DNA from: Taiwanofungus camphoratus
Taxonomy: Eukaryota; Basidiomycota; Agaricomycetes; Polyporales; Taiwanofungaceae
Direction: 5' to 3'
NCBI GenBank assembly: GCA_003999685.1
Contig: CP021221.1
Coordinates: 372,001-436,000, forward strand
Length of the DNA stretch: 64,000 nt
Shown here: positions 1 through 64,000 of the stretch, piece after piece
Position numbering within the stretch: the first letter of the stretch is position 1
Layout: each line of letters opens with the position of its first letter
Program-made: the position numbers and the translations under genes
The notes under the pieces: model-generated
Database searches by the model: none
Seen by the model: only the letters and a program-made list of their open reading frames with translations
Told to the model about the DNA's origin: nothing

Positions 1-840
1 CATATGGGCCCTTTTATTTTGCTTGCTCTGCAAACCATCCAGCTTCTCTGTTGTTAACAGAACGGCCTTCAGGAGTGACAGACTGAAAAAACAAATCCTG
101 ATCAGCAGTGGTAAAACACCAGTGGGTACACTTGATGATGAAGGTTGCCTTGTTCTGTAAAACATCCTCAACAGATGAAAAACAAAAAGGGCAAAAGAAA
201 CTTACCTCCACAACATAAGAAGGCATAACCTGTTTGAGAACCAGCTGATGTGCTTTGATGGACTTCTCCTTAATGCACTCCTGATCACTGGCCAGCCTGT
301 CCTGATGCTTTTTAGCATGTTCAAGGGTCTTATTGTTCTAAATTGAAAGTGTCAGTGACAAAAAATTGCATAAAAAAATCTTCACTTTCCTTCTGTGTCT
401 TCTCAGCTTTTCACCCCATCTTGTCAAGCACCTGTTGCACATCAGAGGTCTTGGCCTTTCTGGCAGGCTGTTGGCACTATGATCAAGATAATTATCTCAA
501 CAACTTCTGAAAGATAATTTTTTTGCACTTACCCTGAAATTTCTGAGCAAGAGGCAATTCCGGCAGAGAATGAGCACTGGCTATTAGCAGACAGATCCTT
601 CAAACTCAAAATGTTAGCCTTCATAATGTAATAAAATAAGTTACTTACATTGGCAGCCCCTGTTGCACCCATAGTGGTTGCCATCAGCATTGCACCTATG
701 GCCATTGGCATCACACTCAATCAGCTCCCATTCTTTTCCTTTTGAACACAGATAGGACATCATTTTTGGGTGACCTACTGGGTCTGGGGATGCTTGGAAG
801 CTGATCTTGTCAGTCTGGAACTGTCCCCCATCACCTCAAT
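1..840 (-). pseudogene. degenerate spliced-looking coding remnant, unrecognised
   Basis: Read on the minus strand, several short blocks look coding and are separated by GTAAGT-type donors (for example the block 655-833, donor just left of it). One block is cysteine-rich with the run CDANGHRCNADGNHYGC, and the last block (14-226) ends in a stop. At least one stop lies inside another block. I do not recognise the family. It may be a lineage-specific gene or a decayed transposon gene; the 5' part is unclear. Confidence 0.25.
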
Positions 841-1181
841 GTCTTCTGCCACTGTGTAAGTTGTGATAGAGGGTTAGCAGTGGGCTCCAGCTTCCCACAG
901 CACTGGACTGTGAGAAATCCCACACAATCAGTCAGTCAGCCTGGCGGCTTGGGGCACAGGACATACCATAATGCATGTGCACAAACCAGGCTATACAACC
1001 TTTCAATATAAAAGATGGTCACAGACTGATCTTGCATTTTTAAGACACAGACTACCAAGTTTATACTACTACATGAAGAATGTAAGATAAATTGGGAGCA
1101 GCATAGTATGTGGCACTCTAACTTTTTGATGTCAAGTTCTCATGAGGCTCTAGAAGTATCTGGCACCTATCAGCTGTTAGT
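841..1181. other. gap, no gene seen
   Basis: AT-rich sequence with no convincing reading frame or structured repeat. Confidence 0.4.
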
Positions 1182-1365
1182 GTTACTGTAGCACTGCATA
1201 GCCTCACTGTAGATGTATATAAACCCTAGAGTCCCAGTCCTGGAATCTATCCCCAGTTACTTACATTGGACTCTAACTATTGCCCTAGCTCTTCTGTCCC
1301 AGCAAGTCATCTGTGCTTCATTTATCTTGGAGTATAACTCCTTGTGATATTGTCTGCATTAAACA
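1182..1365 (-). repeat. partial LTR-5 copy
   Basis: About 184 bp closely matching 2520-2709, ending in the same AACA. It lacks the first part of the 312 bp unit. Strand is given by analogy with the copy at 2398, which abuts a minus-strand polypurine tract. Confidence 0.6.
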
Positions 1366-2397
1366 CGTATTGCAGGATAGTCTGCTGAAATGGAAAGGAT
1401 CAGTCAGAAGCTTGTATGAGCTCATTGAAGTGGCTGCATGATCACTGGTTGACAATATCAAAGAACACTGATAGACAGTATCAATGTAATGCAAGTTGTG
1501 ATTCACAGTCATTACATTGAGTTTGCAACAGAATACCTGCATCCTCAGTGAACCCATTGCAATAGGATACTTGCATCCCCAGTCAACCCATGTTTAAATA
1601 ATTGATTAATGTCAAATGGCCATTCATAATGTGTCACAATAATGTGCTCTGTCACAGTCCCTTGGTCAAGCTGGAGTGCTGCCGGACTTGGAGTGGCCAC
1701 AGTAGACTGTGGGCCACTTACATCATTAGTGGCGGAGCTATTGGATTGGAGTTGAACACAGGCCACATTAGTTTTGTGGCTGGGTCATATGTTTGTATTG
1801 TTCTCTTTTTGATGGACTCTATTGTTCTGTGGTGGAGCCCTTTGTTCTCACCAGCATAAATAGTGCCCTGTAGTCCGGAGTAGCCCCCCATCTCTGTGGC
1901 TTACTTCGGACTCCAGGTATGTAGTAGAGTACATTATTTGAATACATCTCTGTGGCTTACTTCGGACTCCAGCACTTAGTTGCTGTTCCCTGCGTCCCAT
2001 TTTGATATAATGAGCAAACATCAGCATTTATTGGCCCATTACAACAGGGTTTTTCACTGGATCTCTTGGCATGAGTATTTTTTAGGAGAACTTGTCATGA
2101 ACCTCGTCCCACACAAATCTGAGTTATTGGAAGAAGCCCAAAATCACAAGTGATTGATGTCAATCTTCAAGCCTTGATCAGAGGCCAGCATTAATGACAT
2201 GCTCTATATGCAGCAAGTCCTCAAAGCTAAGGACACTCAAAAATCCAACAGATGCTCTCTGGACTATGCAAAGATTACTGGTGGCCTGAAATGGCCTCAT
2301 GATCAACTACATCAAAGGCTGTTAACCTTCTGCTATGACTGTTGAAGTCTGACTTACATGTCAAAATATCGGACTAATGCACTGCATTGTAATGCTG
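1366..2397. other. repeat-derived gap with a 27 bp direct repeat
   Basis: No gene recognised. A 27 bp sequence beginning atctctgtggcttacttcgg occurs at 1890-1916 and again at 1946-1972 (56 bp period). It is followed near 2003 by ttgatataatgagcaaac, which faintly resembles the initiator-Met-type primer-binding site of Copia elements. This is too weak to call an element. Confidence 0.35.
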
Positions 2398-2709
2398 TGC
2401 TTAGTTACCTTAGATACCATCACTACACAGCATTACTATGGACACTGCCTCATCTTAGTTACAATCACTGTACAGCCTTGTTGATATCAATCTGTACAGC
2501 CATGCAGTGCACACAGCCTTAGTATCCTAGTTACTGTAGCACTGCATAGCCTTACTGTAGATGTATATAAACCCTAGAGTCCCAGTCCTGGATCCCCAGT
2601 GACTTACATTGGACTCTAGCTATTGCCCTAGCTCTTCTGTCCCAGCAAGTCATCTTTGACTTCATTTATCTTGGAGTATAACTCCTTGTGATATTGTCTG
2701 CATCTAACA
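2398..2709 (-). repeat. LTR-5, probable 3' LTR of an old gypsy element
   Basis: A 312 bp unit with TG...CA ends. It is shared with 5281-5580 (inverted) and partly with 1182-1365. On the minus strand the sequence next to it (2710-2730) is a purine-rich tract, AATGGAGGGGCC, as expected for a polypurine tract directly upstream of a 3' LTR. Integrase coding follows on the same strand, so this is most likely the 3' LTR of the fragment at 2710-3990. Confidence 0.6.
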
Positions 2710-3990
2710 GGCCCCTCCATTTGACATTTTAGGAGCCTTTAAAATGATATCGTGACTTCATGAGTTGAATCACTATAGTAGAAGATAGGAGACATTATAA
2801 GTAAAATCGTAGACGTTCGAGACTTTGTAGCTAAATAACTGAGTGAAGGATTGATAAGGAAAGTGATAATATGACAGAATGGAAAGTGAAAAGTAAATTG
2901 GACGTAGCGGAATCTTAGCTAAGATTGGGGTATCATAGGTCATTTTTATGTTTCTTTATTGAGGCTCAGATGGAATAGAGTCAGAAATAGGAGGGGATGG
3001 ATATGATCCTAGGTCTTCATCATCACCTTGAGTGGTAGAGAGTTCTAATTCACGAAGTCGTTCTGTTGATACATTCAAAAGTTCTGTAGAGAGGTCGAGG
3101 GCTTTCTATGCCAAATAGAGGATGACTCAAAAGGCTGCTGTAGGCCTATCGAGTACTGAACCATCTAATTTGCAGAGGAGGTAGGCACCACCTTTGTTCC
3201 TAGACACGATGAGTAATGGACCAAGATAGCGAGGTTGTATTTTCCAATTTAGAGACTTTTCTATCTGCGTGTTGTGAACTAGCACTAAATCGCCTTTTTT
3301 GAAGTTGAAGTTGTGGATCGTATGCTTGTGCTTCTCTTTGAATTGAAGAGCAGCTTGTCTTTGAGCTTTGTAGACCTTTGAATGTAGCTCTGATACCTGG
3401 ATTACTCACTTTTGCAGTGCAATAGCACGACATGTGATGAGATCGGTAGTGGATAGGATTGAGGATGGAGGATGGAGGATATATGTGGCTTCTATGATGT
3501 CCAGAGGGATGACAGGATGGGTGCCAGTGACCGCAAAATAGGGCAAACATCCCTATACGCTTTCGAGTGGTGATCCTTTCAAATCAGAAGACTGAGTACG
3601 CTGCCTGTGACCATCTAGACTCTTCACCATCTACGACTTTGAATAGAGCCTGCCTAACATTAAAGTGAGGCCTCTCAACCAGCCCATTGGCATGCAAATT
3701 GTACCCGCTGATATGAATGTGGCATAACTGGTACTTCTTTGCTATGTAGCTTGTAGCTTTTACAAAGGGTGCATCATTGTCAGTGACTATTTTCAATAGT
3801 GCACCCCACCTACAAACAAAGTCTTCAAAAAGCCATTCTGCCAAGGCTTTAGCAGTCTCCTTGTGAAGCATCCAAAATTTGAGGTACTGGGTTAGGGAAC
3901 ACCGGCCTTGTACCAAGATAACTGAATGCAACCCTTCAAAGATGGACTGAATGCAACCCTTTGACGTGAGTCAAAAGTGGACTGGATGCA
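2710..3990 (-). mobile_element. Ty3/gypsy fragment: integrase core and C-terminal part
   Basis: The minus strand encodes a retroviral-type integrase core (3584-3931) with TDNDAPF and HANGLVERPH, followed by the C-terminal integrase region (about 3190-3550). This resembles a gypsy family widespread in basidiomycete genomes. Gag, protease, RT and the 5' LTR are not found next to it. It is an old, broken remnant with several breaks. Confidence 0.75.
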
Positions 3991-5280
3991 ACCCTTCAAG
4001 TACTGTAGAAGGCAGACAATAGATGCAACTCTTCAAACATCATTGAAGATGGAAAGATGCAGTAGAACACAGTAGAATAACTAAATTGAAGGGCTCTTCT
4101 TGAGCTCTGCAAGAAAGGGGGAAAGTAACTTCTCTGTTGTTTCAGGACACCATACATTACATTTATACTACTGTACTGCAATCTAAGGTGCATCAGAAGT
4201 GATGTAGTATGAATGACATTCTAACTACTTGCATACTATGAACTACAGAGTGGAAGAGGCTACTGTACTGATGTCACTAGAAAGAATGAGACAATGCAAT
4301 GTATGTGGACTAGACTTAAGGCAAACCTTGCTACTGTAGCATGATTGAGTGCATTGAGTGGCGCATTGTAGCAGATCAAGTGATATTGGAGTGGTGAGGC
4401 TGGTCACATGCAGGGATATTAAGTGGTGCTACATGTGGCATATTGTGTGCAGAGGGAACAGTATGCCAGAATGTTGGGCTGGATCTGTTGGAGTGGCTGT
4501 AGCATAAATTGAAGATGTCAGAGAGTCTTGCTGTGGCATTCAGACTGTATCTGCTGTGTCGAGTGGGGTCAAAGACATGACAAAGGCTTCAGGATTGAGT
4601 CAGAGTGCTCTGTGAGGCCTAGAGGGGCCTGGCACCTATCAGTGGTCACCAGAGAACTTTAGAAGGGTAGGATGAAGTCTAGAGCATATCCTGATGATAG
4701 TACTATAATATACACCAGTAGAGCTGGATATTTGGCTATCACTGCAAGCTAAAGGTATACAAAAGTTTTATCAGCAGAACTTTGCTGAATCAGAGTACAA
4801 GGCAGCCTAAAAGGGTAAAATGTCATATGGGCTTGTTCTACTGAGACTTTGTGATACAAAATCAAGAGTGCATGAGGCTTTCTAAGTCTAGACTTCAGAA
4901 TTTTAGACCACTTCAGAGGCTATCAGAAGTGTGTACAGCCACAGCAGAGAGCAAAGAGACTTAGCTGATGATATAAAGTTAGAGAGCCAATAGGTGACAT
5001 AGGATGAGTGGCTGGGACTATATAGAACAGCATAGGAGGCTCAGAAATGTCTGATAGAAGCTTTGCAGTACTTTGTCCAAATTTGTAGACTTTGTGGGCA
5101 TTTAGAGGTGTTTTAGAATAGGATAGAAGGGCCTCTCTAGTCATTGTAGGCTTTAGAGGAGCTGTAGGCTGTTTCTTAAAGGAATAAAAAGCTTCTAAGG
5201 TCACAATTCAAAGCCCAGAAGGTTGTGAAATTTATCAACATATTAAAAAATGAGAATTTGAGAATGCACAGATTCTCAAA
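3991..5280. other. gap with short degenerate repeats
   Basis: No gene recognised. A motif close to ggatgcaacccttcaa recurs several times between about 3919 and 4040 at roughly 40 bp spacing. The rest is low in coding signal. Confidence 0.4.
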
Positions 5281-5580
5281 TGTTGAATTCAGACAATATC
5301 ACAAGGAGTTACACTCCAAGATATATGCAAGCAGAGATGACTTGCTGGGACAGAAGAGCTAGAGTCCAATGTAAGTCACTGGGGATCCAGGACTGGGACT
5401 CTAGGGTTTATATACATCTACAGTAAGGCTATGCAGTGCTACAGTAACTAGGATACTAAGGCTGTGTGCACTGCATGGCTGTACAGATTGATATCAACAA
5501 GGCTGTACAGTGATTGTAACTAAGATGAGGCAGTGTCCATAGTAATGCTGTGTAGTGATGGTATCTAAGGTAACTAAGCA
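5281..5580 (+). repeat. LTR-5 copy, inverted relative to 2398-2709
   Basis: A 300 bp copy of the LTR-5 unit in the opposite orientation, with intact TG/CA ends (tgttgaattc ... aactaagca). No 5 bp target duplication is seen at its flanks, and no element interior is recognisable beside it. Confidence 0.6.
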
Positions 5581-5690
5581 CTATATACAGGATATTGTAC
5601 ATACATGGGAAACATCTCATAGTGAAGGGACATGCAATGAAAAGATACAGCACATTAGTGCAATGAATATGGAACAAGTGTAAAGGTGAA

Positions 5691-7117
5691 CTATGACCCT
5701 TCCAGCCTCCTAAACCAAGGCCTTGGCATCATTATCGCCCTGTTTGGACTGGAGAGACCAGGATCAGTGGAGGAGGCAGGGATGCGACAGCAAGAAAGAG
5801 GAAGTGAACTTAGGTCGAGTGGTGTGAGAGTACGACCAGTCAGGGCGGTCTCAGCACAATAAAGCTCTGAGATGTAACCCTTGAGACACATCGTGTGACT
5901 CTCAGCCATCACACGATCGTACCAGAGGCCCTCAATGATGGCTTGGTGAGCAGGAGTAAGGCCATCCAGGTACTCGACACTGTTGAGAGCCAGTGAGGCT
6001 TTGAGTGACATAGTGGGTGCAGGAGTTGGCTTTGTCTTTTTAGGCTTCTGAATACAAGGCGGAGACACTTGGGAAGGATGACCAGCAGCTAAGCAACGTT
6101 TTAGCATCAGCAACTGTCCAACAACAAAGTTGAGAGGAGCCCTACCATGCTTTAAAATGCGTACTCCACGCTCTTTACCATCCACAGAGAAACCACCCCA
6201 ATAACACCCTTGCAACTCCCTCATACACTTATCGCACTCTACGGCACCTGCAGGGAGATCACACTCGAAGTCAGTGGTGTATGTGTGGCAGCAATTGCAC
6301 TGGGTGGCTGTGATAAGCTACAAACAATAGTGAGAAGGGGTGCACTCACCTTAGTATGGTTTTGCCAATGTTCCATTGCCTTTGCCATGTTAGCTAAGGC
6401 CTTGGGCGTCGGAGAAGCCTTCGCTTTAGAGGAATCCTTTCTCTGAGCAGGAGGGGCCCCTATAAAAACACTGGAACTAGTGGAAGAAGCAAGCTCACCT
6501 ACTTGGCCACTAGAGACAGAAGCCATAACAAAGCTGGCTTGGGATGTCACACAGGTAGAGGAGGCTGCCTTGGCATAAGCAGAGGGACAACAAGTATGAG
6601 AAGAAGTATGGCTAGGAGCAGGAGAAGGAGCAGATGGGGCAGCAAGCTGAGCAGCACACTTAGCTGCCTCCGCACGAAGTCATTCAGTCACAATAGCAAG
6701 TTCATGCTGTGCATTGTGTTCTTGGAGCATGGCAGCAAGCTGAGGAAAGCCAGTCTGAGCCCACGAGATCCATGATGAATCTGCGAGAGGAAGGATTGCC
6801 ATCAGGCCTTCGATGATTGTGGTTTCCAGTGCAGAATCAGCCAGTGCATTTGAGGCTTGGGAGAGGACGTGCCAGTTGCTCTGTATCATGATGAGATCAA
6901 GCAGCGAACAATCAAAAGGAATGCGCACCACACAATGCTCTAAGTTTCTCACCCACTGCAAATAATCCTCAGTCTCCACTACATCTTCCAGATGCGAATC
7001 AAGGAGTGTGAGTACATCACTATGGGCCAGGTCAATGCTGTCAGCATCCATGTCATCAAACATAATAGGGAGAGAAAAGATAAAAGTGGAAGAGGGGAAA
7101 AATATAAAGACATCCAT
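5691..7117 (-). CDS. hypothetical protein with a six-cysteine cluster
   Basis: A probable spliced minus-strand gene in three or so blocks. 6680-7117 is acidic and Leu-rich, starting at the Met at 7117. About 6365-6600 is Ala/Ser/Lys-rich and ends at a GTGAGT donor. 5691-about 6310 follows after a TTTGTAG or CACAG acceptor. The last block opens with CNCCHTYTTDFEC, then CDKC and a further C six residues on, giving CX2CX8CX8CX2CX6C, which resembles the fungal Zn2Cys6 spacing but sits mid-protein. The remainder is low-complexity. Similar cysteine clusters occur in lineage-specific agaricomycete proteins near repeats, so it may be a captured or repeat-associated gene. Function and exact exons are unknown. 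Confidence 0.4.
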
Positions 7118-7232
7118 GGTTAGCTTTTATCACAATATTGCATGCTTCACAGATCAGACACAATAGGCTAAATATTCCCATGGCTGCATGCACTGACTGA
7201 GAACAGTCAGGGTTTCAATAGAGAGAAGGTGA

Positions 7233-7812
7233 TAAGTCCTATGACCCCCTGGGCTCAGAATTGTGATGTTAGGAGCCTTCTAACCCTCTTACAGACCATC
7301 CTACAGCTCTCCAATAACCTATATCATCTGGGATAGGTCCCTAAGATGCTCCTAACACATTTTTAGCATTCAAGACCCTTCTAACTCTCTATGAAGTCCT
7401 GTGAGGTCACTCAAAGTACTACGAAGCTTCGAACACTAGCTACGAAGTCCTTAACTCTTGCTAAGTCCACTACCAGACACTGCTGGCCCTCTCATATTGT
7501 TCTATTGGGTCCAGGTCCCAGCTACTACATCATTTATCCTGGGTTTAGCTAAGAAGGCTTAGCTAAGTCTCTTCAATCTCTTGTGACTGCAGGCACCTCT
7601 GATAGCCTCTGAAATGGTTCGAAGTTCTGAAGGCTGGACTTAGGAAGCCTTGCACATCCCCTGGGTCTCGATTCTATACCATAAGGTCCTTCTACAATGC
7701 GTCCATATGATCCCCTACCTATTTAGGACATCTCCTACCTCAATTTGGACAAGTCCCGCTGGCAGAAACTTTGTATGCCTTTAGCCCACTAGAACAGTTG
7801 ATCACAGTGTAT
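7233..7812. repeat. direct repeat R, copy 1
   Basis: About 580 bp matching 8356-8935 base for base over most of its length with scattered changes. It shares blocks such as gaagcttcgaacactagc and gaccatcct. It ends at gatcacagtgtat, exactly where the LTR-1 copy begins. Its nature is unknown; no coding is seen. Confidence 0.7.
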
Positions 7813-8355
7813 TGATACAATTTCTTTTATCGCATATCTTATCGGTCAGACCTCGGATCGGTCCCGTGACCTTTCTCTTCTAGGACGAGCCTCGGGTAGG
7901 CCCAACTTTTTCGCGCAGCGTCTTGACTCATCGCTGCTTATGGTACGGGCCCCGGTTACTCATGGACTCTGACTCATATCGGGCCCTGCTTACACATTCT
8001 GTCTTACGCTTACTGATTGCTAATACGGCCCAATGACTCATATCGCCTTACTTACGCTTACTCATGCTGATTCTTAGACCACGTGCCATGGTCCGTGCGC
8101 AGAGTAGAATACGTATATAAGGCCCTGTACTTTGTAGGTCGGACCTTAAGTTCGATCTGGTTACCAAGTAGCTAGTTACCACTAGCAATCTTATACTCAT
8201 ATCTTGTGACCTCTCACTTCGTACCTGAGTACTTGCTCGACTCTATCGACTTCGCCCAGGAGGACATATGCAGTGTCCATAAAGCCTCGCTACTATCTCT
8301 AGTAGTCAGGTCCTCACGTTTGAGGCTTTCCAGTCTTTGATACCAGTTTGTATCA
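7813..8355 (+). repeat. LTR-1 copy between direct repeats R
   Basis: A 543 bp copy of LTR-1 (TGATAC ... GTATCA) carrying the TATATAAGGCCC promoter motif. It lies exactly between the two R copies and has no matching 5 bp target duplication (left tgtat, right tcctg). It is the same length as the two solo LTRs inside element A. Confidence 0.85.
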
Positions 8356-8935
8356 TCCTGTAGTCTCCTGAGCTCCGAATCGTGATTTTAGAAGCTTTCT
8401 AATCCCCTCACAGACCATCCTATGACTCTCCTACAGCCGACAACAGGTGGGATAGGTTCCTATGATGCTCCTAATATCTCCTTTGCCTCTTAAACCCTTC
8501 TAACACTCTACAAAGTTCTGTGAAGTTATACGAGGTGCTACAAAGCTTCGAACACTAGCCACGAAGTCCCTAACTCCTACTAAGCCCACTATCAGACACT
8601 GCTGGCCCTCCCATATTGTTTTATTGAGTCCAGGCCCCAGCTACTATGTCATTCATCCTGGGTTTGGCTAAAAAGGCTTAGCTGAGTCTCTTCAATCTCT
8701 TGTGACTGCAGGCACCTCTAATAGGCTCTGAAATGGTCCGAAGTTCTGGAGGCTGGACTTAGAAAGCCTTGTGCACCCCCTAGGTTTCGATCTCATGCCA
8801 TAAGGTCCTTCTATAGCGCATCCATATGATCCTCTACCCATTTAGAGCATCTCCTATCTCGATTAGAACAAGTCTCGCTGCTAAAAACTTCGTACATTCT
8901 TAGCCCACTAAGACAGTTGATCACGGTGCATGGCT
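8356..8935. repeat. direct repeat R, copy 2
   Basis: The second copy of the unit at 7233-7812, starting directly after the LTR-1 copy and ending at gatcacggtgca. It is diverged by many transitions. Confidence 0.7.
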
Positions 8936-9520
8936 GCTCTCAGATAGTCATCTCACCCTCATGGATGAACTTGGTCACCTTTCTACTGTACATAGTTCCC
9001 CTGTTTCAGTTCCTATTCAGTTCCTATCCTCCTTGTGTTCACTTCAGAGCCCATGTGCTTTAGTACACATTTTGGACTTGTCAGGATCACTTCATGCCAG
9101 AATAGTTCACCTCACTCTCTTCTATTTAGTCAGAGGTAGTTTACCATATACCAGAGAGACCTCTCAGTGCATGCTTCTCCCTTTGGAATACAAGTTCCCC
9201 TGTAGCTCCAATCTCAGAAAGTGATGTGAGCGCAGCCTTAAAAACGGTCCTAAGCCCCTAAAGTCTCCATCCTAGCTCTGTTTCAGTATCTTTAAACTAC
9301 ATCTATGCTCGCAATATATCTACAAACTATATCTACGCCCCTCGAACTGCACACTACGATCCACGAAGCCGACATGACTTCACACCCTTCAGTACATCCT
9401 ATAGCACCTATCCCCAAAGGCTCACATTGTGTCATCCCTACGTCCCACGATAGCACTATGACTTTCCTATAGCCTCCATTTCAGGTCATAGTACATCTCC
9501 CTACGCCCTCAAACTCCCCA
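8936..9520. other. gap, repeat-derived, no gene seen
   Basis: A short open frame (8961-9224) exists but has no recognisable domain. The sequence style (cttcgaag and ctacgaagtc words) resembles R and LTR-2, so this may be part of the same long repeat. Confidence 0.35.
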
Positions 9521-10085
9521 ACCTAAGCCTCGAAGTCAACAGACATTTCAGAACTTCCAGTGATCTCGTTCTCCCATCCCTATTCCAAGTATTGACTCTC
9601 TGAACCATCTGACCTCTTCTACAGGTCTCCTACGCTAGTCAAATCTCGCACACCTCGCTCTAACAAACTCCGAAGCATTACACCCTTTAGCTAACTTTAG
9701 TTAAGGACTTCGAAGCAGTCTTGTACCCTTCACCAATTAGTTGAACCCATATTTCCCTGACCTATCGCTCTCTAACCCTACGCAGCCTATGAAGTCAGAT
9801 AGTGTGCTTTAGCTAAAACTTCGAAGGGCTTCGCAGAACTTCAAAGGACTTCGCACACTCCAGAGGGCCTCGCAAGGTCTTTGAGATTGTCTAGCACATA
9901 GGAGCAAGATCCTGTTGCACAGGACCCTTGACCCCTTACTCCCTCGTATATAAAAACAAGACATATAGGTCTTCCAGTATCATACAGGTTGTGGCTCCTC
10001 TTTTCATATCCCCATAGTTCCTCTACTACTTTTTAGCCACATTATGGAGCACTCCCTAGGTACCAGGGTCCCCTAGATCATATCA
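9521..10085 (+). repeat. LTR-2, copy 1
   Basis: About 565 bp, nearly the same as the second copy that begins at once at 10086 and is split by elements A and B. It has a TATATAAAAACAAG promoter-like box near 9956 and ends near tcccctagatcatatcaa. It is LTR-like but the 5' boundary is uncertain. Confidence 0.6.
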
Positions 10086-10196
10086 ACACCTCGAAGCTAG
10101 CATATACTTCAGAACATTCAGTGACCTTGTTCTTCCATATGAACTCCCAGTATAGACCCTATGGACCATCTGACCTCTTTTATAGATCTCCACACT
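10086..10196 (+). repeat. LTR-2, copy 2, left piece
   Basis: Matches about 9521-9630 of copy 1. It ends in acact at 10192-10196, the left target duplication of element A. The copy continues at 18972-19004 and again at 26074-26500, showing that two elements inserted into one LTR-2 copy. Confidence 0.75.
10192..10196. repeat. left target duplication of element A
   Basis: acact here against atgct at 18972-18976. The uninterrupted LTR-2 copy 1 has acgct at the same spot, so both differ from the original by one CpG transition on opposite strands. Confidence 0.75.
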
Positions 10197-10696
10197 TGTT
10201 ACCGGGGGGTTCACCCTGGTAATGCTGCAGAAGCTTAAAGCAGTGTGCAGCGAAGGGTCGAGGAGGAGTGGCAGTGACGATGAGTCACGATCCTCAGTAG
10301 TCTTCAACTACAAGCCCTATGTAGTCACAATAGTCTTTACGGGCTTCTTGGGGTGCGAGAAGGTGTGTAAAGAAAAGCGTGTATTGGTACTAATGCGTAG
10401 TACACTTCAGAATGGATGAACAAAGAGAATATGACTAAGGAAACCTTCAGCAGAGGGTCCCTCCTTTATACTGCCACTGCTGACCCCCAGGTATACTAAA
10501 CAGTCCCCCAGAGACAGCATAAGGCAAGAGGAGTCAGCAGCCCGAAAGTACATAACTATCATGGCGTAAGTGGGGATGGTCGGCCTGTCAGTTAATCTGG
10601 GTAAGTAATGCATGGAGGGGATGCCACATGTCCATGGTGTGATGAACAAAGGGAAAGAAAAAATGAACAAGTCTCTAGTCCTACCTGTCAGTAACA
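10197..10696 (-). repeat. LTR-3, 3' LTR of element A
   Basis: A 500 bp LTR matching 18472-18971, with TGTTAC/GTAACA ends. A purine-rich tract (sense GAGGAGACGGGGGTAG) lies directly upstream in the element sense, at 10697-10715. Confidence 0.92.
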
Positions 10697-10737
10697 CTAC
10701 CCCCGTCTCCTCTCAGGTGTTGCCCCGACACCTACTT

Positions 10738-11115
10738 TCATGACCTGGTAGCTTCCTCGTCAGGCTGCTTTGACCCACTGATTTCAGACCAAGCGGCCCC
10801 TGCCTTGAGGCATTGGTCGGTGTCGTGGTCATCAGCGTAACAATCCAGACAGCGAGGCGGGACGAAAGGCTCAACAGCTGGCTCCTCCAATCGTGGCCAG
10901 TGAATGCAGTCGGCAGCAGCATGATTGAGGCCCATGCAGAATTCACAGGCCCCAGCCCATTGGTTCAGGGGGTGGCACTCGGGGTGGAGACAAACTGTCC
11001 ACTTGTCTTGTGTGGAGGAGGCCGGGCGCATGATGACGGAGGAGGGTGGTAGGAGATGCTCGAGGGTGGAGACGACATTGGTGCAAAGGAGGAAATTTAG
11101 ATGGGAGCACGTCAC
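10738..11115 (-). pseudogene. element A 3' region with two CCHC zinc knuckles
   Basis: An open frame downstream of integrase and chromodomain encoding two classic retroviral-type knuckles, CEFCMGLNHAAADC and CLDCYADDHDTDQC (both CX2CX4HX4C). Element A also has a separate gag knuckle near 15480-15540, so this is an additional nucleic-acid-binding module at the 3' end. Element B has a counterpart in the same place. Confidence 0.65.
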
Positions 11116-11686
11116 ATTACAGGCCTGTCAGTATGATATACCAATTTCCCGGATGGGGCTGGCCCACCACTTAGCTTTATTGTGCTCCCTTTTCTCCCTC
11201 TTCCCTCTGTACCCCCTTATTACCTGATTGAGGTGTAAGACGACCTCAGCCTGATGTCGGAAAATGGCAACCTGGGCCGCAAGATCGGGCCAGATGACGA
11301 GGGCAGTGTCCACTGCTGGGCATAGTCGTTCGTTGGCCAGCACCCATCCAAGGTGGTCGGCAGGGGTCAGGAAGTCGACGGCGAGGCCAGATGTTGCTTG
11401 GCGAGGTAGGGAAACAACGATCCCCTTGGCAAAGTTGGGGAGGTTCTGCGGTCCCCAAAAGAAGGGGTTCAGGATGTGGGCGTTTCCTGCGGTGAGGATA
11501 GAGGTGGCAAGGTGGGCTCAGGTGGTGTTGGTTCGATGGGACATGGTGGGAGGTGGCCTTGAAATGCTGCAGAGTTGCTCTTTGCAGGATAGTTGAACGG
11601 TTGCCAACTGGGTTGATGCCTAAGTGGTTTGCCTTCTTATAACGCCTCAGCAGGTCAGGGGAATGCTGTAGATCATCTTTCTTCTG

Positions 11687-11881
11687 TCAGGTGCTGGCAG
11701 AGACTGGCCATTCCTTCCATTTGATGAGGAACTCCCACTTCCCACGTCGGGCATGATGCCCGTGGAGGGCCTCGACCTCGTACTCTTCTTCCTCTTCAAC
11801 CAGATCAGGTGGTGGTTTCAGAAAGTTGGGTCCATGTTCCACCGTTTCTCTATATAGGGTGAGCAGTGATGCGTGGAACAC
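11687..11881 (-). pseudogene. element A chromodomain
   Basis: An acidic stretch followed by EYEVEALHGHH ... KWEFLIKWKEWP, the chromodomain signature at the C-terminal end of integrase that defines chromoviruses. In this family it targets integration to marked chromatin. Confidence 0.8.
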
Positions 11882-12064
11882 TGGGTGAATCTTTCAGGTT
11901 CTCAGGAGCTGTAACTTGTACGTCAGTGGCCTCTTGGCTTTCATGATCTTGAAGGGTCCAAGCCACTTTGGATCAAATTTCCGACTTATTGTTCTTAGCT
12001 GGAGGTTCGTGGCTTCTAGCCAAACCTTGTCACCTTCCTGGAAAGGTTTCCAGAAAAAAGGGGT

Positions 12065-13039
12065 TCATTCCTCCATCAGCTTCTGGGCTAGCTCTTGCAC
12101 CACAAGGGCCTCTTTGCAGGATTCAGAGATCTGGGTTAGATGGTCTTGGAGCACGAGGTATTTGTCAGAGGGTCGTAGAGAGCTGATGGCCTTCGGGTCA
12201 TACCCCATAGTGAGCTTGAATGGTGATTCCTTCCTTCCAGCATGTGGCACCTGGTTGTGTGCAAATTTGAACTCAGGGATGTGTTTGACCCAGGTGTGGG
12301 GGTCATTTGCACATAGGATCCTCCAGACCGCCTCCAGTTCCTGGTTGACCCGTTCTGTACTCTCATCTGATTGGGGGTGGTAGGCGGTGGACATTGCCGC
12401 CTTGACTCCTGTCAGCTTACACCATTCCTGAAATGTGGCCGCTGTGAACTGTGGCCCTCGGTCGGATATCATCCGGTCAGGTAGACCATATCGCCTGTAT
12501 ACATTGAGGTGTAGGGCCTCTGCTGTCCCTACCGCATCTATGTTCTTGGTGCAGGGTATGAGCACAATGCCCTTGGTGAGTTCTCTGTCAACTACTACCA
12601 TGAGTGCATTGAAGCCCTGTGACTCTGGTAGATCAGTGATGAAGTCTACCAATATGTGAAAGAATGGCCTTGAATTTGGTTCTGTGGGGATGGCCATCAG
12701 GGGGGGTTTCGTGAGGTGTATGTTGATCTTGCTTTCCTGGCATTTGGCGCACCCCTCAACATATTTCTCGATGAATGAAGACATTCCGTGCCAAAACCAG
12801 TCCCTTCGGGCGATGGCCATCATACCTTGTGCCCCTGGGTATGCCATTGCTGGTGTGTCATGGCAGAGTTGAATGACTTCTCGGCGCAGATCATCATCAG
12901 GGGGTATATAAACTCGGTTTTTGTATAAAATTAGTCCCTCCTGAATGTCCCAGTCTGCCAGTTTTGTGTGTGCAAAGCCTGTGCCCTTAAATGGCGGTAC
13001 CTTCCCCCATTTTAAAGTGTCAATCGTCTCGATGACCAT
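12065..13039 (-). pseudogene. element A integrase
   Basis: Zinc-binding region with CAKCQESK, then the catalytic core with DFITDLPESQGFNALMVVVD and SDRGPQFTAATF, as in Ty3/gypsy integrases. It catalyses insertion of the cDNA. It is a fossil within broken element A. Confidence 0.88.
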
Positions 13040-13354
13040 TGTGTCACGACTACGACATTCATGTATTTTTTCGATGATTGTGGTGTTGGTGATGTTGACA
13101 AAGAGGTCTGTTGGTAGCAGGACAACACCTTCGTTGTCATGCTCCCCTTCAGGGTGGTCAGATCACTGGGAGAGTGCATTGGTGACTATGAGTCGACTGC
13201 CTTTTTTGTTTAATAGTTGCAGGTCAAATTGCAACAGGAATAACTGCCATCGGGCCTGGCGTCAGTTGAGTCATTGTGCTTCTTGGAAATAGGTGAGGTT
13301 CTTGTGGTCAGTGATCACCGTGACCGGGTGTCCACTTCCCTCAAGGTGGTGGCG

Positions 13355-14285
13355 TCATTCCTCAAGTGCTCGGACAATGGCCAGCAACTCTCTGTCATAT
13401 ACTTGGTAATTCCGCTCCACCTCTTTCAGGCTCTTTGAGAGGAAAGCTATAGGGTGTAGCCACCCTTTCTCATCAAGTTGTTGAAGCACCGCACCAGTGG
13501 CTATCAGAGAGGCATCGGCCTCAATGGTGAATGGTTTGGACAGGTCAGGCATATGGAGGATAGGCATGCTCTGAAAACACCATTTGAGCTCATCAAAGGC
13601 TTCCTGGCAGGCTTCGGGTCCAGTCCCATTCCACACGCTTCTTCTTGATGACATTCAAGGGGTGGGTGATGTGGGAGAAGTTGTGAATGAAGCGTCAGTA
13701 GTAGTTGGCGAGGCCCATAAATCGTTCTACATCCTTAACCCTGGTAGGAATGGGCCAATCTGCGATTCCTGCCAGTTTGTCCTTGTTCATGTGCACCTGT
13801 CCAGGCGAGATGGTCATTCCCAAGAAGTCAACTTCAACAACATCGAACACGCATTTCTCTGGCTTTACAAATAGGTCCCATTCCTGCAGTCGTTGTAGAA
13901 CACGTCTGGTTCGTTCCCGGTGGGCTTTCATATTGTCAGAGAAAATGAGGATGTCGTCCATATAGATCGTGATCCACCCCTCGGCCAGCATGTCCTGGAA
14001 TGCATCATTCATCATTTGCTGAAATGTGGCTGGCGAGTTGCACATCTCAAAGAACATGACAGTGGGTTCGACAATCTTGTCCTGATTTCCATGTTTTACC
14101 ATGAATGCTCCTTTCCATTGGTCCCCCTCTCTGATCTGGATGTTGTTGTACCCGTTTCGGAGGTCCAATTTAGTGAACACAGTGGCTTTTTGGAGCCTGT
14201 TGATTAGCTCTCCTATGAGGGGTAGGGGGTAGGCATCTTTGATTGTGCCCTTGTTCAGGTATCGGTAGTCCTGGCATAGGCGCAA
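13355..14285 (-). pseudogene. element A reverse transcriptase and RNase H
   Basis: RT (about 13695-14285) carries the catalytic YMDDIL box and [12 protein letters not shown]. RNase H (about 13355-13654) carries FTIEADASLIATGAVLQQ and the NYQVYDRELLAI motif. The order RT then RNase H then integrase is that of Ty3/gypsy. Confidence 0.88.
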
Positions 14286-14845
14286 GATACCATCCTTTTT
14301 TTGACGAAAAAGGCCGGGGATGCCATAGGTGAGTTCGATTCCTGGAGATAGCCCTTGGCCAGGTTCTCTTCCAGGAATTTGTCCATCACCGCCTGCTCAT
14401 TTGGTGACAAAGGAATTATGGCGCATTTTCTGGGGACAAAGTCTGGCCTTAACTCAATGGCATGGTCTCAGGGCTTGGATTCTGGGAACCGGTTAGAGGC
14501 CTCCTTTTCAAACAACCATTTATAGTCCCACAGGTACTCTGGGATGAGGTCTTCTATGGATGGGGGTGGGTCCTTGGGGATTACCAATTCTGTGAGCTCT
14601 GGGGCATTTCATACCATACGTAGAGAGTCAGAGAAGTGTGTCAGTCGATTGAGCCCCACTTGTGGGGGCTTTAGGGTCTGCAGTAGCCCATCTTCATGTG
14701 TGAGTGGCTGCTCATTCTGTTAGAAGATCCTCAGAACCCCTTCTCCTTGTGTGTAAGCACACAGTATGTCCAAAAGCTCCTCATCGTCTTCGTGAATGGA
14801 AGCTCGACACAGGGGAATTCCGTCTGTTGTGGGTTGGCTCATGAT

Positions 14846-15298
14846 TTAGGCATAGTATCCTTGCCATTCTGTAAGTCGAGCTTGGTCAATCTCAAGTGTT
14901 CCTTCTACCCAGTCAATGCATGGGTTGACTTGTGCAAGCCAGGGGTTGCTGAGTACTACATCGAGTGTTCCAATGTTTGAGACATAAAAGTTGGTTGGGA
15001 TGTCATTTCCCTCTAATTGTATACTTCCTTCGACTCTGTGGGTAATTGGTCCCCCTTTGTTTATAGAGCCATCAATGGTGGTTGAGGTTACTGTCCTGGG
15101 AAGCGGTCGAGTGGAAAGTCCCCACTTTCTTATGAAGTCGGGGTGAATTAGGTTAGCGTCAGCCCCACTATCCAACAAGGGGCATGCAGCGACGGCTTTC
15201 TCTCCTACTATGATGTAACCTGGTAAATAAAGTGTATTGTGCTTGCGCATTCCGGTAATTACATTTTGTACAGAGAGTTTAGGCGACTTGTGCGTCAC
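14846..15298 (-). pseudogene. element A aspartic protease region
   Basis: Contains LLDSGADANLIHPDFI, the retropepsin DSGA active-site context, between gag and RT. Confidence 0.8.
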
Positions 15299-15479
15299 GT
15301 CAGGTCGTCTTACAGAAAATCCGCAAAGTCATGGTGCTGAGAGAAGTGGGGGAATCTGACTCCTTTCATTTCTTGCCCCTGCTCCTCCTGTTTGGAGGCT
15401 TCATCATCCACCTCATTTTCGTCTTTCATGTTGGCCCTTCAGTTTGGGGGTCCTGTTCCTCGGCCTGAGGTTCGTTCAG

Positions 15480-15741
15480 GGCAGTCTTTGGCCAGGTGCC
15501 CCTTATTGTGGCATTTGTAGCAGAAGCCTGTCCTTCGGTCTTGCAAGTGCTGATGGTCTGGCTTTCCACTGTCAAATGCCCTTGCTGTGACTCATGGGGG
15601 GGTCTTCGAAGTTCTTTGAGCAGCATCGATGGCCTTGTTGTTCCGATAGGCCCAGTCCCATTGGGCAGCAGCTTCCTTCCATCCCTCTAGGGTTGTGGGG
15701 GCTACATCTCGTTCTATAATTTGGACTCACATGGTGCTGGG
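15480..15741 (-). pseudogene. element A gag C-terminal part with CCHC knuckle
   Basis: The minus strand encodes GFCYKCHNKGHLAKDC, a CX2CX4HX4C nucleocapsid knuckle. Gag continues upstream, beyond the solo LTR at 15742-16284. Confidence 0.75.
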
Positions 15742-16284
15742 TGATACAATTTCTTTCCTCGCATATCTTATCGGTCGGACCTCGGATCGGTCCCGCGACC
15801 TTTCGCTTCTAGGACAGGCCTTGGGTAGGCCCAGCTTCTTCACGCAGCATCTTGACTCATCGCTGCTTACGGTACGGGCCCCGGTTACTTATAGACACTG
15901 ACTCATATCGGGCCCCTCTTACACATTTCGTCTTACGCTTACTGATTGCTAATACGGCCCAATGACTCATATCGCCTTACTTACGCTTACTCATGCTGAT
16001 TCTTAGACCACGTGCCATGGTCCGTGTGCAGAGTAGAATACGTATATAAGGCCCTGTACTTTGTAGGTTGGACCTTAAGTTCAATCTGGTTACCAAGTAG
16101 CTAGTTACCACTAGCAATCTTATACTCGTATCTTGCGACCTCTCGCTTCGTACCTGAGTACTTGCTCGACTCTATCGACTTCGCCCAGGAGGACATATGC
16201 AGTGTCCATAAAGCCTCGCTACTATCTCTCATAGTCAGGTCCTCATGTTTGAGGCTTCTTGGTCGTTGATACCAGCTTGTATCA
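15742..16284 (+). repeat. LTR-1 solo LTR inserted in element A
   Basis: A 543 bp LTR with TGATAC/GTATCA ends and a perfect 5 bp target duplication, ctggg at 15737-15741 and 16285-16289. It arose by insertion of a full element into element A's gag and later LTR-LTR recombination. Confidence 0.95.
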
Positions 16285-16304
16285 CTGGGTAGTTTTTCTC
16301 GGTA

Positions 16305-16925
16305 TCAGGCCATGAGGGCACTCTCCTCAGTGATCTCTGCCCTGCGGGCCAGCCAATTGAACTCCTCGTTGAAGTCAGCAATGGGTTTGTCGTAGGTGTA
16401 GACCAAGTTCCGTAGTCCGATGGCTGCAGAGACCTCCTCCTCTATTACCCCAAACCTTTTGATGAACTCGAGAGCGACGCTCCTGAAAGTGCCGTACCCT
16501 CGGCTCGCTCCTCTGATGAGGGGGTGGGGCTCGAGTGCCCTTTCAGTAAGGGTATCGGCCCATGCACTGGCATGGTCTTTGAGGTGGCCAAGAAAATTGC
16601 TGACCTTTTCTCGTTTGGAAGCAGAGGCCCATCGTTCTGTGTCGAATCTTTGGGCAAACTGGATGAGGAAGTGTCGGGCATCTTCTCGTTTTTCAGAGAA
16701 CTTAGTAATTTCTGGCTCTTTTCGGTCGGGTATCCATGCAGTTCCTTGTGGGAGGGGTGTTCCTCCAGGAGGCTGCCCCCCCTCCTCCCCCAGGTGGTCC
16801 TCCTCTGCCAGGTGGTCCTCCTCCACCAGATGGTCCTTCTCCACCAGGTGGTCCTTCTGGAGGTCCTCCACTTCCATCATAAGACGGCCCTCCCTTGAGG
16901 GGGCCTTTCTCCCCCAGCCCATCAT
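16305..16925 (-). pseudogene. element A gag capsid region
   Basis: A Retrotrans_gag-like stretch with DARHFLIQFAQRFD, ASAWADTLTE and ADFNEEFNWLARRAEI, following a charged repeat of the type KDHLVEKDHLVEEDHLAEE. It is the structural protein of the virus-like particle and a fossil. Confidence 0.75.
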
Positions 16926-16997
16926 CGGGCGATGGCCCTGATTCCCCTATTCCTGATCAGAAAGAGCCCAAGCCATGGGGCGTTTCCGGGGTGGAAG

Positions 16998-17540
16998 TGA
17001 TACAAGCTGGTATCAATGACCGGAAAGCCTCGAACGTGAGGACCTGGCTACTAGAAACAGTAGTGAGGCTTTATGGACACTGCGTATATCCTCCTGGGCG
17101 AAGTCGATAGAATTGAGCAAGTACTCAGGTACGAAGCGAGAGGTCGCAAGATACGAGTATAAGATTGCTAGTGGTAACTAGCTACTTGGTAACCAGATTG
17201 AACTTAGGGTCCGACCTACAAAGTACAGGGCCTTATATATGTATTCTACTCTGTGCACGGACCATGGCACGTGGTCTAAGAATCAGCATGAGTAAGCGTA
17301 AGTAAGGCGATATGAGTCATCGGGCCGTATTAGCAATCAGTAAGCGTAAGACGGAATGTGTCAGCGGGGCCCGATATGAGTCAATGTCTATGAGTAACCG
17401 GGGCCCGTACCATAAGCAGCAACGAGTCAAGATGCTGCGCAAAGAAGCTGGGCCTACCCGAGGCCCGTCCTAGAAGCGAAAGGTCATGGGACCGATCCGA
17501 GGTCCGACTGATAAGATATGCGACGAAAGAAATTGTATCA
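16998..17540 (-). repeat. second LTR-1 solo LTR inserted in element A
   Basis: A 543 bp LTR in the opposite orientation to 15742-16284, with a perfect target duplication ggaag at 16993-16997 and 17541-17545. Confidence 0.95.
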
Positions 17541-17545
17541 GGAAG

Positions 17546-18458
17546 GGGATGTTTTTCCTGTTCCTTCAGTCTCCATTTGTTGTTCTGTCCATTCAATGTC
17601 AGGATTGGTCAGTTCTGAGCTGGAGCCTTCGTCAGAAGGTGGCTCGATTTCATCAAAGGTTGTCCAGCGGGCCTGGATGAGGGTGCAATTGGTTGGGGTA
17701 CAAGGTTTGAAATCACTTCTCCTGTAGAGTGCAGAGTCGTAGCGGTGAGGGCACGGTTGCATTGAGCAGACCCTCCAGTTAGAAGTCTTCGTGTAATGTT
17801 GATGTACATCCCAATTGTTCTCCACTTGATAACGATGAGCCTTCCTGGCACACGTCAGGGTTGACCTCCACCTCGTTTTGGAGGATGGATCCAGCTTGCC
17901 ACCGGCAATAGAAATCTTGTGCGCTCAGTAGCCTTTGATATAGGTTCACGATTATGGGAACAGCCAACTGAAATGAGAAACGTGGATTTGAGAGCACCTT
18001 CTGAGCCGTGAGGATATGGTGGTCGAGGACTTCATCAAAATCTTCAGAGGGAGTGGGAGGCAGAGGTCGGTTCCCTTCCCTACTTGTCAGCCTGTCATGA
18101 TTTTCTAATACAGCTTGCCAAGCGTCACTGGCTCTGGAGATGCAGGAGTGGGTGTAATGAATCAGCTCCCTCTGTTCAGCTGGGAGGAAACTGGTGGAAC
18201 TATCGACATGGAGAATGGCTCTGAGGTTGCGCTCAGCTCGATCCAAGACCTCTTCTAAAGTTGGGAGAGTAGGGTCAAATGCTGTGTGATCCAGCTCTTC
18301 TTCTTGTTCGTAGTTGATATCAAAAGGTCGTTGATAATCCGTGGTGGTCAGTACTAGTCCTATGAGTATGCTGGCCTCGCCTTCTTCAAGACCAATATGG
18401 GTCTTTTAGGCACTGTCTTCTTGTGACTTCTCAAACCTGGATGGGTTTGGGTTTGTGG
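17546..18458 (-). pseudogene. element A gag N-terminal region
   Basis: Minus-strand coding remnants between the 5' LTR and the capsid region, including ELIHYTHSCISRASDAWQAV. Broken. They contain no recognised enzyme motif. Confidence 0.55.
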
Positions 18459-18469
18459 AGTCGTATTCT
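18459..18469 (-). other. element A primer-binding site, self-priming type
   Basis: Two bases inside the 5' LTR the element-sense sequence is AGAATACGACT. It is complementary at 10 of 11 positions to the LTR's own 18701-18711, which lies 34 bases past the TATAAA box, where the RNA should start. The one mismatch is at a CpG. Confidence 0.6.
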
Positions 18470-18471
18470 AG

Positions 18472-18971
18472 TGTTACTGGGGGGTTCACCCTGATAATGC
18501 TGCAGAAGCTTAAAGCGGTGTGCAGCAAAGGGTCGAGGAGGAGCGGCAGTGACGATGAGTCACGATCCTCAGTAGTCTTCAACTACAAGCCCTATGTAGT
18601 CACAATAGTCTTTACGGGCTTCTTGGGGTGCGAGAAGGTGTGTAAAGAAAAGCGTGTATTGGTACTAATGCGTAGTACACTTCAGAATGGATGAACAAAG
18701 AGAATATGACTAAGGAAACCTCCAGCAGAGGGTCCCTCCTTTATACTGCCACCGCTGACCCCCAGGCATACTAAGCAGTCCCCCAGGGACAGCATAAGGC
18801 AAGAGGAGTCAGCAGCCCGAAAGTACATAACTACCATGGCATAAGTGGGGACGGTCAGCCTGTCAGTCAATCTGGGTAAGTAATGTGTGGAGGGGATGCC
18901 GCGCGTCCATGGTGTGACAAACAAAGGGAAAGAAAAAACGAACAAGTCTCTAGTCCTACCCGTCGGTAACA
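18472..18971 (-). repeat. LTR-3, 5' LTR of element A
   Basis: A 500 bp match to 10197-10696. In the element sense it carries a TATAAAGGAGGG promoter box (18740-18745 region). Confidence 0.92.
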
Positions 18972-19004
18972 ATGCTAGTCAAATCTCTTGTACTTCACTC
19001 TACA
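18972..19004 (+). repeat. LTR-2, copy 2, middle piece
   Basis: A 33 bp slice of LTR-2 left between elements A and B. It starts with the right target duplication of A (atgct) and ends with the left one of B (ctaca, 19000-19004). It matches the section of copy 1 that continues from 9627. Confidence 0.8.
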
Positions 19005-19558
19005 TGATACAAGCTGGTATCAACGACCGGAAAGCCTCGAACGTGAGGACCTGGCTACTAGAAACAGTAGTGAGGCTTTATGGACACTGTGTATGTCCTC
19101 CTGGGCGAAGTCGATAAAGTCGAGCGAGTACTCAGGTACGAAGCGAGAGGTCGCAAGATACGAGTATAAGATTGCTAGTGGTGACTAGCTACTTGGTAAC
19201 CAGATCGAACTTAAGGTCCGACCTACAAAGTACAGGGCCTTATATACGTATGCTACCCTGCGCATGGACCATGGCACGTGGTCTAAGAATCAACATGAGT
19301 AAGCGTAAGTAAGGCGATATGAGTCATCGGGCCATATTAGCAATCAGTAAGCGTAAGACGAAATGTGTCAGCGGGGCCCGATATGAGTCAATGTCTATGA
19401 GTAACTGGGGCCCGTCCAGGGCCCGTACCGTAAGCAGCGATGAGTCAAGATGCTGCGCAAAGAAACTGGGCCTACCCGAGGCCTGCCCTAGAAGCGAAAG
19501 GTCATAGGACCGATCTGAGGTCTGACCGATAAGATACGTGATGAAAGAAATTGTATCA
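19005..19558 (-). repeat. LTR-1, 3' LTR of element B
   Basis: A 554 bp LTR with TGATAC/GTATCA ends. It shares with 25520-26073 an 11 bp insertion in a GGGGCCCG-rich stretch that the 543 bp solo copies lack. A purine tract (sense AGTAGGGGGGTAA) lies at 19559-19571. Confidence 0.95.
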
Positions 19559-19832
19559 TTACCCCCCTACTTATGATTGAACGCCTGGTCAATCAACTAA
19601 ACTCCAATGGGGACGCGTCGAGTTTCTCTGAGTCAAACTTTGACGACCGTCGACGAACTTGATGAACTTCCGAGGATGAACTTGAAAAACTTTCCTGGAA
19701 GTGACAAGCGGGTGTTTCACCGCGACCGATAAGGGATGACCCTTGAACCCATAGGGGATGACCCCTCCAACTGCAAGCATCCTTTCAGCTCGAACTTTAC
19801 AGTTTTACGACATGTCGGTCATGCATTGTAGT

Positions 19833-20087
19833 TTAGCGATGTGCACGGTCGTTCCCTCGCAGTTTAATGACATGCAGGAACCACTCTGGATGATATGGCA
19901 GTACCGGGTCATTGGCGAATGCGTAGTTGACGGCGGTGCATTCGCGCGTAAAGTGCCCAGGCGATGGGTGACTACAGTGGAGACACTTGTAGTCGGGGCA
20001 CGTCCTGTGCGAGTGACGAGTGCTACCACAGAGGTAGCACGGACCGTAGCGAGTGAGCGAGGATGAAAGACCGTTTGATTGAGACAT
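19833..20087 (-). pseudogene. element B 3' region with two CCHC zinc knuckles
   Basis: Encodes CYLCGSTRHSHRTC (CX2CX4HX4C) and CLHCSHPSPGHFTREC (a looser CX2C..H..C), downstream of the chromodomain and distinct from the gag knuckle near 24270. It sits in the same relative position as in element A, although the two elements differ in LTR sequence. Confidence 0.65.
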
Positions 20088-20159
20088 GCAAGTGATGAGT
20101 GGGGTGAAAGTGTGACTTTTCTTTTACTCATCGTAAATTCTTGCGCTGCTTATATGCGC

Positions 20160-20345
20160 TTAGCAGCTCGTCCGCAGTACCAGCTAAGTTCTCCTTCAGT
20201 TCCCATGAGTCATCGGTGGATGAGTAACCTTTCCACCTGACTCGATATTCTCGGCGATTCCTTCAGCAATTCTCACGATGTCCAACCAGAGCTTCGACTT
20301 TGTAGTTATCTTCGCCACTGATAAGCTCCGGTGGTGGTTCCATGT
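20160..20345 (-). pseudogene. element B chromodomain
   Basis: Element-sense translation contains the hallmark EYRVRWKGYSSTDDSWE, the second half of a chromodomain, directly following integrase. Confidence 0.8.
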
Positions 20346-20415
20346 AGTTGGGACCATGCGTGTCTGTCTCGGTGTATGGTGAAAGGAGTGTGGCGTGGAA
20401 AACGGGGTGCACTCA

Positions 20416-21912
20416 TCATGTCATCGGGAGTTTCAGCTTGTAAGACACTGGTCCTAGAACATCCGTGATTTTGAAGGGTCCCTTGCGTCTGGGAGCCAAA
20501 TTCCTTGTCGGGTATGGCAGCTTTAGATTTCGTGAGTCTAGCCATACCTTTTGTCCTTTGCAGAAACCCGTTCCCTTGGGTTTCACGCGTCTTGCTAACA
20601 CCGCCTGTGCTAGCTCCATTGCTGAGTGTGCGTCTTCCCGAATCTTCTGCAAGTTCCACAGTCGATAAGTGGCACCCGGTGTGTCCGATCCGGGGTGTAC
20701 AACGGGAATCCCTCGAGGTTCATAGCCCATCATGACCTTGAAGGGTGATGCCTTGATTGTAGAGTGCTCACGCGAGTTGTGAGCGAACTGTGCTGAGCCT
20801 AGCAGCGACGACCAATTGTCCGGGTTGTTGCTCGTGAAGCATTGCAGGTAGATCTCTAGTTCCTGGTTGACTCGTTCTGTCTCTCCGTCCGTTTGAGGGT
20901 GGAACGCTGTGCTCATAGCCGACTTGACTCTGGTCATACGGCAGAGCTCCTGAAATACCTTTGATGTGAATTGTGGTCCTCGATCGCTAATGATCTTGTC
21001 CGGAAGACCAAACCACTTGTAAACCTCACGATATAATGCCTCAGCTGTTCCTGATGCGTCAATCGTTTTGTTGCATGGAATGAAAATTACCCCCTTTGTA
21101 AGGTCGTGGTCCACAACGACCAAAATTGAATCATAGCCCTCTGAAGTCGGTAAATCTGTAATGAAATCGCAGCAGAATGTACTGAACGGAGTGGCATGCT
21201 GCGCGGATTTGATCGGGAGTAGGGCTGGTCGGGTGGGGTGCGTGTTAACTTTCATTTGCTGGCAGATGCCGCAACCTTTGACGTATCGCGTGACGAAGTC
21301 AGCCATTTCAGACCACCAGTAGTCTCGTCGGATAGACAAGAGAGTTTTCTGAATTCCGGAGTGGCCAGCGGAGGGGAGGTCGTGATAATTCGAGACCGTT
21401 TGTCGTCGTAGATCCTCATCCAGGGGAATATACATCCGATTGTCATAGAGGAGGTCTCCATCTCGAATTGTCCAGTGGTCGTTTGAGCCGTTTTGTGCAT
21501 TGCGCATCCCTTCCGTATACACCGAGTCATTTACGCATGCCTCCACGATGGAAGCCCTTAGACTCGTGTCGATTGCTGCTGCCCATACCTTGTCTGGTAG
21601 GACGGTTACATCCTGGTTGTCTGATGAACCGTCATCATGGTCGGGGCAGCGGGATAGCGCGTCGCTTTGCACCATTTGTGTGCCCGGGACGTGAATTAAC
21701 CTATAATCGAACTCGAACAAGCGAAGAGCCCATCGCGCTTGCCTTCGATTCAGATTCTGTGCCGTCTTCCAGTACGTCAGATTCTTGTGGTCGCTATAGA
21801 TCGTGACTGGATACGGGCTTCCGATGAGGAGGTGACTCCATTTGTTGAGTCCCCTCATGACACCCATGAGTTCCTGGTCATAGACGTCGTAATTTCGTTC
21901 CGCTGGTGTCAT
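20416..21912 (-). pseudogene. element B RNase H C-terminal part and integrase
   Basis: Starts with the RNase H end (NYDVYDQELMGVMRGL, SDHKNLTYW). The integrase zinc region follows with CGICQQMK, and then a core with DFITDLPTSEGYDSILVVVD and SDRGPQFTSKVFQELC. Its length and order match Ty3/gypsy pol. Confidence 0.9.
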
Positions 21913-21939
21913 GCTCTGGGAAATATAGCCGCATGGATG

Positions 21940-22950
21940 TCAATCACCGTTGTCGTCCTTTTGTCTGAGGACGGCGCCCGTGGCAAACTTCGATGCATCA
22001 GTTTCCAGCGTGAACGGCTTCTCCGGGTCAGGCATCTGTAAAACCGGTTGTTCCAAGAAAGCTTTCTTCAGTGTCTCGAAAGCTTCCTGCTGTTCATCGT
22101 CCCAGTGCCATTTGACGTCTTTTCGCATAAGCGAGACCAGAGGTTGGGCCAGATGCGAGAATCTGTGTATGAACTGACGGTAGAAGTTCCCAAATCCGAT
22201 GAACGACCGAACCTCCCTGAGGTTCTTAGGTATCGGCCAGTCCTTGATGCCGGCTATCTTAACTGGGTCCATGGCGAGTTGTCCGGGTCTGATGATCATG
22301 CCTAAGAATTCGACTTCTTGCACGTCGAATTTGCATTTCTCCGGTTTGAGATACAGGTCAGTATCTCTGAGTCGCTCAATAACTCACCGTGTTCACTTCT
22401 TATGCTCCTTGGGGTCTGTTGAGTAGATAAGGATGTCGTCCATATAGATTGCCAACCATCCTTCCTTGAGCATGTCTGCGAAGACCGTGTTCATCATCCG
22501 TTAGAACGTTGCCGGTGAGTTGCACATCCCGAAGAACATTACCAGGGGTTTGTAGAATGAGGGAGGTCCTTCCCCAGCTGCTGGAACACCAAACGCCGCT
22601 TTCCATTCGTCACCTTCCTTGATGCGAAGGTTGTTGTATCCCTGACGAAGGTCCATCTTTGTGAAGATTGTGGCGTTGTTGAGGCGTTCCAGAAGTTCCG
22701 TTACGAGGGGAAGAGGGTATCTGTCCTTGATCGTTCCCTCGTTGAGTTCCCTGTAGTCCTGGCATGGTTGGTATCTGCCGTCCTTCTTATCCACGAAGAA
22801 GAACGGGCTTGCGAGTGGCGATTTGGACGGTCGGATGTACCCCTTCTCTATATTCTTTTCGAGGAACTTGTCCAGTTCCGCTTATTGATCCCGGTTGAGA
22901 GAATACGTCGACTGCTTGAAGTCCTTAAAATCCAGCTTGAGATTTATCTC
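21940..22950 (-). pseudogene. element B reverse transcriptase and RNase H N-terminal part
   Basis: RT blocks include [18 protein letters not shown] and a MDDIL box. The RT connection and RNase H start (21940-22323) have KPFTLETDASKFATGAVL. Part of a broken pol. Confidence 0.88.
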
Positions 22951-23784
22951 GTGGTCGAACTCTGAATGCTGGGGAAGCCTCGCTGCCTTAGCTTTGTCAA
23001 ACACCGGGAGGAGATCATGGAGGTACTCAGGGACGAGTTCCGTGACTGGTTTCTCCTCTTTCTTGGCGTGTTCCTTGATAGCGAGTTCCGTGGACGTGGT
23101 GAGTCGATCGATGTCGTGCTTGACCTGCCAGATAAGACCGTTTTCGAGACGACGATAAGTTCCGTCAAGAGGGTACTTCTTTTCCATAAGCGGGGCGTCT
23201 CGATACGCCAGGTGTGAGTCCCGTCCATATGTCGTGATCCAATTGTCTCCCTTGATGAATGCTATGACCAGTTCATCGTCGTCGATCGTTTCCATCGCTT
23301 GATCCAGTGTGATACCGTTGACCAATTCTTCTACCAGGGGTGCAACTGGGATGTCGCAGCGTGCCGTCTGCCTAGACATGTCTGTCATCGGCAGGACAGG
23401 AGACATGGTGTCGACCACCTCGAAGTCTCCTTCATCCTCTACCTCCTCAATGGTGGGCTGCCATTGTTGCTTGAGGTGTTTGTCTCGTTCGGCAAGGAAT
23501 GCCGCTACTTGTGGACAAGGGGGTGCTGACCAGTCTACCTCATAGTCTAGCACGGGATCCAGGGCTTCTTCCTGTTCTCATTCAGCTAGTTTCTTCAGCT
23601 CCAGTCACGCTACTCATTGTGCGATGATCCCCTTTTTCCATTCTCGAGATTCTTGCAGGGTCATGCGATGCTTCAGTTTCACACGACCTCCCTTCCAGTC
23701 GATGCTGGGGTTCTCGAGTTTGAGCCATATATGTCCGAAGATGATGTCTTCGTTCCCTATACTGGCCACATATGCTTTGACAAA

Positions 23785-24095
23785 TCAGGGCTCGTTCCCA
23801 ATTTTGTACGATAGCAAGGTTTGCTTGTGGATGAGCGCTTGCTTGTTGGCAGTGCCATCCACGTTGAACACCGGTATGGGACGTGGTAGCGCCTCTGTCC
23901 GTAACTTGTGTTCTTTAACAAATCGTGGATGCACGAATATTCCCGATGTGCCACTATCGATGAAGGCACGGGCTTCAATGGCTTTTCGTCCCACAGTAAT
24001 CGGAATGTGCAAAGCTCTGTCATTCCGGACTACAAGTACAACACGGGATAGTGAAATGGATACGGGCAGTGGTTGCGTCGGCTCACCCTGCCCCT
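23785..24095 (-). pseudogene. element B aspartic protease region
   Basis: ARAFIDSGTSGIFVHPRFV is the retropepsin active-site context, between gag and RT. Confidence 0.8.
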
Positions 24096-25418
24096 TTAAA
24101 AATCCTTCGTTCCTAACTCCTCGAACATCGCCCTCTTCTCGTCTGATGAGAGCGTCTTGATGTACGAGCGGAAATCCATGGGGGATCGCACCTCGGGTTT
24201 CTTCGAGGTATTCCTTTGTCCGGTCTTGGCCATCGTCTTCAGACACCTGCGCACCGCGTGTCCTCCCTTGTGGCAGTAGAAACATAGACAATTGTCCATG
24301 TGGTACTTCCTTTCCTTCTCGCTAAGGCTGCATCTGTCTTCCCACTTCTTGGTGAATGGCGTGGGGTGTGGGGTAACGAGCGTGTCCACTTCCATGGGTT
24401 CACCGTAGTCGACGTCAGTGGTGGCCGAGAGGGTTTGGTCGATCCCTCTGTAGACGGCATCGAGGTGGAGAACGTCAGCGTACCATTTCTCCATGGAGTT
24501 GGGTCGTTCTGTATTGGTGCGGCCCGCAAGTGTCATGTAGATCTGGTGGTCCAGACCTTTAATGAAGATCGCCCTCAGCGTGGGGTAATCGTTCTCGGTG
24601 CGTTGGCCTTGGAGGCTCGTGAAAGTGTCCTTTAACTTGGCCTTCTCTGCCAGAAGTCGGAACCTCTCCACGTACATCTTTGTACTGACCCTGGTCTTCT
24701 TGTTTAGTTGCTTGGCCGGCAACTCCATTAGCACCTGGTGAGCCCGCTGGACTCCTTCATGCTCGGGGAACGCGAGTCGCAAGCTCACCTTGAATACGTC
24801 CCAGCTAGCGTAGGGAGCATGCCCTCCCGTGGCCCGTTCGTAAAACGTATCGCGCCAGATACGTGCGTCCTGCCCTCCTTTCATGAGAGCAACTGTGTAA
24901 GTGATCTTTGCATCATCGCTTAACCCTTGGTTGTTGGTGGCAGTGAGGTAGTGCTCCACCTGCTGGAGGAAACGCTCCAGGTCTTCTCCTTGCCCGGTGA
25001 ATGGCTCCGGTGCAGGAATGTCGAGCTTAAGGGGTCGACTCCCCTGTTGCTGTTGCACTGAAAGGTGCGCTATGAGCGCCTCGAGCTCCGCCCTGGTCAT
25101 TGTTGCGATAGTAGCCATCGTGGTAGGGGTAGTAGGTGTTACGGGGGTGGAAGGAAGTGATGGGAAGGTGGGAGTAGTTGAGGTGGCTATCAACGGTGTT
25201 GAAGGTATCGACGCGGGAAAGAAACCAGCTGGGTCTCTCCCGTCTGGCGGAGGGTTACATCTGAAGTAGGAGGCTAATTTCTCCTGTGCTCGTCGATTCG
25301 AAATTGTCCCTGCCCACGCTAGTGGAGAGTTCGGGTAAATCGGATCGAGGTTCTGGTCAACGAAAGTCCAATGAAGACGATCGTACAGAAGCGGTGCGTC
25401 GTTTACTTGAGTTGGCAA
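24096..25418 (-). pseudogene. element B gag
   Basis: A 440-residue open frame. A Pro/Thr-rich N-terminal part precedes a Retrotrans_gag-type capsid (LERFLQQVEHYLTATN, MKGGQDARIWRDTFYER) and a nucleocapsid knuckle CFYCHKGGHAVRRC near the C-terminus. This is the best-preserved reading frame of the element. It lies at the 5' end directly inside the LTR and primer-binding site, as expected. Confidence 0.88.
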
Positions 25419-25505
25419 TCCCCAAGCGGTGGGGTCGACTGTCTCGATGGTAGACGTGGTGTCTAACGGTTAGCCCTACTAGATAAGACTAGGGGCGACT
25501 TAGCA

Positions 25506-25517
25506 TAAGTTCGATCT
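25506..25517 (-). other. element B primer-binding site, self-priming type
   Basis: Two bases inside the 5' LTR the element-sense sequence is AGATCGAACTTA. It is perfectly complementary over 12 bases to the LTR's own 25717-25728, which lies 33 bases past the TATATAA box, where transcription should start. This is the layout of Tf1-type self-primed elements. Confidence 0.75.
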
Positions 25518-25519
25518 TT

Positions 25520-26073
25520 TGATACAAGCTGGTATCAACGACCGGAAAGCCTCGAACGTGAGGACCTGGCTACTAGAAACAATAGTGAGGCTTTATGGAC
25601 ACTGTGTATGTCCTCCTGGGCGAAGTCGATAAAGTCGAGCGAGTACTCAGATATGAAGCGAGAGGTCGCAAGATACGAGTATAAGATTGCGAGTGGTGAC
25701 TAGCTACTTGGTAACCAGATCGAACTTAAGGTCCGACCTACAAAGTACAGGGCCTTATATACGTATGCTACCCTGCGCACGGACCATGGCACATGGTCTA
25801 AGAATCAACATGAGTAAGCGTAAGTAAGGCGATATGAGTCATCGGGCCGTATTAGCAATCAGTAAGCATAAGATGGAATGTGTAAGCGGGGCCCGATATG
25901 AGTCAGTGTCCATGAGTAACCGGGGCCCGTCTGGGGCCCATACCGTAAGCAGTGATGAGTCAAGATGCTGCGCAAAGAAACTGGGCCTACCCAAGGCCTG
26001 CCCTAGAAGCGAAAGGTCATGGGACCGATCCGAGGTCTGACCGATAAGATACGTGATGAAAGAAATTGTATCA
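25520..26073 (-). repeat. LTR-1, 5' LTR of element B
   Basis: A 554 bp LTR about 96 percent identical to 19005-19558 by eye. TATATAAGGCCC in the element sense lies around 25755-25761. Confidence 0.95.
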
Positions 26074-26500
26074 CTACAAACCTCGAAGCATTGACCTTCT
26101 TAGCTAACTTTAGCTAAAGACTTTGGAGAAGTCTAGCATCATTTTCCACCTATTTGGACCTCTATTCTATTGACCTATTGCTTTCTAACTCTTAGCATCC
26201 CACAAAGTCAGATAGCACACTTTAGCCAAAACTTTGAAGGACTTTGCAGATCTTCAAAGGGCTTTGCACACTTTGGAGAACCTCACAAGGTCTTCAGGAT
26301 CATCTAGCACATAGGAGCAAGATCCTGTTGCACAGGATCCTTGACCCCTTACTCTTCCGCTCACAAAAACAAGACATACAGATCTCCCAGTACCATACAG
26401 GTTGTGGCTCCCCTTCTCACATCCCCACAGTTCACCCCACTGCTTCTTAGCCACATTGCAGAGCACTTCCTAGGTCACAGGGTCCCCTAGGTTGTATCAA
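26074..26500 (+). repeat. LTR-2, copy 2, right piece
   Basis: Starts with the right target duplication of element B (ctaca) and matches the rest of LTR-2 copy 1 (about 9650-10080), including catataggagcaagatcctg-like blocks. It ends at ggttgtatcaa and joins directly to a degenerate LTR-1. Confidence 0.8.
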
Positions 26501-26972
26501 CGGGCCTTGAGTAGGTCCAGCTTTTTCACGCAGTTCATTGACTCATGACTGCTTACAGTACAGGCCCCAGATGGGCCCCATTTACTCATAGACTCTGACT
26601 CATATTGGACCCTGCTCACACATTCCGTCTTATGCATACATATTGCTAATATGGTCTGATGACTCATATCACCTTACTTACACTTACTCACACTGCTTCT
26701 TAGATCATATGCCATGGTCCATGTGCAGAGTAGAATATGTATATAAGGCCCTGTACTTTGTAGGTCGGACCTTAAGTTTGATCTGGTTACCAGGATTCTA
26801 GCAATCCAGTAGTTGTATCTTGCAACCTCTCACTTCGTACCTGAGTACTCACTTGATATCCATTGACTTCACACTTTACAGACAACGGATTGTCCTTAAG
26901 TCCTTGCTACTCTATCTCATAGTTAGACCCTCACATTCAAGACTTTGTGGTCATTGATATCAGCTTGTATCA
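26501..26972 (+). repeat. old, 5'-truncated LTR-1 copy
   Basis: About 472 bp clearly related to LTR-1 (aggccctgtactttgtagg, final cagcttgtatca) but with many transitions and small indels, and missing roughly the first 80-90 bp. It is the most diverged LTR-1 copy in the window. Confidence 0.8.
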
Positions 26973-27291
26973 GATGTGGATCTGACATGCTTTTCAATGA
27001 TGCATAAGGCCACAATGGTCAAGACAGCATTCACACATGCAGAATATCACATCCTATTGAGTGAACACTCATTGTCAATATCATTTGATGCTGACTCAGA
27101 TTGCACCATCATTATGGGCATCAGTGTGAACATGGTGGACACTAAATCTATTGTTTGTTCTTTCTGTCCACAGACATAATATAATGTGTTGGCTCATCTT
27201 GTTCTTTTGCTGGCCCAACTTACTGTCTACTACAGGGGTGTGGTGAACCTCACAACTCATGGGCCAGCCCACTGTGAACATGATTGTGAAG
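26973..27291. other. gap, no gene seen
   Basis: Low-complexity AT-rich sequence with only short chance frames. It ends in the left target duplication of LTR-4. Confidence 0.4.
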
Positions 27292-27862
27292 TGTTACAAG
27301 GCGGTAATGGTGCGAACATACATTTTCATTTCTCTTCACTATACCAGACTAGTGGGTCGTGTACACTTACAATCATCACCATTATTCCTGACGGGCTGAC
27401 CGTCACCCGCTTAGTTATGGACTGTTCCTCAGAAGGGACCACTCAGGCCTCTGACTTATGGACACTTAGGTGCTGGTACCTGTGGGAGCGAGGGCTGGCT
27501 TGCCCTAAACCCACCATAGTACTTAAGGGGTTGGCTCACTGCGGAGCACCCCAATCTTGTCCTCCTTAGTTACACTGTGTACTTTGGTGCCGTTGTTACC
27601 ATTTGTACTTTACGACTGGGCTTAGGCCCCTATACCTTTGTCTATTCAACGGGTCGCCTTAGACCATCTATATCCTTGTGACTACACTAGGACTTAGGCT
27701 GTGACTTAGCCCACAACTCTCTCGAGACCATTGGGCTAGCGGTTGAAGACTTAGACGTGTACTCGTCGTCAGCCAGGCTGACTCCTCGTTTACACTTCAC
27801 GCCTGACTACTCAACGACCCCCCGTCACGGTAGTCACCTACGGGCGTAGACCCCCCGTAACA
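27292..27862. repeat. LTR-4 solo LTR
   Basis: A 571 bp sequence with TGTTAC/GTAACA inverted ends and a perfect 5 bp target duplication tgaag at 27287-27291 and 27863-27867. Its ends match the LTR-3 style but its body differs. There is no other copy in the window, and orientation is not determined. Confidence 0.85.
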
Positions 27863-28373
27863 TGAAGCAACTCAGCTCATATGCATATGCACTCTGGATC
27901 AGTGTAATGATTGTGCTGTTCTCCTTTCTCTATGCTACAAGTATTGTCATGCTCAACCACTTTCCATGTATGCTCTACAATATCATGGACCAGATGAGCA
28001 GGCTCTGACATATGGGCACCAACAAGGGTGTGTTTATCCTGTGCACCATGCACCATCTGCCACTGATGTACTGGATTGTGGTGGCATGCAGTTATTTGTG
28101 TTGATCTCAATATGAGTGCATGTCATACCACAAGTGCTGAAGTGACCTGTCTGTGTGCCTGCCTGCATGTGTGTCTGGAGAGGGCAGGGCTTATGATATT
28201 TATTATCTTATAATATACTTGTTGTTTTTATAAAGTTCTTATTGTTCTTATATAAATCAATCAAGAACATAAGATGCATCTAAGACAAATAAGAAATGTT
28301 GGGTGAAAACTTCTTACAGTTTGTAGATCTTAATTTTACATTTTAAGCACTTTCAGAACTCAAAGTCTGTTAT
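27863..28373. other. gap, AT-rich, no gene seen
   Basis: No reading frame with domain features. The sequence becomes strongly AT-rich from about 28190. Confidence 0.4.
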
Positions 28374-28612
28374 CAAGATAATTTTAAGGAGAGTCAAGTA
28401 ATGATTTTGCCTTAATAAGACAAGCCTGTTCTTGATTAAGACCTCTATTACTTGAATTTTCCTTCCCTTTCTTAGATTACTCTTAAAGTTCATCACTAAG
28501 ACAATTCTAAGGAGATTAAGTAATGACTTTGCCTTAATAAGACAGGCCAATTCTTAACCAAGACCTCTATTTCTTGGATTTTTCCTGTCTTATATCACTC
28601 TTATGGTCTTGA
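28374..28612. repeat. two tandem AT-rich units of about 120 bp
   Basis: 28374-28495 and 28496-28612 share the order aaggag, aagtaatga, ttttgccttaataagaca, aagacctctatt, with a fragment of a third unit after 28612. Non-coding. Confidence 0.7.
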
Positions 28613-28749
28613 TTAAGACAATTAAGTCAAATAAGAAAAATTTATATTTGCTGATGCAACCATCTTCATTCATGTATCTACTATATCACTCTCACCACTG
28701 GACCCGATTTCGCCCACCAACCCCAAAACGTTACTCTAAAGTAGTATAG

Positions 28750-28862
28750 ATTAGTGGCGCATTCTAATGCCCACTATTTGTATATACCGGGTAACACCGG
28801 CGCGTCTTAGCACCAGTTTGCTTGGGGCATATAAATGCTGATTTCATCATCATCATCATCAT
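28750..28862 (+). repeat. compact structured repeat ending in (TCA)n, possible non-LTR 3' end
   Basis: A 25-base hairpin (28752-28776: TAGTGG / CCACTA outer stem, GCATT / AATGC inner stem) is followed by a short ccgg...ccgg inverted repeat near 28788 and a (TCA)6 run at 28844-28862. A structured tail ending in a simple repeat is typical of LINE or SINE 3' ends, but no polymerase III boxes or coding were found. Confidence 0.35.
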
Positions 28863-29316
28863 ACTTCGAGTTCAAAGCTGAGAGCTATGTCGCTGCAAAT
28901 GCACTCTATCATCTAAGGCATTTTCATCTCTCTCGTATATTGGTATATCTATAGGAGGGCTGGGAAAGGTGGGTGATAAGGAGGAAGAGCACGGGCCCGA
29001 GCAAGCATGCTCGCATCGGGCCAAGGGGGCCGTCTAGGAACTTGTTTGGGCCAGGGATACAATTTCTCATCAGAGGCGATAGATCGCGCTTGGCGACCAG
29101 GACCAGTGTACATATCAAGATTTCTCGGTGCATGTTTAGCATGTGCTCTGCCTTGTTGAGAGCCAAATTCCAACGCAGTCCCCTTGACGGATTAGCTATC
29201 GATAGCTAGCCGAACTTCGAGGCTTGGAGTGGGAAGTTGTGCGGCCAGACAGACCATTCAAGTGGCCGTCCTGCACTGCGCGTCCTCAGGTCGTCCCCTC
29301 TTCCCCGTCGACTGCC
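28863..29316. other. upstream region of the glucanase gene
   Basis: No gene seen. GC content rises sharply here, marking the border between the repeat block and the genes. No clear TATA box was identified. Confidence 0.4.
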
Positions 29317-32044
29317 ATGGACGCGCATCCCACTCCAGCCCACGCGATCCCGGACGCGTTCGTAGACGCGCTCGCCCCAGCCCGCTACAGCACTTTGTCC
29401 CCTTCCCTCCAGGACACCAGTGCACACAGCTCCTTCCCCGGCACCCCCGCCTCCAACCTGTCCCGCCCTCTCCTCCCTACTGGTGACTCCCATGCCCCGT
29501 TTGCCAAATTCGAGGCGGAGGCGTCCCCGTTCCCCGACCCCAAAGTTCCTCTTCCCTCCAGAAATCGGCGACAGCATTTTATGTTATTCGGAGCCGGTGC
29601 TACCATCGCCATCGTCGTGATTGTCCTCGTCATCGTCCTCCCCGTCACCCTTGTCCACAAACACCACCGCACCTCCAGTGTGACTGGAACTGCTTTGCCT
29701 ACATCCAACCCCGAGTCTCCGACCGGTGCGACGTCTGGCGGTAACGGCTCGATCACTTCCACGGCGGACAATGTCACGTTCACCTACATTAACTCCTTCG
29801 GTGGCTACTGTACGTGCGCTCGCGCCGGTCATCTGCCATCCACTAACCGTGCATTGACTCAGGGGTCTATGATCCCGCCAACCCGTACAACAACAGTGCA
29901 CGTGCGCAGTCTTGGTCGCCCGCGCTTGACGAGGAGTGGGACTACTCCACGAACCGCATCCAGGGCGTGAATCTCGGCGGCTGGCTCGTCCTCGAGCCAT
30001 TTATCGTCCCTGCACTCTTCGAAAAGTATCAGAACGAGACACCCAGCAACGCGCTGCCCGGCGGGAACGTCGTCGACGAGTGGACCCTCAGCATCGCGAT
30101 GCTCAATGACACCAGCCCGAGTGGTGGGATCCAGCAGATCGAGGAGCACTATGCTACTTTCATTGTACGAGCCTCTCTGCTTCCTACTTGCACCCGCTGA
30201 CCTCCCCTCCACAGACCGAGCAAGACTTTGCCCAGATTGCCGGAGCCGGTCTCAACTGGATTCGACTTCCGATTCCTTACTGGGCCATCGAGGTATGCTC
30301 CTACCGTTGCTCAACCTGCACTCGAATACTGACATGCCTCAAGGCCTGGCCTGGCGAGCCCTTCCTCGCCAAAGCCGCATGGAAGTACGTCCTCTTAGCA
30401 TTTCAATGGGCGCGCAAGTACGGGTTGCGGGTACTTCTCGATCTGCACACGATTCCGGGCTCGCAAAATGGTCTCAACCACAGCGGGCGCGCGGGCACGA
30501 TCAACTTCCTCAACGGGCCCATGGGCATCGCGAATGCAGACCGCGCCCTGGGCTACATACGCATCCTGACCGAGTTCATCACGCAGGAGCAGTATGTCAA
30601 CGTGGTCCCCATGTGGGGCATCATCAACGAGCCCCTCTTGGGTATCATTGGCCGGGACCCGTTAACGAGATTGTGAGTGCTGAGGTTTCCGTTGTCGAGA
30701 CGCGGCTCATATCGGGACAGCTACCTAAAGTCGTATGAAATGATCCGAAACATCGTGAGTGCCTGCTGGTTAACGACCGCTACTCGAGCCTCCCTGTTTA
30801 CACATGTCATTTGCCCAGACGGGGACCGGTAACGGCGCCTACATGGTTATTCACGACGGTTTCCAAAGTTTAGGCTCTTGGGCTGACTTCTTGCCGGGCT
30901 CTGACGTGAGTTCCTTGTATAGCCTGGAAATTATCCGATATGAAACTTCTCGCTTTAATATCGCAGCGCATCGTTCTTGATACGCACCCATATGTCGTAC
31001 GTTCTCATCTCTTACTTTTCGGCTGCTTCGGCAATCGACATCATCTTCGCCCAAGGCATTTGGCGGAGGCCTTAACCAGCCGCTCAATACCTGGCCGTTG
31101 GCTGCTTGTCAGGGATTCCAGACAAACCAGTCTAATATTCAATTTGGACTTACGATTACGGGTGAATTCAGCTCAGCCATCAACGATGTACGTATATCGA
31201 TGCACTTCAGACCTCTGACGCCGTGGATTCTCATCATTACGTTTCTTTCGTGTCCGGCCTGTTAGTGTGGACTTTGGGTCAAGGGAGTCAATGTCAACCC
31301 CAGCTACTCTAACTGTACTCCATGGAACGACTGGGAGACCTGGACGGACGAAATGAAGGAGGGCATTAAGAACTTCACCATGGCGTCTATGGATGCAATG
31401 CACGTGCCTGGGTACTTCTATTGGACATGGAAGGTTCGTTTTCAGAGGCTTGATTTGTGCACTCTCCCAACGTCCGAAGTCTTCTTAGATCGGCAACTCA
31501 TCAGCTACGGGCAAGGTCGAATCGCCCTTTTGGTCATACCAGCTCGGGTTGGAGAATGGTCAGCATAAGTCCCCTGCAGTTCATCCGACCGACTTTGCTA
31601 ACCTTCCTCTCAGGTTGGATACCTACCGACCCTCGCACTGCTGTTGGTACTTGCGCTACGCTGGGGTATGACAACAATCAGCCATTCAATGGTTCTTATG
31701 AGTCCTGGCAGACTGGTGGTTTTGGCGCCGGCACCATTGCTGCGACCGCTCTCGCATCTTACAGCCAATACCCGCCTCCCGCCATCTCTAACGCCGGTGG
31801 AGCGAACCCTCTCTCACTTCCGCAGTACACTGCGACGAGTGCCGTGCCTAGTCTCGCAGTTCCCACCTTCTCGGGGGCGACCGCCAGTGCTGGCGATGGC
31901 TGGGCAGACCCATCTGACACAGCAATGGCCGCCGTGCAGATTTCTGGATGCATCTATCCTAATGCATGGGGTGCTCCTGCATCATCTACCGCCTTCTTGT
32001 GTGGCGCAGCGGCGCAGGCCGTTACAGCGACGCCCGCCCCTTAG
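29317..32044 (+). CDS. membrane-anchored exo-beta-1,3-glucanase, GH5 family
   Basis: Hydrolyses beta-1,3-glucan from the ends during cell-wall remodelling. Eleven exons can be deduced: 29317-29809, 29863-30164, 30215-30292, 30344-30672, 30721-30754, 30819-30905, 30967-30996, 31056-31187, 31266-31433, 31489-31558, 31614-32044. Together they give an in-frame 717-residue protein. A cytosolic N-terminus of about 89 residues precedes one membrane helix (about 90-113, FGAGATIAIVVIVLVIVL), so it is a type II protein with the enzyme outside. The catalytic domain has GVNLGGWLVLEPF, the acid/base Glu in WGIINEP and the nucleophile Glu in ITGEFSSAINDCGLW. The layout fits the Aspergillus ExgD type (GH5_9). 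Two exons are only 34 and 30 nt. An in-frame upstream Met at 29224 is possible but would add a poorly conserved leader. It converges with ADE2. Confidence 0.92.
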
Positions 32045-32563
32045 ACTCTCATATAACCTATTCAGCTGGTGTTGTAGGACTGTTTCATCCTTTTCTTGTA
32101 TACTAACGGACACTGCTTTGCACGCCTAGAGTGGTGTGACAGACACTTTACACTTATCTACGACTAGCTCATGATCGCTCGTTACGAACACCGGTCAGAT
32201 GAACAGCTTACTTGAAACTTCTCGTAGCCTGCCATTTCTCGATCGACGCGTGTAACATGTTTCATTAGCCTCTCTTTGTACCTAGATAAGGACTTGGTCC
32301 TGCACGCGGTGGTATCCACACCAATGATAGTCAGTGATACGCTCTAATGATAGTCAAGAGATGCCCTTATGCTCTATCTCCTTCTGTCTGCATGATCATC
32401 TCAAATTTCAAATGATAAGCTTCTGTATCTTCAGCCATCTGATAAGTGTCAAAGTCCCTTGAATTGAATCCTCTGCACGCGTGGGCTAATGAATCCTACG
32501 TAAAGTACTGTGCGTCTTACGGCCTAGTATATTATTTTACGACCTCTCCAAGCTCTATTTGTC
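32045..32563. other. convergent intergenic region
   Basis: Holds the 3' ends of the glucanase (+) and ADE2 (-). No gene seen. Confidence 0.5.
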
Positions 32564-34538
32564 TTACTGCTTTATACCATACTTCTCCCATCCTACTTCT
32601 TCTAATCTGTTCACCTTCGCGAGCACCTCGGTCTCCAAGCTTTTCAGATATGCGTCCATCGCACCTGTAAGATGTGGCATGCCGGCTCCAAGGATGCGTA
32701 CGGCAAGAAGACCAGCATTCATCCCGTTGTTGATAGCGACCGTTGCAACAGGAATGCCCCTCTGAAAATGAATCATTAGCTCAGATGGGGGCATTATAGG
32801 AAATGAATGTCTAATCTACCGGCATTTGCACAATACTATGCAGGGAGTCAACGCCATCCAATGAGCTGCCTTTAACAGGTACTCCAATGACAGGTAGAGC
32901 GGTTATCGCAGCTACCATACCAGGCAGGTGAGCAGCGCCTCCCGCTCCCGCGATAATCGTACGCAACCCTCTCGACGCAGCCGACCGAGCATATTCAACG
33001 AGCCGATCAGGAGTTCGATGCGCAGAAACGATCGTGAGTTCATATGCGATATTGAACCGATCGAGAATCCTCGCCGCAGGAAGCATGACGGGCAAGTCCG
33101 AGTCGGATCCCATGATCACGCCCACCAGTGGCTGCCGGTGCGAGTGCCCACTGCCAGGCGTTGGTGGAATTGGTGCATAGAGATCAATTTCCTTACTATC
33201 GCTTTCTGATGGAAGGCATTCAAGGAGCGGGCGCAGACGATCCCGCAGCTCCGCGTCTGAGTTCGCAACCACTGTAATATGGCCCATCTTGCGGCCTTTC
33301 CGACACTCTGACTTGCCGTAGAGGTGCACACGAGCACCCGCAACTTTTAGCGCACGCCCGGCCACAGAAGCAACTTCCGCCATATTACTTGATGCGCCAA
33401 TGATGTTCAACATCACTGCTGAAGGGACTTTGAGCGCAGTGGAACCGAGAGGAAGCGACAAGATCGCGCGGAGATGGTTTTCGTACTGAGAAGTCTCGCA
33501 AGCTTCAATCGTGTAGTGTCCCGAATTATGAGGCCGAGGTGCAATCTCGTTCAAATATACTGACCCTGCAACAATCGCGTGAATAATGCGTCCTAGAGGA
33601 ACCGGCTCTTGTTCGTACCATCCTCCATCAGAAACATCTCAACGCCGAACACACCGGCTCCAGAAAACGTTTTTACAGCGGCCTCGGCTACTGCACGAGC
33701 GCGAGTAGAAACTGTAGGATCACGGCCGCGTAGGGGAGCAAACACCAGGTGGCATATATTGTCCTTGTGAATTGTCTCGACGGCCGGATAAGAGCAGACT
33801 TCACCAGTACTCGACCGAACGACCATGACTGCTACCTCCTTTACGAAAGGCACCCATTTTTCAGCGTAAAGGGGTCTATTTCCCAATGCAGAAATCGCCT
33901 CTTCAATCTGTGACAAGGAATGAATAACAAAGTTGCCCCTGCCATCATAGGCGAGGGTGCGGCTTTTGAGCATTAATGGAAGGCCTAGTTTCTCCGCGGC
34001 CTGACATATAGCCTCTACCGTCGTATCTACCTGAACGTAATCCGAGACAGGACAACCATGCGAAAATAAGTGTTGCTTCTGGATGAATTTGTCTTGAATG
34101 ACCCGAATGGTTGATGGACCGGGATGAACGCCTAGAGGCACCTTTGCCTGCACCTCCTCAAGGACATTGACGTCTACGTGCTCGATTTCGACGGTGAGGA
34201 CGTCAACCTTGGAAGAAAGTTCACGGATTTTGACTGGATCTGTGAATGAGCCATTTATGTGAGATAAGTTGGGCGCTCTTGGAGCAACAACCTGCTTTGC
34301 GGGAGTATGTTCTCCAGCATCGAGGATAACGACATCGATGTTCAATAAAGATGCGGAAGCGGCCAGCATACGACCAAGCTGACCACCGCCTAAGATCTTG
34401 TGAGCCGCATGTCCATTTCATTCGACAATAACATGAGAACGAAGGAAAACTGGAAGACATCCTCGGTCAACCCTCTGAACAAAATGATGTATCAGTATGC
34501 AACCCACTCCCACCTAGAATCCCAACCACCTTGTCCAT
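32564..34538 (-). CDS. ADE2: phosphoribosylaminoimidazole carboxylase (fused PurK-PurE)
   Basis: Converts AIR to CAIR in de novo purine synthesis, in the cytosol. Four exons: 34514-34538, 33619-34389, 32820-33565, 32564-32761, giving 579 residues in frame, the usual size for fungal Ade2. The start [16 protein letters not shown] spans the first intron. The first two thirds form the PurK ATP-grasp part ([37 protein letters not shown]). The last third is PurE ([32 protein letters not shown]). Both catalytic halves look intact, with no stop or frame break. It is divergent from RSA3 across a 193 bp shared promoter. Loss of this enzyme gives red adenine auxotrophs in many fungi. Confidence 0.96.
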
Positions 34539-34731
34539 GCTGGTCTGATTGTTCCAAATGTGAATGCTTCCAGGAAAGAGAGCTTTTGAGAGCCGCGGAA
34601 TAAATGTCGAGTAGAAAGCAAAGTGTAAGAGCGCCTATCTCTGAGCCAAATCGTTACGATAAGATTTATCGGGCGCTAATCTCACGAACGCAGACACTTG
34701 ATAAGTCGGTTGAGGGCAATTTGCGTCTGCT
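34539..34731. promoter_or_regulatory. shared divergent promoter ADE2 / RSA3
   Basis: Only 193 bp separate the two start codons, so both promoters must overlap. Two GATAAG words (34668 and 34700 regions) are visible. No TGACTC (Bas1/Gcn4 type) site and no clear TATA box were seen. Confidence 0.6.
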
Positions 34732-35372
34732 ATGGCCAAGTCTTCTGTCAAACCGGTTCTCCCTCGAAGGCGCAACAGAAAACGAAGGAGAAGAGATGTA
34801 TCATCCTCATCCTCATCCTCATCCTCATCCTCGGACTCAGACTCGACATCCGAGCTAACCTCGCGACTGCCGGCGCATACTGCCAAAGAGACGTCGTCCG
34901 TTTCAGATGAGTCGTCTTCCGACTCGGATTCATCATCAGACGATGAACAAGTGCAGCAAGACCTGCCACCAAAAAGTGCTAGTAGTCCCAAGTTGACTCC
35001 TGCGCAAAGAGGATCGCCTTCGCCATCTCCACCTCTTGCCATCAATCCGCCTTTCCTACCTCCGCAGATTTCCTCAGACCAGGACAAGCAAAATGAACAA
35101 ACGTTAAGGGAACGTTTCAGGAAGTTTTGGATGGTGTCTGTTGCTGATGCCTTCAAGGACGATCTAGAAGAAATTCGCAAAGTGAGGAATACGCTTCCTC
35201 TCGTCTGTCATGGAAATGCTGAGTTTCTCTTCTTCAGGAGCCTAATTTGACTACCTGTCGACTTGCCCTACTTATTGATTCATTAGCTTCCGGAGCAGAC
35301 GTATTTACGTCTCGCGCAGACAGCGTCAACGATATTAATGAAATGGAGGTTGTATTAGAGCAGCATAGCTAA
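34732..35372 (+). CDS. RSA3: ribosome assembly protein 3
   Basis: Works in early 60S subunit assembly in the nucleolus as part of the complex of Npa1/Urb1, Npa2/Urb2, Nop8, Dbp6 and Rsa3. Two exons, 34732-35181 and 35238-35372, give 194 residues. The N-terminal half is disordered: a basic KRRRR stretch, then an 11-serine run and further Ser/Asp/Glu-rich segments. The conserved Rsa3 domain is at the C-terminus and crosses the intron: FRKFWMVSVADAFKDDLEEI, then EPNLTTCRLALLIDSLASGA. The start was chosen because it gives the basic leader seen in homologues. The 3' end faces that of URB1, 257 bp away. Confidence 0.88.
34801..34831 (+). repeat. (TCATCC)n microsatellite coding for the serine run
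   Basis: About five perfect hexanucleotide units inside RSA3 exon 1. Length changes of whole units would keep the frame. Confidence 0.9.
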
Positions 35373-35629
35373 TTTTTCCAACTGCCTGTATGGGTAATAG
35401 GTACATCCTCCGAATGGTCAGCAGCTCGTTTCACAACTCCTGTTTGGCTGTAAGTGGGATGTTGAGCTAGTCACCAATTACACGTTTTGTCTCTATTGGA
35501 AGTACAAGCAGCCGGGCATCGTCACGCCTCTGAGAGGTATTCAGGTAGAGATCCATCTATGATGCATGAGCACACCATTGCCTCGACAACCATAATGTAC
35601 TCAATATGCAATGACGAGACGAAAGCCTC

Positions 35630-38600
35630 CTATTTTAGAGATGCTAGATTTTTTACTACCTCTCTCCTTGCCCACTCTCCCGCTGCACTTCCATCCTTGC
35701 CTGCGATTGAACGCCAAATCAGCAATCGACATGTCAACTCATCCCACTCGGCAAACTTCCGCTCCTGGGTCATCGATACCCTCCAAAGAGCCTCTACACA
35801 ACTTCCCCAAATATCTATTGAGTTTGGTTCGGGGATGTCGAACAGACGCGGAGCGTGATGTGGCGGCATGAACTTGGTATTACACTGGTCTCTGAGGGTT
35901 CTCAGGGTCTGACTCGACAGTGGGACTCGCAAATCGGCTTCCGAGCTTCTCAGCCACAGAATACAACGTTTCATTAAGAATTCCATGCGAGGGATCGAGG
36001 GTCCGGACAGAAGGCTCAGTCGCAATACAACCGGAACAACACAGTGGAACACACTCTTCGTGCATGCTGTGACAGAGGACAGTAATTCAGTCACGAACGT
36101 TCGAGCGGTCCAGTAAATACGTACAGGGGCTGTGAAGTATGCTCAATATGCATCTACCCATGATGGACCGCCATTCGCCGTGTGTAGGTGTCTCTATCCT
36201 CATGGGGTTCACGACGACAATTATGTTCTCAAGGATCTTGATCCATGCTATCAGCTCATCGCCTCTTGCATAGCATAATTGTATCTCTATCCACGAGAGC
36301 AGCGATGATTTCATGACCAACGAGGTCGTCGCGCGCACATTGCATGTGAGGTTTGCAAGCAGCTGAAGCAGCCAGAAATTTAGTGTTTCAGCGGGTGAGG
36401 TGGAAGTGACACCCACCTCGAGGATCCCACGCTTCAAAATGTGGTCCCCCTCACTCTGAAAGAGACTAGCCAGCAGGTCCCAAGTATGCCGCCTCTTCAT
36501 GACCTTCCATTCCTCCGAAGACACCATTCCATCGCTTAGAAACCTCACTATCCATCCACGCTCTTTCTTCCATTCATCAGACGAGCTGTACAGCATCCCA
36601 AACAACATCGGTACATCGTGATCATCAATCTCTGGACGCTGCAAAAGGAAGCGTGCTGTGAGCGGGTAGATGAAGTTCGAGGGATAGAAAATTCCGCGGA
36701 GCGCATGTGCTAGCAAGAGTGTTGCAAATGCTGATAGACGAGGTGAATCGCTACCTTCAATGCCAAAAAGTAAATTTTTGAGGAGATTAAGGATATAGTC
36801 AACATAGGGTTTTTCATGCATGTCTGCATCCTGTAGAAGGAATGTGAGAACTAGGATATGTGCCGAAAGTTCGTACGTACTTGCAAAATTCTGTATAAGG
36901 CGGAGATCTGCGCTAAGGCGGCCTCCCGTAGACAGCTATCTCTAGCAGACAGACAGCGAATGAGCAAGCTCACTATGTTGGTCCTGAAAAGTTGCACCCA
37001 GCTTAGCGCTGACGAAGGTGGACCGTCTGATAGCATCTGCGCAAAAATCAGTACTAGAAACGGCGGATCATATAGCTGATTGTCATTGTCATGGTCTTCT
37101 ATGTCGTGATCTTGTAGACGTCTCCAGTCGGGGAATGCAAGACACGTCCTAAATACACGGATCGGATCGAGACTTCCCAGAGCTTCAAGACCATTGCTAC
37201 AGGTGACATGCGGAATTGAGGACCAATGACTAAGTAGGGTAGCAGTCGATGTCTTCCGCGTCACCTCAAAAAGTTGAAAGATAGAAAGCAGTTTTCGATC
37301 GGGCAGTGATAGTGAGCCTCCATAGACACGACACAAGGGTTCAACATGTGTAGGTTGGCAGGTATTGATTGGGTGAAGATGGAATAAAACATGCAATATG
37401 CCGATGATACTGTCTCTGGTGGATGTTCCGTTTGTACTTGAAGTTGTACAGAGGTCATATAGCGACGGATGTTGCACAATGCCTTGTAAATGTTTATTCA
37501 CTACGGCAGGCTTTGGTGACGTTAATTGTGGTTGGGCTATATAATCATTTTGGGGCAGCTACCTTTAGTCGGGCCTTTTGTACCAGTATCTGTGTAAGAT
37601 GCAGTGCGTCTTTGTCCGATAGACGATATTGCACCACAACTGCTATGACGGGTTCTGCGAGATGACTTTTGACACTTGGAACAGATCTCAGAAGGGTGGC
37701 TAGGGAAACGGTTATCGAGTGTCAAAAAACATATAAGAGGGACGAACTCACAAAGCTCGGCTAGCGCCTCGGTGGCTTCATCCGTCTCATCATTATTAGC
37801 TGCGAAATGGCGAACTGCCCATATCAGGCCTGTATCCACAAAATGATCGACAATACTATTGGCCTCTAGACCTATTGAAGTTGAAAGGCGTCGCCCAATT
37901 GATAACATATCCGCTGAAATCATATCCGGAGACATCGAAGTGCAAGCGCGCCTTAATAAATCCCATAGGCTCGAACGCAATGTCGGTAAACGTTCGACCA
38001 TACAACATATGCAATCAACACATAAGCCAGACACATATCGAGATTCCCGAGACGTCTTGCCTGCCGCGACAGTCCGAACCAATCGATCGAAATGTGGAAG
38101 AAAGTAATCGGATTCTCCATCGAAAGATGTATGGTGAGTGAAAGCCGAGTCGAACAACGAAAACAGGATGCGAGCTAGCTGATAAGCGGAACAAGGAGCC
38201 GAGGGTTCATTTCTGAGCCAACACAACACTGCTGGTGCTGCTGAAGCTTGTTGATACAAAAGACCGGAAATGATATCCACGGTACAATGCGTCCAGTGTT
38301 CCGCCATCAAGAATATAGTGATATCAACCTCTTCGTCAATTCTGTCTAGACGTTGAGACCATCGTTCCTGAGACTGACATACAAGGCGTGACATGTTCGT
38401 CCCCGACGGCATAGACAATCCACCAAGACATAGTGGTAGATAATCATATGTTGCTGCGGCAAGCATGGACTCGAGGCTTGTCAAATGCGGGAAGGAAGAC
38501 CGCAAAGTGAGGAGAGTTGACAGACGCGATCGAGCAATTTTCGGACTCGTTGTGGAGGCAAGCACGCCAAGCAATTCCTCGATGATTGCGTTATTTGATT

Positions 38601-41600
38601 GATTACCAACCGCCTTCGATGAAGCCGTGAGGAAATCCAACAATGAAAGGCTCTCATCAGTTCCAAAATATTTGATCCACAGGAGCGCAGTTGCCTCCTG
38701 AAATGAGTCGAGTTGGCAAAAGCTTCAGCATCAAAGAACGCAATGAAATACCTGATCGGTAGGCATAGCTTGCTGATGATCCCTGATGTATAACGACCAG
38801 AAAGAAGTGTATTCCCTGATCAGCTGCTTGTCATCTTCCATCGCAGCATTAAAACAGACTTCCAGAAGCTCTTTGAGACCTATACCCAAGGTGAGATCAA
38901 AATAGAATGCGAACACAGGAAACGCTAAGCACCTAGTCGAATAACTTCTTGTAATGGCTGGCAACAGTAGCTCTTGATCACGCGATATTGAAAAAGTTCA
39001 TTAATAAGGATGTTGATTTGCGCGCGGGTAATTTTCGACCGAGCCCTATCGATTATCATTGCCAAAACGACGAGTAGGTCTTTGACTACAGTCCCTTGAT
39101 TTCTCGAATACGACAGCCTATGATGGATAATATTCATGGCCCTCTTCAAGTCGACAATCTGGACCGAATCGAGAAACAGAGAGGATACCAAAAGCTGTCG
39201 GTTTTCAATCTTAACTAGGGTATCAAAATTACAATGGATGAACAGCATTTCAAACCTGAGCGTACAATTTTAGTACTTACAAATGATAGACATTTACGAC
39301 GCTTACCGAGCATGAAGTCTGACAGCTTGTGTTATAGTTTCCCAGTTGTCCCAGAGGCTTTGATTTGGCCTCAGAAATTGGAAGAATTCTTTGAGCGCTA
39401 TCTTGTGCAGCCGCTCGATTACGACTACCAGACGCCCAATGTCGGAGGAAGAGAGTAAGGGATCAACCAGACGGAGCCAATCGACTAACTCATATGTAGA
39501 CATTTGTTGAGACATAGCAGACGAAACTGCAAGACAACGTGAGAATTGGCGCTCTGCAATGCACAGTAAAGTAAAGCTCACGAGTTGACGAGCCCTCCAC
39601 CCGCAACAGAAAGTCCTGAACCACTGAACTGGGTTCCGAAGCAACGCAGATCTCTGGACGTTGGAGACGCCACAATGCACACTCAAGGTGGTCCATTTCT
39701 CGCTGGATCGCAGCTGTCATGATAGGGTATTTCGAGAACGTTCGATACGGGCGGACGATGGCTGCGACCTTCTTCGTGTAGTCAGTCAGCAGCTTGAGGG
39801 TCGGCAGCTTGCCTGCTAAATTTAATACAAGTTTCCGTATGAAAGATAGGATAGCCAACACATCAGAGGAAATCAGAAGCTTGTTTTGTAGTTTAGCTCC
39901 AAATTGTTCCAACACAGCCATCAGCAGTGGGCTTGGGAGTCGGTCGGGACGTTCAACCACGTGGTCAAGTTCGTTATCGTTGTTCTCATCATTGAATAAC
40001 CCCTGGGAGATCAATGTTTGTAGATCCTCGAGGTAACGATAGGGCGTTTTGATGCATCGCTGAACACATTCATCTAGAAACGAAATGACGCTATCGCTCT
40101 CGTCTGTGAGTGGGGCGCCATCAGGAGATTCAGCACCTGGCGAACGTCTTGTAAAGGGTAGCGAATCCAGCCAGAGGATGACTTCATCAATATCATGTTG
40201 GAAGATGATGCTGCCGGCCAAAGTAGTACTGAGAAGTGATGCCACTGCCCTTTGTACCGCGGAAACCCCAAACTGGACATAGAATGTGAGGAGTATGTGA
40301 AGGTTACTCTGTGATCCTAGAGACTGCTCATCAGCTAGCGATAAGTTTTAGTTGACTTCGTCGCGCTTCACCTGTTTTTCCAGACCAGACAAACTGATCA
40401 CTCTCCTTCAACAGCCTAAGGACATGAAGTTGGCGGAGTGTTGCCAGACCTCCGTCGACACTGGACGCCGCAGAATCTGCACTAGCAGGTATGTTGGAGA
40501 AGCCTTGAAGAAGCTTCCCCGTATCAAAGCGTACTTCTGCAACAATGAAAGGAAGGCAGCGATGGTACAACCACAATACCCTCTGGGCACTCTCGAACAA
40601 GAGAGCCGATCTGATAGAATTGGACGTTGGACCAATGCCGGCCTCTATGGAAATGGGAGCAGTTACGTTCACGGTTTCGCTTAATTTCTGCGAGAAACCT
40701 ATAACAACTTGAAAGTCAGGTACCCTTCTTCGTACTTCCCTTTCGACTTCTCTACGCCGTCTACACCAGTGTCCTTCCTCGTCCTCCTCTAATGCTTTTG
40801 ACACAAGGTCCAAGGAATGCATGACTGTTTCGTATTTCAGCAAACACTTCGTTAATGCAAGAGCGCTACAATGCTGCACAAGGGTCGACGACGATTGCAG
40901 ACCACGCGAAAGATGTGTTTTAATGTTCATGGATGGTAAGATGTTGTCAACTACGGTGGACAGCGGCGGCGGAACGGGCTGGTAAAGCCGCTGGTCATTG
41001 TCTTGAAGAAAAAATGTGGATTGCGGTACAGGAAGGGAGATAACGGATCCAAGGAATGACATATTTGCAATCCACTTTGATGAAAGTCGCGGCTCCAATG
41101 CTAAAGGGGATGCCGACCAGTAGCTACCTTCGTATCAGCATACGTATTCAGCCAGATCTCAAGTGACTGACTTAGAGACCAGTTCAGGACAGGCCGCAAA
41201 AATCTTGAGGGCGAGTTCTTGTTGACGGGGATCGTCATTTACTTTCAAGGACCTTAGAACATTAGCTAAAATTTTGTTGTAGATCTTGATACCTCTTTGA
41301 TCGGCGCCGGTATCCGTCGCCTCGCCTTCGTCATACACCAGTCGTGGTTCTGGATCAGACTGGCGTGGATACCAACCTCTGTCTCTGAAGCAGATGCCAA
41401 GACCCGGGTGCGTACAGATAGCGAGGAGAAAATGATGGACGACGTCAGCTGGAACATGTTCCGCATCATCTCCTTCTTTAGAATCACGTTCATAAATCCT
41501 AATGAGCTTTGCAAATGTCTGTATGTCAAGAAAAAATATATGGCAGAAGGACATACCTGAGATAGAGTCGCCTCATTGAAAACATTCAATTTGTATGTCC

Positions 41601-42630
41601 GCTTCAATTTTTGGTCAGACCATATACCTGTCCAACAAACTTCCAGCACTCTTTTAACGAGCGAATGGTGATCCCGCCACAGCCCCTTGAAGATGGAACC
41701 AAAAATGTCACGTCGCTGTTCAAGAAACGCACTCTTCACAACTGTAGGTGTCATCGTGTCCACAAAAGAGAGAAGAAACAGGATGTAAAGTGTACGGATA
41801 TCTAATATCGCAATCGTCGCACATGTTAGGCAAAGAGTCGCCAATTAAGTCTCGACACACACCTGGTCTGGTCAGGATATCGATATTGTCGAAATTTTTA
41901 CTTTGACGTCTCATTTGAAAAAGCTTTTGCAATGTCTATATCAATTCTGGATCAATCTATAGAGGTCATGATTAGATTTGCAAGCAATTACCTTCGCTTC
42001 CCAGGCAAAAGCTTCAAAGAGAGCTTTCCGTTCTCTTCCGTTAGCGAAATTGGTGAGACTGTTGAACATCTTCAAGCTGACGAGTATTAGTTCTGCATTG
42101 GCGCCCCCCAAGTATGAATGCAGCCGGTGAATCCATTCCGGAGAGAGTATTGTTCGGATGATGGGTTGAGCAAGAGACTGGTACGTATAATGAGACGAAA
42201 GGAGAGTAACGAGCGAGGATAATACAGCGACTATCAAAGCAAGAAGAGTCATCTGTCTCTGGAAAGCTACACTTATCAATCATTCATAAAAGGGATCGAC
42301 AGATGGTCCGCGTACTGCATTGGTCTCTCTCCATATGTCAAAGAGATCCCGCGCGCCAGGAGAGGCCTCCATCCATGCTTTTACGAGACTTAAGCGCTCA
42401 TCATGAGCAGATATACAGGGCTCGTTATTTTTCACGGTGAGTTGATTGCGCAAAGTTGTAAGAGCTAAATAGACCGCCTTTAGATGCAAGTGTTTAAAGG
42501 CGGTGAGGGCATAGCGCGCACCTTGAATTAGGCTGCTTTCATTTCCAACATGAAGACTTCGGATTATATCCTCAGAGCTCGTAAATTTGGGAGTCTCAGT
42601 TCTAGCCATTTGAGCTGCACTCTCTGCCAA
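35630..42630 (-). CDS. URB1: nucleolar pre-ribosomal-associated protein 1
   Basis: A large scaffold for early 60S pre-ribosome assembly in the nucleolus (yeast Urb1/Npa1). Fifteen exons deduced: 42316-42630, 41992-42258, 41863-41935, 41557-41801, 41172-41518, 40372-41123, 39582-40316, 39307-39526, 38933-39255, 38752-38879, 37752-38697, 37563-37699, 36881-37510, 36125-36830, 35630-36066. All phases agree and give 2086 residues, between yeast and human lengths. The N-terminal Npa1 domain is clear in exons 2-4 (LLSSHYTYQSLAQPII, FNSLTNFANGRERKALFEAF). Most of the rest is helical-repeat-like. The last exons (from about 36830) match the URB1 C-terminal domain by position and style. The start at 42630 gives MAESAAQMARTE; a second Met at 42609 is also possible. 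It lies tail to tail with RSA3, whose product joins the same complex. Confidence 0.92.
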
Positions 42631-43310
42631 AGTGGTGTAGGCATAATCTTAGCCTTAGGCGGGAAATACCGAGTCACATGTGTGAGCAAGCGTACACAAA
42701 TAACTTGTAAACCCGGTTAAGTACCCGTAGGAGCTTCCCACACACCATATATGGCAGGCACCTTCCATAATGGGATGGCCCGCTATGGTTCCACGTGACT
42801 AGCGTCATCCACCTGTCACAGTCATGACAGATGTAACTCTGTGTGTTACCTTACCATAGACGGTAGCATACCGACATCAGTATGGCTATGACTGGAACGT
42901 CAAATTCATGAAAAAAGCTTGGTTATAGTATGTATTGCTTATTTTGAGTGTCTATATAATAATTGTACCTTATTATAACTTGAATCCCTATTGGCAAGAA
43001 ATCCCGGTTAAAGGCCCGTATACAGAATAAAGCGACGCGTTCTTCTGCAGACCGTATACCAGATTCAGATCAACTGTCATTCATATCCGTTTATAGTCAA
43101 GCAACGGAGACAAAGTACGACCAACTACATCCTGACACGATCACGTTGGTTCTCGCTCTAGCATGGGTAGAAAGGAAGTTGATACCCATCGAAACAAGTG
43201 TAGTTGTTTGCCTCCCCTCATATGTATTTAGAATCCTCGGTCTCCATGTTGACTCTGCCGACCAAACGTTTGTATCGAATGGTATATAACGCTCATCCCC
43301 CTACTCTGCT
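42631..43310. other. intergenic region upstream of URB1
   Basis: Contains the URB1 promoter and the 3' flank of the P450 pseudogene. No gene seen. Confidence 0.5.
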
Positions 43311-45294
43311 TCAGATGTATGACATTCTCGTACATGATATCCAGGGTAAGGAGTCACGTGCCTGTCGTAACCAAAATGTTACCTCGACGCCAGCCAATCC
43401 TCGTACTGACTCGCCTTGGAGCTTCGGACGAGGGAGGACCCCTCGCACGATGCTTACCTGTGCGCTGGGCACATCCCGGAACTCAAATGCGTAGTCGACG
43501 ACAGTGCCCCCCCGGCGTCTCCATGGGTATGGAGAGCAGAAGGACATTGTCCGCTGTTGCCTAAGATAGGGCAAAGAAATTAGAGTTACAGGCAAAGGAA
43601 GAAAATGTGGGATCCACCACACGAGTAGTCTCTCCAACGGGAGGATGTAGTCGGAGCACCTCGTGTACGACTCCATCGAGGTACGGATCGCCGCTAGCCA
43701 ACTGGACAAGCTCGGTACGCAGCTTCCCTTGAACCTCAAGCTTCTTGCATGTCTCGATGAGGGCCCACTGCGCTGAAATTAGTGTGATCACCGTTGCTGT
43801 GCTTACCACAAACATACCGTCAAGCTGACTAGATGTGAGACGTGTTCAGGTATTCAGACGTATCAAAGAATGAAGAGAGATCATCATACTTGAAGTTGTC
43901 TCATAGCCAGCCAGAAACAGGACCTTCATCTACACAAAGTGCGCAAGTTCAGAGACGACGACACTACGAAGGAACTGAGTAAAATTTACCTGTGCCAGAA
44001 CTTCCTCCTGGGACATATGCAGATCAGACTCACTGTCCTCGGCCTTGACTGAGGACCGGAACATAAGGATATTCCACCCAAACTGACGTATCACACTCAC
44101 TCAAAAGCTCAATGATCGACTTCTCCATCTTGCCCTCGCCGACGCTCTCCTTCCGCGTATTCGCCAGCAGCTCCCGTGCGATCTCTTCCATGCTCGCGTT
44201 GAGCCGGTTCATGAGGAGGCGGCGGCGCGTCGGGATCCTGATCAGGAACGGGAAGACGATGCCGAGCATGAACGTGAGCGTGGCGAAGACGGAGGGTTCC
44301 GCGGAGCTGAAGGCGTCAAAGACGTTCGCGACGGTGGAGTCCTTACCATGCAGGGTGCCAAAGTCGTGCGAGAACCCGGCGATCCCTATGCTGTCTAGTC
44401 TACGGTGAATATTATATATTCTTTCCGAGTGGTAAACGAGCGGAGGTCACTTACGATATATAGTTCATCCTACGGCAGTAATCAAGTGTGAGCACCTATG
44501 CTACGAAAAGAGGGAGGGCATGGGGTCATTACCGACCAACTCTGGACTTCAATGACGGCCGGATTGTCATGGCTAGCTTCTATCTCATTATCCCAGGCAG
44601 TCTTCAGCTGCAACGTTCTCGCAGGTCAACATGACGCAACCGTCTAACAAACTGGTTCCAGAGCACACCTTGTAAGCCGAGATGGAAGTAAGTCGCCGGA
44701 TTGCTGCATTGCTGAAGGCAGGCGACATTGCTTTCCTCTGCCTGATTGATACCGGGTACCAAGAGGGGTAGGCTGATGGCAATGTCATGGTTCACGTACC
44801 TTCTGTGGCTCTCCCCTTCAGCCCATAACACACCTCGCCCTGCCTGTAGGGTGAGGAAGGATCGAAATTGCCCACGCTGTGACCGAAGCAAACAACGTAC
44901 TAGCTGTTCAATTGTCATCCTGGTCAACTCCGTTTGAACGTACCCAAACGATTCTCTCGAATAGAAGTGTAGGACCGCTTTCGGGTCACACAACACGACG
45001 CAAGTCTTGCCTAGGACGGCAGGGATGTGGTACACAGGCCCATACTGCTTCGCCCACTTACAAGGATCCTGCATCTGACGACTGAACGGTCTGAACTAGC
45101 ATGCGCCTGACGCCAAAGATGAGACTCGGGCTTGGCGGGCCTCTGATAGTCGTAGTCGAGACACGCCGGCGCATATGCTGGACAAATTTGACAAGAAGCC
45201 AAATCCCAGCGAAGAGACAGAGCTTCGGCTGTGTTGGGTTCGACTGGCATCCTGTAAGGACAATCGTCTTGGAAGAATGATAGACGAGGTCCAC
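43311..45294 (-). pseudogene. cytochrome P450 pseudogene lacking the heme-binding segment
   Basis: A membrane-anchored monooxygenase relic. From 45294 on the minus strand there is a hydrophobic anchor (LCLFAGIWLLVKFV) and a proline hinge (RGPPSPSLIFG). Next come WAKQYGPVYHIPAVLG, the C-helix context GVLWAEGESHRR, QRKAMSPAFSNAAIRRL, the I-helix LAGYETTS (near 43900) and the K-helix EVLRLHPP (near 43660). After IPMETPGG the sequence jumps at a run of seven C (43507-43513) straight into VVDYAFEFRDVPSA and VLPRPKLQGE, the tail that normally follows the heme loop. About 80-100 residues, including the PERW region and the FxxGxRxC cysteine loop, are gone, and the frame shifts at the join. There are also frame problems near 45090. 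Several introns look normal. It cannot bind heme, so it should be inactive. Confidence 0.82.
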
Positions 45295-46146
45295 AACTCG
45301 TGCTCAGCTCGATGCTGTTATATGACTTGCATGGTCACTGGTGAGAACAGTTATTTAGGTCGATTTCCCGCTGGCCGTAACTATATGCCATCACGTCGGG
45401 AGCAACTGAGTGCCTTTTTATTATGTACCCCGCAGCCCCGCGGCCTCATCCCACAAGCGCTCGAAGCTCGCAAGTGTACAAAATTGAGGCTTCACCCTGC
45501 TTCACCCTGCTTCAGCTCGCGAATAGTACTCATACACGAGCTCGTAGGCAAGTTATCCTGACCTCTCCTGTTACCTGTTTAGGCTGGTAACACACCGCTG
45601 CAGCGCGGAAAGAAGAGGCGGCGACCTGTACCCGATATCTGAGATTCTGGACATGACGAAATGACCATGCCGTCCGTGAAGGAATATCATCTCGCTATCA
45701 CCATTGATTGATCTTGAAGACTTTCCTTTTTTGTCATGCTCAAGACGATATGCGTACTCAGACTGCTAATGACCAGACAAATTCACAGCAATTGCCTCCG
45801 TGAATTAGTGTTGAGGTCTCACTATCTTCCCCATAGCGTTTCGTCCTGACGACAACACCTTATGTAATCAGCACAGGCAGTGCGTTAAACTGATTCTTCA
45901 GGACATCGGCGCGCATGAAAATCTTTTATGAAAACATGGACATTACACAACAGATCCCATTAACAATATTTCTTGGAGCTACGAGATCTCATCGACCTCG
46001 ATGAAGCACAACAATGTACTAATACTACTTCTGATACCAATTTCCCATGTACCCGTGAGCCCCCAAAACCCAAAATAAACCGGACATGTGTACCCTGTTG
46101 TGTGGATTAGCGTTTCTATGACCAGTGCTTGCCAACTTTCAACGGC
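45295..46146. other. intergenic region
   Basis: No gene seen. A short cttcaccctg direct repeat lies near 45490-45510. Confidence 0.4.
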
Positions 46147-47875
46147 TCAATGCCCTACAGCATGCAAGCGCCCCGCAATCTTTGTAGGGACGAACCGACG
46201 CATCGTATGCCACTGTTCCACTTTGCCCAAACCAAGTCCAACGGGTCTCCCCGTCACCCAATCCGGAGCGACATGCATATTCGTGTACCATTTATCAGGG
46301 CCTGCAAGCGGTCCCCCAATCGCAGTCCTCTTTGCAGAAACACCGCCTGCCAGGCCGCGGAGACTCTCCAGCCACCGTCGGAAGTTCCATATCTCCCACC
46401 TGATCTCAGACGCGACCAGACTCCGAGTCAACGGTGCCGTGCTGGGCATCCCCTCCCTCACGTCGTCGGTGGCGAGCGCCAGCCCGAAATCCGCCGCAGC
46501 GCGCAGAAGGTCCTTGCAGAGTTCGGCCCACGTGTCCAGCGTGGGCAGCGTGCCCGGCGCGCCCTCATTGGACGCGTACGCGGACACGGATGTAGGCGTG
46601 GGCGTTGTCATAGGCGTGATAGTGGACGTGGACATCGCCGAAGTCATCGAGCCGGTTATAGACGTTGTCGCCGTTGTGGCTGTGAATGCAGGAACGATCG
46701 CTGGACACGCGTACCCCTCGTGTAGATCCCAGTATATAGCAGCAGAGAGACTATCCCGGCCCGCAGGGTAGAGTCCGATGCTTGGAGGCCCTTGAAGACA
46801 TTGTTCCCACGGCGCAATAGATTGGGGGTATGGGTAGCTTGCAGGCATAGGGTACGAAGCAGCTTGTACAGACGCAGGCGGCCAGCACGGCTGCCGCTTT
46901 GAGTGGGCAACTGATGATGCGTGTCTGTTCCGGGGCACGAAATCCTGCCACTGGCGCGGAGGCCAGTGTGCTGATTTGACCACCTGCACAGCTTCTTCCT
47001 GTTCTTGCATATCAGCACCTGCATGCGTAGACCCAGCCATCGTAACATCATGTCCATCATCACTAATTTCACCCGCGATGCTACGCCGGTCAGCGTCAGT
47101 ATCGGTGTCGGCGCCAGCGTCAACATCAGATTGCACTTCACGAGGCTGCGGCAGCGGGTCTGGCACAACGAGGTAGCTATCACGCACACGGAGACGCGCA
47201 GGCATGCCGGGGAGCTTGACCTGGAGGGGCGTCGTCCCGCGCTTGCGGATGACGAACTTCCGAGAGGTCTGAGGCTTCATATACAGATACACGTCCACAC
47301 GGTAAATTCGTCAAGAAGCCGTCAGACAAAGCATGTTAGCCAACGAGAAATGCTTGTTTTACCTGTTCAGGGTTGAAGCAGTGCCAGTTTGCGATGGCCT
47401 CTTCCGCCGTATTCCATTCACTCCGCTTGGGTCCGCAGCCAGAATGACACGGCACGGAGATGGGCATGTTGCACCCTGGCCAGGATGAGGATACCTTGCA
47501 GGACGCCCACACGACCGAAACCATGGGCGCCATGTTTCCACCCTGGAACAAGGCCACGGGTGAATCTTTAGTGGTGATCTCGAGCACCTCTGCGACAGGG
47601 TAATCGTCGGTCCATATGTACTCTATCGCGTCGTCGTCGAGCTCTGCAGAGAAAAAAGAATCAGCAGTCGATGCCGCGTCAACCTCGTCGTCGTCTAGCA
47701 AGCTTGTATCCGTGGAGAGATTGGCCGCCTCCAAAAACCCAGACTCGCTCCAGGCAAGAACGCACGAGGAGCTCTCGTCGGCGTCAAATGCCCCAGTCAG
47801 ATCGGAGCATGTGGAATGGGCCTCACTGCCGAAGCTGTCAAGCTGGAGCTGCTGCGGTGCGGAGGTGGCAGACAT
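46147..47875 (-). CDS. hypothetical protein, two exons
   Basis: Not recognised. Exon 1 is 47363-47875 (start MSATSAPQQLQL), ending at a GTAAAA donor. Exon 2 is 46147 to about 47274, after an AAG or CAG acceptor, giving about 546 residues in frame. The N-terminal part is acidic and Ser-rich (LLDDDEVDAAST, ELDDDAIEYIW) and then has a conserved-looking Cys-containing stretch (CKVSSSWPGCNMP, CHSGCGPKRSEW). The C-terminal part has a basic start (KFVIRKRGTTPLQVKLPG), a long Thr/Ser/Met-rich linker, and an ordered end with WAELCKDLLRAAADFGLAL and KVEQWHTMRRF. There is no signal peptide or membrane helix. The long clean frame and GC-rich codons support a real, probably lineage-specific gene. Confidence 0.65.
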
Positions 47876-48101
47876 GGCAGATGGACGTGCGAGTTGACAC
47901 TAGTGTCAGGAAATGGGAAGAGGCGTGTACGGGCAAAGAGCGCACATCCAAGCTCTAGTATGAGTGCATAGTCCAGACCGGGCTGACCGCAAAAATAGGA
48001 CGAGACCCCAGGCTATCGAGTCTGCAGTGCTGGTCAGGATTGAAATTGCCATGCTGGATTTCAATGTGCATTGTGCATGACGAAGGGTTAGCGCTCCGGA
48101 T

Positions 48102-48392
48102 TTAATGCGGGCGTACGCCCACGTTCTTTGTGCCCAGAATGTCTTTCGTGTTGTTCAGTAGGGTAAGAACGGACTCGCGTATGACATGAGAATGCGGTGA
48201 GAGTCGGACACCGCTGTCTCCTACGTTGTGAATCGGAGGTCGATTACAGCGATGTTGATGCTGTAGCAACATGACAGCCCAGTAATCCACACCGAGACGC
48301 GGCTGGCGTGTCTTGTTCGAAGGGAGAGTTGTCTCAACGTCGATTGAATACGTCGTGGTCGCCGTTGAAGACGACGAGCACGACGCGTCCAT
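48102..48392 (-). CDS. possible small hypothetical protein
   Basis: A 96-residue single open frame starting MDASCSSSSTATTTY, with no recognised domain or clear promoter. It could equally be chance in GC-rich DNA. Confidence 0.2.
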   Translation of the reverse strand: MDASCSSSSTATTTYSIDVETTLPSNKTRQPRLGVDYWAVMLLQHQHRCNRPPIHNVGDSGVRLSPHSHVIRESVLTLLNNTKDILGTKNVGVRPH

Positions 48393-49701
48393 TGTGGCGT
48401 CGGTGAACGCTCACGTGCGAGAATGGCACAAGAGCACGCCATCGTCGGACTTGCAATGGAAACAGTCAACCTCCTCCTTGTCGCTTTCCCTCCTTTCTTT
48501 CGCTTTTCATCTCCAACATTTGGCTCTGGTCCATGTTTTCGTTGATTTTCAATACTATTCATCATCAAAGCGTAGGCTCGGAGGCCCCGTTAGAACACGT
48601 GACTCGACGCGTGACGGAACGGTGAGCAGGGGGAGCGAGGCGCAAGACGAGAGGAAGGGGAGGATAGCATTTATGGTATGGGCTGTGAACGTTGAGGACA
48701 GAGGTGAGCTGCAATCATCAAGCAAACTGTGTCGAGTGTTCATGGTCTTGCAATGTAAACAAGTCTAATACATCCCTGCTTTCTCTGCCCAAGTCATCTT
48801 CACATGCTTTCCGACAGCCGGCGCCGGCTCTCACAAGACACTTTACCCACCAGGTTAGGCATAGGTCCGAAAGCGACAGTCTAACCTCCCGTCTACCTCT
48901 GCATGCTGTGAAATCAGTCGGTTCTCTGAGCGGTTGTCTATCGTGCGCGCTTGGGATCGGTGCCTCTTGCTGCCTCATACTTTCTCGTCGCTATTCTATG
49001 CGTCTGATGCTTACGCTTTACCGAATGTTCTGATGCAGCTGCTGTGGTGTCTCACACAAAGACAGCCTCCACTCAATCGCCGCCCTCCTGTTGCCGCAGC
49101 TGTGTCTCTGTCATGCCGTTGTCTGGCCTCTTTGAACCCTGTCTCTTTGTCGACGTTACTCAATCTTGCACGGGCTCTTTCAATGTACCCTGCGAGGCAG
49201 GATCGGCGTTGAGCGTTGTCTGCCCCCCTGACCTTCAAACCCCGCCTTCGGTTCCCACGGTTCCTCTGCTATTTGTCGACCCTGTGTTCTATAACGTGTA
49301 CCGGATCGTCCATTCCGTGGTTTCTGCTCTCCATTTTTGCGCGTATCAAGAGCGTCATGGTCTTCGTATCACGAATTGCTGTCCCCAGCGGTCCCTTACC
49401 AGTGTCCTTGCATGGCTCTTACTTCGAACTTTCTCCGCCAAGATTACCCCTCATGAGACCATGCATGGCGCTAGCCTGTGTCCGCGCATTGTCATTCGCA
49501 AGTCCACGCCTGCCCGGAATCATTGATAGTGGTCTAGCCACGGTAGGTGTTCATTTCGCTGGTGTTCTCGGCAGCAGTCGCGCGTAATGGTTCCGCGTGC
49601 GATCACTCGCATTTCCTTGTTTTCGGTTTTCCTCTGTTATGTTTTCCCGCTCTCCGGTGTGCCTTTGGCTCTGCATGTACATATTTATGTATTTTCCGCT
49701 C
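48393..49701. other. long upstream gap
   Basis: Several forward open frames exist (for example 49044-49526), but none shows domain features, consistent splicing or the methyltransferase part of Egt1 that was specifically looked for. Confidence 0.45.
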
Positions 49702-49708
49702 TATAAAA
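49702..49708 (+). promoter_or_regulatory. TATA box of the EgtB-like gene
   Basis: TATAAAA, 100 bp before the ATG at 49808. This supports the chosen start and argues against missing upstream exons. Confidence 0.6.
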
Positions 49709-49807
49709 GACACCGTTTCCCCCCTAGAGCTCCCCAGTGTTACTTCGGTTACTCCTGCGCATCAGATACACAAACTCTCTTCAACTCATCAACTCGGAAA
49801 TCGCAAG

Positions 49808-51972
49808 ATGTCTTCATCCTCTGTGTCGTCTGATTCCTCTCCCGCATCGGCCTCGCCTCCCTCTACTGCCCCTTCCACACCTACCCATGCCGAACCTCCG
49901 GCGTACTTCCTCGTCACGCACGCGCCCAGCGTCACCTTCCTCAAGGCACTCCCTGTCCAGAAGGGGTGCGCCGACCGTATTTTGTTCCTCACTGGATGTG
50001 GGCGCGTGAGTCGGCTTCTGGCGCAGGCTTCGCGGGTGCTCGATGACAAGTCGCTCCTCGACGTAGGCAAGTGGGAGTCTGTCAAAGCTGAGGACGGGGG
50101 CGGCGAGGTCGCATACTACAGGACGAAGACCGAGATGTCTTCCATCGGCTATGCCCCTAACGAGGTCGACATTGAGAGCATGCGTGCCCAAACGCAAAAT
50201 GTACGTGGTGTCCTTTTATGCCTAGGTCCGATGTTTACTGTGGTGGCTGCAGCTCACCTATCCCGCCGCACTCAACCTCTTCGCAGACGCATCCCTTCGG
50301 TCGATCATATCGCTTCCTCCTCCCTCTATTGCCTCTCCGCTGACGCTATACATCCTCGAGCGCCCTACGCTTACCTTCCCCCGGCTCACGCCCGCCACCC
50401 CACTCAACCCCACCGCGCACCCCTACAGCACGCCCTCCCTCTCTGCGTTCCAAGACGGCTGGCGCGCCTGGGACTTGATCACCCTCGGGATGATCCCGCC
50501 CTCGCTACTGCACTCCAAGCCCATTGACCTGCGGCATAAGCCGCTCTTCTACCTCGGTCACCTCCCGACGTTCCTCAACCTCCTCATGACCGCGTACCTG
50601 CACGAGCCGCCAGTGCCCCCGGTGCGATTCACCACCATTTTCGAGCGCGGGATCGACCCGCACGTCGACGACCCTGAGTACTGCCACGCGCACTCGGAGG
50701 TGCCCGAGAAGGACGAGGACTGGCCCACCCTCGGGGAGGTGCTGGCGTACCGCGACCGCGTGCGCGCGCGGCTCGGAAAGCTATACGAGGAGCTCGAGAC
50801 AGGCACGCGCGTGCTGACGCGTCGGCTTGCGCGGACGCTAATGATGATTTTGGAGCATGATGGGTTCCACATTGAGGTACGCTGTTCCGTAATTAATCCT
50901 GCATGGTGCTGATTTCCTATCCTGTGTCTCCAGACACTCCTATACATCCTCATTCAACGTGCGGGATCAGGCATGCTGCCCCCACCCGGTTTCGCTATGC
51001 CACCCTGGGCGCATCTTGCCGCACAATGGAACGCACTCCCCGCCCCCGCCATGCCCTCCGTGACACTCGGGCCCTGCACGCTGACTATAGGGCACGACGA
51101 TCCCGAGCGGAGCGACCTGCTCCCTGAGCTCGAGACTGCTGTACGCGACCACTCGTTCGGGTGGGACAACGAGAGCCCCTTGCGCACTGTGGAAGTCGGC
51201 GCCTTCCGCATCGAATGGCGGCCGGTGACCAACGCGGACTTCCTCGCCTTCCACCGGGGCAAGGGAAAGGATCACGTCCCGCTGCCCCCAAGCTGGGTCG
51301 AGGAGGACGGCGAAGTGAAGGTGCGCACACTGTACGGCCCCGTGACGATGGAGGTCGCGCAGCATTGGCCGGTGCTCACGGCGTACGACGACCTCGCCGC
51401 ATATGCTACCTCGAAGGGCGGCCGCATCCCGACTGAGCCTGAGCTGCGGCTCTTCTTCGATACGTACCAGACTAGTTACGAAGAGGGTGCAAACATGGGC
51501 TTCAGAAATTGGCATCCTTTGCCGTAAGCGCACTCCAGAACCTCTGATCCACTTCAAACTTCACCGCTACTTTTTATAGTGCAACTGCGGGCTGCGAGAA
51601 GGACGAGTGCAAAGGCTCCAATGGTGGAATTTGGGAGTGGTCGTCGACCGTCTTCGATGGGCATGACGGCTTCGAGTGTACCACCATTTTCCCCGGGCAA
51701 GTTTCCGTATCGAGCGTCTGAGTAACTATCAATTAACCGTCCGATTTTACCCTGCCAGGTATTCGTCGGATTTCTTCGATACGAAGCATCAGGTTGTGGT
51801 ACGTAGTCCCGCTCAACTTTCGTACGGGCATTGGACTTGATCACTCCTTTTATAGCTTGGTGCATCATACGCTACAATCCCACGACTTGGAGACCGTCGT
51901 ACTGTCCGTAATTTCTACCAGCATAACTATCCCTTCCCGTGGGTCGGCGCAAGAGTAGCTTATGACTTGTAA
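49808..51972 (+). CDS. EgtB-like non-heme iron sulfoxide synthase (Egt1 C-terminal type), no methyltransferase domain
   Basis: Related to the part of fungal Egt1 that joins cysteine to hercynine in ergothioneine synthesis. Six exons, 49808-50200, 50253-50876, 50934-51523, 51580-51696, 51759-51798, 51856-51972, give 626 residues. The intron after 51696 has a GC donor (GCAAGT). The DinB part (about 170-345) has the iron-site histidines in FYLGHLPTF and EHDGFHIETLLYILIQ. The FGE-sulfatase part (about 375-626) has GWDNESPLRTVEV, EWRPVTNADFL, NGGIWEWSSTVFD and RNFYQHNYPFPWVGARVAYD. Fungal Egt1 usually starts with a histidine methyltransferase of about 300 residues. Here about 165 residues of unassigned sequence, Ser/Pro-rich at the front, stand in its place. 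It may be a paralogue with another substrate or a partner of a separate methyltransferase. It converges with the DUF6533 gene. Confidence 0.82.
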
Positions 51973-52246
51973 AAATGGCGTGAAAGCTGTTTTCTTGGAA
52001 AGGATGGAAGCAATGCGCGCCGCCATTGCTTACCTGGGTGAACTCGGTCGAAAGTACATTCGGACTATTTGTATTACCTACAGGGCTATCGTGTGCACGG
52101 TCTCGGAATGGGTGTTGTGGAATTATTATGTTGATTGGCTGGGTTATAGTACATGCATCCAGAGCATACTATAGATAATCATACAACTCTAGTCCTACAT
52201 CACTGCTCAATTCCAAATTGTCCTGTTCCTACCACACAGACAAGCC

Positions 52247-53904
52247 TCACATGGTTCCCTCATCTACGGCATCCAGTTCTGCATCTGCATATGTTTCTGA
52301 ATCTCTCATAGAAGATTCATGAACCAAGGATCCATCCATGTTTCCGATTAAGCTAGTTGCAAATCTTACTGTGGATTGCTGGTGTGACTGGGTTTGAGAA
52401 TATGAATTCATAGCTGTTTCTTGCGCTGAATATTCTTTACGTAAATTTATCAGAAATCTCGAAATGAGAATTGATGATAATCTGATAATATATCAGGCAT
52501 GAGTAAATGAGAAACAACTAAAGACAAACGGTGCAATGAAGATGACCATTAAAGTCGGCCATTCCTTAGAATGAGATGATATCAATATGAATGTAGGTTC
52601 AGAAAAAGAAATGGACTGACACTTTCAACTAGATCAAACACAATCTGCAAAATATTGAAAACCAAGAGAGGTCTGAATGTCATCAGTTATCAAAGGTTTG
52701 CAAGCCTGACTGAATCAATAAAGTTTTTCGAACTTACATTAGATAAATGGTTCCTTGACAAGACATAACATATAAATTAACAATGTTCATGATTCAACAG
52801 AGTTCAATGATCCTACCATCTCTGAGTAATAATGTCACTAATGGCGACCTTACACTGGCTTGTTTGGCCTTTTTCTTGATTCCATAGGTGTGATACCAAG
52901 TGATTAGGAGAACAAGAACATCAGATAATATAGCACAGGCACGGGTGGAAATGGAAGCTGGTTGAAGATTTTCTTTAAAATAATCTCACTTCATTTTTGA
53001 GATTACAATACCTCTATTGAAACTAAATCAGTCATATGTAATCATTGGGTTGTCAATGGACTTGCTTGAGAAAGTTTGCATATGATGCCTTTTGATATTG
53101 AGAACAAACAGGCAAATTGTCTTCAACTGTTACAAAGGCATATGTGCTTTCAATCTGAGTAAACTGTAATTGAAATTAATGAATATCTGTCTTGCTATTA
53201 AAGACACAGACCACATTGTCAACAATTGGAGCACTGCCGAGGAATAAAATGAGCAAAGCTGAAAACCAGTGATGACCACTGATGGCATATGCTCTCAGGG
53301 CAGAGAATCCTGTTTATAAAGATATCAAACCTCGAAATCCTGACATGGCTACAAGCCCACCTGCTGCGATAGCATATAGCATGAGAGTAACAGCAAATTC
53401 AAACATGATCATAGCTTCACAGCTGTAGATATATACTTGTTAGATATTATCTCGACAGGATTGAACCACAAGACCTCTGAGTACGTGAGACAATTAAAAT
53501 GGCCAAATGAAAATACCAAACTCACAATAGCAGTAGTCAAAGGTAAGGTTAGTACAACATTGACAATCCCCCATACAAATACAAGGTACCGATTGAGAAT
53601 GAAAATGATAGTGGGACCTGTCATCTTGCGGTTCCAAACCAGGTGAATCTCTTGGGGAAGAGTAATGAGGTGCTCATAGAAGATAAGGGCTGTCAAATGA
53701 TAGTATCCATAAGAAGCTCCACTATTCAAGACAGATTAAGAGCGAGAAGACAACATACTGCAGACTGCTAGTGAACAACATGTATCAAGAAATCTGATTG
53801 AATGCCAACGAAAGTTAAATGGTTGGTCACCCATTCTGGAAATGGACTGACGTATCATCGAAAAATTGCACAAGTGCTTGATAATAATCTTCGCTGGAAG
53901 ACAT
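52247..53904 (-). CDS. DUF6533-type multi-pass membrane protein
   Basis: A basidiomycete-specific membrane protein family of unknown function, often present in many copies. Exon 1 is 53852-53904 (MSSSEDYYQALVQFFDD). Exon 2 starts at 53721 with the DUF6533 core: LTALIFYEHLITLPQEIHLV and IIFILNRYLVFVWGIVN. Later blocks on the same strand are CEAMIMFEFAVTLMLYAI, ALRAYAISGHHWFSALLILF, IESTYAFVTVEDNLPVC, STRACAILSDVLVLLITW with YGIKKKAKQ and LLLRDG, and finally SILISRFLINLRKEYSAQ with a hydrophilic tail to the stop at 52247. About eight exons; inner boundaries were not all fixed. Seven or so membrane helices are expected. It is more AT-rich than its neighbours, which together with its many introns hid it from simple ORF finding. 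Confidence 0.8.
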
Positions 53905-55199
53905 TCAGATTATCTATGTAGGCCTTGGCAGACTGGATGACAAGATGTAGCGTTTTGCGGCTCAGATGACTGGTCTTTATATACAGGCGTTGGGTCAAAC
54001 CTGTCACAACTGGAGTGATAAGCTGATCAGATCATCACGGAGCCTGATACTACGACCTACCAGTAACCGACTGGTTGGGACCTAGGTGATCAACAGCTCA
54101 TCTCCTCGGAATCGCCATAGTACTTGTGACAAAATCTAAACTCAGAGTACGGCTTTAAAAGTATTAGATATCGCATGAAACACATCTTCTCCGAGACTGA
54201 CACTAACGCAAAGAACGCCCTGAGATCTATGATAAGGCAGACAGGAGCTTGTACGGAATCGAGACAGCCACAGAGACGAAAGGACAGATGATTGTATGGC
54301 GTGTTCCAAACACCTCGCCGAAGTCCGCGACAAACTCGGAATATCAATCATCGTGGCACAGGCTCTGGAGATGGCCGAGCCGTGATGTGAAGGAAAGCGG
54401 TGATACGATTTCATGAAAGGATAGACGAAGAACAAATTGTCCACTCGGTGAATAGCACAATCGCGAGCGTTCTGCTGCAATGATATTCTCTCCCCTACTC
54501 TGCACTCTGACGAACAGACAAGGACAGCAAGCAGCATATCTGGAAGAATGTCAGTTGGCCATGGTCTGGAATGCAGGTGCGGTGAAGAGGAGTGCCGCAT
54601 CTATCTATCAAAAGGGGTGCACGCGGCGCGCCTTATCGTTTCCCAGGCCAGTTCATCCCCCCAAGTTTCAAAATAGCCTATGCCTGGCATGTGGGCCTGC
54701 AACCGACATGCACGGACCAGAACTGACCACTTTTCTCCTTAAGTTAATGATTTGAGCATACAATCCCATTCATATAGACACTCACTCGATGGGAAAGCCT
54801 GAGGGCCGTCCATGAGTCCTAGATGTTCATATGTAGCTACAATGGATTCGGCACCTCTCGGCACTCAAAGCAGCAGCTAATCTTAACGTCTGAGACTCTG
54901 ACTCGAGGGCGGACAAACTGACCTGCGTACGCCGTAAACGAACTGTAAAATCGAGGCTGCCTTGTGACCAGTTGACTATGTACTAGTGGCTACGTGAGGA
55001 GCTAGACTAGTATGAGTCTTCCATTCAAAGGGCGGAAGGGTATGTGTGTTCACATTATACTGGGAAGATCAATCACACAAAGCAGCACCATAAAGCGCCA
55101 TTTCCAACTGCGCGGTCAACTCAAATCAAAAAAATTGTACACTTAGAAAGATTTCGCAGCCGTCAAGTACAGCCCCTTCCCCTCGATTATTGACTTAAC
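53905..55199. other. intergenic region
   Basis: No gene seen. The minus-strand open frame at 54142-54600 has no domain features. Confidence 0.45.
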
Positions 55200-58100
55200 T
55201 CAATCAACGCCACCGTCATCCGTAGGTTGTCTAACCTCATCTTCGTCATCCCCAGAAGATTCCTCGGCAGCAGCACTGCTACTGCCCCAGAAACGGTTCA
55301 TGATATTCCGGAGGATTCGCACGGGTAATGGCTATCGGCAACAACGTCCAGTCAGCATTCATCCGGAAGTCTCATTTTGATTACGTAGATTCTACCCACC
55401 ACCACGTCTTCCTCCTCCTCATCAATCTCGTCGTCTTCGTTGTTCTCTTCTTCCCTTCGATCCCTGCCGACCTCTTGCTGGGGTTGAGCATCAAGAATCT
55501 GCCCTGCAGCCAGGACTGGGGCATGAACATCATGTTGACCTTCACCATCCTCTTCGTCGTCTTGGAAATCAGCAAAAATCACTTCCTGTCCAGGCATTTG
55601 ACCGGGCATGGCTCCACCAGCGGCTGCTTCTGCAATCATCATATCCTCGAGGGCATCGTCCGGGAGCTGGCCCGCGATTTGTGCAAACTGGACGATCCCA
55701 CCTGGGAAACGTTGCGCGAAGTGTGGGTGTGCCTCAAAGAATGCCTATCCACAAGATATAAATCACGATACCGAGCAGTAAACAGGTATATTGAGACAAC
55801 GACGCAAAGGGTTCGAGATGATTATGACACACCTGAAGCTGCCTGCGAAACACCGGATCTGGAATAAGACGTTCCAGCATCCTTTCAGTAGCCTTCTTGC
55901 TTCTTGATCCTACCGCAAATGCATCTTCAGCACCTCTGAAAAAGTCAGAGTCATATGCAGTCACACGCATAGGCGGCGGGAGTGGATCACATGCGAGGTG
56001 TTTCGTGTTGAGAATAGCAGGTGGGATGAATCCGAACAAGCGCCGGCAGGACGACTCGAGGACAATCAGATGGCGATAGACGGAGTATGCGATGTTTAGG
56101 TTTTCTAATATTGCAGAAAAAAGAAGGAAGGTGGTCGATTCAGCCCAGACAGTCCCGAAAGTCGGAAGAGTCGAGGTAACAGTTTGTGCGAACCAGGAAG
56201 AGCGAGCGGGGTTCTTCCACAAAGAGAAAGACCGCTGGGCGTATAGATGAGAAAGCAGATGCCGGACGGCCTCAGGCTCAGAGCCAAGCAAGCTGTGAAA
56301 TTCGTTAACCTGAGTTCACCTACGGACGGTAAACTCGATTATACGAACCTGGCATCTGTGTGAATTTTGAAGGCAGAGTGCCCTCTAACAGCAGCCGACA
56401 GAGGGATGTCCGCCCTATCAGCGAGTAATGGTACAACCGATGGGAAGTCTAATATGGCCCGCTTCAGAGCGTCTGTACTCTTGTAGTGATTCTGCATCCA
56501 TCGGCCAGTGGTCAGAGACGTCATTATTGCATAGCGTGTAAAGCCCGCCCACCTTGTCGCCCTTCGCCTCCTCCCTGGCGTATAGGGCAAGTGCCCGTGC
56601 GTATGCCCATCCAGGCAATACTGTAACCCGCATCCGACATTTATAGTGGTCGGGATTGAATCCTTGCTCTGCGAAAAGGTCCCAAATCTCGAGTAGCCAC
56701 TCGCCCATGTCCGCCTTGATGGCCAGGAAATCGAGGTGCAGGAGAGCGCCGTGAGGATCGGTCCACGGGTCGAGCGAGTACAACAGTCGTGCAAACTCAA
56801 ATGCCGTCCGCATGCATCCGCGGCGTTGTAAGTCACTATTTCAACGAATTCGTATCTAAAAGGTTTGAGTAGGGAAATAAGGAAGGACGCACAATACTTG
56901 TCGATGGAGGGCCAGGAAGAATGGCCGATTCTCCACTCGATCAAAGTCCAGACGATTGACTCCGCTTGTGAAATTGAATGACCCTATAAATGCTCGTTCG
57001 TACGTAAATAGCGCGCGATCAATGTAGTCCGCAGCTGTACTATGTTCTGTGAATACCTATGAGCCTTATGATCATCAATCCTGAGGTTCCGTATAATCTC
57101 ACCTTCTCGGTGATAATATACTTCCGATAGTTGCAGTAACGTGTCAGCATGGTATGGCAGGAATCTCAATAAGTTCCAGAAGCCCTCGGGATCTACAAAC
57201 AGGTATACACATATTCGAATCGCGGCGGCAGAACGGGGAAGAATAGTCACGCACCTCCGGACATGACAGTTTGCATGAATGCCAAAGTGGCACCGCGGTA
57301 TTTCTTGCTGTATTCAACGGTCCATATCCGATCTCCATGAAGCGGGTTCCATCTATGGCGAGCGTGCATGTGCTCGATCTCTTCTTCGGAAAGCAGTCGA
57401 ACCGATAGCCCCTCCCGCATTTGGGCTGGCCACCAAGTAGGCTGCGGTCGTGTAAGGTTCGAACGCTGTGTTGCCACGGTGCGTCTTGATGAGGGCGATG
57501 AGCCCGCAGTGGACGACTTGGCAGCAGAAATCACTTTAGAGCCAAAGAACTTGCGCATCTCCGCCTCGCTGTCAAGATGTTGGAGAGACACTGAAAGAAG
57601 TGACGACAGGGTACGGGATGCATTGCGAGCTGCAGGCGAACTATTCGTCGACGTTGCGGCCTGTTGAAGGTCGGGATATTTCATAGAGAGCTCGGCAAGA
57701 GCCTTGTCTACTTCATCCATATCATCTCTATTCTCTTTAGCCTTCTGCTTCTTCAGAGTTTTTCTCTCTTTCTTTGAGGGCCCTGCAAAGGGGCTGGGTC
57801 GCTCTTCTCGATGTTGGGCACTAGGCTCTTGTGTATGTGGAGTCAAGGCAACAGGTGATATAGAAACGGCCGATTTCTTCTTCTTTTTCTTCTGCTCAAT
57901 TTCATGTTTAGACCAATCTCGTGAACAAGGACAAGGAAAAAGGCTCACGAGCCTTCTTCAGTTTCGAAGAGCGTGGGGTGGTCTCTTCCTCGTTCTCCGC
58001 ATCAGATTCAGCAGGTATCATAAGCTACCCTTGAGAATGAGTGACTTCACACTCCAAGCTAGACAAGCTACTTGCTTACCGCTGCAAATCCGGTTACGGT

Positions 58101-58226
58101 GCTCTTTCCCACTCGAGACACATCAGGCTCACTCTCTTCACTGGCTGCATCATCTTCCTTCGGTGCTTCTAAAGCAAGCAGCTCCTCCTGCTCGCGAACT
58201 TGACGTTTGTTAAGTCGGGGAGCCAT
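55200..58226 (-). CDS. TCF25: TCF25 / Rqc1 family protein
   Basis: Homologue of yeast Rqc1, a ribosome-quality-control component acting at stalled 60S subunits. Exon 1 is 58080-58226 (MAPRLNKRQVREQEELLALE). Charged exons follow with KKERKTLKKQKAKENR. The Tcf25 domain starts in the block 57258-57917 (EMRKFFGSKVI, RPQPTWWPAQMREGLSVRLL, WTVEYSKKYRGATLAFMQTV). It continues through GFWNLLRFLPYHADTLLQLS, RALFTYERAFIGSFNFTSGV, AFEFARLLYSLDPWTDPHGA and SLWKNPARSSWF, and ends in a very acidic tail (QDDEEDGEGQHD, DDEIDEEEEDVV) and FWGSSSAAAEESSGDDEDEV before the stop at 55200. About ten exons. Keeping frame between exons 2 and 3 needs a 31 nt intron (57918-57948), which is unusually short. Confidence 0.9.
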
Positions 58227-58542
58227 TAGCGGTAGTTATCCAGCAAATGCAAGACAAGACAAGAGGCTCTAGGTCGTAGGAGATTACAATGGATTTCCAA
58301 ATCTAGATCGCTGGGATCGTACGCTCTGTGACATTGTGACAAATCGTGACCGAGGACCACACAGCACTGAAGCTAACGCATGTCGATGTCTATTACAACG
58401 GTATTACCAATAAGCTACAAATCGAGGAATACATACGACATTCTGTCCGGGTGCAGAAAAGTCCAATGAAAGTATCTGCGATACAGAATCCACGACGTCA
58501 ACTACACACCCTAAAGCCTGTGCAGGCCGCTTGCTACGCACA
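58227..58542. other. intergenic region
   Basis: TCF25 promoter and 3' flank of the phosphatase gene. Nothing else seen. Confidence 0.5.
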
Positions 58543-61500
58543 TCAAATCATAGCCTGGTCTATAAAGAACTGCTGCGCAGCATGCAACAACGTCTCCTCA
58601 TGCTGAGTCCAAATAGCCTCTACCTCTGCCTTCACCTGCGCCCGCGCGTCATGGCGCACGGACTTGACCGTCATCCGGAATCCAGCAGAGATCGGTCTAT
58701 GGTCAGAGACATTCGCCTCGTAACGTTTGTAGTGCAGCTGTTCCACCCGTGAAGGCTCACGCGAGCGCCAAAGCACACGGTCGCACCACGCAGGTACGCG
58801 AGCTTTCTCCGACGTGTCGTACTCGGACGATCGGCGATCGTACTTGTACGTGGGCGGGAACGTAAGCGGCCCTTCCATGAAGGTACGGAGGCGGAAACCG
58901 CGGTTGAACTTCATTTCTTTGTTCAATTGATCATGAACCAGGAGGCTTTCATGATCGCCAGCCTTGACTGCTGATACCACAGCTTCACGGCGCTGATCAA
59001 TACGGTAGTTCATGTCTCCATTCATCTGGAAAACTTGAGATCAGTAGCAATTTGGATTAGAATCCGCGGAAGGTTCATACAAAGACAACTTCATGATCAA
59101 GGACCATGGATCCATCTCCTCCATTGACATAAGCAAGTGGCTCCTCGATCGCGTCCGACTCGGGAAATACAGACTTGTCTTCCAGCATTGCGGCGACGTC
59201 GGCATTCCGTTGACGGACATGATGTTGACCAGCGGCAAGATGGCAGTTAATGAAGCAAATTGATGTATCATCAATGACAAAGCGTGCAACGATGCCACCC
59301 TATCAAGTGAACTCAATTAGCATCTCACATTTGAGTGCAGTACGCGTCGTGAACCGACCTTGTTACCATACCGACCACCCATCCCGCGTTTAATTGTAGT
59401 GATCGCGACTTGCTTGAGAGATATCCTTTCTGTGTTTTTCACAAAAATGCAGCTAAACAGTCCCACTAGATTCTCCGTATGAATGACAGTATAAGGGACG
59501 TCGGATGGCATGGCCAAGCGGACCGCCAGGACGAGACGGTCATACCACTTCTTATATGACGTGGTCACTTTCTGTGAAATCGCTCCGTCGGCGTTCTTGT
59601 TTTTCCCTCCTAGAAGTACTGTCTTTGCTGCCATCTTGCGACTCTCGAGATCAATAAGTTCCTGGAGCCCGAAGGCGATGATATCTGGATCTTTGACGCT
59701 CGTCAAGGCGTCTTGCAAGAAATTCACATTCTCAGAAGTACCAGTGAGCGAATCTGGTTTGGCAGAGTCCATATTCCAGGACACAATCAAAACGTTCATA
59801 TTCCGGAACGTGCTGAACTCGGTTTCTCGCTCAAGAAGCTTCTGGTCTATAATCACAATATCAGACTATTTTCAATCATAATTTGAAGATTGATACCCAC
59901 CAACCCAGTCCGTTCCCAACAGCCCGTCCCAGAAGCGCAACTTTTCATCCCTGCCGACGCTATACACTGTCAGTCTGTTCAGCTTCTCGATGCTCCACGT
60001 GTCCACAGCAAGCCTGAGCACCGGCAGCTTCGTGTGTCCCTGCCAGCAATTTGTGACAACCCATGGTCTTGGAACAACGTCGTACGCTGAGATCATGCCT
60101 ATCCGTCCTCCAGCCCACAATCGGTCGTTGACACCTTCCAAGCTGAGCACATCCGACGCAGAGACCTTCATTACTCCTTCGCAAAGGGGAACACTATCAT
60201 CGGTCGTAAGTGCCCATACGCTGATATGTCCGCCTTCATGTCCGAGATAGACACGTTCAGGCTGAGAAGGAAGAATGGTGCCCGATGTCACCGCGCCAAG
60301 GTGCTCAGTGGGCAGCAACGACCTGCCTGTGCCTCCCGGTGTGAAAATGTCGTACACCCTGACGATCGGACCTCTCGACATTGTGGCTGCAGTGCCGCCG
60401 TTGCTCGGATCCCTTGTCGAAGTCCACAGCTGGCCGCCAAGGGGTTTGGCAAACTCTTGTTTGTCCGCGATCCGTACCACGCGCGGCTGAGTGTATGTCA
60501 AGCCCACATCATGGTCTGGTTCTGCAGAGAACACGAGCACCTTGCCCGTGTCATCCATTGTCACCATCGACCTGGCGTGACGGAACACGTGGGTCACTGC
60601 ATGTCCGTGTGCCGCTGGCTTGGTGCTCACAACAGCCCCACTTCTGATGTCCAGCTCAATCAAATGTCCTTCCTTCGTCCCAAGCCATAAATAACATCCC
60701 CTATCTGTATCCTTCACAGCCGCTCTGAACTCCATACTCGTCACCTTAAAGCCATTGAGCTTGTCCAGACCTACGTCTTTCGTGTCAATGTTCCAGACAG
60801 GGGCATCAGATATTGAAAGGTCATAGATCTTCAAATGGTGGTGCGCAGCAACAGCTACAGTATGTCCCGACACGGCGACAACACCTGTGTACGCTGGTAC
60901 ATGTATATTGAATTCGGAGTAGTTATGACAGTGAATTGTGGGCGGACGGCGAGAAGAGCGGGAGGTATCAGGAAGCAATTCAACCTTTTTGAGGTCTTCT
61001 TCTTCGGATTCACTCGATGATCCGGACGGTGCAGGACGGCGAGGCGGTGGCAGTTTGTCACCCAGACCTATTTGACGTGTTGGAGGTGGAGGGTGGGAGC
61101 CGAACATCTTGCGCTCCGTAGGTGAAATAGTTGGAGTAGAGGACCCTGCCTGAGGTTGTACGTCTGACTCAGACATTCCGTGCCTGAAGGCTAGACGCCG
61201 GGGAGGTTCATCAACGGGGGTAGCTGGTCCCTTACGGGCGGGAAGAGGAGGGGGAGAGTGTGAGGATGTACCAGAAGCAGCTGAGGTCGAGACTACACTT
61301 GAGGGCAAAGACGCTTTGTATCGCGGCGGAGGTCGGGGGGGCGGAACAGAAGGGCGGGAAGAACGCGAATGTGGTTCTGAAGGCGACTGCAGCTGTGCGG
61401 CGCTGACATCACTCTCGACTGATGTTGGACTCGTTAATCTCGAGGACGAGATCGGGCTCCCGGTGGGCTCTTCTCCAAGAGAGTTGTCACTTCCATTCGT

Positions 61501-62780
61501 GTTACCATTTAAAACAGTGCTCTTGCGGGACGGTAAGGGTGGCGGATGCGCAGAAATAGTTCTTTCCGAGTCGGACACATTATCTCCGAAAGGGTTCTGC
61601 GGGCTGAGAGACGTTGAAGATGTGCTGGATATCGACGATGAGCTAGAAGAGGCGGAATGAACACCTGAAGCTGGATAGGAATGCCGGGGTCTGCGAGGGG
61701 GTTCTACATGTTCTTGTTGGTGATGGGCAGATGAAATTACGGAGACTGCTGTAGTGTGTGAAACGGCTCGATTTGGAGGTTGTGAGAAATTTGGATGTGG
61801 AAGAGAGGGAAGGGGTAAAGGCCCGTTTCTAAATCGTGTTGTTGTCAGTTGGGGTCGGGGTCACAGATCGCATGAAGATGTATAAGGGTACGTTGAGAAA
61901 GACTGATAATGGGATGGTATGCATTACGAGTGACGGACACTGGAGCCGTCTCCACCTCACGGATCGGTATCTCCGTTCTGAGCTCACGTGCTGATGTGGG
62001 CACGCACTATTCGCGAGATGTACAAACTATGCAGCATAGGCACGAGAAGCAAAGCCCCGAGCTGATAGAGAACCAATTTCACGATCGTCCCTGTGCCTAT
62101 AGACAACAGCTAGCAGAGTCAGCCGCGCCTGAGATGGACTCCAGGACGGCCAAGGAGATTGGGTCTGTGGGAACTCGGGTATTTGCTTTGCTCGCAACAG
62201 GCCCGAGCCGTACCGCTGATCTACATTGTTTTCTATTGTATACTGTCGCTTACCCGAATTTATTGACGAGCAACGAGACGTCAGCTGCTCGCTGCGGTAT
62301 GGCGGCTTCTAGCTTGGATCTTTGGAAGGGTGGAGGGGGTGGGGGCTTGCGTGAGATCAAGGCAGCCTTGTTCGGAGAGACTGAGCGCGGTTCTGGAGGT
62401 AGAGAGGGCTCATGAATCAAAGGAGATGATTGAGGATCAGGTACGGCGCGAAGTAAAGGACTAGAAGTGGGAGGGACCGGCGACGCTGCTCTTGAAGAGC
62501 GAGCCGGAGGAGGCGGGGGAGGCTTCCTGGCACCTGTCCTGAGATCCGATGAAGAAGTAGCAGGACGTAGAGTCTGCGACTCTGGTCTGAAATCACTCGA
62601 GCTGGACAGTGCCCGTGGGCGAGGGCTAGGTGGCTCGGGTGACAACAGATCATAGGTACTGGTTGGCCTTTTCGCTGGAATAGAAGCGGTATCTGCGGCT
62701 AGCTTCTCGAACCTTGAGCGGAGACTACTGACAGCGGGCGGAGGGGGGGACTCGATGTCAGGAGACGGAGAAGAATCCAT
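58543..62780 (-). CDS. inositol polyphosphate 5-phosphatase with N-terminal beta-propeller-like region
   Basis: Removes the 5-phosphate from phosphoinositides or inositol phosphates at membranes. Five exons, 62254-62780, 59901-61828, 59359-59846, 59081-59299, 58543-59025, give 1214 residues in frame. Residues 1 to about 470 are Pro/Ser-rich with several poly-Pro SH3-ligand-like stretches (KPPPPPPARSS, RKPPPPPPF). About 470-820 looks like WD40-type repeats (VSGHTVAVAAHHHLKIYD, LWLGTKEGHLIELDI, YLGHEGGHISVWAL). About 835-1180 is the 5-phosphatase fold: VLIVSWNMD, AFGLQELID, NKGGIVARF, INCHLAAG, MNGDMNYRID, PAWCDRVLW and SDHRPISAGF, all catalytic boxes present. There is no Sac1 domain, so it is not the Inp51-53 synaptojanin type. 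No breaks seen. Confidence 0.92.
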
Positions 62781-63182
62781 TGTTCCAAAGAAGCTCTAAG
62801 CGCAGGGCGACCAGCGACCACAGGCAAGTATATGCACAGAACACAGCAACTATTATGAAGAGGTCCCGTTTGTAAAAGTATTATGGTGATTGCGGTACCG
62901 CCGCGCCAGTGCCCGATGGTTTACTTCAGAATGCATTCCAGCCTCCTCGCGTGACGACGGAACGTGTGACGTAACGCAGTTGTCACGTAATTCAATACCT
63001 AAGTCTTCGCGCTAGTCTTCCTACTATCACTTTACTGTTGGAGATACACATCCGTTCCAGTGAGTGTGTAGGCCGTAATTTACGGGTGTCTGACTATACT
63101 CATTTTTTCCATATACAAAGCCAGAATATCTCCGCGTTGGGCGAATCGTGTTCTACTTCTCTCTTATGGCGAACGCAGGTAT
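62781..63182. promoter_or_regulatory. divergent promoter with clustered CRE-like sites
   Basis: Lies between the phosphatase (-) and the helical-repeat gene (+). TGACG at 62952-62956, TGACGTAA at 62967-62974 and TCACGTAA at 62983-62990 fall within 40 bp, a possible bZIP-factor cluster. Confidence 0.45.
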
Positions 63183-64000
63183 ATGTCTAGCCTGCTGAGA
63201 TCGTCGCTCAGACATCCGCATGCTATCGTCTTCAGACATCCTCATTGGACCCATCTTGGGCTCCGATGGACTTCCCACTCCGCGCCTAAGAGATCCGTCA
63301 CGTCTGCCGACAGCAATACGCCCAAACGTGCAGCAGAAAAGGAAGCGCCGTACGCAATACGACATCTTCTTCAAACGGTGGAAGACTTCCTCCAGTCGGG
63401 AAAGCCCGGCGTTGCGATAAAATACTTCCAAAGGGAAGCCACTACAGCCCTCATTGATAATCCTACTCGCTTTCTCGCTTATGAGCGTTCAATATCTCTA
63501 TTTCTTCGTCATCGCTATCCATTGGCTGCTGCAATGGTATTTGGACGGATGACAAGAGAAGGTTTCATCCCCTCCGTTTCTATTCGCACGCAAATGGCAA
63601 TCATCGTGATGGTGGAGCGGTCCTCTGATGAGAAAGTCTTACGGGAAGCTATGCAGGATTTGTTTTGTCAGAAGTCTTTCGACGAATGCTGTTTGCGTGA
63701 CATTTTCCACCTGTTGATAAACTGCTTGAATGGCAGTCCCGACTTCATTGACAAAGTAGCAGATACATTCATCGCCACCCGAGAATCTGGTTTTACTCTC
63801 TCGGAGGAAACCATCAATCTCCTGGTCACCTTTCATTCTCGTTCCGGGTCTTCCGCAACTGCCCAGCACTGGATCTCTCGGTTTACAGAAAATGCTTCCG
63901 AGAAGGACAAACAGGAGATGTCCTACCCTTATACCACCCTATTGAGGGATCTGGTCAAATCTGCCCCCAAGGAATATACTATCTACCAATGGATTGTTGA
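63183..64000 (+). CDS. putative mitochondrial PPR-like helical-repeat protein, partial at window end
   Basis: One uninterrupted frame from the ATG at 63183 to the end of the window (272 codons, no stop). It starts MSSLLRSSLRHPHAIVFRHP, an Arg/Ser-rich amphipathic leader typical of mitochondrial import. The remainder is alpha-helical with repeat-like pairs such as LLQTVEDFLQSGKPGVAIKY, FHLLINCLNGSPDFIDKVAD and TINLLVTFHSRSGSSATAQH, suggestive of pentatricopeptide-like proteins that act on mitochondrial RNA or translation. The family assignment is an inference. No intron is seen yet. It is divergent from the phosphatase gene. Confidence 0.7.
   Translation, partial: MSSLLRSSLRHPHAIVFRHPHWTHLGLRWTSHSAPKRSVTSADSNTPKRAAEKEAPYAIRHLLQTVEDFLQSGKPGVAIKYFQREATTALIDNPTRFLAYERSISLFLRHRYPLAAAMVFGRMTREGFIPSVSIRTQMAIIVMVERSSDEKVLREAMQDLFCQKSFDECCLRDIFHLLINCLNGSPDFIDKVADTFIATRESGFTLSEETINLLVTFHSRSGSSATAQHWISRFTENASEKDKQEMSYPYTTLLRDLVKSAPKEYTIYQWIV

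Follow-up and report, generated by a model that had tools for sequence, protein, structure and literature searches.

Two chromodomain-bearing Ty3/gypsy retrotransposons of Taiwanofungus camphoratus very probably begin reverse transcription by self-priming

In the LTR retrotransposon Tf1, the first 11 nucleotides of the RNA pair with the primer-binding site (PBS), and the RNA is cut between nucleotides 11 and 12 (PMC7175516). Both Tf1 and Tf2 of Schizosaccharomyces pombe bear a chromodomain (PMC10085805). Self-priming has also been inferred for Tj1 of S. japonicus, and for Tosmo1-3 and Tcry1 of other fission yeasts (PMC4600332, PMC10085805). For SM-Tcn1, its authors found evidence for neither tRNA priming nor self-priming (PMC2864245).

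The window, meaning the whole stretch of 64,000 nucleotides analysed here, carries two elements, A and B. I consider both to be chromodomain-bearing Ty3/gypsy LTR retrotransposons that begin reverse transcription by self-priming, with a probability of roughly 0.92, as judged from sequence comparison. Self-priming is very probable because their relatives keep the pairing while its letters change. The features of element B are as follows:

25520..26073, minus strand: 5' LTR, starting TGATACAA and ending TTGTATCA; the stretch aligned by blastn is 96.1% identical to the 3' LTR
25755..25761, minus strand: TATA box, TATATAA, from the sequence
25717..25727, minus strand: predicted RNA 5' end and self-primer (+1 to +11), the complement of the PBS, below TATATAA
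25518..25519, minus strand: spacer AA of 2 nt between 5' LTR and PBS, read from the sequence
25507..25517, minus strand: PBS of 11 nt, exact complement of 25717-25727, with a twelfth pairing base at 25506
20419..21939, minus strand: RNase H - integrase - SH3_Tf2-1 piece (Pfam)
20131..20262, minus strand: C-terminal part of the chromodomain (PF00385, E 2.5e-11, over the cut-off)
19559..19571, minus strand: putative polypurine-tract-like stretch upstream of the 3' LTR, from the sequence
19005..19558, minus strand: 3' LTR, from comparison of the LTR pair

The 5-bp flanks TGTAG match on both sides of the element, and a stop codon lies between the C-terminal and upstream parts of the chromodomain. 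There are 34 nt from the first T of TATATAA to the first base of the 11-mer. The sequence-only reading that preceded this analysis had described a perfect 12-base self-complement, and this is borne out: the 12-nt version of the PBS, AGATCGAACTTA (25506-25517), is a perfect complement of 25717-25728 in the element's own LTR. That reading had placed the PBS two bases inside the 5' LTR; its actual place, in A as in B, is two bases past the LTR. The features of element A are the following:

18472..18971, minus strand: 5' LTR, TGTTAC...GTAACA, 95% identical to the 3' LTR
18740..18745, minus strand: TATA box, TATAAA, from the sequence, 34 nt upstream of the 11-mer
18701..18711, minus strand: predicted RNA 5' end and self-primer, the complement of the PBS with one CpG transition
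18470..18471, minus strand: spacer CT of 2 nt, read from the sequence
18459..18469, minus strand: PBS of 11 nt, AGAATACGACT, complementary at 10/11 positions to 18701-18711
16998..17540, minus strand: family B solo LTR within element A, with flanks CTTCC and the R-site AAGTTCAATCT
12068..13162, minus strand: integrase piece (PF17921, PF00665)
11690..11893, minus strand: N-terminal part of the chromodomain (PF00385, E 4e-05, 23.9 bits, just below the cut-off of 25.1)
10197..10696, minus strand: 3' LTR, with the same R-site variant as the 5' LTR

The match of the element A PBS to its own LTR at 10 of 11 positions (18459-18469 against 18701-18711) thus agrees with the earlier description. The chance level of such matches was estimated by holding the PBS 11-mer fixed and dinucleotide-shuffling its own LTR 1000 times. 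Matches of at least 10/11 arose in 4/1000 shuffled LTRs for A and 4/1000 for B, and matches of 11/11 in 1/1000 and 0/1000 respectively. Other internal 11-mers matched their own LTR at 10 or more positions in 2/1475 cases for A and 0/1475 for B; the corresponding counts were 2 for an A3 relative (L097), 5 for a B2 relative (L099), and 14 for a copia-like control (L139). Given these rates, the element A pair taken alone is only suggestive, and it is the other genomic copies that make it secure.

I therefore rely on 105 pieces from the same genome. The search for the two sites masked the 11-mers, with the register of L047, L057 and L112 set by direct reading, and it placed both sites in 77 pieces, each from a separate place in the genome. 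Perfect 11/11 complements were found in 66 of these 77 usable copies, which fall into five subfamilies (A, A2, A3, B and B2), and they make up 8 distinct perfect pairs despite differing 11-mers. Taking the 16 distinct haplotypes together, 167 of 176 positions are complementary; 20,000 permutations gave a mean of 113.6 and a maximum of 149. The PBSs of A, B, A3 and B2 match the LTRs of other subfamilies at no more than 9/11. In 15 B2-type pieces the LTR regions align to B at 64-70%, and pairing is perfect in 33/35 usable B and B2 copies though the 11-mers differ. The spacer is also kept, as AA in 21/21 usable B and 14/14 usable B2 pieces, and as CT in 21/22 usable A pieces. The covariation between inner-LTR site and primer site that the sequence-only reading had proposed looking for is thus present. 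Both sites are also exact in 4 of the 28 unusable pieces (L099, L125, L128, L130), and no LTR pair was found in L098. The site pair was not found in 21 fetched pieces. Of these, 7 are misplaced fragments belonging to copies in which the pair was read from another piece; a relative that is not self-primed may be present among the remaining 14.

The exceptions to perfect pairing have a consistent character: each of the 12 changes confined to one side is a C>T or a G>A. In four copies (L047, L096, L137 and L092) both partners of a single pair have changed. In the first three the change lies within a subfamily and away from CpG, that of L137 being C>T with G>A though outside CpG; in L092, a heavily decayed copy, it falls at CpG positions, may reflect coincident decay, and is not counted as firm. 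Among the 22 A-type copies, the same perfect pair recurs in 13 and one more has a different perfect pair, and the mismatched copies are more CpG-decayed than the perfect ones (8 vs 14, Mann-Whitney p 0.004). The mismatch of element A itself would most simply be CpG decay in a CpG-decayed copy. It may instead be an inherited variant, since the R-site change is present in both LTRs of the element and also in copies L002 and L005.

Relatives also bear on the length of the match. Usable A, A2 and A3 pieces show no pairing beyond either end of the 11-mer, and about 26/35 B and B2 pieces have a single outer pair that the rest (e.g. L047, L099, L112) lack. The relevant match is 11 nt, with adenine as the predicted +1 in both elements, the twelfth pair of B being inconstant in relatives. 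Every subfamily (A, A2, A3, B and B2) has at least one representative with a TATA-like box 33–35 nt above +1 (TACTTAA in A3), these distances being computed for some representatives and hand-counted from the sequence for others. The predicted RNA start sites, again with A as +1, are at minus-strand positions 25727 for B and 18711 for A.

By analogy with Tf1, the RNA would start some 34 nt downstream of the TATA box, and its nucleotides 1–11 would fold back onto the site two nucleotides downstream of the 5' LTR. RNase H would then cut after nucleotide 11, as in Tf1, freeing the 3' end of the 11-mer, which would prime minus-strand DNA.

RNA folding is compatible with such a structure. The predicted primer:PBS helix has a mean pair probability of 0.76–0.97 in all 10 sequences folded, and in 8/10 the free minimum-energy fold equals the helix-forced fold in energy. 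For L097 the free fold is 0.2 kcal/mol lower than the forced one, and for element A of the window the forced-fold energy is not comparable, since a non-standard pair was forced. With alifold, the 11-bp helix is kept as the outermost stem in the A (z -6.3) and B (z -6.1) sets (30 column shuffles each), and the full helix is not kept in the B2 and pooled B+B2 alignments. Folding thus predicts the central duplex of the three-duplex "pretzel". No conserved, covarying helices corresponding to the two extra duplexes of Tf1 were found, and flanking candidates differ between subfamilies; these flanking-duplex analyses exclude L101, L108, L135 and the A3 alignment rows, whose strand is possibly wrong. 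For L101 and L108 the strand is uncertain since the two 11-mers of a pair are reverse complements of one another.

A conventional explanation would be that a host tRNA is the primer, through its 3' end or, as in the copia type, through an internal fragment, and that the self-match is incidental. Most LTR elements in a plant survey are tRNA-primed, about 2% of them through half-tRNAs (PMC6317226). The comparison covered 52 distinct predicted tRNA sequences, mitochondrial tRNAs among them, with introns unremoved and some isoacceptors missing, which leaves this explanation some room. Nevertheless, the first 30 nt downstream of the LTR contain no TGG in the five representatives inspected, one per subfamily, and within this incomplete set the best tRNA 3' ends fit at 6–7/11, none convincingly, so that the better tRNA match which the sequence-only reading had suggested searching for did not emerge. 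The first 12 nt match these tRNAs at no more than 10/12. For half-tRNA priming, the best internal 11-nt matches among the 52 sequences are 8–9/11, not above those of shuffled 11-mers (mean 8.3–8.4, maximum 10). Moreover, one would not expect the sequence of a host RNA to change in step with the LTR of each subfamily, and I regard tRNA priming as highly improbable.

Pairing is by itself no proof of priming, and the complementary sites could serve RNA packaging, dimerisation, circularisation or translation control. Long-range pairings at the 5' end of retroviral RNAs have other roles. Such a function instead of priming is very unlikely here, as the site occupies the position expected of a PBS, 2 nt past the LTR, with no tRNA-type PBS seen there, and its length and position agree with the Tf1 primer as described in PMC7175516. 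The match could also be an old inverted repeat carried along passively, or chance. The shuffling rate for element A alone gives this some substance, yet B2 and B have diverged in their LTR regions and 11-mers with their pairing intact, leaving this explanation scarcely credible. Covariation, position and the lack of a match in the tested tRNAs thus all support self-priming in the manner of Tf1, as originally proposed for both elements.

How primer and site stay matched is a separate question. One tentative answer, to which I give somewhat less than even odds, is that the PBS is rewritten from the self-primer in each round, so that the pair evolves in concert without a second mutation. Plus-strand DNA would copy the retained 11-nt primer, and a change at the RNA start would thereby enter the PBS. 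Differences between subfamilies and the three non-CpG variants are two-sided and the one-sided changes are all of the decay-like C>T/G>A type, which fits concerted evolution, as does the free variation of the base just past the primer in part of the B lineage. Selection for pairing alone predicts the same pattern, and so the two are not separated. Concerted evolution, if true, would explain how primer and site remain matched while both change.

The two families had been called unrelated. Over 362 aa, however, their integrase pieces share 41% identity, and A and B are distant relatives; given this kinship, one inherited priming mode may be involved rather than two independent ones. A chromodomain is found at the integrase C-terminus of both (over the cut-off in B, just under it in A), and PF00385 also matches in L099 and L097. 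The SH3_Tf2-1 match of Pfam is the sole Tf-named link in the profiles. No chain named Tf1 or sushi is among the solved-structure matches listed (60 of 73), the best match being Ty3. Rfam gave no match in the window, and an NCBIfam search added nothing. Outside this genome, plasmid records gave three matches at 26–27% identity, none useful, and a contig pattern search gave 9 matches, 0 of them confirmed.

Within one genome, these observations offer evidence of self-priming from covariation in five subfamilies, together with base-exact predicted RNA start sites for all five. They also suggest a candidate annotation rule: a site that starts with AGR two bases past the LTR and pairs with the LTR some 34 nt downstream of the TATA box may flag self-primed elements overlooked by tRNA-based PBS finders.

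Among known systems, Tcn1 of Cryptococcus neoformans resembles A and B by description, as a fungal Ty3/gypsy element with proposed self-priming (PMC7175516). Tcn1-clade elements of mosses and club-mosses, in plant hosts unlike A and B, mostly have no tRNA PBS and are predicted to self-prime (PMC6317226). Tj1, Tosmo1-3 and Tcry1 belong to different hosts and families; for them self-priming was deduced from a PBS that pairs with the start of the RNA or from a 5' UTR able to fold (PMC4600332, PMC10085805). A and B have in common with Tf1 the self-complementary PBS and the predicted primer length of 11 nt (PMC7175516), and with Tf1 and Tf2 the chromodomain (PMC10085805); in A and B the "pretzel" duplexes beside the central one are candidates and the RNA 5' end is a prediction. 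Self-priming is already known from the Tf1/sushi group, to which A and B would add members, with covariation as evidence.

The window, C2:372001-436000, comes from a 33.2-Mb assembly of 15 contigs, and contains two chromodomain-bearing Ty3/gypsy LTR retrotransposons; a copia-like element nearby on the same contig (C2, CP021221.1) was used as a control.

19005-26073, minus strand: element B, with 554-bp LTRs and matching 5-bp flanks (TGTAG)
10197-18971, minus strand: element A, with 500-bp LTRs
16998-17540, within element A: solo B LTR, with flanks CTTCC
L139:1133-7174, some 3 kb to the left of the window on C2: Ty1/copia element (Pfam RVT_2 and Retrotran_gag_2), with 100% identical LTRs

The two LTRs of element B differ at 21 positions, 19 of them transitions, and those of element A at 25, all transitions; the 5-mers flanking element A do not agree with each other. 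Since the solo B LTR sits inside element A, the latter is older than that insertion. Pfam matches include RT, RNase H, integrase and SH3_Tf2-1 pieces in element B, RT, integrase, protease and SH3_Tf2-1 pieces in element A, and a chromodomain in both (just below the cut-off in A), and the integrase pieces are 41% identical over 362 amino acids. A 229-nt repeat family is found at 7947-8175, 15876-16104 and 26573-26801, with one copy within the span of element A.

The sequence-only reading had claimed that both primer-binding sites (PBS) are complementary to the element's own LTR, perfectly over 12 bases in B and at 10 of 11 positions in A, and both claims hold. In element B the LTR end TTGTATCA is followed by the spacer AA and then by AGATCGAACTTA, exactly complementary to 25717-25728; in element A the LTR end GTAACA is followed by CT and then by AGAATACGACT, which pairs with 18701-18711 at 10/11. 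In both, the TATA box starts 34 nt upstream of the first base of the complementary LTR 11-mer (hereafter the R-site). With the PBS 11-mer fixed, shuffled versions of the own LTR reached at least 10/11 in 4 of 1000 cases for each element. Among 1475 other internal 11-mers per element, at least 10/11 was reached by 2 in A, none in B, 2 in L097 (representing the related subfamily A3), 5 in L099 (subfamily B2) and 14 in the copia-like L139. The PBS of one subfamily fits the LTR of another at 9/11 at most.

The alignment of many genomic copies that the same reading had proposed drew on 105 pieces: window B, window A (as L001) and 103 others fetched from match lists. The four source lists are capped, the candidates scored being 40 out of 220, 85 out of 431, 40 out of 381 and 112 out of 354. 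From the 85 places of the second list came 20 pieces of its lower-identity part plus L099, from the 41 rows of the third 20 pieces, from the 40 places of the first 21 further ones, chosen because they extend to the PBS end or close to it, and for places in the fourth 41 pieces; eight copies were sampled twice (L041/L099, L070/L097, L071/L122, L072/L132, L073/L134, L074/L135, L075/L098, L076/L137). PBS and R-site positions were found by flank alignment with the 11-mers masked, which placed both sites in 77 pieces, each a different place. Among the 28 others, direct reading found both sites exact in L099, L125, L128 and L130, the PBS alone in L043, the R-site alone in L078 and L098, and no site pair in 21; 14 of these 21 were cut at guessed distances, so that the LTR may lie outside, and in seven (L041, L070-L074, L076) the piece was misplaced, the pair of that copy having been read from its other piece.

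Pairing is 11/11 in 66 of the 77 placed pieces, 10/11 in ten and 9/11 in one, with eight distinct versions among the perfect pairs. Perfect pairs and the commonest primer 11-mer are as follows.

Perfect pairs and commonest primer 11-mer by subfamily
A: 14/22; AGTCGTATTCT
A2: 3/4; AGCTTTATCCT
A3: 16/16; AATCTTGTCCT
B: 19/21; AAGTTCGATCT
B2: 14/14; AAGTCTGATCT

Across 16 distinct haplotypes, 167 of 176 positions match, against a mean of 113.6 and a maximum of 149 with permuted PBSs (20,000 permutations, the observed value never being reached), although the haplotypes are kin to one another and this is therefore not an independent-sample p value. The weight of the covariation lies in the differences between subfamilies and in two-sided changes in L047, L096 and L137.

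The AGTCGTATTCT/AGAATACGACT pair is present in 13 of 22 A-type copies, and in the R-site of window A an A replaces the G of a CpG. Out of 30 CpG columns, window A has lost 14 in the 5' LTR and 19 in the 3' LTR, 10 being common to both, and decay is greater in mismatched than in perfect A copies (8 vs 14 copies, Mann-Whitney p 0.004), with the exception of L095, where the pair is perfect despite heavy decay. Because the R-site change occurs in both LTRs of window A and also in L002 and L005, inheritance of a variant or recurrent mutation may explain it, rather than a private change. TGA stops are found in many element copies, and together with the CpG decay of A copies this suggests a mutation process linked to repeats or methylation.

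Priming by a tRNA, as the alternative to a folded-back RNA 5' end, finds little in its favor in the tRNA set examined. TGG is absent from the 30 nt after the LTR in one representative each of A, A2, A3, B and B2. The proposed search of tRNA 3' ends, made with 52 distinct ARAGORN-predicted sequences (mitochondrial included, some isoacceptors missing, introns left in), gave a best match to the PBS of 6-7/11, and internal tRNA stretches reached 8-9/11, or up to 10/12 for the first 12 nt, which is the level of shuffled 11-mers. The PBS of the copia-like L139 matches its own LTR at 8/11 or less across the offsets tried (7 at offset 2), and its sequence, GGTTATGAGCCC, presumably resembles a half-tRNA-iMet site.

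A further reading frame, carrying two zinc-knuckle-like motifs, was seen downstream of the chromodomain and ahead of the 3' LTR, at 19836-20123 (minus strand) in the window and at L099:7491-8852 (plus strand). It is open over 454 amino acids in L099 (PF00098, E 5.8e-08), while the window stretch was seen as similar by eye and is without a Pfam match. In L099 (C1:244823-254743), the distance from the 5' LTR to the integrase is also ~1.5 kb less than in B, which would fit a shortened or missing gag. In L039, L040, L044 and L049 no LTR was found at the B distance, and these may be arranged in the same way.

The commonest 11-mers of all five subfamilies begin with A and end in YCT, and start 33-35 nt downstream of a TATA-like box (TACTTAA in A3) in the representatives examined, the distances for A2, A3 and one B2 being counted by eye. 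Bases flanking the 11-mer are unpaired on either side in the placed A, A2 and A3 pieces, and an additional outer pair exists in about 26 of 35 B and B2 pieces. In all ten sequences folded, the primer:PBS helix is predicted with mean pair probabilities of 0.76-0.97. By analogy, the 11-mer start, TATA spacing and pairing limits fit self-priming as in Tf1: the RNA would begin at the initial A, its 5' end would fold back onto the PBS, and RNase H would cut after nt 11. Should plus-strand DNA synthesis copy the retained primer, each cycle could renew the PBS from the start of the RNA; the copies agree with such renewal and also with selection for pairing, and do not separate the two.

These RNA start, fold-back and cleavage steps are established for Tf1 (PMC7175516). 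The Tf1 structure also includes two extra duplexes (PMC10085805), whereas no convincing counterparts appeared in the predicted folds and alignments of the A and B relatives. A published primer-PBS covariation test over many copies of one genome was not found in a literature search of listings and text passages, which is weak evidence of absence. Self-priming is said to be common among Tf1/sushi elements (PMC10085805), and is proposed for Tcn1 of Cryptococcus (PMC7175516), Tj1 (PMC4600332) and moss elements (PMC6317226); elements A and B would thus be further members of a known mode.
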